A stretch of 47,296 nucleotides of DNA from a virus, in IMG/VR virus record IMGVR_UViG_3300027720_000011, positions 1 to 47,296 of that record; one strand, given 5' to 3'. Below, one piece after another: positions 1-47,296 of the stretch. Under the pieces are notes generated by a model. The model ran no database searches, was not told the DNA's origin, and saw only the letters and a list, made by a program, of their open reading frames with translations. How positions within the stretch are numbered: position 1 is the first letter of the stretch; every line of letters begins with the position of its first letter. The position numbers and the translations under genes were made by a program.

Positions 1-308
1 TCGTATTGTTTTTCTACTTCGTCTGCTTCTTTTTCTAAATCTTCTTGCATTTCTTTTAAATAGCTATCAATCTTATCTAGGTCTGGAACTTTTGGGGTAT
101 AAAAATTATTAATATAATTAGTATTAGTATTACCAAATAGTATTCTGGTTATCAAATGAATCCCAAATCCTTGAAGGATAGATAAATGAATACTTGAAAC
201 AGATTCAAAAAGATAATTCCAAACAAGAGCTACAATCGTTCCATATATTAAACCAAATAGAATGTATGTTGTGGCAAGATTTAAATAGTCAAATTTTGGT
301 AATTTCAT
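1..308 (-). CDS. Membrane protein, 3' part cut by the window edge
   Basis: The reading frame starts at an ATG at 308 and runs off the left end, giving 102 visible residues. It opens MKLPKFDYLN and has a hydrophobic helix at about residues 11-32, a second weakly hydrophobic stretch near 40-60, then a charged, Glu/Lys-rich tail that looks helical. I do not recognise a family. The start overlaps the stop of the upstream gene as TAATG, so the two are probably translationally coupled. A small phage inner-membrane protein is the safest description. Confidence 0.6.
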   Translation of the reverse strand, partial: MKLPKFDYLNLATTYILFGLIYGTIVALVWNYLFESVSSIHLSILQGFGIHLITRILFGNTNTNYINNFYTPKVPDLDKIDSYLKEMQEDLEKEADEVEKQY

Positions 309-610
309 TATACTAGCCTATTCATAAAGATTGGAGTATATTCTCCTACATAAGAACCTATTACATTATAGTCAAAGTATTCAATAGCCTCTGTCTTTGG
401 GTCATCTGATTCAGAGAATTGTTGCATTAGGATTCTAATACATTTATCACTACAATAAATTGCAACTGGATTACCATTAAATGATTGCCCAATGCCTAGA
501 AAAGCCTTATCAAATCCATCAGCAAGTAAGATATCATCTTTATGGTCTGGATATTGCTCGTTAATAAACGATACGATTTTTTTAGAATGTTGTTGTGCTT
601 TTAATTTCAT
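308..610 (-). CDS. Conserved small phage protein (LADGFDKAFLGIG type)
   Basis: A 100-residue protein with the central motif LADGFDKAFLGIG, then a segment AIYCSDKCIRILMQ and a C-terminal part YVGEYTPIF. I recall this arrangement (D-G-F/L-x-x-A-F-I-G-I-G, then a tyrosine-rich end) from many small phage and bacterial proteins, all of unknown function. No catalytic motif is visible. It has its own sigma70-like promoter just upstream (619-647), with the -10 box 8 nt from the ATG, so it heads the last transcription unit before the window edge. Confidence 0.7.
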   Translation of the reverse strand: MKLKAQQHSKKIVSFINEQYPDHKDDILLADGFDKAFLGIGQSFNGNPVAIYCSDKCIRILMQQFSESDDPKTEAIEYFDYNVIGSYVGEYTPIFMNRLV

Positions 611-618
611 CTTGAATA

Positions 619-647
619 TTTATACCAGAGTTCTACTTTTAAAGCAA
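619..647 (-). promoter_or_regulatory. Sigma70-like promoter, short or no leader
   Basis: On the minus strand TTGCTT (647-642), a 17-nt spacer and TATAAA (624-619). The ATG of the gene at 610 lies 8 nt after the -10 box. The -10 region continues as TATAAATA, the form of a T4 late promoter, so early and late use cannot be separated by eye. Confidence 0.6.
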
Positions 648-650
648 GAA

Positions 651-803
651 CTATTCTTGGTTTGAATTTAATTCAATATCTTCAATAGCCCAACGGATAT
701 AGTCTAATGGAGTAGCACCTTTGTTTTCACCAGAGAGCTTATCTCCTGCAATCATCTCCTTAACCCTCTGCTCTAAATCTTCTAAGATTTGCCTTCTTTT
801 CAT
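651..803 (-). CDS. Small hypothetical protein, 50 aa
   Basis: The frame begins MKRRQILEDLEQRV and ends in ELNSNQE. It is a charged, probably helical protein; the middle reads GATPLDYIRWAIEDIE. The start is supported by an ATGA overlap with the stop of the upstream gene (800-985). Function unknown. Confidence 0.6.
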   Translation of the reverse strand: MKRRQILEDLEQRVKEMIAGDKLSGENKGATPLDYIRWAIEDIELNSNQE

Positions 804-985
804 TTTTTATTGATATACTTTTTAATCTTTTTTACCAGAGACTCTACCTTTTCAAGTTCTTTCCAATTTACGCCAGATATATTCTTATGGTTTTCATCGT
901 GCCATTTTACCAATGATAGCATATCGGCTTCTAAATCGAGTAAGTCTTTATTTATTTTTGTTACGATTGTCTTTTGATTTTCCAT
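800..985 (-). CDS. Small hypothetical protein, 61 aa
   Basis: A lysine- and glutamate-rich, predicted all-helical protein ending in KKIKKYINKK. The middle segment SLVKWHDENHKN resembles WYDENKDN in its neighbour at 987-1169; the two may be diverged paralogues or share a helix-forming motif. No family recognised. It overlaps the next gene by ATGA. Confidence 0.55.
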   Translation of the reverse strand: MENQKTIVTKINKDLLDLEADMLSLVKWHDENHKNISGVNWKELEKVESLVKKIKKYINKK

Positions 986-986
986 A

Positions 987-1169
987 TTATCCTAAAAGTT
1001 TTCCCAGCATTATATTCTCTTCTTCGTCTCGCTTTAGAATGTAGCTAAACTTTCTGTAAAATTCATTTAATTTTAAACCAACACTCGCTGGAATAGTGTT
1101 ATCTTTATTTTCATCATACCAAGCCACAAACTCTTGCATTGTCCTAATCGCTTTAACTTCTTCTTCCAT
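987..1169 (-). CDS. Small hypothetical protein, 60 aa
   Basis: The protein starts MEEEVKAIRTMQEF and contains VAWYDENKDN, similar to a segment of the downstream neighbour. A weak promoter-like pair (TTGAAG, 15 nt, TATAGT) sits 8 nt before the ATG on the minus strand (1178-1204). Function unknown. Confidence 0.55.
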   Translation of the reverse strand: MEEEVKAIRTMQEFVAWYDENKDNTIPASVGLKLNEFYRKFSYILKRDEEENIMLGKLLG

Positions 1170-1189
1170 ACTCTTATACTATACTGGAT

Positions 1190-1390
1190 TTATTTTTTCT
1201 TCAACTTTAATTTTGCGTGATCTGAGAATAAGTTTGGATTGTCCTTGTAAAGTATTTCTAATGAAGTTTTTGCAAATGCTCTGAGTTCTTTTTCGTCTTT
1301 GATAGCGTCAATAATTTTTTTTGCCATTAGAGCAAATGTTTTTTGTTCTTTATCGAGTCCTTTTTCGATTTTTGACTTTACTTTTCCCAT
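1190..1390 (-). CDS. Small basic hypothetical protein, 66 aa
   Basis: A lysine-rich protein (starts MGKVKSKIEKG, ends KLKLKKK) with no cysteines and a predicted helical fold. It overlaps the upstream frame (1350-1589) by 41 nt in another frame, which is long for this genome, so its start may lie further in. Function unknown. Confidence 0.5.
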   Translation of the reverse strand: MGKVKSKIEKGLDKEQKTFALMAKKIIDAIKDEKELRAFAKTSLEILYKDNPNLFSDHAKLKLKKK

Positions 1391-1589
1391 CTAACTTATT
1401 ACACTTATCTTGGGATTCAGCTATCTCAAGCCCACGAATTAAAGCGTGATTGAATCCAATATTGATGTATTGTTCTTCTGTGATAACTTCTCGCCCAATA
1501 GAAGCAAGATAGTTTTGAGTATCTGTATCTAGTTCTATGTCAGCATCATAGACGCTCTTTTTCTTAAATTTTCCAACTTTGATTTTCAT
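1350..1589 (-). CDS. Small hypothetical protein, 79 aa
   Basis: I place the start at the ATG at 1589 (MKIKVGKFKKK), one base after the upstream stop codon, rather than at an earlier ATG inside the upstream gene. The middle contains EVITEEQYINIGFNHAL, and the C-terminus is strongly basic (KNRKRTR). No recognised family. Confidence 0.5.
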   Translation of the reverse strand: MKIKVGKFKKKSVYDADIELDTDTQNYLASIGREVITEEQYINIGFNHALIRGLEIAESQDKCNKLDGKSKVKNRKRTR

Positions 1590-1590
1590 T

Positions 1591-1782
1591 TTAGAATTTA
1601 AATTCAAATTGCTCTGCTTTAACTATACTATCTGGCTCAAACTTTTCTACATATAGTTTATATAGATTTTCATTAGTCAAGTAGTTAATTTGATTAACTA
1701 ATCTACCAAGTAATTTTTCTTGACTTTCTTTAGAAAAAGCCTCTTTTAACTTTCTAATCATTGTTGTTCTATCGTTAATCAT
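1591..1782 (-). CDS. Small hypothetical protein, 63 aa
   Basis: A helical protein beginning MINDRTTMIRKL, with the segment LLGRLVNQINYLTNENLYKL and an acidic/aromatic end (EQFEFKF). It overlaps the upstream gene by 8 nt and the next gene starts within 2 nt of its stop, so it belongs to the same operon. Unknown function. Confidence 0.55.
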   Translation of the reverse strand: MINDRTTMIRKLKEAFSKESQEKLLGRLVNQINYLTNENLYKLYVEKFEPDSIVKAEQFEFKF

Positions 1783-1984
1783 TTTGTTCCTCCAATAAAA
1801 ATTCTGGAATCATCTCTTCTTTTGCGTCCTTATCTTCACTAATACGAATCCAATTTGCTAGATCACCATATTTAATTCCTTGCATTAAATCTTCATAAAG
1901 AGCTTCTGTGGCGTGTCTTACCATATCTTCATTATCCATATCTACAATATAGTTTAAATCTAAAGAAATTCGTCCTAATTTCAT
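1775..1984 (-). CDS. Conserved small phage protein, 69 aa
   Basis: The sequence runs MKLGRISLDLNYIVD, then a Glu/Asp-rich helix with HATEALYEDLMQ, and ends EEMIPEFLLEE. I recall this pattern (beta strand with Y-V-V-D/N, helix, terminal I-P-E-F-L) from small proteins of large phages; function unknown. It is coupled to the upstream gene by overlap (ATG at 1984-1982, TGA at 1983-1981). Confidence 0.6.
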   Translation of the reverse strand: MKLGRISLDLNYIVDMDNEDMVRHATEALYEDLMQGIKYGDLANWIRISEDKDAKEEMIPEFLLEEQND

Positions 1985-2139
1985 TTTGCGTTCTTATGCT
2001 CCATTATAAATTCACTAGCTTGCTCAAGAGCATTAACAAAGTGCATTGTTCTACAATCTTGAGGACAATCCTCATCAGCTTGAATAACAAGCTCCTCTAA
2101 AATTTTAATTGCTTTATCCATTTCTTTATTATAGTTCAT
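1981..2139 (-). CDS. Small hypothetical protein, 52 aa
   Basis: A 52-residue frame starting MNYNKEMDKAIK. It holds a two-cysteine motif, CPQDC, followed by RTMHFVNALEQA, which suggests a small helical protein, perhaps metal-binding. The stop overlaps the start of the next gene (ATGA), which supports translation. Function unknown. Confidence 0.6.
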   Translation of the reverse strand: MNYNKEMDKAIKILEELVIQADEDCPQDCRTMHFVNALEQASEFIMEHKNAK

Positions 2140-2151
2140 TTTATCTTAAAG

Positions 2152-2355
2152 TCAATTAAAACCTAATGATGGTCTTTCGTCTTTGCTAAACAATTCTATA
2201 ATACGAATATTACTTACCAAGTGCCAATCATTATTGATCTTCATACACTTTTCTGCTGGAGAAATCTCTGATACCTTACCTTCTTGAATAGCGTGTCTAT
2301 TTATAGGAAAGTTTATAAAAAGTATTTTGCGATCTATTAAGTCTTTTAATTTCAT
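2152..2355 (-). CDS. Small conserved phage protein, 67 aa
   Basis: A small beta-rich protein with the core EISPAEKCMKINNDWHL and VSNIRIIELF. The pattern S-P-x-x-K-x-x-K-I-x-x-x-W-x-x-V resembles a small phage family that I know only as hypothetical. It overlaps the upstream gene by 4 nt. Confidence 0.6.
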   Translation of the reverse strand: MKLKDLIDRKILFINFPINRHAIQEGKVSEISPAEKCMKINNDWHLVSNIRIIELFSKDERPSLGFN

Positions 2356-2528
2356 TTATTTAAATCCGAGTAGTATATATCAATCTTGTCTTTGAGTTCT
2401 GCCATTTTATTGCCAGCATCCCAATAGATAGAAAGTTCATCCATAGCTTTTTGATCGTCAAGAAGTTCGCTGGTTAAAGCTAGAGCTAACTCTAATTCAG
2501 CATCAGTAAAAAAAGATGTTACTTTCAT
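2352..2528 (-). CDS. Small hypothetical protein, 58 aa
   Basis: I choose the ATG at 2528 (MKVTSFFTDAELE), because it makes an ATGA overlap with the preceding stop; the longer frame would start inside the upstream gene. The protein is acidic and helical, with LALALTSELLDDQ. No family recognised. Confidence 0.55.
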   Translation of the reverse strand: MKVTSFFTDAELELALALTSELLDDQKAMDELSIYWDAGNKMAELKDKIDIYYSDLNK

Positions 2529-3205
2529 TTTGCAAATGGTTTTAAAACATAACCCCAATAATCACTATCGGGTTGCTTTTGAATATCGTCCCACATAATA
2601 CATCTAGCAATATAAGATGGAACATTTAATTTGTCGCAGTTGTCAACCCAATGCTTTTCCATAGCTTTGTATTTTGCAACTCCAATTTTTGATTTGCTAT
2701 ACTTTAAATTTTCCATACCATAAAAGCGAAGATGGTGAACATCGCCACATAAAACTCTTGTTAAGATAGGAGTAATCATCTCAAGTGCAAAACTTACCTT
2801 TGCGTAGCTCAAGCCACGAATACGCTCAACAAGGCTATCACGAACCTTTACATAATGTTTTTTATTGTAGCAAGCGAAGTCTTTTGGATTCTGCCAGAAG
2901 TCTTTTGCAAAATCCCAAATGTAATCTGTGCGTTCATTCTGACAACCAACTCCAGAACGAGTAAGACGCTTTAGTAATTCCTTGCGATTATATCTCCAAT
3001 AAATAAAGTCACGAATAGCAAGATAACCTTTGATATTACCTTCCCAAGTGGTATGCACCGAGCAAAAGGCGAAAAGATAACGCCTAAAAATATCATCATT
3101 GGTTAAGGGTTTAAGGGTTTCCCAATACTGCTTGTAGGCTTCTACCTTATGGGTATGAAGCTCTTTGAAGCTGGCGAAAAACTGATCTGGTTTAGTTGTA
3201 TCCAT
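2525..3205 (-). CDS. Predicted helix-hairpin-helix glycosylase-like phage protein
   Basis: A 226-residue helical protein. The segment RIRGLSYAKVSFALEM (about residues 129-144) is followed by LCGDVHHLRFYG (about 153-164). This spacing resembles the helix-hairpin-helix and the catalytic-Asp region (L-D-x-H-V/I-L-R) of HhH-GPD DNA glycosylases such as 8-oxoguanine glycosylases, and I recall similar proteins in cyanophages. By that reading D156 would be the catalytic aspartate and no catalytic lysine is obvious. A base-repair role is an inference; a structural DNA-binding role is also possible. It has its own promoter at 3212-3239. Confidence 0.5.
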   Translation of the reverse strand: MDTTKPDQFFASFKELHTHKVEAYKQYWETLKPLTNDDIFRRYLFAFCSVHTTWEGNIKGYLAIRDFIYWRYNRKELLKRLTRSGVGCQNERTDYIWDFAKDFWQNPKDFACYNKKHYVKVRDSLVERIRGLSYAKVSFALEMITPILTRVLCGDVHHLRFYGMENLKYSKSKIGVAKYKAMEKHWVDNCDKLNVPSYIARCIMWDDIQKQPDSDYWGYVLKPFAK

Positions 3206-3211
3206 ATCTCA

Positions 3212-3239
3212 AATATAATTGAATTTTAATTAAAGTCAA
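3212..3239 (-). promoter_or_regulatory. Sigma70-like promoter, leaderless geometry
   Basis: On the minus strand TTGACT (3239-3234), 16-nt spacer, TATATT (3217-3212), then only 6 nt to the ATG at 3205. The spacer shares AATTAAAATTCA with the rIIA promoter at 11624-11652, so the two promoters look related. Confidence 0.6.
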
Positions 3240-3245
3240 AGAAAA

Positions 3246-3461
3246 TTATTGTATAACCCATACAATCTTGTCAAAGTGTTTGCTATCAGCATCTAATACT
3301 TCTTCGTGACTACCATAATACCATTCGTTATTTCTGTCTTGAAGTATTTTTGTTGGTCTTAATAGTGTGGTATCATCTAAACCGCCCTCATATCCTCTCA
3401 CGCATATATGAGTTTCTGGTGGCAAATCTTTAAGATGATTAATAAGTTCTCTTGCCGTCAT
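3246..3461 (-). CDS. Conserved small protein, 71 aa (GYEGGLDD type)
   Basis: The protein begins MTARELINHLKDLPPET, followed by a strand with VRGYEGGLDD and a C-terminal WYYGSHEE. I recall proteins of this form (helix, L-P-P-D-T, V-x-G-Y-E-x-G-F/Y-D-D) from many phages and bacteria without a known function. It overlaps the upstream gene by 23 nt. Confidence 0.65.
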   Translation of the reverse strand: MTARELINHLKDLPPETHICVRGYEGGLDDTTLLRPTKILQDRNNEWYYGSHEEVLDADSKHFDKIVWVIQ

Positions 3462-3633
3462 ATTCCATCCAATTTCTTGCGTGATAAGGACTTGGGAAAG
3501 TTTTTAATAGTTTAGCATCAATAAAATCAACATTAGGATAGTTGTCTTTACGAGTTTCCTCATAAGCTCCCCACAATTCAAGATCATTTCCAAATTCATC
3601 CTCTAATTGTTTTATGTATCTAATTACTTTCAT
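3439..3633 (-). CDS. Small hypothetical protein, 64 aa
   Basis: Starts MKVIRYIKQLEDEFG and ends HARNWMEYDGKRTY; mixed alpha/beta, aromatic-rich C-terminus. Both ends overlap neighbouring frames (23 nt downstream, 14 nt upstream), typical of this compressed block. No family recognised. Confidence 0.5.
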   Translation of the reverse strand: MKVIRYIKQLEDEFGNDLELWGAYEETRKDNYPNVDFIDAKLLKTFPSPYHARNWMEYDGKRTY

Positions 3634-3790
3634 ATTTTCCTAAGAAATCATTTGCGTCTTTTAATTTATTAAATGTCTTAACTCTAATAGTTTTAACTAC
3701 TGGAACTTTATAGATTGAAAAAGACTGAACATAATTTCCATCCTTGTCCTTGTCTTGCTCTACATAATATGTATATTTAATTTTGTTCAT
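3620..3790 (-). CDS. Small hypothetical protein, 56 aa
   Basis: A frame starting MNKIKYTYYVEQDKDKDG and ending FLGKYESN. It is beta-rich at the start and basic in the middle. The ATG overlaps the upstream stop as ATGA, which supports the start. Unknown function. Confidence 0.55.
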   Translation of the reverse strand: MNKIKYTYYVEQDKDKDGNYVQSFSIYKVPVVKTIRVKTFNKLKDANDFLGKYESN

Positions 3791-4077
3791 ATAATAACTA
3801 TATTGATCTTTGCATTAAGTTTATAAACTTTATTGCCCTGCTTTTCATCGGGGTCATTAATTGTATTTCTTTTCTTGTCAGAGAAACTATATGCCTTACC
3901 ATCATCTAAGTCAACAATATTTGCACCAGTAAAATTAGGTACTCTAATCTTCATATATATTGAGTGATTGCCTCGCTGAACAGATTCGGGGTCAAAGAAA
4001 GAGAATACTTCGCCTTCTTTGAGTTTATCAAAATCAATCATAGCCTCTTTGTCTTGTGACGATATTACATATTTCAT
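3787..4077 (-). CDS. Small hypothetical protein, 96 aa
   Basis: A beta-rich protein, MKYVISSQDKEAMIDFDKLKEG and then VFSFFDPES, SIYMKIRV and ANIVDLDDGKAYSF. The arrangement (a short helix, E-G-E-x-F, then strands ending in M-K-I) resembles small beta-barrel phage proteins that I know only as hypothetical. It is coupled to the next gene by ATGA overlap. Confidence 0.55.
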   Translation of the reverse strand: MKYVISSQDKEAMIDFDKLKEGEVFSFFDPESVQRGNHSIYMKIRVPNFTGANIVDLDDGKAYSFSDKKRNTINDPDEKQGNKVYKLNAKINIVII

Positions 4078-4089
4078 ATTTTTTATCTC

Positions 4090-4392
4090 CTAGAATGGTC
4101 TATAACTATACATTCGTTCTGCTATTTTGTAAAGAAAATCTTTATTCATAACCGAAAATTTATATTTCTTTTGAAACTTCTCTAGCCTAATTTTATTGAT
4201 TGTCTCTTTCCCAAAGTCTCCGATTTTACTTTCGTCTGTTACTAGGTATTCTCCTTTTTTTAAATTGAATAAACTCATTATTTCTTCGATCTGATCTTCA
4301 TACTTGTCTATTTTGCTTGAACCTGCAAACTCAATAATTTCACCATCATATGAAATCATTTTTCCTTTTGTAAAATCGTATCTAGGCTTCAT
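4090..4392 (-). CDS. Hypothetical protein, 100 aa
   Basis: A mixed alpha/beta, lysine-rich protein beginning MKPRYDFTKGKMISYDG with the segment KKGEYLVTDESKIG. No motif recognised. The start makes an ATGA overlap with the 49-residue gene upstream. Confidence 0.55.
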   Translation of the reverse strand: MKPRYDFTKGKMISYDGEIIEFAGSSKIDKYEDQIEEIMSLFNLKKGEYLVTDESKIGDFGKETINKIRLEKFQKKYKFSVMNKDFLYKIAERMYSYRPF

Positions 4393-4538
4393 TTTGATCT
4401 TTCTATCAAATGATCTAATTTTAGCATAATTTCTTCAAAAGAAAAATGCGATGGGTCTTTATCTTTAAGGTGATGTAATGCTTTATCTATTTTTATTAAT
4501 TCATCTCTAGTGAACCAAATGTCATATAAATCATTCAT
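4389..4538 (-). CDS. Small hypothetical protein, 49 aa
   Basis: A frame with MNDLYDIWFTRDELIKIDKA followed by HHLKDKDPSHFSFEEI. The pattern (short acidic start, two helices separated by a His/Asp-rich turn) suggests a two-helix protein. Its stop overlaps the next start and it begins one base after the upstream stop, so it fits the operon exactly. Confidence 0.55.
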   Translation of the reverse strand: MNDLYDIWFTRDELIKIDKALHHLKDKDPSHFSFEEIMLKLDHLIERSK

Positions 4539-4784
4539 TTATCTACTCCATTGAAACTCAAAAATCCAACCCAACCAATTAAATCCACATTCAGTAAAGT
4601 ATTTACTATTCATATAAAAAAATTTAGGCAATAATTTAAATTGAAATGAATTTAAAATATAAAGCCCCATATCTTTATATCTAATACGATAGTAGACTTT
4701 ACTAACAAACCTACCTTGAGCCTTCATAGCTTTCTCAAACTCTTCGCTTGTCACTTCTTTTTTCCACTTTTTTATCTTCTTCAT
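4539..4784 (-). CDS. Hypothetical protein, 81 aa, aromatic-rich
   Basis: The N-terminus is basic (MKKIKKWKKEVTSEEFE), the C-terminal half is rich in Phe, Tyr and Trp (FNWLGWIFEFQWSR). It may sit at a membrane surface, but no full transmembrane helix is visible. Function unknown. Confidence 0.55.
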   Translation of the reverse strand: MKKIKKWKKEVTSEEFEKAMKAQGRFVSKVYYRIRYKDMGLYILNSFQFKLLPKFFYMNSKYFTECGFNWLGWIFEFQWSR

Positions 4785-4893
4785 ATACTTTTTTAATTAA
4801 TTTATTTATATCGCTTGCTAACTGATACAAAGATTGATTGATTCCAGTTAAGTTTTTGTTAACATCTACTAATATTTGTTCTTGAATTGTCAT
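4735..4893 (-). CDS. Small hypothetical protein, 52 aa
   Basis: A frame MTIQEQILVDVNKNLTG then INQSLYQLASDINKL and a basic tail. The heptad-like spacing of Ile/Leu/Val suggests a short coiled coil. The 50-nt overlap with the downstream gene in another frame lowers confidence, but without it the 4785-4893 stretch would be empty, which is unusual in this block. Confidence 0.45.
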   Translation of the reverse strand: MTIQEQILVDVNKNLTGINQSLYQLASDINKLIKKVYEEDKKVEKRSDKRRV

Positions 4894-4896
4894 AAT

Positions 4897-5571
4897 TTAA
4901 TCCCATAAGTCTTTAAAGTAAAGTCCGAGCAAAAGAAGTCCATTCCTTTGACGCTCATAGGCTTTATTTAATTTTGAGTAATCTGGTTGAATGTTATCCT
5001 TGCTTTCAAACTCAACCAAACTTGTTCCGTCTCCTTGAGGAGTCAGAAACATTTGTCTATCTTCGATAGGGTCGAAGCCCTCTGGATAAACTTCATAGAG
5101 TCTATCTAAATTAATATCTATGTTATCTTCATCTACTATCATTTGAAGTGCAAAAATAATTTCATCTAAAACATATTCATATTCTTTTTGATCTAAAGAA
5201 ATTTCCATACCAGTTGTTTTATCTTTATAACATCCAAGTGTTTCGTTAAATTCAAAATTGTTTTGCTCTCCAACATAAGGCACGATCTTACCATCAACAA
5301 TTAAATGATGACGATTAGCAAGACTATTATAGTTTTTGCGAAGGTGTTTGATTCTCGGAAGTATAAACTTTGCGATAGCTTGAGGGAGATTCCAGCAATC
5401 ACTATCAGAATATCCACGAATTAATCTTTGAAGTTTATTCTTTAATCCCCACTTAACATTAAGATAAGTATGAGAGTAATAATTAACCTCACCTAGAAAC
5501 CAATTTATAATAGGATTCTTGTGAAATCTAAAAGATCGCATCAATTCTTCAAATGTTTTTCTTTCACTCAT
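4897..5571 (-). CDS. Conserved phage protein, 224 aa (RGYSDSD type)
   Basis: The N-terminal third contains LIRGYSDSDCWNLPQAIAKFILPRI in two parts (about residues 49-73), followed by an acidic middle and a C-terminus ending LLLGLYFKDLWD. I recall the combination R-G-Y/W-S/D-D-x-D-x-W-x-L-x-x-x-I-A-K/R and a terminal G-x-Y-F-x-x-L-W from many large phages; it is consistently unannotated. No enzymatic motif. It overlaps the upstream gene by 4 nt. Confidence 0.65.
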   Translation of the reverse strand: MSERKTFEELMRSFRFHKNPIINWFLGEVNYYSHTYLNVKWGLKNKLQRLIRGYSDSDCWNLPQAIAKFILPRIKHLRKNYNSLANRHHLIVDGKIVPYVGEQNNFEFNETLGCYKDKTTGMEISLDQKEYEYVLDEIIFALQMIVDEDNIDINLDRLYEVYPEGFDPIEDRQMFLTPQGDGTSLVEFESKDNIQPDYSKLNKAYERQRNGLLLLGLYFKDLWD

Positions 5572-5915
5572 AATTTATTTAAGGTTTCTCTTACTGAGTC
5601 TAACACTTCTTTAATGTCTTGTAAAGAGAATGATTTAGCTCCACCATTAAAACTATAACCTTCTTTATCTTTATTAAAAGTAACCATTAGTTTAGTTTCA
5701 GCATAAGTATAATTGCTTCCATTCCAAGAGCTTCCTTGAGCTTCTTTCCCATAAAAATATGCGGTTGCCGTTGGGTTTTTATCATTAAGATTATACATAC
5801 GAATAGTTACTGCATCACAAGGAAATTTATCCGTGGATGTTTTATTAATAATTTGTGCAGATGGAACAACGCCCTTAACTCTGCTATTCTTTTCCCAAAA
5901 TATTTTATGTTTCAT
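5568..5915 (-). CDS. Hypothetical protein, 115 aa
   Basis: A beta-rich protein with DAVTIRMYNLNDKNP, AYFYGKEAQGSSW and a C-terminal helix SLQDIKEVLDSVRETL. No family recognised. Both ends overlap neighbours by 4 nt. Confidence 0.55.
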   Translation of the reverse strand: MKHKIFWEKNSRVKGVVPSAQIINKTSTDKFPCDAVTIRMYNLNDKNPTATAYFYGKEAQGSSWNGSNYTYAETKLMVTFNKDKEGYSFNGGAKSFSLQDIKEVLDSVRETLNKL

Positions 5916-6241
5916 AAACCTTCCTCCTTACATTTTTCTTCGTAATCCTTTATAGTTTTATAATCATCCCAACGCCCAGCGTTGGCTAGAATATTACTTG
6001 TAAGCATTACTCGATGTTCTCCCTCTTTTTTACTATCTTTTTCATCATATGTCAAGGTAATTAAACCCAATCCATAATCATCATAGTCTAAAACTTTTAA
6101 ATCTACTCCTTCTTTCTCTTCTTGATCTAAAAGAGATTCGATTGCTCTTGTGGTAGCTTCTGTATATCTATCAGACTTTTTAATATCTTTCTCTAAAACT
6201 ACTTTAGCTAACCAATTATGTCCACTCACAAAAAAGTTCAT
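5912..6241 (-). CDS. Hypothetical protein, 109 aa
   Basis: I take the ATG at 6241 (MNFFVSGHNWLAKV), which follows the upstream stop by one base; the longer frame would start with MILKMMKM inside the upstream gene. The protein is alpha/beta with LDYDDYGLGLITLTYDE. Unknown function. Confidence 0.55.
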   Translation of the reverse strand: MNFFVSGHNWLAKVVLEKDIKKSDRYTEATTRAIESLLDQEEKEGVDLKVLDYDDYGLGLITLTYDEKDSKKEGEHRVMLTSNILANAGRWDDYKTIKDYEEKCKEEGL

Positions 6242-6242
6242 A

Positions 6243-6518
6243 TTAGTATGCAAAGTTATCATCTCCGTCATCTTCATCATCTTCAAAATCATAAGACTTT
6301 TCTTGTTCTTCTTTTAGTCTAAACCAGATATTGACTTTATCTTTAATTTGTTTATGCTGTAAATTAACAAACTCTAATGGACACTTTTCTAATCGTGACA
6401 TTATAATTTCTGCAAATTGAACATCTGTATTAATAAATAAACTTGCATCTGCTTCAACCCATTCATATGATTCAGCATATTCTTCGCAGATCGTTTGAAT
6501 TTTAGGATGTAGTTTCAT
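6243..6518 (-). CDS. Hypothetical acidic-tailed protein, 91 aa
   Basis: Starts MKLHPKIQTICEEYAESYEW and ends in a run of Asp/Glu (DFEDDEDDGDDNFAY), an acidic tail typical of small phage proteins that bind basic partners or mimic nucleic acid. That last point is inference. Overlaps the upstream gene by 4 nt. Confidence 0.55.
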   Translation of the reverse strand: MKLHPKIQTICEEYAESYEWVEADASLFINTDVQFAEIIMSRLEKCPLEFVNLQHKQIKDKVNIWFRLKEEQEKSYDFEDDEDDGDDNFAY

Positions 6519-6709
6519 AGGTCTTTTAAATCAATCTTTTCTACTTCTTCTACTTCATTATGAACTTTGCCACGAATTTCAGCTAACAGATTAACTACTG
6601 AGTCTAAATCGTGTTCGCTAGATTCAGTCGTATCAAAATCAATTAGCTCTTGGATATGAGTAATATCCTCAATTATTAAATCAATTTTATCAATTATTTT
6701 CTTTTTCAT
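6515..6709 (-). CDS. Small helical hypothetical protein, 64 aa
   Basis: A Glu/Asp-rich, heptad-patterned protein starting MKKKIIDKIDLIIEDITHI, likely a short coiled coil. It sits between two 4-nt overlaps in the operon. No family recognised. Confidence 0.5.
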   Translation of the reverse strand: MKKKIIDKIDLIIEDITHIQELIDFDTTESSEHDLDSVVNLLAEIRGKVHNEVEEVEKIDLKDL

Positions 6710-6894
6710 TTGTCTTGAGTCTCCATTTTTAGATTATCTAACTCTTTCTCATTTAAGTCAAGAGCAGAAGGATGAATTGTTAGTGTCATATCCAGATGAG
6801 GCACAAAACAATAAAACATTTTAATATTACTATCATAGCTTAAAACTTCCATTGGAGTCCCATATTTAATTGTTTTAACATTAAACTTTTTCAA
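6706..6894 (-). CDS. Small hypothetical protein, 62 aa
   Basis: A mixed protein, MKKFNVKTIKYGTPMEV then YCFVPHLDMTLTIHPSAL. It starts 14 nt inside the end of the AAA+ ATPase gene and may therefore depend on its translation. Unknown function. Confidence 0.5.
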   Translation of the reverse strand: MKKFNVKTIKYGTPMEVLSYDSNIKMFYCFVPHLDMTLTIHPSALDLNEKELDNLKMETQDK

Positions 6895-7816
6895 GATGCT
6901 CCTTATGATAATCCGAGCCTCTTTTAGTTAAAGCTCTGCCAGTAGGCCGAATTTCAATTAAGCTATTTCTCATAAGATAAAGCTCAACATTCTTTTGTAG
7001 CATATCTTTGGTAAGATTGGTTTTAGCAGAAAGATTAGTTAATCTTAGCTCTCCGTGTTCTTTTAGAATTTTAATTACATTAAGTTCGATTTCTGATAGG
7101 CCAAGAGGATAGATAGACAACTTACCCTTAATCTCGTTCCAACCTCCGCTAGTGAGTTTATTGCATTTTTTACTACTCAAATAAGAGGATATTTGATTTG
7201 CCATAGACTGAGCTTGCCTAGCGTTTCCACGGCAAACACTAGCAACTTCACTAATAATATCTTCTTCAATACCTTGGCTTTTTGATTTTAAATTGTTTTG
7301 AATAATCTCTCCTAATTGAACATAAGAATAATCTTCCATATCAATTCTATATAACCTATCTGCAAGTGCGTGAAAAATCTTTTGAGCCTCGGTTGTGCAA
7401 AAGATAAATGAGTTTAAATTGAAATGAAAAGTATAAGTACCATCTTCAAAAGTAAATTCATTAGAGTTATTTTGATTAGGATTCAAGATGGTAAGAAGTG
7501 CCATAGTAACATCTCTTGGCAGTTCACTAGCTTCATCAAATATAATTGTGGTATCTTTGTCATAAACATAAGGAAGCATAATTTGATTAAAGAAACTTTT
7601 AACATTCTTTATCGTAGAGCAATTAACAATTACATTTCTTTCTCGTTTCATTATCTTGCTAGTCTCTTGAGCAATAAGAGTCTTTCCGCACCCTCTTGGA
7701 GCAACGAAAAGTAAATGAGGCATAATCCTAGTCTGATTGAATCCTTCTAATAAGAAGTTCAGCTTGCCCTTTGTCTTTTCTTGTCCAACGATCTGTGAAT
7801 AATTTTGTTGTGCCAT
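6881..7816 (-). CDS. RuvB-like AAA+ ATPase
   Basis: A 311-residue AAA+ protein, close to the length of bacterial RuvB. Walker A is APRGCGKT (residues 39-46), Walker B IIFDEA (91-96), and a sensor/arginine region ALADRLYRID lies near 150-159. The C-terminal 70 residues look like the RuvB winged helix (GLSEIELNVIKIL, then RPTGRALTKRG). RuvB moves Holliday junctions with RuvA; no RuvA or RuvC is visible here, so it may act in phage recombination or as a replication clamp or helicase loader. I chose MAQQ at 7816 over the upstream TTG because AAGGAAC and a promoter (7823-7851) precede it. Confidence 0.75.
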   Translation of the reverse strand: MAQQNYSQIVGQEKTKGKLNFLLEGFNQTRIMPHLLFVAPRGCGKTLIAQETSKIMKRERNVIVNCSTIKNVKSFFNQIMLPYVYDKDTTIIFDEASELPRDVTMALLTILNPNQNNSNEFTFEDGTYTFHFNLNSFIFCTTEAQKIFHALADRLYRIDMEDYSYVQLGEIIQNNLKSKSQGIEEDIISEVASVCRGNARQAQSMANQISSYLSSKKCNKLTSGGWNEIKGKLSIYPLGLSEIELNVIKILKEHGELRLTNLSAKTNLTKDMLQKNVELYLMRNSLIEIRPTGRALTKRGSDYHKEHLEKV

Positions 7817-7822
7817 AGTTCC

Positions 7823-7851
7823 TTTATACAAGGGATTTTTTTCTAGAGCAA
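7823..7851 (-). promoter_or_regulatory. Sigma70-like promoter, leaderless geometry
   Basis: On the minus strand TTGCTC (7851-7846), 17-nt spacer, TATAAA (7828-7823), then 6 nt to the ATG at 7816. The bases after the -10 box read GGAACT, so a partial Shine-Dalgarno sequence overlaps the expected start of transcription. Confidence 0.65.
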
Positions 7852-7860
7852 GAACTTTCT

Positions 7861-8067
7861 TTAAGTTACTTGAAAATCAATGGGTTGCTGAATACTATCG
7901 TAGGTTTTAGTGGTAACTTCTTTTTCAATTCCTTTAAGACTTAAATTGTCTGCGAATTTCTTTGATACGATAATGATTGCGTCTTGTTTTAAAACTTTGT
8001 TTAATTCCGCAAGAGGAATCATAGAAAAACAAAACGAACCTTTTTTGCGTCCTCTAGTAGATTTCAT
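7861..8067 (-). CDS. Small conserved phage protein (RGRKKGSF type)
   Basis: A 68-residue basic protein that opens MKSTRGRKKGSFCFSMI, then LAELNKVLKQDAIIIVSKKFADNL. The start R-G-R-K-K-G and the following S/T-V-L-A-E-L-N are features I recall in small phage proteins, function unknown; a nucleic-acid-binding role would fit the basic start but is inference. Overlaps the upstream gene by ATGA. Confidence 0.6.
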   Translation of the reverse strand: MKSTRGRKKGSFCFSMIPLAELNKVLKQDAIIIVSKKFADNLSLKGIEKEVTTKTYDSIQQPIDFQVT

Positions 8068-8249
8068 TGTTCGTCCTCGGCACTAGCTTCTCTCATAGCA
8101 TTTAATAGATCATACTTTAATGATTCTAAAACTCCAATAGCTTGAAATGCTGTCATATCACTTTCTTTAGCATATCTTACGATATCTTTAAAAAGAGTTT
8201 CTCGTAATTGATTTCCAGCATCAGAATTAAAATTATTTTCTTCACTCAT
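8064..8249 (-). CDS. Small helical hypothetical protein, 61 aa
   Basis: A helical protein with KESDMTAFQAIGVLESLKYDLL and an acidic end. Its ATG and its stop both overlap neighbours by 4 nt, so it is translationally coupled on both sides. No function known. Confidence 0.55.
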   Translation of the reverse strand: MSEENNFNSDAGNQLRETLFKDIVRYAKESDMTAFQAIGVLESLKYDLLNAMREASAEDEQ

Positions 8250-8488
8250 AAATTAAACTTGCTTACTTTAACTCCAAATCCAAATAAAGTCAAGGTAAAT
8301 ATTTTTCCGTATTCGTATGATTCAAATGATATATCTGTGCTTAAATTGAATTTAAATCCAAACCATTTATTATCATCTTCATTTTTATAACCGAGAGAGA
8401 TGGTCGGTAGGGTAAATCTAATTTCAAGATTATTATTCCTACCAAACCATCTCCCTATGCACCAATCAATGTGCAAACCTAATTTCAT
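8246..8488 (-). CDS. Hypothetical protein, 80 aa, beta/aromatic-rich
   Basis: Begins MKLGLHIDWCIGRWFGRNNN, then alternating strands (LEIRFTLPTISLGY, FGFKFNLSTDISF, IFTLTLFGFGV). The alternation of hydrophobic and polar residues suggests a small beta-barrel. No family recognised. It starts at the last base of the rIIB stop codon. Confidence 0.5.
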   Translation of the reverse strand: MKLGLHIDWCIGRWFGRNNNLEIRFTLPTISLGYKNEDDNKWFGFKFNLSTDISFESYEYGKIFTLTLFGFGVKVSKFNL

Positions 8489-9396
8489 TATCCCTTAACA
8501 AACCTTCCAGTATGAGGGTCACGCTTATTGTGATAATTAGCTTTAAGTGTGCCATCAGTTCCCCAATCTGGAATATCATCATCCTCATCTTCATCCTCAT
8601 CGGGGTCTACATCATACATTTCTTGCATAGCTTCGATAGCTTCTGGACGATATGGATGAATATAATTTCCGTAAGTAATATCATAAAGTTCTTTGTCAAG
8701 AGATTTACGATATAGTGCAACAACTTCTAATTTAGATGCACGAAGTTTCTGACATTCACAATCGTTTGGAACAGAAACTACATCAGCAGGGTTGATCTTA
8801 ACTATCACAAGATTACCACCACCATTGAAGCTCTTTGCATATTCCTCTGAGCCAGCGTGATAACCAGCAGAACAACCAATATCTGCATCATCGCAAACTT
8901 GATTTCTAGTCATCTCACGGACTTGTCCGATAGCAAAATTGTGTTTGCCACTATACCAATCAGTAAAATCATTTCTAACGCTCTTGTATGCAAGAAAATC
9001 GCCATCTGGTGTGAGAGGCATTTTCTTATGCTCCAAGAATTTATAGAGTTCATTAACTGCTCTGCGAGAAGGATTTGCCATTAGCTTATCAAGAAACTTA
9101 ACAAGAGGCTCATAAGGCAAACCATTCTTAATAAAGTTCAAGATTCTATCTACAACAATATTATGAATTTCCTCGCCAGCATAAGTTACAAGCCCATCAC
9201 GAACTTCGATTTTGCCGTGAGAGAATCGTGCAATAGCTTTGCTCTTGTCGAGAATATCTGGAAGATCATTAAACCTTCCTTCTCTGATTGCGTTGATAGC
9301 GTCTTTCCAAATTGGATTTTCGCTAGTGATAGTCTTGGGTTCATCGTTAAGAACGATGGTAAGACTCCGATCTGTTAATATGTATGGTATTTTCAT
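8488..9396 (-). CDS. rIIB: rIIB-like protein
   Basis: A 302-residue homologue of T4 rIIB (T4 protein 312 aa). The recognisable middle reads FLEHKKMPLTPDGDFLAYKSVR, then a Cys/His segment GCSAGYHAGSEEYA and KINPADVVSVPNDC; the C-terminus has an acidic patch and ends DPHTGRFVKG. In T4, rIIA and rIIB act together in lysis inhibition and exclusion of lambda lysogens; the molecular activity is unknown. The start is the ATG at 9396; the TTG at 9435 would lie inside rIIA. Its own promoter-like element (9406-9432) overlaps the end of rIIA. Confidence 0.85.
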   Translation of the reverse strand: MKIPYILTDRSLTIVLNDEPKTITSENPIWKDAINAIREGRFNDLPDILDKSKAIARFSHGKIEVRDGLVTYAGEEIHNIVVDRILNFIKNGLPYEPLVKFLDKLMANPSRRAVNELYKFLEHKKMPLTPDGDFLAYKSVRNDFTDWYSGKHNFAIGQVREMTRNQVCDDADIGCSAGYHAGSEEYAKSFNGGGNLVIVKINPADVVSVPNDCECQKLRASKLEVVALYRKSLDKELYDITYGNYIHPYRPEAIEAMQEMYDVDPDEDEDEDDDIPDWGTDGTLKANYHNKRDPHTGRFVKG

Positions 9397-9405
9397 TTCT
9401 TCTAA

Positions 9406-9432
9406 TTTATACTCCTTTTTAGTTTTTGTCAA
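9406..9432 (-). promoter_or_regulatory. Promoter-like element for rIIB
   Basis: On the minus strand TTGACA (9432-9427), 15-nt spacer, TATAAA (9411-9406), and 9 nt to the ATG at 9396. AGGAG lies just before the -10 box, too far from the ATG (about 15 nt) to be an ideal ribosome site, so either a leaderless mRNA or read-through from rIIA is possible. Confidence 0.5.
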
Positions 9433-11617
9433 CAAGATTTATGTAATTTAAAATCTTTGTCATTTCTGGTTTGCTATTGTAATGCCACCCATAAGTATGA
9501 GGGACAAATACATCTAGCACTTCATATCTGCTTCGCATACTCTTTAAGAGAGTATTCAAATCATAACTTGGATTGACTTGATCGAATTTAATATCAATTT
9601 CAGCCAATTTTAAAAACTCAAGAGCTTCTCCAACCTTCTTAAAGTTCGATTTTGCGTAAAACATAATCGCACTTAAATATTGGGCAAACTCTGAATTTTC
9701 ATTTTGAATAAGTTCGTGCAAACTTTTCTTGTGCATATCTTGAACAACATCAGCAAAGTTATTATCTTCTTTAGTGTGTTTATCCCAATGATTCTTGTCT
9801 GTGATTTGCTGTGATAGTTTAGAATACTCGTTGCGGATTCCATCTTCGAGATGCTTCCAAAGGCTTGTAAGATTTTTATTTTTAGTAATAATCTTTTTCT
9901 TAGATTCAAAAGTTTTAGATTTGATTCCATAAACTTCTGGAAGTTTCTCGCCAGTAAGTTCTTCATACTTCTCAAGAATTTCTTTTAGAGTTCCATTTCT
10001 AAATTCGTGTTCCTTGCCTTGGGCTTGGAAGTTGCTTATCTCCACATAGATAGCAGTATCATTAGCTAAATCCATAGCCATAGTCTCCCAATTATTAGAA
10101 TTTGTTCCCCAATTCGTAGCATCTTTACGCTTAAACTTAAAGATTTGAGAAGAATGTTTTGGATTCTTACTGGTTACAACGCTAGTTCCAGAGTTGATTT
10201 TCTGAATAGTAATCTTCTCATAATCAGAGAGATTCAAATAGTTTTCAGTTACAAGACCAAGTTCCTTGTTAAAGGCATCTTTTGTTGCTTGATCTGCGAA
10301 TGTAAATACATAAGCACCATCAATCTTGTCTCCTAATTCATTCCAAAGAGTAGCAAGACGATGAGTTACTCCCATAGCTGAACCAGTATCATTAACTAAA
10401 ATCTTGTGAGTCTTTTCGCAAAGAATCCTTTTATCTTCACTTTCAGAATTTAGCTTTGTGCTTCTGCGAGATTTTTGGTAAAACTTAGAAACTAATTTAC
10501 CATTCTCAATCATCTTCGCAATCTTATCATTGAAATCAATATGATTATCATTAATAGCCTTGTTGTTCCAAGTTACTTTGTTACTTAAAGAATTACGAAC
10601 AATGTAGCCCAAACTACCATAAGTACCAAACACTTCATTGTAAAGAGATTTAGCATCATAGATGTTTGTAGAATCTTTAAATTGTTGGGAGATAGACTCT
10701 GCCATTTCTTTCTTAATCTTGCGAAACTTGTCTCTAATAGCTTTCTTGGTTTTTTCTGTATATTCTAGATTCTCTCTGCTCGCAGTAATATCTAGTTCGC
10801 CAAGATCAAACTCAACTTCAAATCCTTGGCTACAAATACTTTGCTCATCACAATCTTCTTTGAATTGCACATCGCTAGTCTCAATAGGATAACCAACTCC
10901 CATAATAGCAACAGATTCTCTACCATAGCTAGAGTTATTATAATAAGCCCAGCCATTACCTTTAAATACTGGTGTGCGATCATAGACTTCTGATAAATCT
11001 TCTTTTCTTGCACCTTTGATAAGTGGCTTGTTCTTAAAGTATTTAAACAATTCTTTAGCAGTAGACAAGAATGTTTCTGTATCTTCTTCTTTGATTGGAA
11101 CAGAAATTAATACGCCAGAAGGTTCAGAAGATTTTTCTTCTTTGAGCTTTACGATCTTACCGATTTTTGTTTCATCAATAAAAGCGTTATAGGTTGTCTT
11201 GACTCCTTTGTGATAAGAAACTAAAACAAAGTTATCACCATAACTAAATGGTGCAAACTTTCCAATGCCATAATATCCAATAGCAGAATTACTTTCTCGC
11301 TTTGTGGATTCACCATAGAAACAATAAAGATTCTTAATATCATCAGAAGAAAGACCATTACCAAAATCTCTGATAGTTAAAGTAGGGTCTAGCTTTGTAG
11401 GAAGTTTAACTTCAAAAGGACGCTTGCTTTTTGCTTCGATATTAGCGTCTTGTGCATTACAAGAAACTTCACGCAAAACTGCGAGAGGCTTGTTGGAATA
11501 CAACTGGTTACGAAGGATGTTAAAGATATAAGGCAAGCCACTTTGTTTGATTCCAAAACTTACGGATTCAAAACTCTGCGACTCGACTACATTGATTGGT
11601 TTTTCTAGTAATTTCAT
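9419..11617 (-). CDS. rIIA: rIIA-like GHKL ATPase protein
   Basis: A 732-residue homologue of T4 rIIA (725 aa). The N-terminus carries a GHKL-type ATP fold: N-box with E50, N54 and D57 (in REVSCNAQDA), DFGNGLS (84-90) and the glycine-rich lid GYYGIGKFAPFSY (114-126). The rest is large, helical and has no other motif I recognise. It lies directly upstream of rIIB, the same order as in T4, 22 nt apart. In T4 the protein is membrane-associated. A sigma70-like promoter (11624-11652) stands 6 nt before the ATG. Confidence 0.88.
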   Translation of the reverse strand: MKLLEKPINVVESQSFESVSFGIKQSGLPYIFNILRNQLYSNKPLAVLREVSCNAQDANIEAKSKRPFEVKLPTKLDPTLTIRDFGNGLSSDDIKNLYCFYGESTKRESNSAIGYYGIGKFAPFSYGDNFVLVSYHKGVKTTYNAFIDETKIGKIVKLKEEKSSEPSGVLISVPIKEEDTETFLSTAKELFKYFKNKPLIKGARKEDLSEVYDRTPVFKGNGWAYYNNSSYGRESVAIMGVGYPIETSDVQFKEDCDEQSICSQGFEVEFDLGELDITASRENLEYTEKTKKAIRDKFRKIKKEMAESISQQFKDSTNIYDAKSLYNEVFGTYGSLGYIVRNSLSNKVTWNNKAINDNHIDFNDKIAKMIENGKLVSKFYQKSRRSTKLNSESEDKRILCEKTHKILVNDTGSAMGVTHRLATLWNELGDKIDGAYVFTFADQATKDAFNKELGLVTENYLNLSDYEKITIQKINSGTSVVTSKNPKHSSQIFKFKRKDATNWGTNSNNWETMAMDLANDTAIYVEISNFQAQGKEHEFRNGTLKEILEKYEELTGEKLPEVYGIKSKTFESKKKIITKNKNLTSLWKHLEDGIRNEYSKLSQQITDKNHWDKHTKEDNNFADVVQDMHKKSLHELIQNENSEFAQYLSAIMFYAKSNFKKVGEALEFLKLAEIDIKFDQVNPSYDLNTLLKSMRSRYEVLDVFVPHTYGWHYNSKPEMTKILNYINLVDKN

Positions 11618-11623
11618 ATTCTT

Positions 11624-11652
11624 AATATAAATGAATTTTAATTTAGAGTCAA
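11624..11652 (-). promoter_or_regulatory. Sigma70-like promoter of rIIA, leaderless geometry
   Basis: On the minus strand TTGACT (11652-11647), spacer of 17 nt, TATATT (11629-11624), then 6 nt to the ATG. The spacer contains AATTAAAATTCA, shared with the promoter at 3212-3239. Confidence 0.65.
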
Positions 11653-11678
11653 ACAGATTTTATAAAATATTTTCTTTG

Positions 11679-12068
11679 TCAAGCGTTAAATTCTGCAAAC
11701 TCTTGAGGCACAACAACATTCGAAGGATAAGAAATAAACATAGGAGCAATATCTTTAATAGTATATCCAGCTAAACCACAACCGATCTTGGTTACTAAGA
11801 AATCTTTTAGAGGATAAGTCTTTGCTACATCTAGAAATTCATTTACATAAAATTTAATATATCTTAACGGCAAAGTATTTAAATTATGATCTTTGGTAGG
11901 AATAGCATAACTCTTTCCTTGAAACCCAACTCCTTGACCCCATTTTGCACCAAATTTATCTAATGCTAGTTTAGCTGTTCCTCCAGCGTGAATACCAAAT
12001 AGGTTTGAGCCAAATACAAATACTTGGCAATCAGCAAGACATTGAATATCTTCTGGTGTGTATTTCAT
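11679..12068 (-). CDS. Phage macro-domain-like protein (A1S_2505-like family)
   Basis: A 129-residue protein with FVFGSNLFGIHAGGTAKLAL (about 17-36), GQGVGFQGKSYAIPTKD (about 44-60) and LVTKIGCGLAGYTIKDIAPMF (in two parts, about 91-111). The order (F-G-S-N, glycine-rich loop, G-C-G-L-A-G) matches a family of phage/bacterial proteins annotated A1S_2505-like; its fold resembles macro domains, which bind ADP-ribose. ADP-ribose binding or removal as part of host take-over or counter-defence is inference. It follows the ligase gene by 2 nt, in the same operon. Confidence 0.65.
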   Translation of the reverse strand: MKYTPEDIQCLADCQVFVFGSNLFGIHAGGTAKLALDKFGAKWGQGVGFQGKSYAIPTKDHNLNTLPLRYIKFYVNEFLDVAKTYPLKDFLVTKIGCGLAGYTIKDIAPMFISYPSNVVVPQEFAEFNA

Positions 12069-12070
12069 TT

Positions 12071-13183
12071 TTACTCGTACTTCTCTCGATCAATATTTAT
12101 AACATAAGGAAATCTTGGCACTTGATCTGGGGTATAATTAAAAAACTTAATTGTTGCAGTTTTACCTACTAAGTTAGTTCTATCTTGATAGACTTCTTTA
12201 AGATAACCAAAATCACCTTTGATATTACTTTTAAAGTATTTTCCTTGAGCGTTCACAAACTCCATATATCCAGCAGTTCCTTTGCGATTGCCTTCGCCTT
12301 CTTGGACTCCTTTGATAATAAATTCAGCATCCATAAACTCTTTTCGCTTGAGAAGAAACTTGCTACGCTTATTTTCATAAGGTCTATTTAGTCTTACCAT
12401 TTGACCTTCGTAGCCTTGTTCCATATACATTTCATAGGCTTGAGTTAACTCTTCTTCTTTGCTTACTTTTAAAGTAGTCACAACAACAATACTATTGTAT
12501 TTTCTTTTAGTAAGAGCATTAGAAACCAGTTCATATCTCTCATAGAATAAATCTTTCTCATTTAATAAGCCAATTCTAGGAGCATCATAAACCCAATACT
12601 GAATACTATCTGCACTCTCTTCTAATTCTTTATCATCTGGCTTTGTTCTTTTAACCAAACTGCAAATCTTATTAAAATCATTAGCAAACTTATCACAATA
12701 TAATTCGCCATCAAGAATCGCATTAGGATAATCTTTAAAGAATAAATCTAAATTCTGGCGAATATGAGGAGCAGAAATAACTTTCTTGCCATTTCTGGTG
12801 AACATTCCTTCTTTGGTTACGATGCAACGAATACCATCAAGTTTGGGTTGACTATAAACTGGATAATTAATTTCGTGATCTTCATACTTTTGTGCAAGCA
12901 TTGGCTCAAAATATTGAACCTTATTAATATCTTTGATAGATTCAAAGTAACCAGATTCCAGCTTCTTCTTTCGCTTTGCTTCTGCTTCTTTCAAGCATTG
13001 TTCTTCTGGAGTTGTAGCATTTGCTTTGCCAGCGTTTTTAATTTCGCAATCGCTCCAATTATTAGTGATCTTTTCTCCATCGGTTTGACCAGAGATTGTG
13101 CGATATTGACTTCCCTTGACTTCAATAGTCCACTCTTGGACTTTGCCAGTCTTTGTCTTTTTATAAATTGTAGGTAACTTCAT
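12071..13183 (-). CDS. ATP-dependent DNA ligase with N-terminal WGR-like domain
   Basis: A 370-residue ligase that seals nicks with ATP. Residues about 1-55 (VQEWTIEVKGSQYRT, GEKITNNW) look like a WGR-type domain, then a basic linker, then the adenylation domain: motif I KLDGIR with nucleophile K114, motif III ILDGELYC (157-164), motif IV YEGQMVRL, motif V LLKRKEF. A C-terminal OB domain (about 295-370) ends PRFPYVINI. All key residues are visible. Likely joins Okazaki fragments or repairs phage DNA with the UV endonuclease nearby. Promoter at 13192-13218. Confidence 0.88.
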   Translation of the reverse strand: MKLPTIYKKTKTGKVQEWTIEVKGSQYRTISGQTDGEKITNNWSDCEIKNAGKANATTPEEQCLKEAEAKRKKKLESGYFESIKDINKVQYFEPMLAQKYEDHEINYPVYSQPKLDGIRCIVTKEGMFTRNGKKVISAPHIRQNLDLFFKDYPNAILDGELYCDKFANDFNKICSLVKRTKPDDKELEESADSIQYWVYDAPRIGLLNEKDLFYERYELVSNALTKRKYNSIVVVTTLKVSKEEELTQAYEMYMEQGYEGQMVRLNRPYENKRSKFLLKRKEFMDAEFIIKGVQEGEGNRKGTAGYMEFVNAQGKYFKSNIKGDFGYLKEVYQDRTNLVGKTATIKFFNYTPDQVPRFPYVINIDREKYE

Positions 13184-13191
13184 AAATCCAG

Positions 13192-13218
13192 TTTATACTG
13201 GATTATCCAAGCTGTCAA
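13192..13218 (-). promoter_or_regulatory. Promoter-like element for the DNA ligase operon
   Basis: On the minus strand TTGACA (13218-13213), 15-nt spacer, TATAAA (13197-13192), then 8 nt to the ATG at 13183. The spacer is shorter than usual; an alternative -10, TAAACT, gives 17 nt. Confidence 0.5.
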
Positions 13219-13406
13219 ATTTTGTTTTTTTTTGATTTAGAAGGAGTTGCGACTTTAATCAAACTCCAACTGCCATCTTTGTTATCTTGCCAATCAATAG
13301 TATCACCGATTTTCCATCCCATCTTTTTAATTAAAGAATCTGGTAATTCAATATATTGGTATCCATCTTGCTCTTTAACTTCAAGAATATGAGGCTTTTT
13401 TTTCAT
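13215..13406 (-). CDS. AbrB/MazE-like small protein
   Basis: A 63-residue protein with YQYIELPDSLIKKMGWKIGD and TIDWQDNKDGSW (about 17-49), the swapped-hairpin pattern of AbrB/SpoVT/MazE domains (I/V-x-L-P-x-x-L-x-x-x-L/M-G-W-x-x-G-D-x-I). These usually bind DNA as dimers. No toxin gene follows, so I do not call it an antitoxin. The tail is basic. It overlaps the next upstream gene by ATGA. Confidence 0.6.
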   Translation of the reverse strand: MKKKPHILEVKEQDGYQYIELPDSLIKKMGWKIGDTIDWQDNKDGSWSLIKVATPSKSKKNKI

Positions 13407-14065
13407 TTAAAATCTACCAAAGGTTCTAGATTACTAAATAAATCTTTGAGATGATTCATCTCTGGAGGTAGTGGGTCAAATTGAATATTTTCTCTTGCTC
13501 TTTGTTGAGGAGTATCATTAAAATGTGTATAATCTATCAAATTATTTTTTATATAAAATTGATTTACGGCTTCGCCAGCTTCATCTTCAATATCAAATTG
13601 CCCTAGTCCAAAATATTTTTTATTGAGCTTAACTCTTGCTCTCCATTTGTTTGATCTTTTATCCCAACTTACATTTTTATGTCTAGAAGATGTCTTTTTG
13701 CCAAGTCTAATATTATTTTTTTCTTTGTTTCTTTGATTATCAGAATCGTTTGTCTCTCTTAAATTATCAATTTTATTATTAAGACCATTTCCGTCTATAT
13801 GATCTATTTGATCTGGCAAATATCCATAATGCCAATAAAAAAATAAACGATGCACTAAAAAATTATGCGATTTTCCTTTTAAACAAAAATGAATTGTATG
13901 ATATTGTTTGCCCTTTCTACCAGTTAAACGAAAAGTTAATTTGTTTCCAGTAGAAAGCCTTGTGATTTCTTGTTTGTCTATATCAATAAAAAGATATTTT
14001 TGCAATATCTCTTTTGTAGGAAAGAGCTTTTTAAAGGTATTTTTATTTCTTTTGCTCTTTTTCAT
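13403..14065 (-). CDS. HNH endonuclease with C-terminal AP2-like domain
   Basis: A 220-residue protein. The HNH core shows FLVHRLFFYWHYG (about 69-81), DHIDGNGLNNKIDNLRE (about 88-104) and NQRN. After it comes an AP2-like DNA-binding repeat (NVSWDKRSNKWRARVKLNKK and FGLGQFD). This HNH_3/AP2 architecture is typical of free-standing homing endonucleases in phages. I place the start at 14065 because it makes an ATGA overlap with the preceding gene. It may be a mobile gene inserted between the AbrB-like and 214-residue genes. Confidence 0.8.
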   Translation of the reverse strand: MKKSKRNKNTFKKLFPTKEILQKYLFIDIDKQEITRLSTGNKLTFRLTGRKGKQYHTIHFCLKGKSHNFLVHRLFFYWHYGYLPDQIDHIDGNGLNNKIDNLRETNDSDNQRNKEKNNIRLGKKTSSRHKNVSWDKRSNKWRARVKLNKKYFGLGQFDIEDEAGEAVNQFYIKNNLIDYTHFNDTPQQRARENIQFDPLPPEMNHLKDLFSNLEPLVDFK

Positions 14066-14706
14066 CTTGGTGTTAAAACCTTTATTAATTTTTTCATACC
14101 TTTCCATTGTAGCCAATTTAAGAAACTTATAATACGATTAATTACATTATAGAGCTTCCATTCAATTTTTTCAAAAGTTCTAACATAGTAATTAAAATAA
14201 AGACTATAAACTGGACACTTCATTTTGTTTCGGTGTGTTTCAATCTGCTTTTGCCATTTTTTATCTAACTCGACTCTATCTTTGCTTGATTTTTTGAAAT
14301 AATCTTCTACTAAAGTCAATTCCGTAACAACTCCCTTTACTACCACAGCTTTCCAATCTGGAAAGATATCGTTATCGCTCTCCGTCTTACCTAAAATATA
14401 AGTTCCAAACTCAAATGAGGTCGTTATATTAGAGCAAAAGACTTCCTCTTCTCGGTCTTTTACCCACTTGTTTTTATTGAAAAATTCTCTGTATCCTTTA
14501 CCCTCATTATAGTCTGGATTATCTTCCCAATGTCCGTGAGATTCGACCTTATACAGATTGTTGTCTCTTATGATATAAGTATCCATTAAACTTTCGCCTA
14601 GTTCTTTTGTTTGAAATGGTTCTTTTCGCCAATCATTATGAAGAGCTTTTAGTTCCTCGTTAAGAGGAAGCTCTTGTTCTACTTTAACATAATTAAACAT
14701 ACCCAT
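14062..14706 (-). CDS. Conserved phage protein, 214 aa (MGMFNYVK type)
   Basis: The protein begins MGMFNYVKVEQELPL, then PFQTKELGESLMDTYII. I recall the opening M-G-M-F-D/N-Y-V/I and F-Q-T-K-x-L as marks of a widespread phage family without known function. The C-terminal 45 residues are amphipathic and basic (WKLYNVINRIISFLNWLQW), possibly membrane-touching. Promoter at 14713-14740. Confidence 0.65.
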   Translation of the reverse strand: MGMFNYVKVEQELPLNEELKALHNDWRKEPFQTKELGESLMDTYIIRDNNLYKVESHGHWEDNPDYNEGKGYREFFNKNKWVKDREEEVFCSNITTSFEFGTYILGKTESDNDIFPDWKAVVVKGVVTELTLVEDYFKKSSKDRVELDKKWQKQIETHRNKMKCPVYSLYFNYYVRTFEKIEWKLYNVINRIISFLNWLQWKGMKKLIKVLTPR

Positions 14707-14712
14707 ATACTT

Positions 14713-14740
14713 ATATTACTCTTTATTTAAAATTTGTCAA
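14713..14740 (-). promoter_or_regulatory. Sigma70-like promoter, leaderless geometry
   Basis: On the minus strand TTGACA (14740-14735), 16-nt spacer, TAATAT (14718-14713), then 6 nt to the ATG at 14706. Confidence 0.55.
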
Positions 14741-14743
14741 GTA

Positions 14744-14833
14744 TTACCAATGATGAAGGGCATTTATAATAAGCACGATGTTAGCTATCACACCTAATAT
14801 AACCACAAATAATTCATATAGCTTATGAGTCAT
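14744..14833 (-). CDS. 29-residue single-span membrane peptide
   Basis: A short frame reading MTHKLYELFVVILGVIAN, then IVLIINALHHW and a stop. Residues about 7-26 form one hydrophobic helix. The ATG overlaps the stop of the nuclease-like gene upstream as ATGA, the same coupling seen throughout this block, which is the main support for translation. Holin-, spanin- or antiholin-like roles are possible but nothing in the sequence decides. Confidence 0.55.
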   Translation of the reverse strand: MTHKLYELFVVILGVIANIVLIINALHHW

Positions 14834-15312
14834 AGCTTCTCCATTAAACTTAATGGAACAATCCAATTATCGGGGTTGAATCTTCCATATCTTTTTGCTA
14901 CCTTATTCTTAATAAAATCTTTTCTTGAAATTTTCCCTAACAATTCAATAGAGTCTAATTTTTTCTTATCTACTCTAGCTAAAACATAGGTTTTTGGACT
15001 TTTCGTTTCAAATTCTTTTTGTTTTATTTTTAATTCTGGTTCTCCTTCTCCAAAATATGTGATAGTCTTAATTTCTGTTTCGTGAAAATCTTGGCCTTTA
15101 TCTCTAACAGAATAAATTTCTTCATCAATACTTTCTCCACTAAATTTTGCGTATGCCATCTCTCCAATTAACCCTATTGTGTGAGGGTCATATTGAGAAC
15201 CTTCTTTCATAAGAATACCACGATTTCTGATAAAAGAATTTTTTGCATTGTGTCTTTTTTTAGCTAATTTTTTAGCAAAAGAAACTTCTTGTTTAGTTAG
15301 ATTTATAATCAT
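14830..15312 (-). CDS. Predicted PD-(D/E)XK-like phage nuclease
   Basis: A 160-residue protein. GLIGEMAYAKFSG (about 47-59) gives a conserved glutamate; DKGQDFHETEIKTIT (about 71-85) supplies D and E-x-K as in PD-(D/E)XK nucleases; then IKQKEFE and TYVLARVDK follow in the expected order. A cleavage role is inferred from this motif only. It overlaps the UV endonuclease gene by 4 nt and probably shares its message, so a repair or host-DNA degradation role is plausible. Confidence 0.5.
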   Translation of the reverse strand: MIINLTKQEVSFAKKLAKKRHNAKNSFIRNRGILMKEGSQYDPHTIGLIGEMAYAKFSGESIDEEIYSVRDKGQDFHETEIKTITYFGEGEPELKIKQKEFETKSPKTYVLARVDKKKLDSIELLGKISRKDFIKNKVAKRYGRFNPDNWIVPLSLMEKL

Positions 15313-16208
15313 AGTTGAGCGAAAGATTGCTCTTTCATTTTTAATTCAAAGTCAATGTCTATTATATCATATCCGTAAGTGTTTGGCAAGTTTTTTGCAT
15401 AATCAGCGTGTTTTCGTGGATTTTTATGCCCATCTATACTCTCAGAGTAATGGAACAATGGAGTATGATTGCCCCAAGTAATTCGTGAGAGATGAAATGC
15501 TTCTTCTTCTGTTAAATTATCTGGATGACATTTGTGATGAAGATAATCAAAAGTAATAGGAATATTAGAAACCGAATGAAAATGCCTCATTAGCTTCTTA
15601 ACTGACCAGCAAGTATCTTTATCATCATTTTCTATAACCAATCTAGACCTTACATCATTAGTTAGCTTATCAAGGTTACTCATAAACTTTTTGACTATAT
15701 CATTTAAATTGCCTTTGGAATTATGTATGTGCATATTCATAGGTGAATCATAGTTTAGTGGGCAACCAATTTGTGTCATAAACCAACCATAGAAATTTAA
15801 TTCTTTGATTGTTTTAGTTATTGCATTTTCATTATCACTTGCAAGAACATTAAATTCGCTAGGATGACAAGATAATCTAACATTTTTAGACTGAACTAGA
15901 TGTTTGATACTATCAAATGATACTAATATTTTATTATAATCTGGTAAATCTTGTAATGATACATTAGCTTTATCATAAGTAATAAGAGGAAATAGATCAG
16001 AAGAAATTCTATAAGTATGATTATGGTCTGAGCAATACTTTATGTATTGATAAGTGGTAGTCATATTGTTTAATATTCTAGAAGAAAGGGTAGAAAGAGC
16101 TTCCTTTCTGTCCATAGATGAAAAACGAGCATAAGTCATAGTATTGAACTTAATAGGGTCATCTTGTTCAGCTAAACTTGAAACAATACAGCATACTCCT
16201 TTTCGCAT
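15309..16208 (-). CDS. uvsE: UV-damage endonuclease (UvdE/UvsE family)
   Basis: A 299-residue TIM-barrel enzyme, typical of bacterial UVDE length. Motifs in order: YRISSDLFPLI (about 66-76), VRLSCHPSEFNVLAS (about 109-123), NMHIHNSKG, LVIENDDKD (metal-binding glutamate and aspartates), ITFDYLHHKCH and LFHYSES. UVDE nicks DNA 5' to cyclobutane dimers and other lesions, starting alternative excision repair. It suggests virions or infected cells exposed to sunlight. Promoter at 16215-16243 with leaderless spacing. Confidence 0.85.
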   Translation of the reverse strand: MRKGVCCIVSSLAEQDDPIKFNTMTYARFSSMDRKEALSTLSSRILNNMTTTYQYIKYCSDHNHTYRISSDLFPLITYDKANVSLQDLPDYNKILVSFDSIKHLVQSKNVRLSCHPSEFNVLASDNENAITKTIKELNFYGWFMTQIGCPLNYDSPMNMHIHNSKGNLNDIVKKFMSNLDKLTNDVRSRLVIENDDKDTCWSVKKLMRHFHSVSNIPITFDYLHHKCHPDNLTEEEAFHLSRITWGNHTPLFHYSESIDGHKNPRKHADYAKNLPNTYGYDIIDIDFELKMKEQSFAQL

Positions 16209-16214
16209 ACTATA

Positions 16215-16243
16215 AGAATACTACTTTTTGCGAACTCTGTCAA
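16215..16243 (-). promoter_or_regulatory. Sigma70-like promoter of the UV endonuclease, leaderless geometry
   Basis: On the minus strand TTGACA (16243-16238), 17-nt spacer, TATTCT (16220-16215), then 6 nt to the ATG at 16208. Confidence 0.6.
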
Positions 16244-16254
16244 GTTCCTATATA

Positions 16255-16431
16255 TTATCTATAAATATATAAAGATGAACGATCTTTGTTTTTTAATTCT
16301 TTTTTAATCAACGACTTATCTTTTTCCTCTGACCAGTTTATACTATCATAGTTTTGTTTAAACCTATTAGAGAAACAACTTCTTGGTTTGCTTCCTTTTC
16401 CAGCACCATTATTTGAACTTTTTTCGTTCAT
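16255..16431 (-). CDS. Small conserved phage protein (GKGSKPR type), 58 aa
   Basis: The frame starts MNEKSSNNGAGKGSKPRSC, then NRFKQNYDSINWS and a basic tail. I recall the motif G-K-G-S/D-K-P-R followed by F-x-x-N-Y-x-x-I-x-W from very common small phage and bacterial proteins with no known function. It lies directly after the 33-nt repeat array. Confidence 0.65.
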   Translation of the reverse strand: MNEKSSNNGAGKGSKPRSCFSNRFKQNYDSINWSEEKDKSLIKKELKNKDRSSLYIYR

Positions 16432-16529
16432 ATATTTGGCTTTTTGCTGTTCACAAATACGGCTATATTTGGAAATATCGTGTTAGCAAATATGGTTATA
16501 TTTGACTAAATCTCGTTAGCAAATATTAC
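16431..16529. repeat. Three tandem 33-nt dyad repeats
   Basis: Three adjoining units of exactly 33 nt begin at 16431, 16464 and 16497. Each starts TATATTTG and has CAAATA about 15 nt later, so each unit is itself an inverted repeat (ATATTTG ... CAAATAT; perfect in units 2 and 3, six of seven in unit 1). Units 2 and 3 also share GTTAGCAAATAT. The array fills the gap between two minus-strand genes, starting over the ATG of the 58-residue gene and ending in the stop codon of the 98-residue gene. A fourth, degenerate copy lies at 16861-16893. Possible roles are protein-binding iterons, mRNA hairpins or cassette borders. Confidence 0.75.
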
Positions 16530-16822
16530 TTCTTGAAATCGCCAAGATCACGATCAAAACTAAACTTTCCAACGCTCTCCACTAGACCTTCGTATGTTTC
16601 CTCTGTGCATCCTGCCATTGTAGTAAATGGAGCAATCACAACAAAAATACAAAAAGCTCCAATAGTTGCTGCGGTTGAAACTGGACGAACAAGAGCAACA
16701 TCTCCTGCGGCTAGAAAGCCGTCTGCTACTGGCGTAGATTGATCAGCCGTACCAGAATCAGCAAAGGTAAAAGAAGTTGAGGTTAGAATGAGACTTAGTA
16801 GTATATTTTTAATATTTTTCAT
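16526..16822 (-). CDS. Exported small membrane protein, bacterial-type cargo
   Basis: A 98-residue protein with a clear signal peptide (MKNIKNILLSLILTSTSFTFA, cut after TFA in my reading), then GDVALVRPVSTAATIGAFCI and a hydrophobic span to about residue 70, and an end KFSFDRDLGDF. The pattern D-V/L-V-A-x-R-P-x-x-x-A-A-T-x-x-G and the terminal F-T/S-F-x-R-x-L-G resembles a family of short envelope proteins in proteobacteria, function unknown. In a phage this looks like acquired host cargo. It is bracketed by 33-nt repeats and has its own promoter (16831-16859). Confidence 0.65.
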   Translation of the reverse strand: MKNIKNILLSLILTSTSFTFADSGTADQSTPVADGFLAAGDVALVRPVSTAATIGAFCIFVVIAPFTTMAGCTEETYEGLVESVGKFSFDRDLGDFKK

Positions 16823-16830
16823 ATCCTTGT

Positions 16831-16859
16831 ATTATATGTGCATCTTGTGGTTTTTTCAA
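16831..16859 (-). promoter_or_regulatory. Sigma70-like promoter of the exported protein
   Basis: On the minus strand TTGAAA (16859-16854), 17-nt spacer, TATAAT (16836-16831), then 8 nt to the ATG. AAGGA sits one base before the ATG, too close to act as a normal ribosome site. Confidence 0.65.
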
Positions 16860-16860
16860 C

Positions 16861-16893
16861 TATATTTGGCATTTTCTTATTAGTAAATAAGGG
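16861..16893. repeat. Fourth, degenerate copy of the 33-nt repeat
   Basis: Starts TATATTTGGC like unit 1 of the array at 16431 and ends with ATTAGTAAATAA where the other units have GTTAGCAAATAT. It lies in the divergent gap between the exported protein and the LRR gene, next to the -35 box of the former and just before the TGTAA element of the latter. Confidence 0.6.
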
Positions 16894-16901
16894 TGTAAAT
16901 T
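16892..16901 (+). promoter_or_regulatory. TGTAA-class element upstream of the LRR gene
   Basis: GGTGTAAATT, ending 6 nt before the ATG at 16908. The same element precedes PhoH, the portal and the tail-fibre operon; no TTGACA/TATAAT pair is seen here. Confidence 0.45.
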
Positions 16902-16907
16902 TAATAT

Positions 16908-17873
16908 ATGCCTTTAACTTATTCATTAAATCCTGGAGGTACTTCTTATTCAGTAGTTTATGATAGTTGTACTGCTGGAGCTGTTACTATACCAAGCACT
17001 AATAATGGATTACCAGTAACTGCGATTGGAAATAGTGCGTTCTTTTTTTGCTCTTCTATAACCAGCGTTATAATTCCCAACAGCGTAACCAGCATTGGGA
17101 ATAGTGCGTTTTATGGTTGCTCTCAACTAGCCAGCGTTACAATTCCATATGGCGTGACGAGCATTCTGGCTAGTGCGTTTTATGGTTGCAGTTCTCTAAC
17201 CAGCGTTACAATTCCCGACAGCGTAACAACTATTGAGGGTCTTTTGTTTGTCAGTTGCACTAGTCTAACCAATATAACCATACCCAACAGCGTGACGAAT
17301 ATTGGTGCAAATATGTTCTTTGGCTGCACTAGTCTAACCAGCATCACCATTCCCAAGAGTATCAATAGCATTGGGGATAGTGCGTTCATTAATTGCACCA
17401 ACCTAAACAAAATTAATTTTTTAGGAAATGCTCCTACTTTAGGACTTTCTGTTTTTAATAATACAAATGCTAATTTAAAAATTTATCGTAAGAAAAACTT
17501 AGTTACTGGATGGAGTTCCACTTTTGGTGGAGAACCAGTAGTTCTTATAAATGATAATGTGATAAAAAGCGGTGGAACTGGAAAATTAACTACAAAAAAT
17601 GAATCAAATATTTTTAGTATTACTCTTGTAAATGCTGCCGTAACTTCTTCTAATGGAACATACACATGGGATAATCTATCATATCTGTATGGTAAAAGAA
17701 AATATTTTAATGGTGAAAATTTTATTTATTTTGACCAAGGTTTTAATGTTTGGGCTTTAGCAGATACTGAGGTAGGTGTCACGTATACTTCTCAAAAATT
17801 AAAAGAAGGGTGGACTCCAGGTTTTGATGGATATCCACCTAATCCAATTGTATCTAATATTACTTATTCTTAA
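16908..17873 (+). CDS. BspA-like leucine-rich-repeat protein
   Basis: A 321-residue protein with about six LRR_5 (BspA-type) repeats of 23 residues between residues 35 and 180; the unit reads LTSVTIPDSVTTIE, then AFYGCSS. BspA-type LRRs in bacteria bind host surfaces, and phages carry them on adhesins or as decorations. The C-terminal 120 residues form a different, Asn/Tyr-rich beta domain (GWSSTFGGEP, later GWTPGFDGYPP), which looks like an internal duplication of a cell-wall-binding type motif. There is no signal peptide, which fits a virion-associated protein. The repeats are richer in G+C than the flanks. Confidence 0.75.
   Translation: MPLTYSLNPGGTSYSVVYDSCTAGAVTIPSTNNGLPVTAIGNSAFFFCSSITSVIIPNSVTSIGNSAFYGCSQLASVTIPYGVTSILASAFYGCSSLTSVTIPDSVTTIEGLLFVSCTSLTNITIPNSVTNIGANMFFGCTSLTSITIPKSINSIGDSAFINCTNLNKINFLGNAPTLGLSVFNNTNANLKIYRKKNLVTGWSSTFGGEPVVLINDNVIKSGGTGKLTTKNESNIFSITLVNAAVTSSNGTYTWDNLSYLYGKRKYFNGENFIYFDQGFNVWALADTEVGVTYTSQKLKEGWTPGFDGYPPNPIVSNITYS
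17040..17400 (+). repeat. 69-nt tandem coding repeats of the LRR gene
   Basis: Near-identical blocks such as AACCAGCGTTACAATTCCC and AGCGTAAC return every 69 nt (23 codons) within the LRR gene. DNA-level identity beyond what the protein needs points to recent duplication or recombination between units. Confidence 0.65.
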
Positions 17874-17896
17874 AATATATACTTTAAAAAATTAAT

Positions 17897-17983
17897 CGGA
17901 ACGAGTAGGATTCGAACCCACGGATGGAATTACCCATCGGAAGTTTAGTAAACTTCTGCTTTAGACCACTCAGCCATCGTTCC
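17897..17983 (-). tRNA. tRNA-Ser (anticodon ACT)
   Basis: An 87-nt class II tRNA on the minus strand. Acceptor stem GGAACGA pairs with TCGTTCC, the D arm is GGCTGAGTGGTCTAAAGC, the anticodon arm is GAAGT-TTACTAA-ACTTC, the long variable arm is GATGG...CCATC, the T arm contains GTTCGAAT, and the discriminator is G. CCA is not encoded. The seven-base loop TTACTAA gives anticodon ACT, which reads serine AGU; bacteria normally use GCT. AGT codons are frequent in this AT-rich genome, so the tRNA probably supplements host supply. Confidence 0.85.
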
Positions 17984-18029
17984 TTAATATTATTATACAA
18001 AAAAACATAGTAATATCAATATATTTAAA

Positions 18030-18058
18030 TTGAATTTCAAATGATCTACTTATATAAT
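18030..18058 (+). promoter_or_regulatory. Sigma70-like promoter, leaderless geometry
   Basis: TTGAAT (18030-18035), 17-nt spacer, TATAAT (18053-18058), then 7 nt to the ATG at 18066. Confidence 0.65.
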
Positions 18059-18065
18059 ATAGACT

Positions 18066-18698
18066 ATGGGTGAGTTTACTGAAATTTTTGGGCCATTTTA
18101 CTGGAAAACTCATGTTATTGAAAATCAAGAAATTTTAGATAGATGTTTAGGTAAAATCAAAAATTATTCCGAAAAAAAACCACTAATTATCCCTACAGAT
18201 TGGGAATGTAATATCCATAGTAGTTTTAAAAGTAATGATCCAGATATGAAATTAGATACGCCTTGGCTATATCCTATCTATACAAGATATATAAATTTAT
18301 TTTTAGATGAATTCTTAGATAAAGCTGGAACAGCTAAGGTTTTTGACCCTTGGTATAACGTCTTTTCTTATGATCAATTTCAAGAGCCTCACGCACATTT
18401 TCCACATGATTTTTCTTTAGTGCATTATGTTTTATTTAATGAAAACGAACATTTACCGACTACATTTATAAATCCAAATGCAATTGCCGCAGAAGCTCAA
18501 AGAGCATTTCGTCCAGACTTAATCAGTAAAATTAATAAAAAAGATCCAAAAAAATCTTTTTATATGACTAATTATACTCCTATTGGAATTGGACAGGGGG
18601 ATTTAATCATATTTCCATCTTCATTAAGTCATTACGTCAAACAAAATAAATCAGATATAAAGCGTATAACTTTCACGCTTAATTTTAATGTAATCTAA
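18066..18698 (+). CDS. 2OG-Fe(II) oxygenase-like protein
   Basis: A 210-residue protein. The iron ligands are suggested by PHAHFPHDFSLVHYVLF (about 109-125, giving H and D) and by SSLSHYVKQN (about 187-196) with the 2-oxoglutarate-binding arginine in KRITFTLNF. This order matches the double-stranded beta-helix oxygenases common in cyanophages and other large phages. The substrate cannot be told; hydroxylation of a protein residue, sugar or base is possible. It ends in a 4-nt overlap with the convergent carbamoyltransferase gene. Confidence 0.7.
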   Translation: MGEFTEIFGPFYWKTHVIENQEILDRCLGKIKNYSEKKPLIIPTDWECNIHSSFKSNDPDMKLDTPWLYPIYTRYINLFLDEFLDKAGTAKVFDPWYNVFSYDQFQEPHAHFPHDFSLVHYVLFNENEHLPTTFINPNAIAAEAQRAFRPDLISKINKKDPKKSFYMTNYTPIGIGQGDLIIFPSSLSHYVKQNKSDIKRITFTLNFNVI

Positions 18699-20188
18699 TG
18701 TTTCTCAAATATCTCATTACCAATAACTAAATAGTTTAACTTCGTTGTTTCAAAGAAAATTTTAGCGTCTTTAATTGTCCCTACTAATGGTTTACCAGCT
18801 GAGTTCATGCTAGTATTCAATAGAAGTGGACAGCCAGTTAACCTATGAAACTCTTCAAGTAATATTCTGAATACTGGATTTTCATTCTTTAAAGTCTGAA
18901 CTCTACATGTATTGTCGATATGAGTTATTGATTCAACAGAATTATTTTTTACATTTGAGCTAAAAAGCATGTATGGATCTGAATCTATTTCAAAAAAATC
19001 GTCTTTATATTCGTATAAGATAGTAGCGCCAAAAGGTCTATAATTTTCTCTATTTTTTATTTTATTTATTAAATATTTACCATTTTTAATTCTTGGGTCT
19101 AAAAGAATAGATCTATTACCAAGAGCTCTTGGTCCAACTTCTCCGTTGCCTTGATACCATCCAATTGCATGACCTTGTGAAAGCAATAATGCAGACTTCT
19201 TGATAGTGTCCATATCTGGAATAGTTAATGGTGCTTCATCATTTTGAATATAGGGAAAATTATTTAATTCAAATGGATTAAGATTATTCTTTCTTCTTAA
19301 AAATTCTATTCCTCCGAGCGTTAAGCCATCGTCAGTACAATGAGGTGGTATTATAATATTTTTAAAGTGCTTTCTTAATTCAGTATTCCATAATACATTT
19401 TGAGCGATTCCTCCAGTAAAAGATATTAATTGGTCATCTTTCGCAAATTTTCTAAAAAACTCAACCAATAAATACCCTGTTTTTTTATGCAAATTCCTTA
19501 TCCAGTCCAGAGTTGATAGTCTTGCTATACTTTCATCATTAATAAATTCAATCCAATTATCAAAAGAAAACAATTCTTTAACATTTTCAATCGAATATTT
19601 ATCTAGATATTTTATAAAATTTTCAGAAATGTTTCCGTAAGATTGTAGACCCATAAGTTTTCCAGCGATATCGATTCTATGACTTGCCCGAATGCCTAAA
19701 AAATCTCCAGCTTCTGCCATTTCTATTCCTAGCGATCCATTATTTTTTAGTGATCCTTTTGCTATAATTTCGTCTTTATGAAAAACAGTCCAAGATTGAT
19801 CAAAATCTCCAAATCCATCCATGACTATGCTAACTTCTGGTTCTTTTCTGCTTATAGCCCATGTACTCAAACTATGGGCATAATGATGATTAATTCTCCA
19901 AGTTTTACAATTCAATTCTAAATGATCAAATGCAACTGCGTTCGAAAACGATTCGTCCTCTGCTGGTAAATTATAAATCCAAGGATCTACAATAATTGCA
20001 ACTTCATCTAAGTCATCCACATTTTGATTAAAAAGGTTTTGAAAATCAACTTTCCAGTTTAATAAATTATTAAATGCGTGATGTTTAACGCCTTTAATTC
20101 TTTCAGTTTTAAGATATTTTAACTCTTTACCATCAAAAAAACAAAAACTACTATCATGTTCACATAATCTTAGAGCAAGGAGTTTCAC
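18695..20188 (-). CDS. Carbamoyltransferase (NodU/TobZ family)
   Basis: A 497-residue enzyme transferring a carbamoyl group from carbamoyl phosphate through carbamoyl-adenylate. The N-terminal actin-like part has HHYAHSLSTWAI (about 101-112), VMDGFGDFDQSW, ISFTGGIAQNVLWNTELR (about 255-272); the C-terminal YrdC-like part has GEVGPRALGNRSILLDPR (about 349-366), NYRPFGATIL and CPLLLNTSMNSAGKPLVG. Full length for phage versions, slightly shorter than NodU. The acceptor may be a glycan or a modified nucleotide. It is last in the minus operon. Confidence 0.88.
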   Translation of the reverse strand: MKLLALRLCEHDSSFCFFDGKELKYLKTERIKGVKHHAFNNLLNWKVDFQNLFNQNVDDLDEVAIIVDPWIYNLPAEDESFSNAVAFDHLELNCKTWRINHHYAHSLSTWAISRKEPEVSIVMDGFGDFDQSWTVFHKDEIIAKGSLKNNGSLGIEMAEAGDFLGIRASHRIDIAGKLMGLQSYGNISENFIKYLDKYSIENVKELFSFDNWIEFINDESIARLSTLDWIRNLHKKTGYLLVEFFRKFAKDDQLISFTGGIAQNVLWNTELRKHFKNIIIPPHCTDDGLTLGGIEFLRRKNNLNPFELNNFPYIQNDEAPLTIPDMDTIKKSALLLSQGHAIGWYQGNGEVGPRALGNRSILLDPRIKNGKYLINKIKNRENYRPFGATILYEYKDDFFEIDSDPYMLFSSNVKNNSVESITHIDNTCRVQTLKNENPVFRILLEEFHRLTGCPLLLNTSMNSAGKPLVGTIKDAKIFFETTKLNYLVIGNEIFEKH

Positions 20189-20192
20189 AATT

Positions 20193-20474
20193 TTAAATGT
20201 TATTTACATGGTCTTTTATTAAATTATAAATTCTTATCTCTTCTGGATTCGCTTCTCTTTCAACTCTATTTAAAGATGCAAATGCATATTGTTTTAATTG
20301 ATGATGTTTAAAATGATAGAGCTTTCCATTTTCATTATTGATAAGATTACTGTATTCAATATATCTGAATGGTAAATCTTCACCTTTTATTTTATAAAGA
20401 GTACCTAGCTTAAGTTGTTTGTTTTGATCCTGTGGAAATACTGCATCAACGAATTCTAAAATTTTCTTTAACAT
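20193..20474 (-). CDS. Hypothetical protein, 93 aa
   Basis: Starts MLKKILEFVDAVFPQDQNKQ and has GTLYKIKGEDLPFRYIEYSN, suggesting a small beta domain followed by helices. No family recognised. It ends 4 nt before the carbamoyltransferase start, so the two are co-transcribed. Confidence 0.6.
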   Translation of the reverse strand: MLKKILEFVDAVFPQDQNKQLKLGTLYKIKGEDLPFRYIEYSNLINNENGKLYHFKHHQLKQYAFASLNRVEREANPEEIRIYNLIKDHVNNI

Positions 20475-20476
20475 TT

Positions 20477-20731
20477 TTATTGTTTCTTTTTAATATGTTG
20501 CCTTACTTCTGCTTCTACTTCTTTCAAATTTTTGTATTCCATCTCACACTTTACTACTATATTTCTGATTTTTTTCATAGTGATGTGAATTTCTTTTTCT
20601 GTATTTGCATCCCAAGGCAAGGAGTTTAAGTGGTCTATTTTTTTAAATTGTTCTTCAGCGTTTTTCTCTAAAAATTCAGAAGATAATAAAGCTATTTTAG
20701 CTTTCTGTATAAGATCTAAAAACTTGCTCAT
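20477..20731 (-). CDS. Hypothetical coiled-coil protein, 84 aa
   Basis: A lysine/glutamate-rich, predicted helical protein (MSKFLDLIQKAKIALLSS, later YKNLKEVEAEVRQHIKKKQ) with heptad spacing. No recognised function. It overlaps the upstream gene by ATGA. Confidence 0.55.
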   Translation of the reverse strand: MSKFLDLIQKAKIALLSSEFLEKNAEEQFKKIDHLNSLPWDANTEKEIHITMKKIRNIVVKCEMEYKNLKEVEAEVRQHIKKKQ

Positions 20732-20964
20732 TTTTTAATTTTTGGTTTAAATTGAACTAATACATCTTTCCCATAAACATCAAATGAAGCAAGTGAAAAT
20801 CCTTTACGATCTAAAATCGTGCAAAGTTCTTCGTAATATTTTCTTTTAACATAAACAGCTATAACGTTATCTTCATAAATTCCAACACCATATTGGTCGC
20901 TGAATTCAGAACACAAAGCTAGAGCTTCTTCTACATTGCTCATACTTTTAATTACACTATTCAT
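20728..20964 (-). CDS. Hypothetical protein, 78 aa
   Basis: An alpha/beta protein with ALALCSEFSDQYGVGIYEDN and RKYYEELCTILDRKGFSLAS, ending in strands and a basic tail. The helix-strand order could be a small ferredoxin-like fold, but this is only a guess. Confidence 0.55.
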   Translation of the reverse strand: MNSVIKSMSNVEEALALCSEFSDQYGVGIYEDNVIAVYVKRKYYEELCTILDRKGFSLASFDVYGKDVLVQFKPKIKK

Positions 20965-20978
20965 TGGATGATAATTTT

Positions 20979-21200
20979 CTACTCTTCAGAGTTTTGAATT
21001 TCACAAGCTACTATTTCTCTGTCAAATTTGTCTTTAATCGTTAAGTATAAAATAAGATTTAACTCAACTTTTTGAAGTTCTCCAGAATTATTTATAAATG
21101 TAACATTTTGGTATTTTAATAGCTCCTGATCGTTCAAGATTATTTCTGATGGTCCATCCTGATCATCTTTATATTTTATATTTGTTATCTTATATTTCAT
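20979..21200 (-). CDS. Hypothetical protein, 73 aa
   Basis: A beta-rich protein, MKYKITNIKYKDDQDGPSE then VELNLILYLTIKDKFDREIV. No motif recognised. It sits in the nucleotide operon, 14 nt before the next gene. Confidence 0.55.
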   Translation of the reverse strand: MKYKITNIKYKDDQDGPSEIILNDQELLKYQNVTFINNSGELQKVELNLILYLTIKDKFDREIVACEIQNSEE

Positions 21201-21203
21201 ATG

Positions 21204-21380
21204 CTATTTTGACTTAATTGAATATAGCTCTGGTTTTGTTGTTATCTTAGTCAAGTAATTTTTCGCATGAATTAATCCTTCTTTAGTGTGAGGAAAAACT
21301 CCGTATTGAAAATTATCTTTTTTTGAGATTAAAAGATAATATTTTTTCTTTTTGGGAGATTTAATTTTTCTTTTCTTCAT
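21204..21380 (-). CDS. Small basic hypothetical protein, 58 aa
   Basis: I take the ATG at 21380 (MKKRKIKSPKKKKYYLL), which overlaps the upstream gene by 20 nt; a start at 21413 would extend the overlap to 53 nt. Very lysine-rich at the start, then FQYGVFPHTKEGLIHAK. A nucleic-acid-binding role is possible from charge alone. Confidence 0.5.
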   Translation of the reverse strand: MKKRKIKSPKKKKYYLLISKKDNFQYGVFPHTKEGLIHAKNYLTKITTKPELYSIKSK

Positions 21381-21693
21381 TGGTAATATAAGCTCGTAAT
21401 TGCTCCCATTCATTCTTAGTGAAGCCAGTTCTACTATTTTCCGCTAAGTAAAGAGAGTTTCTTGTCCACCACTTATCTTCGTGAATGACTGAATCTTCTT
21501 CTATTTCATCCATCCATTCTATAACATATTTAGTTTTATCTATCCTAGATTTAGGCTCTGGTATTTGATCTACTTTGTCAAAATATATATTCATAAGTTC
21601 GTTTAATCTGGGATCGTCTTTGGATTTACCAAAAAAACTTGCAGTTTGATACAATCTCTCTTTAGCTTCTGCTCTATTTGGCCCTTGTTGCAT
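21361..21693 (-). CDS. Hypothetical protein, 110 aa
   Basis: A Trp/Asp-rich helical protein, with IEWMDEIEEDSVIHEDKWW and a C-terminus TKNEWEQLRAYIT. It overlaps the acyl carrier protein gene by 20 nt, which suggests coupled translation, but I see no motif linking it to carrier chemistry. Confidence 0.55.
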   Translation of the reverse strand: MQQGPNRAEAKERLYQTASFFGKSKDDPRLNELMNIYFDKVDQIPEPKSRIDKTKYVIEWMDEIEEDSVIHEDKWWTRNSLYLAENSRTGFTKNEWEQLRAYITNEEKKN

Positions 21694-21952
21694 CGTTGAT
21701 CTTCTCGTTTAGAAATTCTACAAATTCTCCGAAAGTTTTCATACTGTTCCGCATTTCTTCTATCTGTTTAGCGTTTTGGATAATCCATATATTGTAAATA
21801 TCTTCTATCTCAGAAGCTATTGATAGTAAAGCAAAAGAATCTAAATTTAAATCTGATAAAGAAGTATTATCATTTATATCTATTCCTTTTTGATCTTTTA
21901 ATAATTCATTTTTTATAAGCTCTTTGATCTTATCGGTATCTACTGTTTTCAT
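21674..21952 (-). CDS. Acyl carrier protein
   Basis: A 92-residue carrier protein. DLNLDSFALLSIASEIEDIY (about 34-53) matches the ACP signature D-S-L/F with S39 as the site for 4'-phosphopantetheine, followed by an acidic helix II (EIEDIYNI) that docks partner enzymes. ACPs are usually 75-85 residues; this one has a short extra tail. Its activating enzyme AcpS is in the same operon (24585-24893). It starts 12 nt after the PurA-like gene. The acyl or aminoacyl cargo cannot be told: no ketosynthase or adenylation domain lies in this window. Confidence 0.82.
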   Translation of the reverse strand: MKTVDTDKIKELIKNELLKDQKGIDINDNTSLSDLNLDSFALLSIASEIEDIYNIWIIQNAKQIEEMRNSMKTFGEFVEFLNEKINDATRAK

Positions 21953-21964
21953 ATTAGTATTATA

Positions 21965-22960
21965 TTAGATATATTCTTTATTACCAGAAAATATTATAGT
22001 GCAGTATTCTTTTAATGTATTTGATATATATTCTTTCATATTCACAAAATCATCAAACTTTATAAAATTTGGTTCTTCTTTAGGGTTATCGAATCTAATC
22101 TTAAATATTTTTAATTTTTCTAGAATATCACACTTGTTTATAACTAATTTTGTTGTGCCAGATTGTTTTATAGCATGCTCTAATTTAGGTAAATTTAGCC
22201 AGTTAACTATTCTTTTTCTTCCTGTGGTAGTCCCATACTCTTTCCCTAATTCTATTAATGTATCTAATTCTTTGTCTTCCCATAAAGACTCTGGAAATAA
22301 AGGATCAACTCCACTTTTAGTGTCATAAATCTTAGCTACCCCAATAATATCTCTTATCTTTTTAGGGCTAAAGCCTAAAGAGCAAGCGGAATAAGGTAAG
22401 GTTTCACTACTTGTAACATATGGATAATCCCCATGATTAATATCAAGCCAAAAGCTCTGAGCGCCTTCACAAAGAATATCACCACTTAATTCACCGTCCC
22501 AAATATATTTTGATTCCAAATAGTCTTTTGCTAATTTACCCGATCTTAACATTTTATCAGAGTAGCAAGGAGCAATTCCTTGACCAGTAGTACCAAGCTT
22601 GGGTTTTAAAAACTTAAGATCGTATTCTATATGGCGATGAGTTATGATATGAGCTTTGGGACTAACTTTGATCAAAGAAGTATCAAACCCTTCTTTTTGT
22701 AAGTACTCTATCTCATCAAAAAACTTATCAATATTGATAACGCAATTTGGACCAATAATTGATTTCTTATTGTGAAATACTCCAGAAGGAATAAGATGTG
22801 TTTTATATTTTTTATCATTTAAATAAACTGTATGACCCGCATTTGGTCCACCATTCCATCTGCACACGTAATCATAGTCCTTCGACAAAGCATTAGAGAT
22901 TTTTCCTTTCCCTTCATCTCCCCAGCATAATCCAAATATTATATCTACTCCACGAATCAT
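21965..22960 (-). CDS. Adenylosuccinate synthetase family enzyme (PurA/PurZ-like)
   Basis: A 331-residue member of the family that joins aspartate to a purine nucleotide with GTP (IMP to adenylosuccinate in PurA). Motifs: WGDEGKGK (13-20) with catalytic D15, NGGPNAGHT with H43, GTTGQGIAP (123-131), EGAQSFWLDINHGDYPYVTS (165-184), TTTGRKR (244-250). It is about 100 residues shorter than bacterial PurA, a size more like archaeal PurA and phage PurZ (which makes 2-aminoadenine precursors). In typical PurZ the catalytic Asp is replaced by Ser or Gly; here it is kept, favouring IMP as substrate. The GTP-base end is shortened (FSGNKEYI). Confidence 0.85.
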   Translation of the reverse strand: MIRGVDIIFGLCWGDEGKGKISNALSKDYDYVCRWNGGPNAGHTVYLNDKKYKTHLIPSGVFHNKKSIIGPNCVINIDKFFDEIEYLQKEGFDTSLIKVSPKAHIITHRHIEYDLKFLKPKLGTTGQGIAPCYSDKMLRSGKLAKDYLESKYIWDGELSGDILCEGAQSFWLDINHGDYPYVTSSETLPYSACSLGFSPKKIRDIIGVAKIYDTKSGVDPLFPESLWEDKELDTLIELGKEYGTTTGRKRIVNWLNLPKLEHAIKQSGTTKLVINKCDILEKLKIFKIRFDNPKEEPNFIKFDDFVNMKEYISNTLKEYCTIIFSGNKEYI

Positions 22961-23178
22961 TATTCGCAGTTATATAATCTACTTGGAGTCCTTACATCAA
23001 AGATAGATACATTCTCTTCCTTTTTGTCTGTTGAAACACACAGAGTGCTGTGATCTACTACTCTCGAAACTACTCCGCAATATCCATCTTGTGTGATAGG
23101 GTTGCTTATCACAAAGACTCTTTTACCAATCATTCTTCTTAAGATTGATGTTTTAGTTTTATTTAATGTTATATCCAT
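22960..23178 (-). CDS. Small hypothetical protein, 72 aa
   Basis: A beta-rich protein with ILRRMIGKRVFVISNP and GYCGVVSRVVDHSTLCVST, which looks like a small SH3- or Tudor-like barrel. Its stop codon shares its last base with the start of the PurA-like gene, so the pair is tightly coupled. Function unknown. Confidence 0.55.
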   Translation of the reverse strand: MDITLNKTKTSILRRMIGKRVFVISNPITQDGYCGVVSRVVDHSTLCVSTDKKEENVSIFDVRTPSRLYNCE

Positions 23179-23199
23179 ACTTATATATTATCTTAAATC

Positions 23200-23862
23200 T
23201 CAACAAAAGTCCAGACGTATTTTACCTTTTTTGTCGATTGTTACATAGCTACATTTGTCCTCACAAAAACTTCCGCAATTAACATACTTTCCAGAATTTT
23301 CTGGCATGTGAGTATGTCCACAAACAATTGAATCATAGGAATTTAAGTCTATATATTTTAGGGCATTTCTTTTTACATCTGAGCTTTTCTCAACAAAGTC
23401 GTTTGTTTTGTTTTTAAAGATCTTAAAGAATTCATCTGCAAAAGGAGTATATTTTCTAATTGTATAATATATCTTTATCACAATATTTGTTATAGATTTG
23501 TATTTCGTAAAGAATATGTCAAAGATATCTCCATGAACAACTAAAATTTTAAGCTCATCATATTTTAATACATAATCATTTTGGCACTTAAATCCTAAAA
23601 GGATGCTCATAAACTCTGCTTTTAAAAAGCAATGATTACCTATCAAGTATATTATATTGCATTTTTTTGAAAGTTTTCTTAATTTCGAAAGCACTTTCCA
23701 GTGCTCTTTTTTCAATCTATGAAGATTATGGTGATCGAACAAATCTCCAGCAATAATTATCCTCTTAGCTTTTATTTTTTTTCAGGTATTTAAAAGTTTA
23801 TTTGGATGACAATCTTTTGACCCTAAGTGAACGTCTGAAAAAATTAATGTATCTGTTTTCAT
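23200..23862 (-). pseudogene. Metallophosphoesterase interrupted by an in-frame TGA
   Basis: The full frame from the ATG at 23862 reads MKTDTLIFSDVHLGSKDCHP then LLNT-stop-KKIKAKRIIIAGDLFDHHN. All metal-binding motifs of calcineurin-like phosphoesterases of the LpxH type are present: SDVHLGS, GDLFD, GNHC (usually GNHD), VHGD and GHTHMP. The TGA at codon 27 (about 23782-23784) splits them. If one A were added to the AAA run before it and one removed from the run of eight A after it, the frame would read LLKYLKKIK, a good family match, so two indel errors or a real lesion are both possible. The 180-residue remainder from 23742 alone lacks the first metal site. Confidence 0.75.
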
Positions 23863-23863
23863 A

Positions 23864-24592
23864 TTAAAACGTTATGTGGTTATTAGTTGAGTTCTTTAAA
23901 ACTTCACGATTATATACTTCTCGAGTTAAATTATTTTTATCAGATTCAATTTTCAGTTTTGGCAAAAACTTTCTCTGAATTGGTATTAATTGAGATATTG
24001 GTGTTCCTGCTCTTAAGATTTCTGTCCCTTCTAAAATGTTCCAAAACATAATAACATTAATCTGTCTACTTTTTAATGGGTCTATTACTCCTTCTATCAC
24101 TGTAAATCGATGCTCTCCAAAAAAACTAGGATGTGTTTGTATAAAACAATAATCTGTAGATCCAATCATCCAAGGAGTATTTATTTTTAATACAGTTTTA
24201 AGTGCATTCTCTGGAGTGTTGATAAAATCTGAATATTGATATTTTTTAAAATGCGAAACCATATTATTATCATCGACTGGTGTTGGCAACAATTCGGCTA
24301 TGTAAGAAGTCCCATCGCCAGTGGTAGAAATCCTAATGTCTCTATGCAACCTAATCAAGTACCCACAAGAAATCATATCTCTTATTCCATCGCATTTTGC
24401 GGTGTTTCTGTGCTTTTGAAATGGACAACTTACATTTTTCTCTTGTCTTATCTGATGTTGTTGATATTCCTCTTTGCATTTTTTTAAAAAAGGCCTTTGT
24501 ATATCCTTCGAATATACAGGAGGCCAAGCATTTATAAATGCTTCTTGTGAGCATATAAAACTAACTTCTTTTCTTTTAAAAAAATTAAACAT
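23864..24592 (-). CDS. Conserved phage protein, DUF6065-like
   Basis: A 242-residue protein of probable beta-jelly-roll type. The middle has LKINTPWMIGSTDYCFIQTHP (in two parts, about 143-163), then EHRFTVIEGVIDPLK and ILRAGTPISQLIPIQR (about 195-210). I recall the order P-W-x-I-x-T-x-x-x-Y, Q-P, G-V/I-V-D and G-T-P-I-x-Q-x-I-P-x-x-R from cyanophage and other phage proteins with hydroxylase genes close by, named DUF6065; I am not certain of the match. The N-terminus holds CPFQKH and a Cys pair. No known activity. It overlaps acpS by 8 nt. Confidence 0.5.
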   Translation of the reverse strand: MFNFFKRKEVSFICSQEAFINAWPPVYSKDIQRPFLKKCKEEYQQHQIRQEKNVSCPFQKHRNTAKCDGIRDMISCGYLIRLHRDIRISTTGDGTSYIAELLPTPVDDNNMVSHFKKYQYSDFINTPENALKTVLKINTPWMIGSTDYCFIQTHPSFFGEHRFTVIEGVIDPLKSRQINVIMFWNILEGTEILRAGTPISQLIPIQRKFLPKLKIESDKNNLTREVYNREVLKNSTNNHITF

Positions 24593-24893
24593 TGTTAAAA
24601 ACTATGGCTGTAGCGTACTCTTTTTCATGACTTATTGAAACCATAGCTTTGCTTTTCTTACCTTCAATGTAAATTGCTGGTTTACTATCGGTAGTTAAGA
24701 TTTCAATGTCTCTATTTGCATATAATATTCCAGCTTTAAAAGCCGCCTCTTTAGCGGCCCATTTACCAGCTAGTTTTTGATACATATTCGACTTTGTAGT
24801 TTCTGCGATTTCTTTTTCTGAGAAAATTTTGTTAATAAAAGATGATTTACCATCTTCTAATCTTTTTATTTTTATAATATCTATACCAATCAT
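24585..24893 (-). CDS. acpS: Holo-[acyl-carrier-protein] synthase
   Basis: A 102-residue phosphopantetheinyl transferase of the AcpS type (bacterial enzymes about 120). MIGIDIIKIKRLED carries the metal-binding D5, FSEKEIAE follows, and AGKWAAKEAAFKAG gives the second metal ligand (E49) and catalytic lysines; ISHEKEYATAIV completes the fold. It transfers 4'-phosphopantetheine from CoA to ACP; the obvious partner is the ACP gene three genes downstream. It overlaps the IMPDH-like gene by ATGA. Confidence 0.88.
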   Translation of the reverse strand: MIGIDIIKIKRLEDGKSSFINKIFSEKEIAETTKSNMYQKLAGKWAAKEAAFKAGILYANRDIEILTTDSKPAIYIEGKKSKAMVSISHEKEYATAIVFNNV

Positions 24894-26002
24894 ATAGTCT
24901 TTCCATGTGCAAAAGCTTCGTACATATTATTTGCCGTGGGAGATATGACTTTTATTTTATTCTCCCAAATTCCTCCACGCATTTCTTCTACAGTTCTAAA
25001 TCCAAGATAACTCATCGCGCTTCTTAAACCGTTAGCATAATCATAAACTACGTCTTCGATTGTCTTATCTTTTGTTAAAGGTATCATTACCTTGTCTCCT
25101 TCAACAAATAAATTCTTTTTGCTGCCATCGTAAAGTTCATAATCTTCGACTACATCTTTGCTTGCCATACCTCGATATGAAGCGAATAATTGACCGCCCT
25201 TTTCTATAATGTTTTCTTCGTCTACCACATCTGCTAAACCAGCAAAAATTCTGCCACAGATAACTCCGTCTGCTCCACTAGCTATAGCTTTTACTAAATC
25301 TCTGGGATTTCTTATGCCACCATCAGCAAGAATACTAGGTCTATTTTCTTCTTTAGGATTTTCTTGACGAAAATGATCTGCATTTGCTAATTGATAATTT
25401 CTTATAGCTTCCCAAGCATAAGATAATCCTGTAACACTAGGGCATCCAATCCCAGTCTTGATCTGCGTCAAGCACATACTTCCTGGACCAATTAAATGTC
25501 TAAAACCGTCTGCCTTTAAGTTAGCCAATCTATAGACGCTAGATTTAGTTAATGTGTTTCCTACTATAATGTCCTGTTTATAATTGGATTGCTTGTACCA
25601 AATTAAAAAATCTTCTACGCTTTTTGCAAGACCATTTGCTGTATCTAAAAAAAATACATCAGTATACATGTTTAACAAACTCAACCTATACTCACAATCT
25701 TTTAATCCTATAGCGGATATACAAAATCCACTCTCATCTTTGATTTTTTTAGCTTTTATAGTTTGATCTTCTACTTTCATGAATCTGTGAAGAACTCCTG
25801 CTGCTCCAATCTTATTCATCTTAATGCAAGATTTCACAGATGAAACTGTGTCCATTGGAGACAATATAATTGGAATATCTATATATTTATTTTTAGAAAT
25901 TTTAGTGATTGTACTGACTTCTTTTCTGGAAGATATATCTGAAAAGTTTGGTAGCAAACATATGTCGTCATATCCTAACCCAGTGTCTATTTGTATTTTC
26001 AT
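24890..26002 (-). CDS. IMP dehydrogenase / GMP reductase family enzyme
   Basis: A 370-residue TIM barrel without CBS domains. GYDDICLLP (10-18), SPMDTV (48-53), IGPGSMCLTQ (171-180) with catalytic C177, ADGGI (226-230) and YRGMAS (276-281) are the family signatures. Two features mix the subfamilies: KTG after the catalytic loop is GMP-reductase-like, while YRGM and the length fit IMPDH; the R-Y dyad of the IMPDH flap is not visible. The reaction (IMP to XMP, or GMP to IMP) is therefore open. Either way it acts on the same IMP pool as the PurA-like enzyme in this operon. Confidence 0.82.
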   Translation of the reverse strand: MKIQIDTGLGYDDICLLPNFSDISSRKEVSTITKISKNKYIDIPIILSPMDTVSSVKSCIKMNKIGAAGVLHRFMKVEDQTIKAKKIKDESGFCISAIGLKDCEYRLSLLNMYTDVFFLDTANGLAKSVEDFLIWYKQSNYKQDIIVGNTLTKSSVYRLANLKADGFRHLIGPGSMCLTQIKTGIGCPSVTGLSYAWEAIRNYQLANADHFRQENPKEENRPSILADGGIRNPRDLVKAIASGADGVICGRIFAGLADVVDEENIIEKGGQLFASYRGMASKDVVEDYELYDGSKKNLFVEGDKVMIPLTKDKTIEDVVYDYANGLRSAMSYLGFRTVEEMRGGIWENKIKVISPTANNMYEAFAHGKTI

Positions 26003-26003
26003 T

Positions 26004-26309
26004 TTAGAATTCTAAGATCGATCCATCTTTAGTTTTAACGTGAATGATCTTAGCCCTCTCTTCTTTTTTTATTTTCTCAATTTCACTTGGAAGAAGAAAT
26101 TTATTCAAATTATTTTTAATATTATCTAAAAATGCAACATGATTCTTATTGCATTGACAGGTTGGATTTTCTCCAATTTTTCTATAAAAATCACAATATA
26201 TCGGTAATTGTCCATCATTTCCTTTTAGATTATAAGATTGTATTATAATCACTAATTCATAATGATGTTCTATAAGGAGCACATCTTTATCTTTATCAAT
26301 TTCGTTCAT
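26004..26309 (-). CDS. Hypothetical protein, 101 aa
   Basis: A small alpha/beta protein with three cysteines in YCDFYRKIGENPTCQCNKNH, a possible metal site, then FLLPSEIEKIKKEER and a C-terminal strand. It follows the membrane protein gene with a 14-nt overlap. No family recognised. Confidence 0.5.
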   Translation of the reverse strand: MNEIDKDKDVLLIEHHYELVIIIQSYNLKGNDGQLPIYCDFYRKIGENPTCQCNKNHVAFLDNIKNNLNKFLLPSEIEKIKKEERAKIIHVKTKDGSILEF

Positions 26310-26643
26310 ATTTACTAAGTACGTTTAGTATCTTAAAGTATATCATACTTGATACATAAATAAAAGAAAAAAATTCATAACCTACAAAAAAACTCGTAAA
26401 TATAGATATCCAAAAATTTAGGCAAAAAGGACAAGATATCAATCTCACTAAAAAACAATCGTAATTTAGGGCTAAAAAATTTACAAAATTAACATTTAAT
26501 CCTGTCTTTGATGATTGATCATAGCTCTTAATAAGTTTATTTAAGAAGGGCAGATGTTTAGAATACTCTACAAATGCGTTTGTATTGAACCAAATTATCA
26601 GTGCAACCACATTAAAAAATGATATTAAAAACGCTTGATTCAT
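26296..26643 (-). CDS. Membrane protein with CPFC motif (DUF1360-like)
   Basis: I start it at 26643 (MNQAFLISFFNVVALIIWF), because that ATG overlaps the preceding stop as ATGA. Two or three hydrophobic spans: about 3-20, 73-93 and 95-110. RLISCPFCLNFWISIF resembles the C-P-x-C-x-x-F-W signature of DUF1360-type membrane proteins, which is also frequent in large phages. Function unknown. Confidence 0.6.
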   Translation of the reverse strand: MNQAFLISFFNVVALIIWFNTNAFVEYSKHLPFLNKLIKSYDQSSKTGLNVNFVNFLALNYDCFLVRLISCPFCLNFWISIFTSFFVGYEFFSFIYVSSMIYFKILNVLSKYERN

Positions 26644-27167
26644 TCTGGACTCTCTGCACAATAAGAGGACTTGCGATCTGATCTTAAGCTTTTGCTATAT
26701 GTATAGCTAGAATTTGCATTTGGCTCTGATGGACTACTAATTGTTTGTTTTGTTTGTGAATAACTTGATGTTGTTTGAAATTTAACTGCAGATTGATTTT
26801 GCTGTTTTGTATAAGAATAATCTTTAGTTTCGCTTCTCCAATTTAAATCAGATATGTATCTATCTGGAAATTGATTAGGGTAAACGCTGTTTGTTCCAAG
26901 GGTTCTATAGACTCCCCATTGTTGAGAAGATGTATATGTGTTTTGTTTACGGACTATATATGTGGGAAAAATTCTATGAAAAATTGTATTAGTACTTAAA
27001 CTGTCGTAAAGCCAATACTCGTTATCGTTCATTTTTCTAATAGTCGAAGATGGGAACTGTCTTGGATATACGCTGTTTGTACCAAAGGTTCTAGTTATGG
27101 TGGCTTCTTGTCTTTGAGCGAAGCCCAAAGAGCTAAGTAATGACAGGATTATAATAATATATTTCAT
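26640..27167 (-). CDS. Exported protein with an internal repeat
   Basis: A 175-residue protein with a signal peptide (MKYIIIILSLLSSLGFA, cut before QRQ). Two copies of a motif follow: RTFGTNSVYPRQFPSSTI (about 26-43) and RTLGTNSVYPNQFPDRYI (about 88-105). The rest is Ser/Tyr/Lys-rich, low complexity. It would act in the periplasm or outside the cell. No family recognised. It is coupled to the membrane protein gene that follows. Confidence 0.6.
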   Translation of the reverse strand: MKYIIIILSLLSSLGFAQRQEATITRTFGTNSVYPRQFPSSTIRKMNDNEYWLYDSLSTNTIFHRIFPTYIVRKQNTYTSSQQWGVYRTLGTNSVYPNQFPDRYISDLNWRSETKDYSYTKQQNQSAVKFQTTSSYSQTKQTISSPSEPNANSSYTYSKSLRSDRKSSYCAESPE

Positions 27168-27170
27168 AAT

Positions 27171-27587
27171 TTAGTTAAAAGTAAAAGAAGTGATAGGAAT
27201 TAGTATAATATTGGCTATCTTGTCTCCTACATAGATATCAATCTTGGATCTTTCTCCTAAAAATCTTTCGTTGTCTGTCATCATAAATGGGCTCTTAGGT
27301 ATATTAACATTAGTTACCATTAATAACAACTCTTTTTTATCTTGAGGAAGAATCAATTCTTGAAATGCGTACAAGCCATTTCTAATATAAGACTCTTTTC
27401 TTGGCAAAATTATACCAAAATGACCTTTAGGTATTTCTATCTCTATGAAAGTCTTTATAGCTTTTCTTTCTCCTGGAAACAAGTAACATCTTTCACCGCT
27501 AGATATGCTATATAAACCATCTTCGTATTCCTGTGAGGGCTTTTTGCCCTTATCGTGAAGGCTTTTAAATTTAATTTCTTGATTCAT
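27171..27587 (-). CDS. dUTPase-fold protein, catalytic residues not conserved
   Basis: A 138-residue protein with the strand order of trimeric dUTPases/dCTP deaminases: EDGLYSISSGERCYLFPGER (motif 1 region), IEIPKGHFGIILPRKESY (motif 2; R-S-S is replaced by R-K-E), ELILPQDKKELLLMVTN (motif 3; the catalytic Asp of I-D is a Leu) and VGDKIANIILIP (motif 4, good). Motif 5 is absent. It overlaps the dCMP deaminase gene by 17 nt, the classic partner of dUTPase, but the missing Asp argues against dUTP hydrolysis. A regulatory or nucleotide-binding role is possible. Confidence 0.6.
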   Translation of the reverse strand: MNQEIKFKSLHDKGKKPSQEYEDGLYSISSGERCYLFPGERKAIKTFIEIEIPKGHFGIILPRKESYIRNGLYAFQELILPQDKKELLLMVTNVNIPKSPFMMTDNERFLGERSKIDIYVGDKIANIILIPITSFTFN

Positions 27588-28008
27588 ATCTTATCAATTC
27601 TATATTGTGAAATTCAAAAATCTTGCAAGCTAATGAATCATTCAAATAGTCCTCTGAATATATTACTTTTTGTATTCCATAAGAAGCTATATTCATGGCA
27701 CAACAAGAGCATGGCAAAAGAGTTGAAGCTAAAATATATGGATTCTGATGTCTAGATATGCATGATAACGCGTTCGCTTCTGCATGAATTATGTAATTTC
27801 TTCTATGATCTCTATCTAACCAAAAATCTTTATCTTCTTTGTGTTTAGAGCGAAGACCATTGTACCCGACACTTAAAACCCTGCCATCCCTGTCTAAAAT
27901 ACATACTCCAACTTTTTTGTAGGGATCTTCTGATCTTTCCTTTACTGTATTAGATATGCTCATAGCCATATCTTCAAAAGATATTCTGTTCATGCTTTTT
28001 TTAGACAA
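27571..28008 (-). CDS. dCMP deaminase
   Basis: A 145-residue zinc enzyme converting dCMP to dUMP for dTTP synthesis. Zinc motifs: HAEAN (75-79, with catalytic E77) and PCSCC (99-103, C100 and C103 as ligands). DPYKKVGVCILDRDG and GYNG are typical of the family. It is the first gene of the minus operon, behind a good sigma70-like promoter (28061-28089). Confidence 0.88.
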   Translation of the reverse strand: MSKKSMNRISFEDMAMSISNTVKERSEDPYKKVGVCILDRDGRVLSVGYNGLRSKHKEDKDFWLDRDHRRNYIIHAEANALSCISRHQNPYILASTLLPCSCCAMNIASYGIQKVIYSEDYLNDSLACKIFEFHNIELIRYESRN

Positions 28009-28060
28009 AGCCCTATGTAAATTAATATGCCCAAAATAACGCTCATTGTCATAATTTATA

Positions 28061-28089
28061 ATTATACATAAGATTTATAGAAAAAGCAA
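28061..28089 (-). promoter_or_regulatory. Sigma70-like promoter of the minus nucleotide operon
   Basis: On the minus strand TTGCTT (28089-28084), 17-nt spacer, TATAAT (28066-28061). The start codon at 28008 is 52 nt away, so this transcript, unlike most here, has a leader. It overlaps the divergent plus-strand promoter. Confidence 0.7.
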
Positions 28090-28106
28090 GTTTTGTTTTA
28101 TATAAT
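28078..28106 (+). promoter_or_regulatory. Sigma70-like promoter, leaderless geometry
   Basis: TAGAAA (28078-28083), 17-nt spacer, TATAAT (28101-28106), then 6 nt to the GTG at 28113. The ATG two bases upstream of the GTG runs into a stop at once. The same TAGAAA/17/TATAAT/6 spacing recurs at 33231. Confidence 0.6.
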
Positions 28107-28112
28107 AAATAT

Positions 28113-28520
28113 GTGACTATTACCGAGGCGAGCAATAAACTATTAGAGTATTTCTCAAAAAATACTTTCTTCTCCTTTGAGGAAAACTATCAAGACTTAA
28201 TCATTTTATCCGAGAATCCAGAGTCAACTAAGATTGCCTTTATTTTGGCTTTAGATGATCTTGAAAAGAGCGAATTATTAAAAAGCCATCAAGTAGGTAA
28301 AAGAAAAGTATATATTTTAAAAAAACCTTTAAACTCTTATGATCAAAATGTAACAATCAGCGGATTCACTTCGAGTCTTATAGCTAAAGTGATTAACGAT
28401 TTCTGCGAGCAAATCAAAGATCAAAAAGATTATTGTGATGCTAAATTCATCTCGGAAAAAGACATAAGAAATTTGGTATTTTTAGCTAGTTTAAAAACTT
28501 CTAAAAAAGAAGATTCTTGA
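28113..28520 (+). CDS. Hypothetical protein, 135 aa, GTG start
   Basis: The GTG start is the only one compatible with the promoter and frame. The N-terminal part (TITEASNKLLEYFSKN, later AFILALDDLEKSELL and KRKVYILKKP) resembles a winged-helix DNA-binding domain, with a longer helical C-terminus. It is the first gene of the plus-strand run that leads to the sigma factor, so a regulatory role is possible but unproven. Confidence 0.55.
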   Translation: MTITEASNKLLEYFSKNTFFSFEENYQDLIILSENPESTKIAFILALDDLEKSELLKSHQVGKRKVYILKKPLNSYDQNVTISGFTSSLIAKVINDFCEQIKDQKDYCDAKFISEKDIRNLVFLASLKTSKKEDS

Positions 28521-28545
28521 CTTCTAATTTAAAATAAATTATAAT
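28517..28545 (+). promoter_or_regulatory. Sigma70-like promoter, leaderless geometry
   Basis: TTGACT (28517-28522), 17-nt spacer, TATAAT (28540-28545), then 6 nt to the ATG at 28552. The TGA stop of the previous gene forms part of the -35 box. Confidence 0.7.
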
Positions 28546-28551
28546 TCAGTA

Positions 28552-29145
28552 ATGCAAAATAAAATAATTGGCGTAGCAGGATGCGCTAGATCAGGTAAAG
28601 ATACTTTTTTTAATATACTTCAAAAATATATACCAGAAGTAGAACAAGTTGCTCTAGCTTTCGAACTTAAAAAAGATTTAGACGATTTTGTTAAATCTAA
28701 AATCGGTATATCCATCTTCACCGATGAGACTAAAGAAAAGAGCTTAATTCGTGGCTTAATGGTCGAATATGGTAAGATTAAAAGACATCAAACTGAGGGA
28801 GCATATTGGACTTGCTTGGCTCAGAAAAAAATCAATGAAATTTTAAGATCTAATAAAATTCCAGTTATTACAGATATAAGATATGATATTTATCCAAAGG
28901 ATGAATTTCATTGGCTTAAAAATGATAACAATGGAGTAATGGTTCATATCACCAGAATGTTTGGTAATGATGAAATCCCTCCAGCTAATGAAGAAGAGTC
29001 TATCAACAATGAAAAGTTAAGGAGCAAAGCAGATTACTCTATCGAATGGAATACTGTAGAGTCTAATCATATCGCATCTGAAGATGAAAATTTAAACGAA
29101 ATCGTGAAAGGATTTATAAAATATTATGATAAATTTAGAAAGTAA
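28552..29145 (+). CDS. Deoxynucleoside monophosphate kinase (T4 gp1-like)
   Basis: A 197-residue P-loop kinase: VAGCARSGKDTFFNIL (about 8-23) is the Walker A with the GKD variant typical of phage dNMP kinases; YGKIKRHQTEGAYW and VITDIRYDIYPKDE match the T4 gp1/gp57B-like group. It would phosphorylate dNMPs (dTMP, dGMP and modified dCMP in T4) toward dNTPs, following the dCMP deaminase and RNR steps. It has its own promoter; the sigma factor gene overlaps its end by 20 nt. Confidence 0.8.
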   Translation: MQNKIIGVAGCARSGKDTFFNILQKYIPEVEQVALAFELKKDLDDFVKSKIGISIFTDETKEKSLIRGLMVEYGKIKRHQTEGAYWTCLAQKKINEILRSNKIPVITDIRYDIYPKDEFHWLKNDNNGVMVHITRMFGNDEIPPANEEESINNEKLRSKADYSIEWNTVESNHIASEDENLNEIVKGFIKYYDKFRK

Positions 29146-29728
29146 ACCTGACGGATATTTAATTAAAAGAGTGCAAAAAACCAATTGTGAGGAGAGCTTG
29201 TGCCTTCTCATAAAAAGACATACTCCATTATGCTATAAGATATACAAAAAATATGTTCCGTCTTTTAATGTTAAGAATATTGATTTAAATGAAGTATATC
29301 AACAAAAAGATTATGTAGTATATAAAACTGCTATCTCTTTTAAACCAAGCAAAAAAGTAAAATTTTCAACTTGGTTAGGTAATCAGATTAGATATCAGTG
29401 CTTAAATACTATTAACAAAAAAGAAGATTTAATATATTTAGATCAAAAAGATATAACATTTTTAATAGATCGAAGCTCTCATTCTCAAGTCAATAGTAAA
29501 CTAGATGATTTAAAGGACTATATGGTATCTTTATTAGAACAGATTAAAGATCAAAGGATATATGAAATATTCAATATGAGATATTTTCAAGATCCTTCTA
29601 GTCAGACTTGGACTAAAATTGCTAAAAAATTGAATATGAGTACCCAAAATGCAATTAATCTACATAATAAAGGTGTGCAAATTTTAAAAAATAAGTTGAC
29701 AAGTAAGGATTTGTTTGATAAAATATAA
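29126..29728 (+). CDS. Phage RNA polymerase sigma factor, late type (T4 gp55-like)
   Basis: A 200-residue sigma-like protein. Region 2: DYVVYKTAISFKPSKKVKFS (in two parts, about 63-82) with TWLGNQIRYQCLN (about 83-95). Region 4: IFNMRYFQDPSSQTWTKIAKKL (about 149-170) then TQNAINLHNKGVQILKNKL. Regions 1 and 3 are absent, as in T4 gp55, which directs host RNA polymerase to late promoters. A second sigma-like protein lies at 33655-34332. Confidence 0.75.
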   Translation: MINLESKPDGYLIKRVQKTNCEESLCLLIKRHTPLCYKIYKKYVPSFNVKNIDLNEVYQQKDYVVYKTAISFKPSKKVKFSTWLGNQIRYQCLNTINKKEDLIYLDQKDITFLIDRSSHSQVNSKLDDLKDYMVSLLEQIKDQRIYEIFNMRYFQDPSSQTWTKIAKKLNMSTQNAINLHNKGVQILKNKLTSKDLFDKI

Positions 29729-29753
29729 AAATAAGGAGATACTAAAAAACAAA

Positions 29754-30086
29754 ATGAGCGATACAAATACAAATACAGATACAAATGGTAAAACAGATTG
29801 GTCTAAGCGTGAGCTTGGAGCATTGTGGAAGAAGAAAAGCGCAACACAAACGTACTTAAGCGGTCATCTATCTTTTGAAGATGGCGAGCGTATGAATGTG
29901 ATTATCTTTTCAAACAAGAACAAGAAGAGTGAAAATGCCCCAGATTTTCGCGTTTATGTTTCTGAAAAGCCTCAAGCTAAATCTGCATCAGGTAGTACAC
30001 CAACGCCTTCCGTAGCACCAGCTAAGAAAGCCGTTGCAAAGACACCAGTTGCAGCAGTTATTGAAGAAGACGAAGATATTCTGTGA
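29754..30086 (+). CDS. DUF736-like phage protein, 110 aa
   Basis: The start is set at the ATG of MSDTNTNTDTNGKTDW (29754); an upstream ATG at 29715 lies inside the sigma gene. The core KRELGALWKKKSATQTYLSG and SENAPDFRVYVSE match the DUF736-type pattern (I/L-G-A-x-W, then N-A-P-D-F-R-V-Y). The tail is Ala/Pro/Lys-rich and ends in an acidic patch (EEDEDIL), typical of single-strand-binding-like or structural linkers. A short Asn/Thr/Asp repeat codes the N-terminus. Confidence 0.65.
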   Translation: MSDTNTNTDTNGKTDWSKRELGALWKKKSATQTYLSGHLSFEDGERMNVIIFSNKNKKSENAPDFRVYVSEKPQAKSASGSTPTPSVAPAKKAVAKTPVAAVIEEDEDIL

Positions 30087-31171
30087 GTAAAGACTTTGCA
30101 TTACATTTACCTGTCAATGCAGTAAGTTTTGGGCAGGTTTCAGTTAGTATTCTTAGAGAATTCTATAGAAGAAAACTGGAGCCTTGCCTATTTCTTATTG
30201 GTTCTCAAGCAGATCTTGGAGTTTATAATGCAGATTCTGACTTTACTAAGTGGATAGAGGGTTGTGCCATTAAAGCGCTGAAAGATCACAAGAGATCAAA
30301 CCCTATATTTAAATTATGGCATCTAAATGGCTCTTTGGAAAGTTATAGCGATAAGCAAGTATTGTTAACATTTTATGAATTAGATTCACCAACTTCAGAA
30401 GAAATTAATATTGTCAGAAACAATACTAAAGTATTAGTGTCTTCTGAATATTCTAAAAGCATCTTTCAAGATGTTGGATTAACAAATGTTGATTACCTTC
30501 CTTTGGGTTTTGATCAAAACAGCTTTAAGGTAAAAAATACATCAAAAATTCTTAATGACAGGATTACTTTTAATGTAGTAGGAAAATTAGAAAGAAGAAA
30601 GCATCACGCAAAAATTATCAAATCTTGGGCTGCTAAATATGGCAACAATAAAGATTATTATTTAAACTGCTCTGTTTTCAACCATTTTATTAAACAAGAA
30701 GATCAACAAAAATTACTTTTGAATCTATTGGATAATAAAAAATATTTTAACATCAACTTCTTAGGATTTATGCCCACGAATAGTATATACAACGATTATT
30801 TAAATAGTTCAGACATTGTTATAGGTATGAGTGGTGCAGAAGGTTGGGGATTACCAGAGTTCAATAGTTTATGCTTAGGAAAGCATGGAGTTATATTGAA
30901 TGCTCATGCTTATAAAGGATGGGCAAATGAAGAAAATGCTACCTTGGTTAATCCAAGTGGCAAAGTTGAATCTTATGATGGAGTCTTCTTTAAGAAAGGT
31001 TCTCCTTTTAATCAAGGTAATATATTTGACTTTGATCACAATGAGTTCCTTAAGTCTTGTGATATTGCCATAGATAAGGTTAAAAAGGACAGAGTAAATA
31101 CTGCTGGAATAAAGCTGCAAGATAAATTCACATATGAAAAAATGGTAGATTCAATTCTATCTTATCTATAA
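30083..31171 (+). CDS. GT-B glycosyltransferase (family 4-like)
   Basis: A 362-residue glycosyltransferase. FNVVGKLERRKHH (about 155-167) and MSGAEGWGLPEFNSLCLGKH (about 249-268) are GT4 signatures with the E-x7-E motif region; LVSSEYSKS and YLPLGFD are typical of the N-domain. It could glycosylate DNA bases, lipid or phage proteins; the acceptor is unknown. It begins with GTG in a GTGA overlap with the previous gene. Confidence 0.8.
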   Translation: MSKDFALHLPVNAVSFGQVSVSILREFYRRKLEPCLFLIGSQADLGVYNADSDFTKWIEGCAIKALKDHKRSNPIFKLWHLNGSLESYSDKQVLLTFYELDSPTSEEINIVRNNTKVLVSSEYSKSIFQDVGLTNVDYLPLGFDQNSFKVKNTSKILNDRITFNVVGKLERRKHHAKIIKSWAAKYGNNKDYYLNCSVFNHFIKQEDQQKLLLNLLDNKKYFNINFLGFMPTNSIYNDYLNSSDIVIGMSGAEGWGLPEFNSLCLGKHGVILNAHAYKGWANEENATLVNPSGKVESYDGVFFKKGSPFNQGNIFDFDHNEFLKSCDIAIDKVKKDRVNTAGIKLQDKFTYEKMVDSILSYL

Positions 31172-31524
31172 TGCCAGAATATTTATATCAACATCCCTCT
31201 TCGGGAGAAACTATTAGTATTATTCAAAGTATTCATGATCGTCATGAATATATTGATAAAAAAAAGATTAAATGGAATCGAGTTTATACTGTCCCTCAAA
31301 TGGGAGTTGATACAAAAATGGATGGTTCTATGGACTCTAAGAAATTTGCTGAAATGACTGGCAATAAAAAAGGTACTATGGGCGATCTATTCGATCAAAG
31401 TAAAGAGCTATCAGAAGCTCGTAAGAAAATCCATGGTGGCAAAGACCCAGTAAAGCAAAAGTATTGGAAAGAGTGGAGTAAGAAACGAAAAGGTAAGAAA
31501 CATCCTGAGATGTTCAAAGACTAA
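31171..31524 (+). CDS. Conserved phage protein, 117 aa (FmdB-like opening)
   Basis: Begins MPEYLYQHPSSGETISIIQS, the pattern of FmdB-type zinc-ribbon regulators, but with no cysteines, followed by WNRVYTVPQMGVDT and a basic C-terminus KKRKGKKHPEM. The same order (helical MTGNKKGTMGDLFDQSKELS, then basic tail) is known to me from phage proteins with FmdB-like starts. Coupled to the glycosyltransferase by TAATG overlap. Confidence 0.65.
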   Translation: MPEYLYQHPSSGETISIIQSIHDRHEYIDKKKIKWNRVYTVPQMGVDTKMDGSMDSKKFAEMTGNKKGTMGDLFDQSKELSEARKKIHGGKDPVKQKYWKEWSKKRKGKKHPEMFKD

Positions 31525-31544
31525 TTAAAAACGTTTATTTGAAA

Positions 31545-31808
31545 TTAAACGAATTCTAATTTAAGTTTTAGTGGATTGACTGGTTGACCTCTATCGAATC
31601 TTTTTATAAATTTCGTTCCTTCTGTTGGCATTACAGCAGAATAAGATTTACCATTCTTTAAGAATATCTTAATTTGATCAGCTAATACAGAAACTCCATC
31701 TAGATTCTTAATACTGGCATTGAGTGACCTTGCTATAGCACATCCTTGAGGATCAGCTAATGACCCTTCTTGAATATTTTTATTTGTTACTTTGATCTCT
31801 TTTTTCAT
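31545..31808 (-). CDS. Small conserved phage protein, 87 aa
   Basis: Reads MKKEIKVTNKNIQEGSLADP then QGCAIARSLNASIKN and a C-terminus FIKRFDRGQPVNPLKLKLEF. I recall the order (V-T-x-x-x-I-x-x-G, C-P/A-I/V-A-x-A/S, F-I-x-x-F-D-x-G-x-x-V-x-P) from a widespread phage and actinobacterial family of unknown function. Convergent with the plus-strand gene before it; the 20-nt gap contains a weak hairpin. Confidence 0.65.
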   Translation of the reverse strand: MKKEIKVTNKNIQEGSLADPQGCAIARSLNASIKNLDGVSVLADQIKIFLKNGKSYSAVMPTEGTKFIKRFDRGQPVNPLKLKLEFV

Positions 31809-31809
31809 T

Positions 31810-32502
31810 TTACGTTTCCTTTACTTTATAATCATAGTTATTACTGTCTTCTGTAATCCATTTGGGACTATTTTCTGCAGTATAGATATGACTATTTATT
31901 TTTCTTTGCAACAATACTTCATTTGGTTTTGTAGCGAAGCTTGGATCGAATACTTTTAGCCTATTGTTTGGTTGTATTGCAAAATTTCCATTATCTAGCT
32001 CTATAACATGGCCAGCTTTATGTTGATCGGGTTTTTGACTAAATCCAAAATTCATTTCATTATAATCACTATGAGCCCAATCTAATGTAAAAAGATAACG
32101 ACCACGATACTGTTCTCCAGACCTTCCAGTATATTTAATAACTTTATTTTCTAATAAATAAAAAGTAGTTACAGATATATGATAACTAAAACTATCCCAA
32201 AGCTCTAATTCATTTAACTCCATGTCTGGTGCATCTTCTTTAGAACAAAAAGCGCTAATGGGAGCATGCCACCAAATACCACCATCTTCCATAAGAAAAT
32301 TAAAAAGAGGAGCTTGGCTAGGCAAACTAGTAACACCAAAGATCAGACATTTATATTTTTTTTCAAAACTATCTTCTTGATTTCTTAGATAGTTTCCTCT
32401 AACAAAACATTCTATTGGAGGTATGTTAGCGTTTAAGTAGGCCACGGTTAATTTATTTACACTTAATTTAAAATATGGTGTAAATAGTTGTGGAAACCTC
32501 AT
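31810..32502 (-). CDS. Conserved phage protein, 230 aa
   Basis: The ATG at 32502 overlaps the ATG of PhoH on the opposite strand. The protein has WWHAPISAFC, DSFSYHISVTTFYLLENK, RYLFTLDWAHSD, KAGHVIELDNGNFAIQPNNR. Phage and cyanophage proteins with the order D-S-F-S-Y-H, L-D-W, G-H-x-x-E-L, P-N-N-R are familiar to me but unannotated. An alternative TTG start at 32538 is unlikely. Confidence 0.6.
   Translation of the reverse strand: MRFPQLFTPYFKLSVNKLTVAYLNANIPPIECFVRGNYLRNQEDSFEKKYKCLIFGVTSLPSQAPLFNFLMEDGGIWWHAPISAFCSKEDAPDMELNELELWDSFSYHISVTTFYLLENKVIKYTGRSGEQYRGRYLFTLDWAHSDYNEMNFGFSQKPDQHKAGHVIELDNGNFAIQPNNRLKVFDPSFATKPNEVLLQRKINSHIYTAENSPKWITEDSNNYDYKVKET
32454..32486. promoter_or_regulatory. 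Perfect 9-bp dyad containing a TGTAA element
   Basis: TATTTACAC (32454-32462) and GTGTAAATA (32478-32486), 15 nt apart. It lies in the first codons of the minus-strand gene and 14 nt before the PhoH ATG. The right arm is a TGTAA-class element, so it may be an operator or promoter for PhoH. Confidence 0.45.
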
Positions 32503-33226
32503 GTCTAAAAAGCATAGAAAAGAACAAAAAGAGGACAAGTCGCCAGTAGTTCCTCAAAGAGATAAAATTCAACAACCCCTGAATATTAGAGATCTTAATT
32601 GGACTGAGAATCAAAAAAAATTCATCCAAACTTTACAAGATAAATCTACTAAGATGGTATTCTGTAAAGGTCCAGCAGGAACAGCTAAAAGCTTATTAAG
32701 CGTTTATTGCGCTCTTCATGCAATTAATAATAAGAAGGTAGGAGAGATCTTCTATATTCGTAACCCTGTTGAAAGTAGCACTCATAATCTAGGATTTTTA
32801 AAAGGTGATCTTCATGAAAAATTAGACCCATATTTACAGCCTTTAATGGATAAGCTTCATGAATTACTACCCAAAGGCCAAGCAGAGTTATTATTAAAAC
32901 AAGAGAGAGTTAAAGGTCTTCCATTAGGATTCTTAAGAGGACTTAGTATTAATGCTAGTTATATTATATGTGATGAAGCTCAAAATTTAAGTATTCATGA
33001 TCTTTTATTAGTTAGCACTAGAATGGGTAAGTTTAGTAAATTAATATTTATTGGAGATATTCGTCAATCAGATATTAAAAATAGTGGATTTGAAAGAATA
33101 TATCAACTTTTTGATGATGAAAAAAGCAAAAATAAGGGAATAGTGACTTTTAAATTTGGAACAGATGATATTATGAGAAATGATATTCTTGCTTATATAA
33201 TTGAGAAGTTCGAAGAGGTTCATTAA
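32501..33226 (+). CDS. phoH: PhoH-like ATPase
   Basis: A 241-residue P-loop ATPase. Walker A is GPAGTAKS (57-64), FYIRNPVESS and GFLKGDLHEKLDPY are PhoH signatures, Walker B is ICDEAQN (156-162), and LIFIGDIRQSD completes the core. PhoH is common in marine phages and host phosphate-stress genes; proposed roles include RNA or ribosome processing. The start codon overlaps the divergent gene; a TGTAA element lies 14 nt upstream. Confidence 0.88.
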   Translation: MSKKHRKEQKEDKSPVVPQRDKIQQPLNIRDLNWTENQKKFIQTLQDKSTKMVFCKGPAGTAKSLLSVYCALHAINNKKVGEIFYIRNPVESSTHNLGFLKGDLHEKLDPYLQPLMDKLHELLPKGQAELLLKQERVKGLPLGFLRGLSINASYIICDEAQNLSIHDLLLVSTRMGKFSKLIFIGDIRQSDIKNSGFERIYQLFDDEKSKNKGIVTFKFGTDDIMRNDILAYIIEKFEEVH

Positions 33227-33230
33227 TATT

Positions 33231-33259
33231 TAGAAAAAAATATATTTAAAGCATATAAT
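33231..33259 (+). promoter_or_regulatory. Sigma70-like promoter, leaderless geometry
   Basis: TAGAAA (33231-33236), 17-nt spacer, TATAAT (33254-33259), then 6 nt to the ATG at 33266. Identical layout to the promoter at 28078. Confidence 0.6.
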
Positions 33260-33265
33260 GAAAAT

Positions 33266-33658
33266 ATGCTGAAAACATATTGCAGTTCATGTGGAAATTC
33301 GATACAGTATCTAGAAGTCAAACCTAATTTTTGCACTAAATGTGGATGTAATTTAAGCACTGGTAAATCAACTCAGACTAATGTTAAGTTCGAACCACAA
33401 ATAGAGATTATTCAAAAGCCTTCTATATCTAATTTAAATTGGGATATTGAAATAGATAAACCTAAAGGATACAAGTTAAAAGACTTAGCTAAAGGAGAAA
33501 AAAAGTCAATATCTGAAAGAAATATAGATGACTCGAGTTTGACTAAAGAAGAATTTCTTAGACAATTTCAAAAAGAAGCTGGTACTTTAAGAAGAGGTAC
33601 TCAGGCTGAAGATGATTCTAGTGATAGTTCTGATTACGAAGAAGATGATGATTCGTGA
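33266..33658 (+). CDS. Zinc-ribbon protein with acidic tail
   Basis: A 130-residue protein; YCSSCGNS (C6, C9) and FCTKCGCN (C23, C26) form a zinc ribbon. The middle (LNWDIEIDKPKGYKL) is followed by a helix and a strongly acidic end (DDSSDSSDYEEDDDS). It heads the operon that leads to the sigma-like and terminase genes, with the next gene starting inside its stop codon. Confidence 0.7.
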   Translation: MLKTYCSSCGNSIQYLEVKPNFCTKCGCNLSTGKSTQTNVKFEPQIEIIQKPSISNLNWDIEIDKPKGYKLKDLAKGEKKSISERNIDDSSLTKEEFLRQFQKEAGTLRRGTQAEDDSSDSSDYEEDDDS

Positions 33659-34332
33659 AAAAACCAAGTTTTGAAAATAAATTTCAAGAAATTAATGTAG
33701 AGATCTACAAAAGAAAACATAAGTGGAGTTTGACTTCACTTGCTTGGATGGATTTTGATGATGTTTCCCAGATATTAAGAATACATATTCATAAAAAATG
33801 GAAGATGTATGATCCAAGTCAACCTTTAGCTCCTTGGATTAACAGAATTGTTAGTAATCAAATAAAAAATTTAATTAGAAATAATTATGGAAACTATTCT
33901 CGTCCTTGTTTGAAATGCGCAGCAGCAGAAGACGAAGATCATTGTAGTATATACGGAAAGCAATGCAACGCATGCCCATTATACGCTGCTTGGGAAAAGA
34001 ATAAAAAAAATGCACATGATACAAAACTTCCATTAGCTTTAGAAAATCATACTCAAGAAGTTCATAAAATGCAAGATTCTAAAATAGATATAGAAAAGAG
34101 TGCAAAAAATATCCATAAAAAAATGCAACAAGTACTTAAGCCTACTGAGTGGAAAGTGTATCAACTGCTTTACATCGATCATAAAGACGAAGATCAAGTA
34201 GCTAATAGTATGGGATATAAAACCAGTGAAAAAAATAGAGCGCCAGGGTATAAGCAAGTTCAAAATATTAAAAAATCCATTATGATTAAAGTAAAAAAAT
34301 ATCTTTATAGTGACGATGTGGATATAGTATGA
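33655..34332 (+). CDS. Sigma70-like protein with a cysteine cluster
   Basis: A 225-residue protein with GTG start. FDDVSQILRIHIHKKW (about 34-49) and LAPWINRIVSNQIKNLIRN (about 58-76) look like sigma region 2; a five-cysteine insert (C85, C88, C97, C104, C107) follows; the C-terminal LKPTEWKVYQLLYIDHKDE and VQNIKKSIMIKVKKYL look like a region-4 helix-turn-helix. I recall similar Cys-inserted sigma-like proteins next to terminase genes in marine phages. Its role may be late transcription or DNA binding for packaging. Confidence 0.6.
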   Translation: MKKPSFENKFQEINVEIYKRKHKWSLTSLAWMDFDDVSQILRIHIHKKWKMYDPSQPLAPWINRIVSNQIKNLIRNNYGNYSRPCLKCAAAEDEDHCSIYGKQCNACPLYAAWEKNKKNAHDTKLPLALENHTQEVHKMQDSKIDIEKSAKNIHKKMQQVLKPTEWKVYQLLYIDHKDEDQVANSMGYKTSEKNRAPGYKQVQNIKKSIMIKVKKYLYSDDVDIV

Positions 34333-35408
34333 ATGAATTAGAGCTAACAGATGATCAAAAGAAAAAAATTCTAGAGGAATGGAATTCAAGAAAAACTAAT
34401 CCCCCTTCTTTAGCAGAATTGACTAAATTAATATTTGGAGAAGGATTAGACGGAAGAAGTCAGCAAGGTAAAGCTATCAAAGTATATTTGGCATCTAGAC
34501 AAATTACTCCTAAAAAAAGTCATGAATACGAAGCAAAGGGCTTAATTGAATTAACTGAAGAACAAAAAGAATATATTAGCCATAGTTGCTCTACTATGAC
34601 TTCTGTAGAAATAGCAAGAATCATTTTTAAAAATACTCAGCTAACTAATTTAAATCAAGAAACAAGAACTGTATCAGATCATATAAAAACTCTGGACACA
34701 AAAATTGTATACGCTGATCCAAATAATATTCCAGAAGGTAACTATAAAGCTCCAGCTACATTTAATAGATGTTTATCTAGGATTAACAGATATGTTCATG
34801 AAGGTATAGATGAAAGTAAATTAACTGGTAAGCAAAAGAGAGACATACAATCTCTAATAGGATATTTACATACCTATCGTTTTTTGCATCAAATTAATAC
34901 CTATCAAGATGAGCAAGAACGAGAACTTTTTGAAAGTAGTTTTATACGATATACTTACGATAAGAATGACCTAACTCAAGAAGAAGTAGATCAATATATC
35001 GTGCTTTCAACTGAAGTAATTATATCTTCTAATATACAAGAAACTATCGCCGTCTTGCAAGTCCAGATGGATGAAGCTGTTCAAGCTGGAGAAAAGATAT
35101 CAATGTCATTGGTTGAAGCAATCAGTACTTCTAGAAATGAATATAATCAATCTGTTGGTAGACAACAAAAATTACTCCAAGATCTAAAAGTAAAAAGAAG
35201 CGATAGATTAAGTAAGCAAGTAAAAGAAAATGCTTCAATATTAAATCTTGTAGAACTATGGAAAGAAGAGGAAAGTCGTAAGGAGATGCTGAAAATGGCC
35301 GAGATGAGAAAAGAATTGTTAACTAAAGAGATTGAAAGACTTAGCACAATAGATGAAATTAAAGCTAGGATTATGGGCATATCTATAGATGAAGTCTTGA
35401 ATGGATAA
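34329..35408 (+). CDS. Helical DNA-binding-like protein, candidate small terminase
   Basis: A 359-residue, mostly helical protein. The N-terminus (LTDDQKKKILEEWNSRKTNP, then SLAELTKLIFGE) looks like a helix-turn-helix; a second similar unit starts LTEEQKEYISHSC, TSVEIARIIFK. The C-terminal half is coiled coil (KRSDRLSKQVKENA, MRKELLTKEIERL). Placed two genes before the large terminase, it is the best candidate for the small subunit, but this is inference from position and helix-turn-helix pattern. It overlaps both neighbours. Confidence 0.5.
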   Translation: MNELELTDDQKKKILEEWNSRKTNPPSLAELTKLIFGEGLDGRSQQGKAIKVYLASRQITPKKSHEYEAKGLIELTEEQKEYISHSCSTMTSVEIARIIFKNTQLTNLNQETRTVSDHIKTLDTKIVYADPNNIPEGNYKAPATFNRCLSRINRYVHEGIDESKLTGKQKRDIQSLIGYLHTYRFLHQINTYQDEQERELFESSFIRYTYDKNDLTQEEVDQYIVLSTEVIISSNIQETIAVLQVQMDEAVQAGEKISMSLVEAISTSRNEYNQSVGRQQKLLQDLKVKRSDRLSKQVKENASILNLVELWKEEESRKEMLKMAEMRKELLTKEIERLSTIDEIKARIMGISIDEVLNG

Positions 35409-36342
35409 AATGCAAGTAGAATGTAAAGTATGTAATGAACTTTTTTCTGCAGATAAAATCTTACATCTGCATTTAAAAGCTCATAAAATAAGTATAGCAG
35501 AATATTATCAAAAATATCATGCCAGACATGATCTACATACTGCTGAAATGATAAATTTTAAAAATAAAGATCAGTATTTTATTGATGATTTTAATAATAA
35601 GAATAATCTTAAAGCATATATTAAAAATTTAGAGCCCAGTGCTTTGGAAAACTTCTTAACAAATATCCTCATTAAAAGAAAAGAGTCTAAAAATTTAGTC
35701 TTTTCTCCTACTCAAGTTGAACTACGCTCTACGATAATGCCCTCAATAGTAACTTTTAATAAGTATAAATTAAATTATTATAATATATGTGACAAAATTG
35801 GACTTAAAAACAAATTCTTTAACTACGAAGGTGAAGAGTTAAAATTTGAAGAATCAAAAAATCATCAAATAATGGTAGACACCAGAGAGCAGAATCCTCT
35901 TAGACTTAAATATAAACAACAAGTGGCAAAACTAGATTTTGGAGATTATACGCTAAACGATTTAGAGAGATGCTGTTTCACCGCTGTAGAAAGAAAGAAT
36001 CTTTCAGACTTTATTGGCACTATGAGTGCTGGCTATGATCGATTTAATAATGAGATAGAAAGAGCTAAAAACGCTAATTACTATTTAATTGTACTTGTCG
36101 AGGAGTCTATAAATGACGCTCTTTCATTTAATTATTTACCTCATATATCTAAAAAGATAAAAGCAACCCCAGAGTTTATATTTCATAGAGTAAGAGAATT
36201 ATCTCAAAAATATGATAATATTCAATTTGTATTTACTGATGGTAGAAAGAGAGCTTCAGAATTACTTATCAAAATATTAACTGGTAATTGTTTCTCAAAA
36301 AAATATGATTTACAATTATTGGTTGATTTAGGCATAATTTAA
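35401..36342 (+). CDS. Zinc-finger / ERCC4 (XPF)-type nuclease
   Basis: A 313-residue protein with an N-terminal zinc finger (C8, C11, H24, H28, then IAEYYQKYH, as in MucR/Ros-type fingers). The C-terminal half has the full ERCC4 active site: MVDTREQ with D160, FGDYTL with D182, and VERKNLSDFIG with E197, K199 and D203. Such enzymes cut branched DNA. Its position immediately before the large terminase suggests it may resolve branches ahead of packaging, as T4 gp49 does, or direct cos-like cutting; both are inference. Confidence 0.78.
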   Translation: MDKMQVECKVCNELFSADKILHLHLKAHKISIAEYYQKYHARHDLHTAEMINFKNKDQYFIDDFNNKNNLKAYIKNLEPSALENFLTNILIKRKESKNLVFSPTQVELRSTIMPSIVTFNKYKLNYYNICDKIGLKNKFFNYEGEELKFEESKNHQIMVDTREQNPLRLKYKQQVAKLDFGDYTLNDLERCCFTAVERKNLSDFIGTMSAGYDRFNNEIERAKNANYYLIVLVEESINDALSFNYLPHISKKIKATPEFIFHRVRELSQKYDNIQFVFTDGRKRASELLIKILTGNCFSKKYDLQLLVDLGII

Positions 36343-36343
36343 T

Positions 36344-38179
36344 ATGTGGTACTCTCCAGATAAATATAATAAACCTAATTTAGTAGACACCAACAAAGAA
36401 CTACTAAAAATTGAGGGTCCAATGATGGATAAAGAAGCTAGAATAAGTCTAGCAAAATTTTTAAGGACAAATTTGGGAATTACAACTGAATTAATCAGCG
36501 GAATTAAACTCGCTCCATATCAAGAGATAACTTTAAAGGCGTTCTTTAATCGTAATTTTAATATGTGCATCTTTGGTCGAGGTTGTGGAAAAAGTTTCAT
36601 AGCTAGTGTTTATTGTTTTCTGCAGTGCATTTTTGAACCTAATTCTAAAATTTTAATAGCTGGCCCTACATTCAGAACAGCAAGAAATATATTTACTAAT
36701 CTTGAAAAAATAGTAAATAGTAAAGAAGCTCAATTATTGCAACAAGCTTTTGGAGTTAAAAGCAAAAGAAATGATTTATTCGAATGGCAAATCAATGGTG
36801 GAAACATAGTGGCTATACCTTTGAATGGTGAAAAGGTTCGAGGTTTCAGAGCAAATGTTCTTGTGTTGGATGAGTTTCTACTTATACCAGAAGACATAAT
36901 TAAAAATGTGCTTATGCCGTTCTTAGTCGCCCCACAAAACATGAAAGAAAGAATTCAAATAAGAGAGATGGAGGATAAACTTATCTCTGAAGGATTGATG
37001 AAGCATGAAGATAGAATGGTTTTTCCAAATAAATCTAAAATGATAGCTTTATCTTCTGCTAGTTATACATTTGAAAATTTATATAAAACTTATAAGGAAT
37101 GGATCTCAAATATCTACTCTGAAGATCAAGTAAAAGATGCTACATATTTTGTAAGCCAAATGGGATATGATTCACTGCCAGAAGAAATGATCGATAAGAC
37201 TATTATAGAAGAAGCTCAAGCTGGTGGATTAAGTCATAGTGGATTTTTAAGGGAATACTGTGCTCAATTTACAGATGGTAGTGATAGTTATTTTTCAGCA
37301 AAAAAAATGCATGAATGTACTATACCTGATGGCGAATCTCCTACTTCTAAAATATATGGAGATAAAGACAAAAAATATATAATAGCTATTGATCCAAGTT
37401 TCAGTAATAGTCCAAGCTCTGATTATTTTGCTATGAGCGTACTTGAACTAGACGAAGAGAAAAAAGATGCAACTATAGTCCATTCTTATGCAGTAGCTGG
37501 TGGAGATCTTAAAGACCATATTTTATATTTTCATTATTTGATGACTAACTTTAATGTGGAAATGATTATTATTGATAATGCTGGATATCAATTCATTGAT
37601 TCAGCAAATGAAAATGAATTATTTAAAAAATCAAATATTGATCTTAAATTTTTTGATGTTAATTCAGATGCAGAAGGAACAGAATATGATCTAATGTTGA
37701 AAGATGCAAAAAGACAATTCAATAAAGAAACTAAAAGAATATGTTTCAAGCAAGTGTTTACTATAGAATTTATTCGTAAAGGCAATGAATACCTTCAAGC
37801 AAGTATAGATCATAAGAAAATATGGTTTGCTAGTCGTATATCTGCAAATGGAGATTCGTTTGGAAGAGTAACTGGTCATAATATTAATATAGAAAACACT
37901 GGATTTGATAATTTAATTGATTTTGTTGAGAACCAAGATGATATGATCTATGGTACAAAGAAAGAATGTAGTTTAATAGAGATAAGAAGCACCAGCCGAG
38001 GACTTCAATCTTTCGATTTGCCTCAACACTTAAAAAGAAATACTAGCGCTACTCGAGCAAGAAAAGATAGATATACAGCTCTTATGCTAGGTAATTGGGC
38101 TAGTAAGATATACTTTGATTTAATTAAAGTAGAGAATAAATTAGAAAATGATACATTTACTCCTATAATGTTAAAATAG
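36344..38179 (+). CDS. terL: Terminase large subunit
   Basis: A 611-residue packaging motor (T4 gp17 is 610). ATPase: FGRGCGKS (77-84) is a Walker A variant, VLVLDEF (171-177) Walker B, and ALSSASY resembles the coupling motif C. Nuclease: IAIDPSFS (about 346) and IIIDNAG (about 409) supply metal-binding aspartates of the RNase H fold; a late Asp lies in NTGFDNLIDF. It packages DNA through the portal encoded next. Confidence 0.85.
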   Translation: MWYSPDKYNKPNLVDTNKELLKIEGPMMDKEARISLAKFLRTNLGITTELISGIKLAPYQEITLKAFFNRNFNMCIFGRGCGKSFIASVYCFLQCIFEPNSKILIAGPTFRTARNIFTNLEKIVNSKEAQLLQQAFGVKSKRNDLFEWQINGGNIVAIPLNGEKVRGFRANVLVLDEFLLIPEDIIKNVLMPFLVAPQNMKERIQIREMEDKLISEGLMKHEDRMVFPNKSKMIALSSASYTFENLYKTYKEWISNIYSEDQVKDATYFVSQMGYDSLPEEMIDKTIIEEAQAGGLSHSGFLREYCAQFTDGSDSYFSAKKMHECTIPDGESPTSKIYGDKDKKYIIAIDPSFSNSPSSDYFAMSVLELDEEKKDATIVHSYAVAGGDLKDHILYFHYLMTNFNVEMIIIDNAGYQFIDSANENELFKKSNIDLKFFDVNSDAEGTEYDLMLKDAKRQFNKETKRICFKQVFTIEFIRKGNEYLQASIDHKKIWFASRISANGDSFGRVTGHNINIENTGFDNLIDFVENQDDMIYGTKKECSLIEIRSTSRGLQSFDLPQHLKRNTSATRARKDRYTALMLGNWASKIYFDLIKVENKLENDTFTPIMLK

Positions 38180-38188
38180 GTGTAATTT
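38157..38188 (+). promoter_or_regulatory. Inverted repeat with TGTAA element before the portal gene
   Basis: TTACTCCTAT (38157-38166) pairs with ATAGGTGTAA (38176-38185) except for one T/T mismatch, with 9 nt between. The right arm contains the TGTAA-class element (TGTAATTT, 38181-38188), 16 nt before the portal ATG. It overlaps the terminase stop. It may be a late promoter, a terminator-like hairpin, or both. Confidence 0.4.
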
Positions 38189-38204
38189 CTAAAAATAATC
38201 AAAA

Positions 38205-40085
38205 ATGACTAAAAAACCCCAAAAAGACGAAAAAATAACTAATTTTACAACTACCGAATCTGAGCCATTAATGGCTTTAGGTGGTCTAAAAGAAGCAAAA
38301 GCTTCTGATAAGGCTCGTAGAAATAGAGCTGGTACTATTGAGAGAACTGATAAGTACTCTAATATATCTAATGGTCTAATACCTTTTAATCGTGCTACCA
38401 CAAATATATATAGTTCATCTAACATGGATATCAGAGATGCTGTAATATTGTGTCAAAAATGCTATTATAATTTTGCTATATTTAGAAACACAATAGATTT
38501 AATGACAGAATTTAGTTCTAGTAAAATTTATTTCAAGAATGGTAGCAAAAAGAGCAGAGACTTTTTTGAAGCTCTATTTGATAAAATTAATTTGTGGTCT
38601 TTTCAAGATAAATTTTTTAGAGAATACTATCGCTCTGGAAATGTATTTATTTATAGATTTGACACAAATATTAAAGAAGATGATTTAATAAAAATTACTC
38701 AAACTTTTGGGATAAGCAAAGCTGCATCTGTTACTCTTCCTGCTAGATATATTATTATTAATCCTGCTGATGTACAAATTGGTGGAAACATTAGTTTTGT
38801 TACAAACACATTTTATAAAGTGTTAAGTGATTACGAACTAGAAAGATTAAGAAATCCTAGAACAGAAGAAGATAAGGAAGTTTATAATTCTTTACCAGAA
38901 GATGTAAAACAAAATATACAAAAGAAAACAAGCTCTGCTATCATGCCACTTGACACTGCAAGATTAGTTGCTGTTTTTTATAAAAAACAAGATTACGAGC
39001 CATTTTCTGTTCCTATGGGTTATCCAGTTCTAGAAGATATAAATGCTAAAGCTGAGATGCGTAAAATGGATATGGCTGTAACAAGAACTACTCAACAAGC
39101 TATTCTTCTTGTAACTATGGGCACAGATCCTGAAAAAGGCGGAGTTAATCAAAAGAATTTAGAAGCAATGCAAAGCTTGTTTCAAAATGAAAGTGTTGGA
39201 AGAGTATTGATAGCAGACTATACGACAAAGGCTCAATTTGTTATTCCAGCTATCGGTGATATTCTTGATCCTAAAAAATATGAAGTTATTGATAGAGACA
39301 TTCAAATGGGATTAAACAATATACTAATTGGAAGCGAAAAATTCGCTAATCAAACTATAAAAGTTCAAGTATTCATTGAAAGATTAAAGCAAGCTAGAGA
39401 AGCATTTATAAATGAATTTTTGTTTCCAGAGATTGTGAGAATAAGCAAGAGTCTTGGATTCAAGAACTATCCAACACCATACTTTGAAGATATTGATCTT
39501 AAAGATGATATTCAATATTCTAGAGTTTACAACAGACTAATGGAACTTGGAATATTAACTCCAGAAGAAGGCCTTACAGCTATTGAAACTGGTCGTCTTC
39601 CAGATCCAGAGTCATCATTAGAAAGCCAAAAGAAATACAAAGAGTTAAGGGATCAAGGATATTATACTCCTTTGATTGGCGGTAGCCAACCTCAAGGTGG
39701 CCGACCAGTCGGAAGTGGATCACCTCAAACAACAAAAAATATTAGTCCAATTGGAACTGGTCCTCAATCAAAAGCAGAATTTAGCGCTAAAAAAGTATCT
39801 GAAAATTTTTCTATCGCTTCGAAACTAGAAGATCATGTCTCAGATTTAATTAAACAAAAATTTAATATCAAAAAATTAAATAAACAACAAAAAACTATAG
39901 CTAATGATATTTCTAAAATGGTTATTAGCAATGAGAATACAGAAAATTGGATACAAAGCGCTGCTAGTTATGTTGAGAATCCAATTGATAAGAATCAAGA
40001 TAATATAAAAGAAGTTTTAGAAATTGCAGAGAATCATCAAGTAGATTTTTATATCGCTAGTATTTTAAGAAATAGTAAAATTTAA
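38205..40085 (+). CDS. Portal protein
   Basis: A 626-residue protein directly after the large terminase, the standard place of the portal. AVILCQKCYYNFAIFRNTID, then FREYYRSGNVFIYRFD are typical of phage portals; the later Pro/Gly-rich stretch (IGGSQPQGGRPVGS) and the helical C-terminus also fit. It forms the dodecameric DNA channel of the head. No capsid or protease gene follows in this window; instead the next genes are on the other strand, so the rest of the head genes lie elsewhere. Confidence 0.75.
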   Translation: MTKKPQKDEKITNFTTTESEPLMALGGLKEAKASDKARRNRAGTIERTDKYSNISNGLIPFNRATTNIYSSSNMDIRDAVILCQKCYYNFAIFRNTIDLMTEFSSSKIYFKNGSKKSRDFFEALFDKINLWSFQDKFFREYYRSGNVFIYRFDTNIKEDDLIKITQTFGISKAASVTLPARYIIINPADVQIGGNISFVTNTFYKVLSDYELERLRNPRTEEDKEVYNSLPEDVKQNIQKKTSSAIMPLDTARLVAVFYKKQDYEPFSVPMGYPVLEDINAKAEMRKMDMAVTRTTQQAILLVTMGTDPEKGGVNQKNLEAMQSLFQNESVGRVLIADYTTKAQFVIPAIGDILDPKKYEVIDRDIQMGLNNILIGSEKFANQTIKVQVFIERLKQAREAFINEFLFPEIVRISKSLGFKNYPTPYFEDIDLKDDIQYSRVYNRLMELGILTPEEGLTAIETGRLPDPESSLESQKKYKELRDQGYYTPLIGGSQPQGGRPVGSGSPQTTKNISPIGTGPQSKAEFSAKKVSENFSIASKLEDHVSDLIKQKFNIKKLNKQQKTIANDISKMVISNENTENWIQSAASYVENPIDKNQDNIKEVLEIAENHQVDFYIASILRNSKI

Positions 40086-40621
40086 TCTCCTGGATAGACG
40101 CATATATCATCATTTAAGATGATAGTAAAATCTATAGGATAATCTTCTTTTTCTCCAGCTTCTCTTTTCCTATTATTTGATGCATCTGTTATAGCTTTTA
40201 ATTTTAATATATCGTCTCTAGAATAAATTTTAGGTCCATAGTACATCCATTTATTTTCTGGTTCATCCCAAAAAGCAAAGGCTCCGATTAAATTATATTT
40301 TTTAATGTATTGTTCGTATTTATTTGCAATTGGTGATTGCCATTGAAGTTTCTCTTTATTAAATGTCCATGATGGAAAAGGTTGTACATCTATAAAAGCA
40401 TCTAATTCTGAATCATAAATAGTTGTATTAATGGAAGGAAATTTATTTCTAAATGTAGAGTTCCAAGAGCATTGTATCCATTTTCCTGGAACTAAAGAGT
40501 TACAAAATGTGATTCCTATATTTTCATTTTCTTTGCCATAAGGATCTAAAATAGAATCATTATCTACTTTAATTATATTTATGACTATGTTTTTTTCATT
40601 TAATTGAGCAAAATGTGCCAT
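40082..40621 (-). CDS. Conserved phage tail-associated protein (MAHFA type)
   Basis: A 179-residue protein; MAHFAQLNEKNIVINIIKVD and WIQCSWNSTFRNK, then AFIDVQPFPSWTFNKEKLQW match a family known from cyanophages (M-A-H-F-A, then P-Q-P-F-x-S-W), usually near tail-fibre genes. AGAGGAT lies before the ATG, a rare clear ribosome site. The exact place in the particle is unknown. Its stop overlaps the portal stop on the other strand. Confidence 0.7.
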   Translation of the reverse strand: MAHFAQLNEKNIVINIIKVDNDSILDPYGKENENIGITFCNSLVPGKWIQCSWNSTFRNKFPSINTTIYDSELDAFIDVQPFPSWTFNKEKLQWQSPIANKYEQYIKKYNLIGAFAFWDEPENKWMYYGPKIYSRDDILKLKAITDASNNRKREAGEKEDYPIDFTIILNDDICVYPGD

Positions 40622-40633
40622 ATAAAAATCCTC

Positions 40634-41602
40634 TTAATCAAATCTAAAAGTGCCAGCAGCTGTGAACACATGATAAGACGTATCACTAGCAGCATGATAT
40701 GTAATATTATTTCCACCAACACCCACTATAGTACCTGTATACCTAACCACTACAACTCCTGCTTTAGATGCCGAGCTTAGTCTTGATCCAGCGCCATACA
40801 TTCTTCCTTCATTGCTACCGCCACCTCCTCCAGCACCAGTGCCTCCACTGCCATGCTGTGAGCCTCCTCCAGAACCAACATGTGTAGTTACAGTATTCCA
40901 ACCTGCAACAGTTGCATTAAAAGGAGGAACAGCTTTGGTGTTCGCGTCTAATGCGTAACCATTTCCATATCCAGAAGTTTCATTATTACTACCATCTACT
41001 CCTCTTTCTGCATAACCTCCTCCGCCACCAGATAAATAAGGATAATTACCATAATCTCTTCCATAACCACCTCTCTGTCCTTGAACTATATTATAAGTGC
41101 CTTGTCCTGCAGTAGGATTTGTATATCCACTTCCTGGGCTACCAGAACTACCTCTGCATGGATTACCAGATCCACCACCTGATCCACCCGTAGAGCCTGG
41201 TGAAGAACCACAATATCCAAGTCCACCAGCACCACCTCCTTTGGCTATGTAATTTGCAGTAAATTGACTATCACCTCCACTAGCAGTAGTTGATGCTGCT
41301 CCAATCGTAATAGCATAGTTGGTTGCAGCTACTGGAGTCAGTGTGAACCAAGGTAATACTCCTCCACCTCCTCCACCACCCGCGCCACTGCCACCACCAC
41401 CAGCTACAACAAGCACTTGCATAGAGCTTGGCATTCTACTTTTACCATAACCATCGCTCATCGAGATTGTGCTTCCATCTGTGGTCACTTTAAATAAAGT
41501 TCTTAGATTGCTTTGATTAAGAGAAATTAAAAGTGTTCCAGCTAATCCAAGTTCTACATTAACATTATTTAAACTAATTGGTCCAGAAGATGGCAAAGGC
41601 AT
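40634..41602 (-). CDS. Glycine-rich tail fibre protein
   Basis: A 322-residue protein that opens MPLPSSGPISLNNVNVELG and has QVLVVAGGGGSGAGG, later glycine-rich tracts and an end YHVFTAAGTFRF. The opening (P-x-S-G-x-I-S-x-x-x-V/I-N) and the poly-glycine body are typical of cyanophage and pelagiphage tail-tip or receptor-binding proteins, in which polyglycine helices present loops. A CATAAATA element precedes the ATG. Confidence 0.75.
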   Translation of the reverse strand: MPLPSSGPISLNNVNVELGLAGTLLISLNQSNLRTLFKVTTDGSTISMSDGYGKSRMPSSMQVLVVAGGGGSGAGGGGGGGVLPWFTLTPVAATNYAITIGAASTTASGGDSQFTANYIAKGGGAGGLGYCGSSPGSTGGSGGGSGNPCRGSSGSPGSGYTNPTAGQGTYNIVQGQRGGYGRDYGNYPYLSGGGGGYAERGVDGSNNETSGYGNGYALDANTKAVPPFNATVAGWNTVTTHVGSGGGSQHGSGGTGAGGGGGSNEGRMYGAGSRLSSASKAGVVVVRYTGTIVGVGGNNITYHAASDTSYHVFTAAGTFRFD

Positions 41603-41608
41603 AAAATT

Positions 41609-42838
41609 TTATTTATGTTTTAGTTTTTCTATCTCTAGAGAAAGTTCTTTAATAGCCTCTATCAATAAAGGTATTAATTTTTCGTAATAGACTGTTTTAT
41701 AATTTTCTCCTGTTTTAGAAATTGTTTTACCTGTCGAATCAGTTGAGCAATCAATTGGAGCTAAAGTAACAATTTCTGGTAATATTTTTTCTACTTCTTG
41801 AGCGCTAATTCCAACTTGTAATGAATCATTATTATAACCAAGTTCTTTGGCTTTAGAATTTTCTTTGTAGTAATAGCCATTTAAAGAATTGACTTTTTCT
41901 AATGCATTTGATATTTTACCTATAAAATCTTTAAGACGTTCATCTGAATAGTAAGCTGTAATATTATTGGTTGCTCTAATTTCGCCAGCTGTGCCACTTG
42001 ATGCTGTACCAACACCAAGAGAGTTTACTTGATAATTATTACCAGTCGCCAAAGCATTTGCTGTTGTAGCTGTTGTAGCCGTTGTAGCATTCCCACTTAA
42101 TGAAGCAGTAATAGTTCCAGCGCTAAAATTGCCACTAGCATCTCGTGCAACAATTGCAGAAGCAGTATTAGCGTTTGTTGCAGTCGTGGCGCTATTAGAG
42201 ACTTTGAGTGCGGTACTTATGGTTGCTAGTTTGGTATCAACTATAGCAGCAGATGCGCTAATGTCAGCGTTAACTATGCTAGTGCCAAGAGATAGTTTGC
42301 TGTAAGCTATAGCAGCAGTTGCGCTAACATCAGCGTTAACTATGCTAGTACCAAGAGACAGCTTGCTATAAGCGATAGCAGCAGTTGCGCTAATGTCAGC
42401 GTTAACTATGCTAGTACCAAGAGACAGCTTGCTATACGCGATAGCTGCAGCACTATCTACGTTAGCATTGGTTATAAAACCCCAAACTGGAGCTGCGTCT
42501 CCAGCGCTTTTTAAAACGTGAGCAGTTGTTCCATAATTAGCTGCTCCACCAAAAGCAATTCCGCCGTTTGGTGTTATCCTAAATCTTTCACTACCAGCAG
42601 TATCTATACTAACTGCGTCACTAGTAACAAATCTTATAAATGTGTTAGTATCTCCAGCGTGAATAATTTTATCAGTAATTGTAACATCTCCATTTACCTC
42701 GAATAAAGTGCTAGCAGAAATAGTATTAATTCCAACGTTACCACTATTTGTTATAAACAATCTGCTAACTCCTGCTGTAGTTAAATCTAAACCAGTTAAT
42801 GAGCTATTTAGGCTCTCTACTTGAAGTGTTCTTGCCAT
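41609..42838 (-). CDS. Tail fibre with C-terminal S74 intramolecular chaperone
   Basis: A 409-residue fibre. Its middle has three copies of a 22-residue repeat (AIAYSKLSLGTSIVNAD, then SATA). The C-terminal 110 residues carry a Peptidase_S74-like chaperone domain: YYSDERLKDFIGKI (with the S-D-x-R-L-K hallmark), VGISAQEVEKILPEIV and YYEKLIPLLIEAIKEL. Such domains help trimer folding and are often cut off at the serine. It is first in the minus fibre operon; a TGTAA element lies 5 nt before the ATG. Confidence 0.82.
   Translation of the reverse strand: MARTLQVESLNSSLTGLDLTTAGVSRLFITNSGNVGINTISASTLFEVNGDVTITDKIIHAGDTNTFIRFVTSDAVSIDTAGSERFRITPNGGIAFGGAANYGTTAHVLKSAGDAAPVWGFITNANVDSAAAIAYSKLSLGTSIVNADISATAAIAYSKLSLGTSIVNADVSATAAIAYSKLSLGTSIVNADISASAAIVDTKLATISTALKVSNSATTATNANTASAIVARDASGNFSAGTITASLSGNATTATTATTANALATGNNYQVNSLGVGTASSGTAGEIRATNNITAYYSDERLKDFIGKISNALEKVNSLNGYYYKENSKAKELGYNNDSLQVGISAQEVEKILPEIVTLAPIDCSTDSTGKTISKTGENYKTVYYEKLIPLLIEAIKELSLEIEKLKHK
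42238..42446 (-). repeat. 66-nt tandem coding repeats in the tail fibre gene
   Basis: Three nearly identical 66-nt blocks (22 codons each) encode the repeated fibre shaft motif. Near identity at DNA level suggests recent duplication; the number of units may vary among relatives. Confidence 0.65.
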
Positions 42839-42843
42839 AATTA

Positions 42844-42853
42844 TTATTACACC
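42844..42853 (-). promoter_or_regulatory. TGTAA-class element upstream of the tail fibre operon
   Basis: On the minus strand GGTGTAATAA (42853-42844), 5 nt before the ATG at 42838. Immediately upstream is TATTTATA; the sequence is shared in form with the portal, PhoH and LRR upstream regions. Confidence 0.45.
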
Positions 42854-42890
42854 TATAAATACTTTATATTAAAAAGACTATAAAAAATAA

Positions 42891-42898
42891 TATTTATA
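42891..42898 (-). promoter_or_regulatory. TATAAATA (T4 late-promoter-like) element
   Basis: On the minus strand TATAAATA (42898-42891), 52 nt before the fibre ATG. A second copy, on the plus strand, is at 42854-42861. Such eight-mers are recognised by gp55 in T4, but in AT-rich DNA they also occur by chance. Confidence 0.3.
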
Positions 42899-42969
42899 CA
42901 CAAGAATATGTAATTTATTCATTTATTCACATTCAAGTAAGTTTTTTCTTTTATATGTCTTAAGAATGA

Positions 42970-42977
42970 TGTAATAT
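42970..42977 (+). promoter_or_regulatory. TGTAA-class element upstream of nrdA
   Basis: TGTAATAT, 18 nt before the nrdA ATG. Related to the elements before the portal and tail fibres; weaker 5' match (GATGTAA rather than GGTGTAA). No clear TTGACA/TATAAT pair is seen here. Confidence 0.35.
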
Positions 42978-42995
42978 AGAGTCTAGTCTTTTGAT

Positions 42996-45254
42996 ATGAA
43001 TAAAAACATTTTAGTAAAAAAACGTAACGGAACTTCTGAAAAATTTGATATAGAAAAAATCAATAAAGTTATTAAATGGGCAATTGAAGGTTTATCTGGA
43101 GTAAGTCTCACAGATATAGAAATCAATGCTAAGATTAATATGCATGAAGGAGTTTCAACAGAAGAAATTCATAAGCTTATAATTGAGAGCGCAGCAAACT
43201 TGATCACTATTGAAAATCCAAACTATCAATATGTTGCTAGTAGGTTACTAAACTACCAATTGCGTAAAGATGTATGGAAAGGCAAGCATGCACCACGACT
43301 AATAGAATTTATACAAAATAGTATAAAAAATAAAATTTATGATCCTATATTATTAGAAAAATACACTGATGACGAAATAAATAAAATGGGAGAATTTATT
43401 GACCATGATAGAGATTTTATATTCACTTATGCTGGAATCAAACAACTTTGCGATAAATATTTAATTAAAAATAGAACAAATGGTGTGATCTATGAAACAC
43501 CACAATTTGCTTACTTATTAATATCTGCTTATGCTTTTATAAATCATCCAATAGAGACAAGAGTTAATTATGTAAGAAAATTCTATGATGCTATTAGTAA
43601 GCATAAAATTAATCTTCCAACCCCAATTATGGCTGGAGTAAGAACTAGTAGCAGAAATTATGCTAGTTGTTGTCTTATCGGAGTCGATGATACAAGAGAG
43701 AGTATTACTGCTAGTGCTACTGCTGTGAGTATGGCTACTGCTAATAGATGTGGTATTGGAATTGATGTGAGTAAGATTAGAGCTATAGGTTCTCCAATTA
43801 AAAACGGAGAAGTTGTTCATACTGGTTTAATTCCATTCTTGAAAATCTATGAAAGTAGCGTAAAAGCTTGGCAACAGAATGGATTGAGGGGTGGTAGTGC
43901 AACTTGTAATATTCAATGGTGGCACTATGAGATTGAAGATATTATAGTATTAAAAAATAATGCTGGCACAGATGATAATCGAGTTCGTAAACTTGATTAT
44001 ACTGTTGGTATGAGTAAACTATTTTATGATAGAGTATTAAAAGATGAAGATATTACATTATTTAATAACTCTGAAGTCCCAGAACTTTATGAAGCTTGGG
44101 GAACAAAAGATTTTGATAAGATTTATAAAGAGTGTGAATCTAAAAGATTAAAAATAAAAAAGAAAGTATCTGCTCGCAAATTGTTTTCTCTTATAGTTAA
44201 AGAAAGAGTCGAAACAGGCAGAATTTATATTTTAAATGTTGATCACGCTAACGATCATGGAGCTTGGCTAGACAAAGTAACAATGAGTAATCTGTGTACT
44301 GAAGTCATTCATCCTACTATTCCATTAAATGATTATAATGATAAAGATGGTGAAATTGGAATGTGTATTCTTTCAGCAGTAAATATGTTAGAAATTAAAA
44401 ATTGGCAAGATCTTGAAAAGACCTGCGATCTTATCGTAAGATTTCTAGAAGAAATCATTGACATTCAAGACTATTTTAATATTGCTGCTGAGAATTTTGC
44501 TAAAAAACGTAGAAGTTTAGGGATTGGAATTACAAACCTTGCAGCTTATCTAGCTAAAAATGAATTAAAATATAGCTCTGATAAAGCTTTATCAGTCCTT
44601 GATGAATGGATGGAGCATTTCCAATACTATCTTCTCAAGTCTAGTCTTGAAATAGCTAAAGAAAAAGGCAGGTGTGAAAAATTTGATAGAACAAAATATT
44701 CTAAAGGTTTATTACCAATAGATACATACAAAGATAAATTAGATGAAATTGTTAAAAGAAAATTATCTTTAGATTGGGATCAGTTAAGAAAAGACATAAA
44801 AGAGTTTGGACTAAGACACTCTACACTTTCGTCTTGTATGCCTTGCGAAAGTAGTTCAGTTATTCAATGCTCTACAAATGGTGTTGAACCAATTCGTAGT
44901 CTTATGACTTACAAGACTAGTAAAATGGGCAAACTTCCAGTTATGGTTCCAGGCATCGGAAAATATGAAGAGAACTATGAACTAGCTTATGATCTCAAAG
45001 ATAACATTGGACTATTAAAAATCAATGCTGTTATTCAAAAATATATTGACATGGCTATATCAACTAATGTATACTACAATTATAGTCATTATGAGAATAA
45101 CATATTGCCAGATTCTAAAGTCATGAAAGAAATAATGTATGCATATAGTCTTGGCTTAATAAGCTTATATTATAATAACACAGATGATGGTGATAAAGAA
45201 CAATCTATGACTCAAAAAGAAGATGATTGTGCTAGCGGAGCGTGTAAATTATAG
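42996..45254 (+). CDS. nrdA: Ribonucleoside-diphosphate reductase alpha subunit, class Ia
   Basis: A 752-residue RNR large subunit. The N-terminal ATP-cone (ILVKKRNGTSEKFDIEKINK, about 4-23 and on to about 90) gives allosteric control. Active-site cysteines are visible in NYASCCLIGVDD, SNLCTEVIHP and GMCILSAVNM; the C-terminal thiol pair is CASGACKL. It reduces NDPs to dNDPs with NrdB, encoded 4 nt downstream. Confidence 0.92.
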   Translation: MNKNILVKKRNGTSEKFDIEKINKVIKWAIEGLSGVSLTDIEINAKINMHEGVSTEEIHKLIIESAANLITIENPNYQYVASRLLNYQLRKDVWKGKHAPRLIEFIQNSIKNKIYDPILLEKYTDDEINKMGEFIDHDRDFIFTYAGIKQLCDKYLIKNRTNGVIYETPQFAYLLISAYAFINHPIETRVNYVRKFYDAISKHKINLPTPIMAGVRTSSRNYASCCLIGVDDTRESITASATAVSMATANRCGIGIDVSKIRAIGSPIKNGEVVHTGLIPFLKIYESSVKAWQQNGLRGGSATCNIQWWHYEIEDIIVLKNNAGTDDNRVRKLDYTVGMSKLFYDRVLKDEDITLFNNSEVPELYEAWGTKDFDKIYKECESKRLKIKKKVSARKLFSLIVKERVETGRIYILNVDHANDHGAWLDKVTMSNLCTEVIHPTIPLNDYNDKDGEIGMCILSAVNMLEIKNWQDLEKTCDLIVRFLEEIIDIQDYFNIAAENFAKKRRSLGIGITNLAAYLAKNELKYSSDKALSVLDEWMEHFQYYLLKSSLEIAKEKGRCEKFDRTKYSKGLLPIDTYKDKLDEIVKRKLSLDWDQLRKDIKEFGLRHSTLSSCMPCESSSVIQCSTNGVEPIRSLMTYKTSKMGKLPVMVPGIGKYEENYELAYDLKDNIGLLKINAVIQKYIDMAISTNVYYNYSHYENNILPDSKVMKEIMYAYSLGLISLYYNNTDDGDKEQSMTQKEDDCASGACKL

Positions 45255-45258
45255 CCCT

Positions 45259-46323
45259 ATGAAAACAGTTTTAAATTTAAAAAACGTAGACTATACTAAA
45301 CAACCTTTGTTTCTTGGAGAAGATCTAAATTTACAAAGATATGATCGTTTTAAATATCCTATATTTTTTGAATTATTCAAGAAGCAGAACGAAAACTTTT
45401 GGTGGCCTCACGAAATCGCTCTTGGTAAAGACAGAAGTGATTATCAAAATTTAACTGATACTGAAAGATTTGTATTTGATAGTAATTTAAGATTTCAAAC
45501 TCTTGGTGATAGCATGCTTTCTCGTAGCATTCATTCTCTTAAAGATTATGTAAGCAATCCAGAACTTGAAATTTGTATGAATACTTGGGCTCAATTTGAA
45601 GGCATTCATAGTTATAGCTATTCTTATCTTCTTAATAATGTCTACCCAGATCCAACTAAATTTTTTGATAGCATAATGCAAGATAAAGAGATCACAAGTC
45701 GCGCTGAACTTATTAGAAATAACTTTGATAAAATTCTTGGCGATGATGAAAAGAAAGATCCTAAACAAAAGATTTTTGATGCTATTCTTTCTATTAACGT
45801 AATGGAAGGACTTGTGTTTTATGTTTCTTTTGCTTGTTCCTTTTATTTTGGATATCGCGGTAAGATGGAAGGTAATTCTAAAATTATTAAATTTATTCAA
45901 AGAGATGAAGCTTTGCATTTTGCTACTTCTCAAAATCTCTTAAAGATACTTCGTGATGAAGATGAAGAAGGTTTCACATCTATTGTAAAGAAAAATGAAG
46001 ACAAGATCTATGCTTTCTACGAACAAGCAGCAAAGAACGAAAGTGAATGGTCTCAATATCTCTTTAGTAATGGTAGTTTACTTGGATTAAATGCTGAGGT
46101 TTTAGATGGTTACTCTAAGTGGCTTTGTGATAGCAGATTAAGAAGCTTAGGCTATAAGAAGATCTTTAATCAAAAGGATAATCCTATAGCTGGATGGCAT
46201 GATAGCTATTTAGATAGTAGTAAAGTACAAGTTGCGCCACAAGAAACAGAAATTTCATCCTATAAAATAGGAGCTAGAAAAACTGATATAACTGATGATG
46301 ATTTCTCTAATTTAAAACTATAA
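45259..46323 (+). CDS. nrdB: Ribonucleoside-diphosphate reductase beta subunit, class Ia
   Basis: A 354-residue diiron subunit. I use the ATG at 45259 (MKTVLNLKNVDYTKQPLF); the longer frame would overlap nrdA. Iron ligands and radical tyrosine: FEGIHSYSYSYLL has E, H and, four residues after H, the tyrosine; VMEGLVFYVSF and QRDEALHF give the remaining Glu, Glu and His. All catalytic residues seem present. Confidence 0.9.
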   Translation: MKTVLNLKNVDYTKQPLFLGEDLNLQRYDRFKYPIFFELFKKQNENFWWPHEIALGKDRSDYQNLTDTERFVFDSNLRFQTLGDSMLSRSIHSLKDYVSNPELEICMNTWAQFEGIHSYSYSYLLNNVYPDPTKFFDSIMQDKEITSRAELIRNNFDKILGDDEKKDPKQKIFDAILSINVMEGLVFYVSFACSFYFGYRGKMEGNSKIIKFIQRDEALHFATSQNLLKILRDEDEEGFTSIVKKNEDKIYAFYEQAAKNESEWSQYLFSNGSLLGLNAEVLDGYSKWLCDSRLRSLGYKKIFNQKDNPIAGWHDSYLDSSKVQVAPQETEISSYKIGARKTDITDDDFSNLKL

Positions 46324-46337
46324 CAGTATATATAATG

Positions 46338-46345
46338 TGTAATTA
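46338..46345 (+). promoter_or_regulatory. TGTAA-class element with an upstream TATAAT
   Basis: TGTAATTA, 5 nt before the GTG at 46351. TATAAT (46331-46336) stands just upstream but no -35 box is clear. Confidence 0.35.
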
Positions 46346-46350
46346 TATGT

Positions 46351-46683
46351 GTGAATTTGGATATCAACATATTATTTAATTTAGTCTTAGGAGCATTATC
46401 TTTCCTTGGAGGATGGCTATTTACCAGAGTCTTTTCACTTTTTGATAAGCAAGAGAAACTAATGAAAGATTTGAATGATAAAACTTTCAGCGACTTTATA
46501 ATTTTAAGAAAAGAGCTAGAAGCAGAGAGTAGAAGAAATGAACAAGATATTGCTGATCTAGCTTTAAAAGTAAGCACAACTTATGCTACGAAAGATACTG
46601 TAGAGAATGCTATGGAAAAGATTGAAGATAAGCTTGATAGGAATTTTGAATTGATTCAACAATATTTTTTCGATAAAAACTAA
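46351..46683 (+). CDS. Membrane-anchored coiled-coil protein, 110 aa
   Basis: GTG start, the only in-frame option after the preceding ATG is closed by a stop. One hydrophobic span at about residues 6-26 (LFNLVLGALSFLGGWLF), then a long charged coiled coil (KELEAESRRNEQDIADLALK and on). The form, one N-terminal anchor plus coiled coil, is shared by phage inner-membrane spanin-like proteins and many unknown phage proteins; a lysis role is only a possibility. Confidence 0.6.
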   Translation: MNLDINILFNLVLGALSFLGGWLFTRVFSLFDKQEKLMKDLNDKTFSDFIILRKELEAESRRNEQDIADLALKVSTTYATKDTVENAMEKIEDKLDRNFELIQQYFFDKN

Positions 46684-46689
46684 TTTAAC

Positions 46690-46697
46690 TGTAATAG
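46690..46697 (+). promoter_or_regulatory. TGTAA-class element before 46703
   Basis: TGTAATAG, 5 nt before the GTG start. Weak evidence alone; listed because of the series at 16892, 32479, 38181, 42844, 42970 and 46338. Confidence 0.3.
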
Positions 46698-46702
46698 TTT
46701 AA

Positions 46703-47224
46703 GTGATCGTAACTCATAAAGATATTGAATATCTTTCTAAAAAACTAGAATTGTCAGAAGAGAAGACTTTCTGCTTAATAAATGACCCAGAAGCCATAGA
46801 AGCAATACTAACAAAAGCATCAGCGCAAGACTTGCATGGTGAAGAGGTAGTTGGTATCAGTTTTAAACTTTTTGCAGTTCTATCTATTTTAAAATATAGC
46901 CAAGATTTAGATTATGATTTTAATGAAAAAGAATATATAAGTGATACTATAAGTAAAAAGTATCCAGTTATAAGTAAAGACAAGCTAGAAGATGAGTTTA
47001 TTTTTAATATAAAAAAAGATGAAGATACTGCTCAGTACTTTACTGTATTCTTAGGATTCTTTCATAAGAAGTTGGAAAGACCAAGAAGATGTTATCCTAA
47101 TCAGAAGACTTATTACATGATAGCTAAACAAGGATACGAGAACTCAAACAAAGAAAAGATAGCTTATCATCTTAACAATTGGATTAAAGTATTAAGAACA
47201 ATCAATACTGAAATCTGGTACTAA
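46703..47224 (+). CDS. Hypothetical protein, 173 aa, GTG start
   Basis: An all-helical protein with VTHKDIEYLSKKLELSEEK, AILTKASAQDLHGEEVVG and a basic end with ERPRRCYPNQKTYYMIAKQG. No recognised family. It begins 20 nt after the membrane-anchored protein. The last 72 nt of the window after it hold no clear gene. Confidence 0.55.
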   Translation: MIVTHKDIEYLSKKLELSEEKTFCLINDPEAIEAILTKASAQDLHGEEVVGISFKLFAVLSILKYSQDLDYDFNEKEYISDTISKKYPVISKDKLEDEFIFNIKKDEDTAQYFTVFLGFFHKKLERPRRCYPNQKTYYMIAKQGYENSNKEKIAYHLNNWIKVLRTINTEIWY

Positions 47225-47296
47225 TCTTGTATTTATTAACTTTTCTTTAATATCCCATAGAAGACTTTCCCTCATATATATTATATTAAGGTTGTG

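Follow-up and report, generated by a model that had tools for sequence, protein, structure and literature searches.

A candidate self-activated acyl carrier module in a probable T4-like phage lineage

We describe three phage genes, encoding an acyl carrier protein (ACP), an AcpS-type 4'-phosphopantetheinyl transferase and a small all-helical protein, g110, that stand in one operon and that may form a self-activated, probably orthogonal carrier module of a T4-like lytic phage lineage, a reading that we hold to be about evenly balanced between right and wrong. The genes lie in a 47,296-base linear viral record (the window, meaning the whole stretch of DNA analysed). The record belongs to a group of bacterial viruses from fresh water that are uncultivated and for the most part T4-like, and the window itself probably comes from a T4-like lytic phage; the T4-like markers in it are rIIA, rIIB, the terminase large subunit, DNA ligase, a PhoH-like protein and NrdA. 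As to the host, scanning a collection of genomes with PurA as the query yielded distant bacterial PurA only, and Shine-Dalgarno motifs occur upstream of only 5 of the 45 genes in the window, a sparseness that hints, short of proof, at a possible Bacteroidota host.

On the minus strand, between positions 21361 and 26002, the operon runs in the order IMPDH-like enzyme, AcpS, phrog_7084 protein, phosphoesterase, 72-aa ORF, PurA-like enzyme, ACP and g110, with most genes overlapping or separated by short gaps. The tight packing described in an earlier sequence-only reading of this DNA is borne out by overlaps of 4 bp between the IMPDH-like gene and AcpS, 8 bp between AcpS and the next ORF and 20 bp between ACP and g110, and by a gap of 12 bp between PurA and ACP. 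That reading had also placed AcpS three genes from the ACP; the count needs correcting, as four ORFs lie between them, one with an in-frame stop.

The AcpS gene (24585..24893, minus strand) encodes 102 aa and is identified by Pfam, TIGR00556, PDB profile matches and catalytic residues. It passes the Pfam ACPS model PF01648 (E 6.9e-12; 45.8 bits against a cut-off of 25) and TIGR00556 (60.3 against 45.35), and falls below the narrower TIGR00516 (41.5 against 59.8). In profile alignments, it matches solved structures of AcpS over its entire length, among them that of Bacillus subtilis AcpS, a group I PPTase (PDB 1f80), and all the catalytic residues (D5, E49, K53 and H89) are present and invariant across 11 sequences, so that the operon does hold a complete AcpS, as first read. 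The phage protein is shorter than the B. subtilis enzyme by about 20 residues and has a gap after a conserved Arg; in B. subtilis AcpS, the stretch that follows this Arg contacts the ACP.

The 92-aa ACP (21674..21952, minus strand) has a phosphopantetheine site at D38-S39-F40 (phage numbering) and is assigned on Pfam PF00550, ACP fold and dN/dS. It passes the PP-binding model PF00550 (E 6.6e-5; 23.5 bits against a cut-off of 20.8), as do the ACPs of 5 of 11 relatives, the remainder scoring below. D38 and S39 are invariant in nine sequences, and the AlphaFold model (pLDDT 81) has the four-helix ACP fold, with ACP structures as its best Foldseek matches (probability up to 1.00, target TM-score about 0.6-0.7, E 0.004-0.08). 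The Pfam score, the fold and the invariant residues together uphold the original identification of an ACP with a D-S-F site at S39. From these sequence features, it is very likely that the phage AcpS phosphopantetheinylates S39, in which case it would move 4'-phosphopantetheine from CoA onto this residue.

To follow the pair across viruses, we used AcpS and ACP as single-sequence and alignment queries against 2.9 million IMG/VR viral contigs. Both kinds of scan agree: AcpS occurs in 12 contigs and ACP in 11 of the same 12, the twelfth ending inside PurA and so lacking the ACP site. Whole-record domain searches found AcpS and ACP together in all 11 contigs that span both sites, as well as in the window, and the proposal of a phage-made carrier with a dedicated activator is thus sustained in every relative that covers the two positions. 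In 35 relatives (41-177 kb) that share PurA and/or IMPDH-like genes, neither ACP nor AcpS was found; one of these (locus L097, 91 kb) is uninformative rather than negative, because its contig stops with the final bases of the IMPDH-like gene, at the ATGA where AcpS starts in others, and two other contigs (L095 and L096) end likewise. Within the carriers, ACP lies behind PurA in all relatives, the order PurA/ACP/g110 is stable, and AcpS is within a few bp of the IMPDH-like gene in all relatives but one, in which about 1.7 kb separates them. In essence, the carriers make up a single phage lineage, with dNMP kinases at least 82% identical among carriers versus about 50% or less outside the lineage, and the co-occurrence counts therefore do not represent 12 independent gains.

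Confinement to one lineage, together with decaying neighbours such as the phosphoesterase in the window, would be expected if ACP and AcpS were functionless passengers acquired from a host and now decaying as well. The selection test contradicts this explanation, which we consider highly improbable: dN/dS is about 0.04-0.23 (0.04-0.13 for ACP), with purifying selection on ACP, AcpS and g110, the catalytic residues are invariant, and the genes are retained within the carrier lineage at identities down to 56% for AcpS and 45% for ACP. The same dN/dS values and the presence of both genes in the same contigs place the pairing of ACP and AcpS beyond chance.

In E. coli AcpP, D38, E41 and M44 are docking contacts for AcpS and the enzymes of fatty-acid synthesis (FAS), as established by structural work on complexes. 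At these E. coli positions in helix II, all 12 clade ACPs have A/S, S and S, which sets them outside the FAS type; their net charge is -3 to -7 versus -15 for E. coli AcpP, and the FAS-type ACP models score the phage protein far under their NCBIfam cut-offs (25.3 versus 70.45 bits for TIGR00517 and 33.3 versus 66 bits for NF002150). The clade thus resembles E. coli AcpP and specialised bacterial ACPs in fold and D-S motif and differs from them in recognition helix, in its lower negative charge and in having g110 as a neighbouring partner.

These features bear on the earlier suggestion that the carrier hijacks host fatty-acid or lipid A synthesis. On such an account, the ACP would be an auxiliary metabolic gene feeding host fatty-acid, phospholipid or lipid A synthesis, and AcpS would prevent a toxic build-up of apo-ACP. 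The PDB profile matches of the phage ACP are nearly all ordinary ACPs, FAS types included, other phages have lone FAS-like ACPs (PMC8224337, PMC7760394), and the adjacent phosphoesterase is weakly LpxH-like, all of which agree with this account; it is nevertheless weakened by the loss of the three FAS recognition-helix residues in 12 of 12 ACPs, by the reduced charge and by the low FAS-model scores, and we regard it as unlikely. A lipid A role through the phosphoesterase was considered and set aside: this LpxH-like calcineurin phosphoesterase (23200..23742, minus strand; Pfam), whose resemblance to LpxH is weak, is a variable passenger that also occurs in phages lacking ACP, and the window copy, intact in relatives, is broken by an in-frame stop near its 5' end.

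Phage ACPs have been described as rare auxiliary genes with an unclear role (PMC5463345, PMC7760394, PMC10152775, PMC8224337). Lone phage ACPs are found in Erythrobacter phage R6L, Pseudomonas phage pf16, Brevundimonas phage Bajun, Olleya phage Harreka_1, Eneladusvirus jumbo phages, cyanophages and Rhodobacteraceae prophages, and they resemble the present one in being phage carriers mostly without reported ketosynthase or adenylation partners; in three Rhodobacteraceae prophages, the arrangement is fabG-acpP-fabF (PMC8224337), and in Eneladusvirus phages ACP is among the proteins detected by mass spectrometry (PMC7760394). The lone ACPs of ten isolated phages all (10 of 10) keep D-E-M in helix II, as in E. 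coli AcpP, in a set that was retrieved with an E. coli AcpP query and is biased to FAS-like helices. Unlike these phages, the present clade has A/S-S-S in helix II and carries AcpS and g110 alongside, and no PF01648 protein was found in the whole records of the ten. The charge ranges of clade and lone ACPs touch, one lone ACP being at -7.

A search of 50,697 phage records for AcpS, as distinct from Sfp-type transferases, gave no convincing phage enzyme. The only annotated match, in Microcystis phage MaAM05, has secDF and smc/scpAB genes around it and appears to be bacterial DNA, and the matches from Listeria, Staphylococcus and Enterococcus "phages" are unannotated records that probably contain host DNA. 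We likewise found no account of a phage ACP and AcpS pair in the literature, in a coverage that left out most subscription journals. The statement that no phage system of this kind has been described consequently holds, within these searches, for the ACP and AcpS pair, lone phage ACPs having been described already; as far as we have searched, the new element is the activator alongside a phage carrier.

The third gene of the proposed module, g110 (21361..21693, minus strand), overlaps the ACP gene and lies directly downstream of it. It stands directly behind ACP in 11 of 11 ACP contigs, divergent 81-aa forms included, and was not found in any locus without ACP. Its AlphaFold model has a pLDDT of 78, and g110 has no Pfam, PHROG, PADLOC, PDB-fold or viral-fold match; PADLOC gave no defence match for six proteins. 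The finding in the sequence-only reading did not include g110.

Two comparisons between contigs indicate that ACP and g110 change jointly, and AcpS separately. Contigs G002 and G004 share 96% identity in PurA, 97% in the phosphoesterase and 93% in AcpS, and 44% and 31% in ACP and g110, respectively; between G004 and G009, ACP is 99% and g110 97% identical, with AcpS at 76%. Judged by these identities, ACP and g110 appear to have been exchanged as a pair in one branch. Such joint replacement is suggestive of a partnership between the two proteins, without amounting to proof, and may reflect distance only, since the genes adjoin or overlap. That AcpS is still 93% identical where ACP is down to 44% argues that AcpS-ACP recognition is not finely tuned.

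A further possibility is a product (a base modification, a lipid, a small molecule or a modification of a virion protein) whose synthesis uses an acyl or aminoacyl group borne by the ACP and phage enzymes with genes outside the sequenced contigs. The ACP-bearing contigs are 20-47 kb pieces, and the genomes of relatives reach at least 177 kb, so that synthetic partner enzymes could lie elsewhere; the detection of ACP by mass spectrometry in Eneladusvirus phages (PMC7760394) and the carbamoyltransferase and 2OG-Fe(II) oxygenase at 18066-20188 can also be cited in favour. We think it improbable all the same, as ketosynthase (PF00109), AMP-binding (PF00501) and 4HBT thioesterase (PF03061) domains are absent from 13 contigs, namely the window and 12 relatives, all of them fragments, and the carbamoyltransferase and oxygenase occur only in the window and two relatives. 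The first impression that no ketosynthase or adenylation enzyme is visible therefore extends to these relatives, within the same fragments.

The carbamoyltransferase and oxygenase belong to a set of genes, with the phosphoesterase and the phrog_7084 gene, that are variably present among relatives. The phrog_7084 protein (23864..24592, minus strand) had been labelled DUF6065-like, a label that has to be dropped: there is no DUF6065 Pfam match even at E<=1, and the protein matches phrog_7084. This variable passenger is missing from most ACP-bearing relatives and placed elsewhere in one. The 72-aa ORF between the phosphoesterase and PurA (22960..23178, minus strand) is also present in some phages without ACP.

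The purine enzymes of the operon were correctly recognised at the outset, as a PurA-like adenylosuccinate synthetase of 331 aa (21965..22960, minus strand; Pfam PF00709, E 2.6e-83) and an IMPDH/GMP reductase-like enzyme of 370 aa (24890..26002, minus strand; Pfam PF00478, E 2.6e-61). The PurA-like protein scores below both the PurA and the PurZ equivalog cut-offs, with PurA models scoring higher than the PurZ model NF038379 (105.9 bits against a cut-off of 300); Z-genome (diaminopurine) phages with PurZ likewise encode a PurA-family ligase, and the present protein differs from theirs in falling short of the PurZ score. In the IMPDH-like protein, a CBS domain is absent and the Arg-Tyr flap dyad of aligned GuaB is missing; like the GMP reductase GuaC in the alignment, the protein has a KTG motif and a shortened flap. 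Despite these GMPR-like motifs, its profile scores are nearer to IMPDH. In the tree of this protein, the ACP carriers do not form one clade and at least 3 changes are needed, from which it follows that the gene has moved between lineages.

The sequence-only reading had considered a carrier that works with the purine ligase, whereby the PurA-like enzyme would transfer an acyl or aminoacyl group from ACP to a nucleotide. In the carrier lineage, ACP always adjoins PurA, AcpS nearly always adjoins the IMPDH-like gene, and the expected company of the PurA/IMPDH pair is found wherever ACP and AcpS occur. The converse fails: many relatives without ACP or AcpS have PurA, at up to 83% identity, and the IMPDH-like gene, at up to 84%, which leaves the functional tie unsupported and led us to reject a purine-linked role as the main reading; moreover, adenylosuccinate synthetases use free aspartate and GTP, and we judge such a transfer very unlikely. 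The purine enzymes are a function separate from the carrier module. Their GMP-reductase-like member may convert GMP to IMP, which would then pass to adenylosuccinate via PurA, so that the pair would turn guanine into adenine nucleotides for AT-rich phage DNA; this route, together with dCMP deaminase and dUTPase-like genes near the purine genes, suits phage genomes with a GC content of 28-32%.

Returning to the module of AcpS, ACP and g110, we propose that the phage supplies its own activator for an ACP that lacks the docking residues for host FAS enzymes and for host AcpS. With an A/S-S-S helix, the phage ACP would serve host AcpS and FAS enzymes poorly as a substrate and would for this reason travel with its activator, and host fatty-acid synthesis would probably have little access to the resulting holo-ACP. 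Holo-ACP would then act with g110, which is encoded directly behind it and exchanged jointly with it. We infer, tentatively and at somewhat less than an even chance, that the ACP-g110 pair binds and redirects a host ACP-dependent or ACP-regulated protein and builds no lipid alone. The stronger form, an orthogonal viral carrier that host enzymes do not read and whose holo- or acyl-form serves with g110 as an effector on host physiology, is possible and more doubtful.

Reports of lone phage ACPs have recurred with no explanation offered, and the phage-borne activator suggests that the carrier's work does not depend on the host fatty-acid machinery. A divergent ACP, the activator that comes with it and a small protein in strict linkage make up a defined three-gene unit for testing in E. 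coli, and the module opens the direct question of whether phage ACPs supply host lipid synthesis or serve as regulators. If naturally insulated, the AcpS-ACP pair would be a useful labelling or synthetic-biology tool, and, if the effector reading is true, it would represent host takeover via phosphopantetheine chemistry, which has not been described for phages.

Within the operon, an LpxH-like phosphoesterase gene (23200-23860, minus strand) carries an in-frame stop close to its 5' end, whereas the same reading frame is intact in relatives; the window copy is either a recent pseudogene or the product of a sequence error. At the junction of the IMPDH-like gene and AcpS, the right ends of three contigs from different samples (loci L095, L096 and L097) coincide at the extreme 3' end of the IMPDH-like gene, and their shared end point is the ATGA at which AcpS starts in relatives.

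Lone ACPs of 163-186 amino acids are encoded by the isolated phages Vibrio phage 277E43-1, Vibrio phage P018-4 and pf16 (L169, L173 and L164, respectively), and in the first of these the attachment serine is replaced by N. All three bear C-terminal extensions with no assigned function. MW495066.1 (L184) and the Listeria, Staphylococcus and Enterococcus OR84xxxx entries are labelled "phage" but resemble bacterial DNA (secDF, smc, scpAB and AcpS).

The phrog_7084 protein is encoded at 23864-24592 (minus strand), and in several Synechococcus cyanophages its homologues are encoded next to the tryptophan halogenase. A 2OG-Fe(II) oxygenase and a NodU-type carbamoyltransferase, adjacent on opposite strands (18066-20188), co-occur only in the window and two related contigs, G001 and G006.

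A Shine-Dalgarno-like motif precedes only 5 of the 45 window genes, a scarcity that hints at a host such as Bacteroidota; so low a count is unusual in a T4-like phage. ARAGORN calls a tRNA-Ser (17897-17983, minus strand) whose anticodon, ACT, is an unusual choice to read AGY codons.

Nucleotide metabolism is represented by a dCMP deaminase (27571-28008), a GMP reductase-like enzyme (24890-26002) and a PurA-like ligase (21965-22960). The latter two form a pair common to dozens of uncultivated phage contigs, and possibly constitute a guanine-to-adenine conversion route that would serve AT-rich phage DNA.
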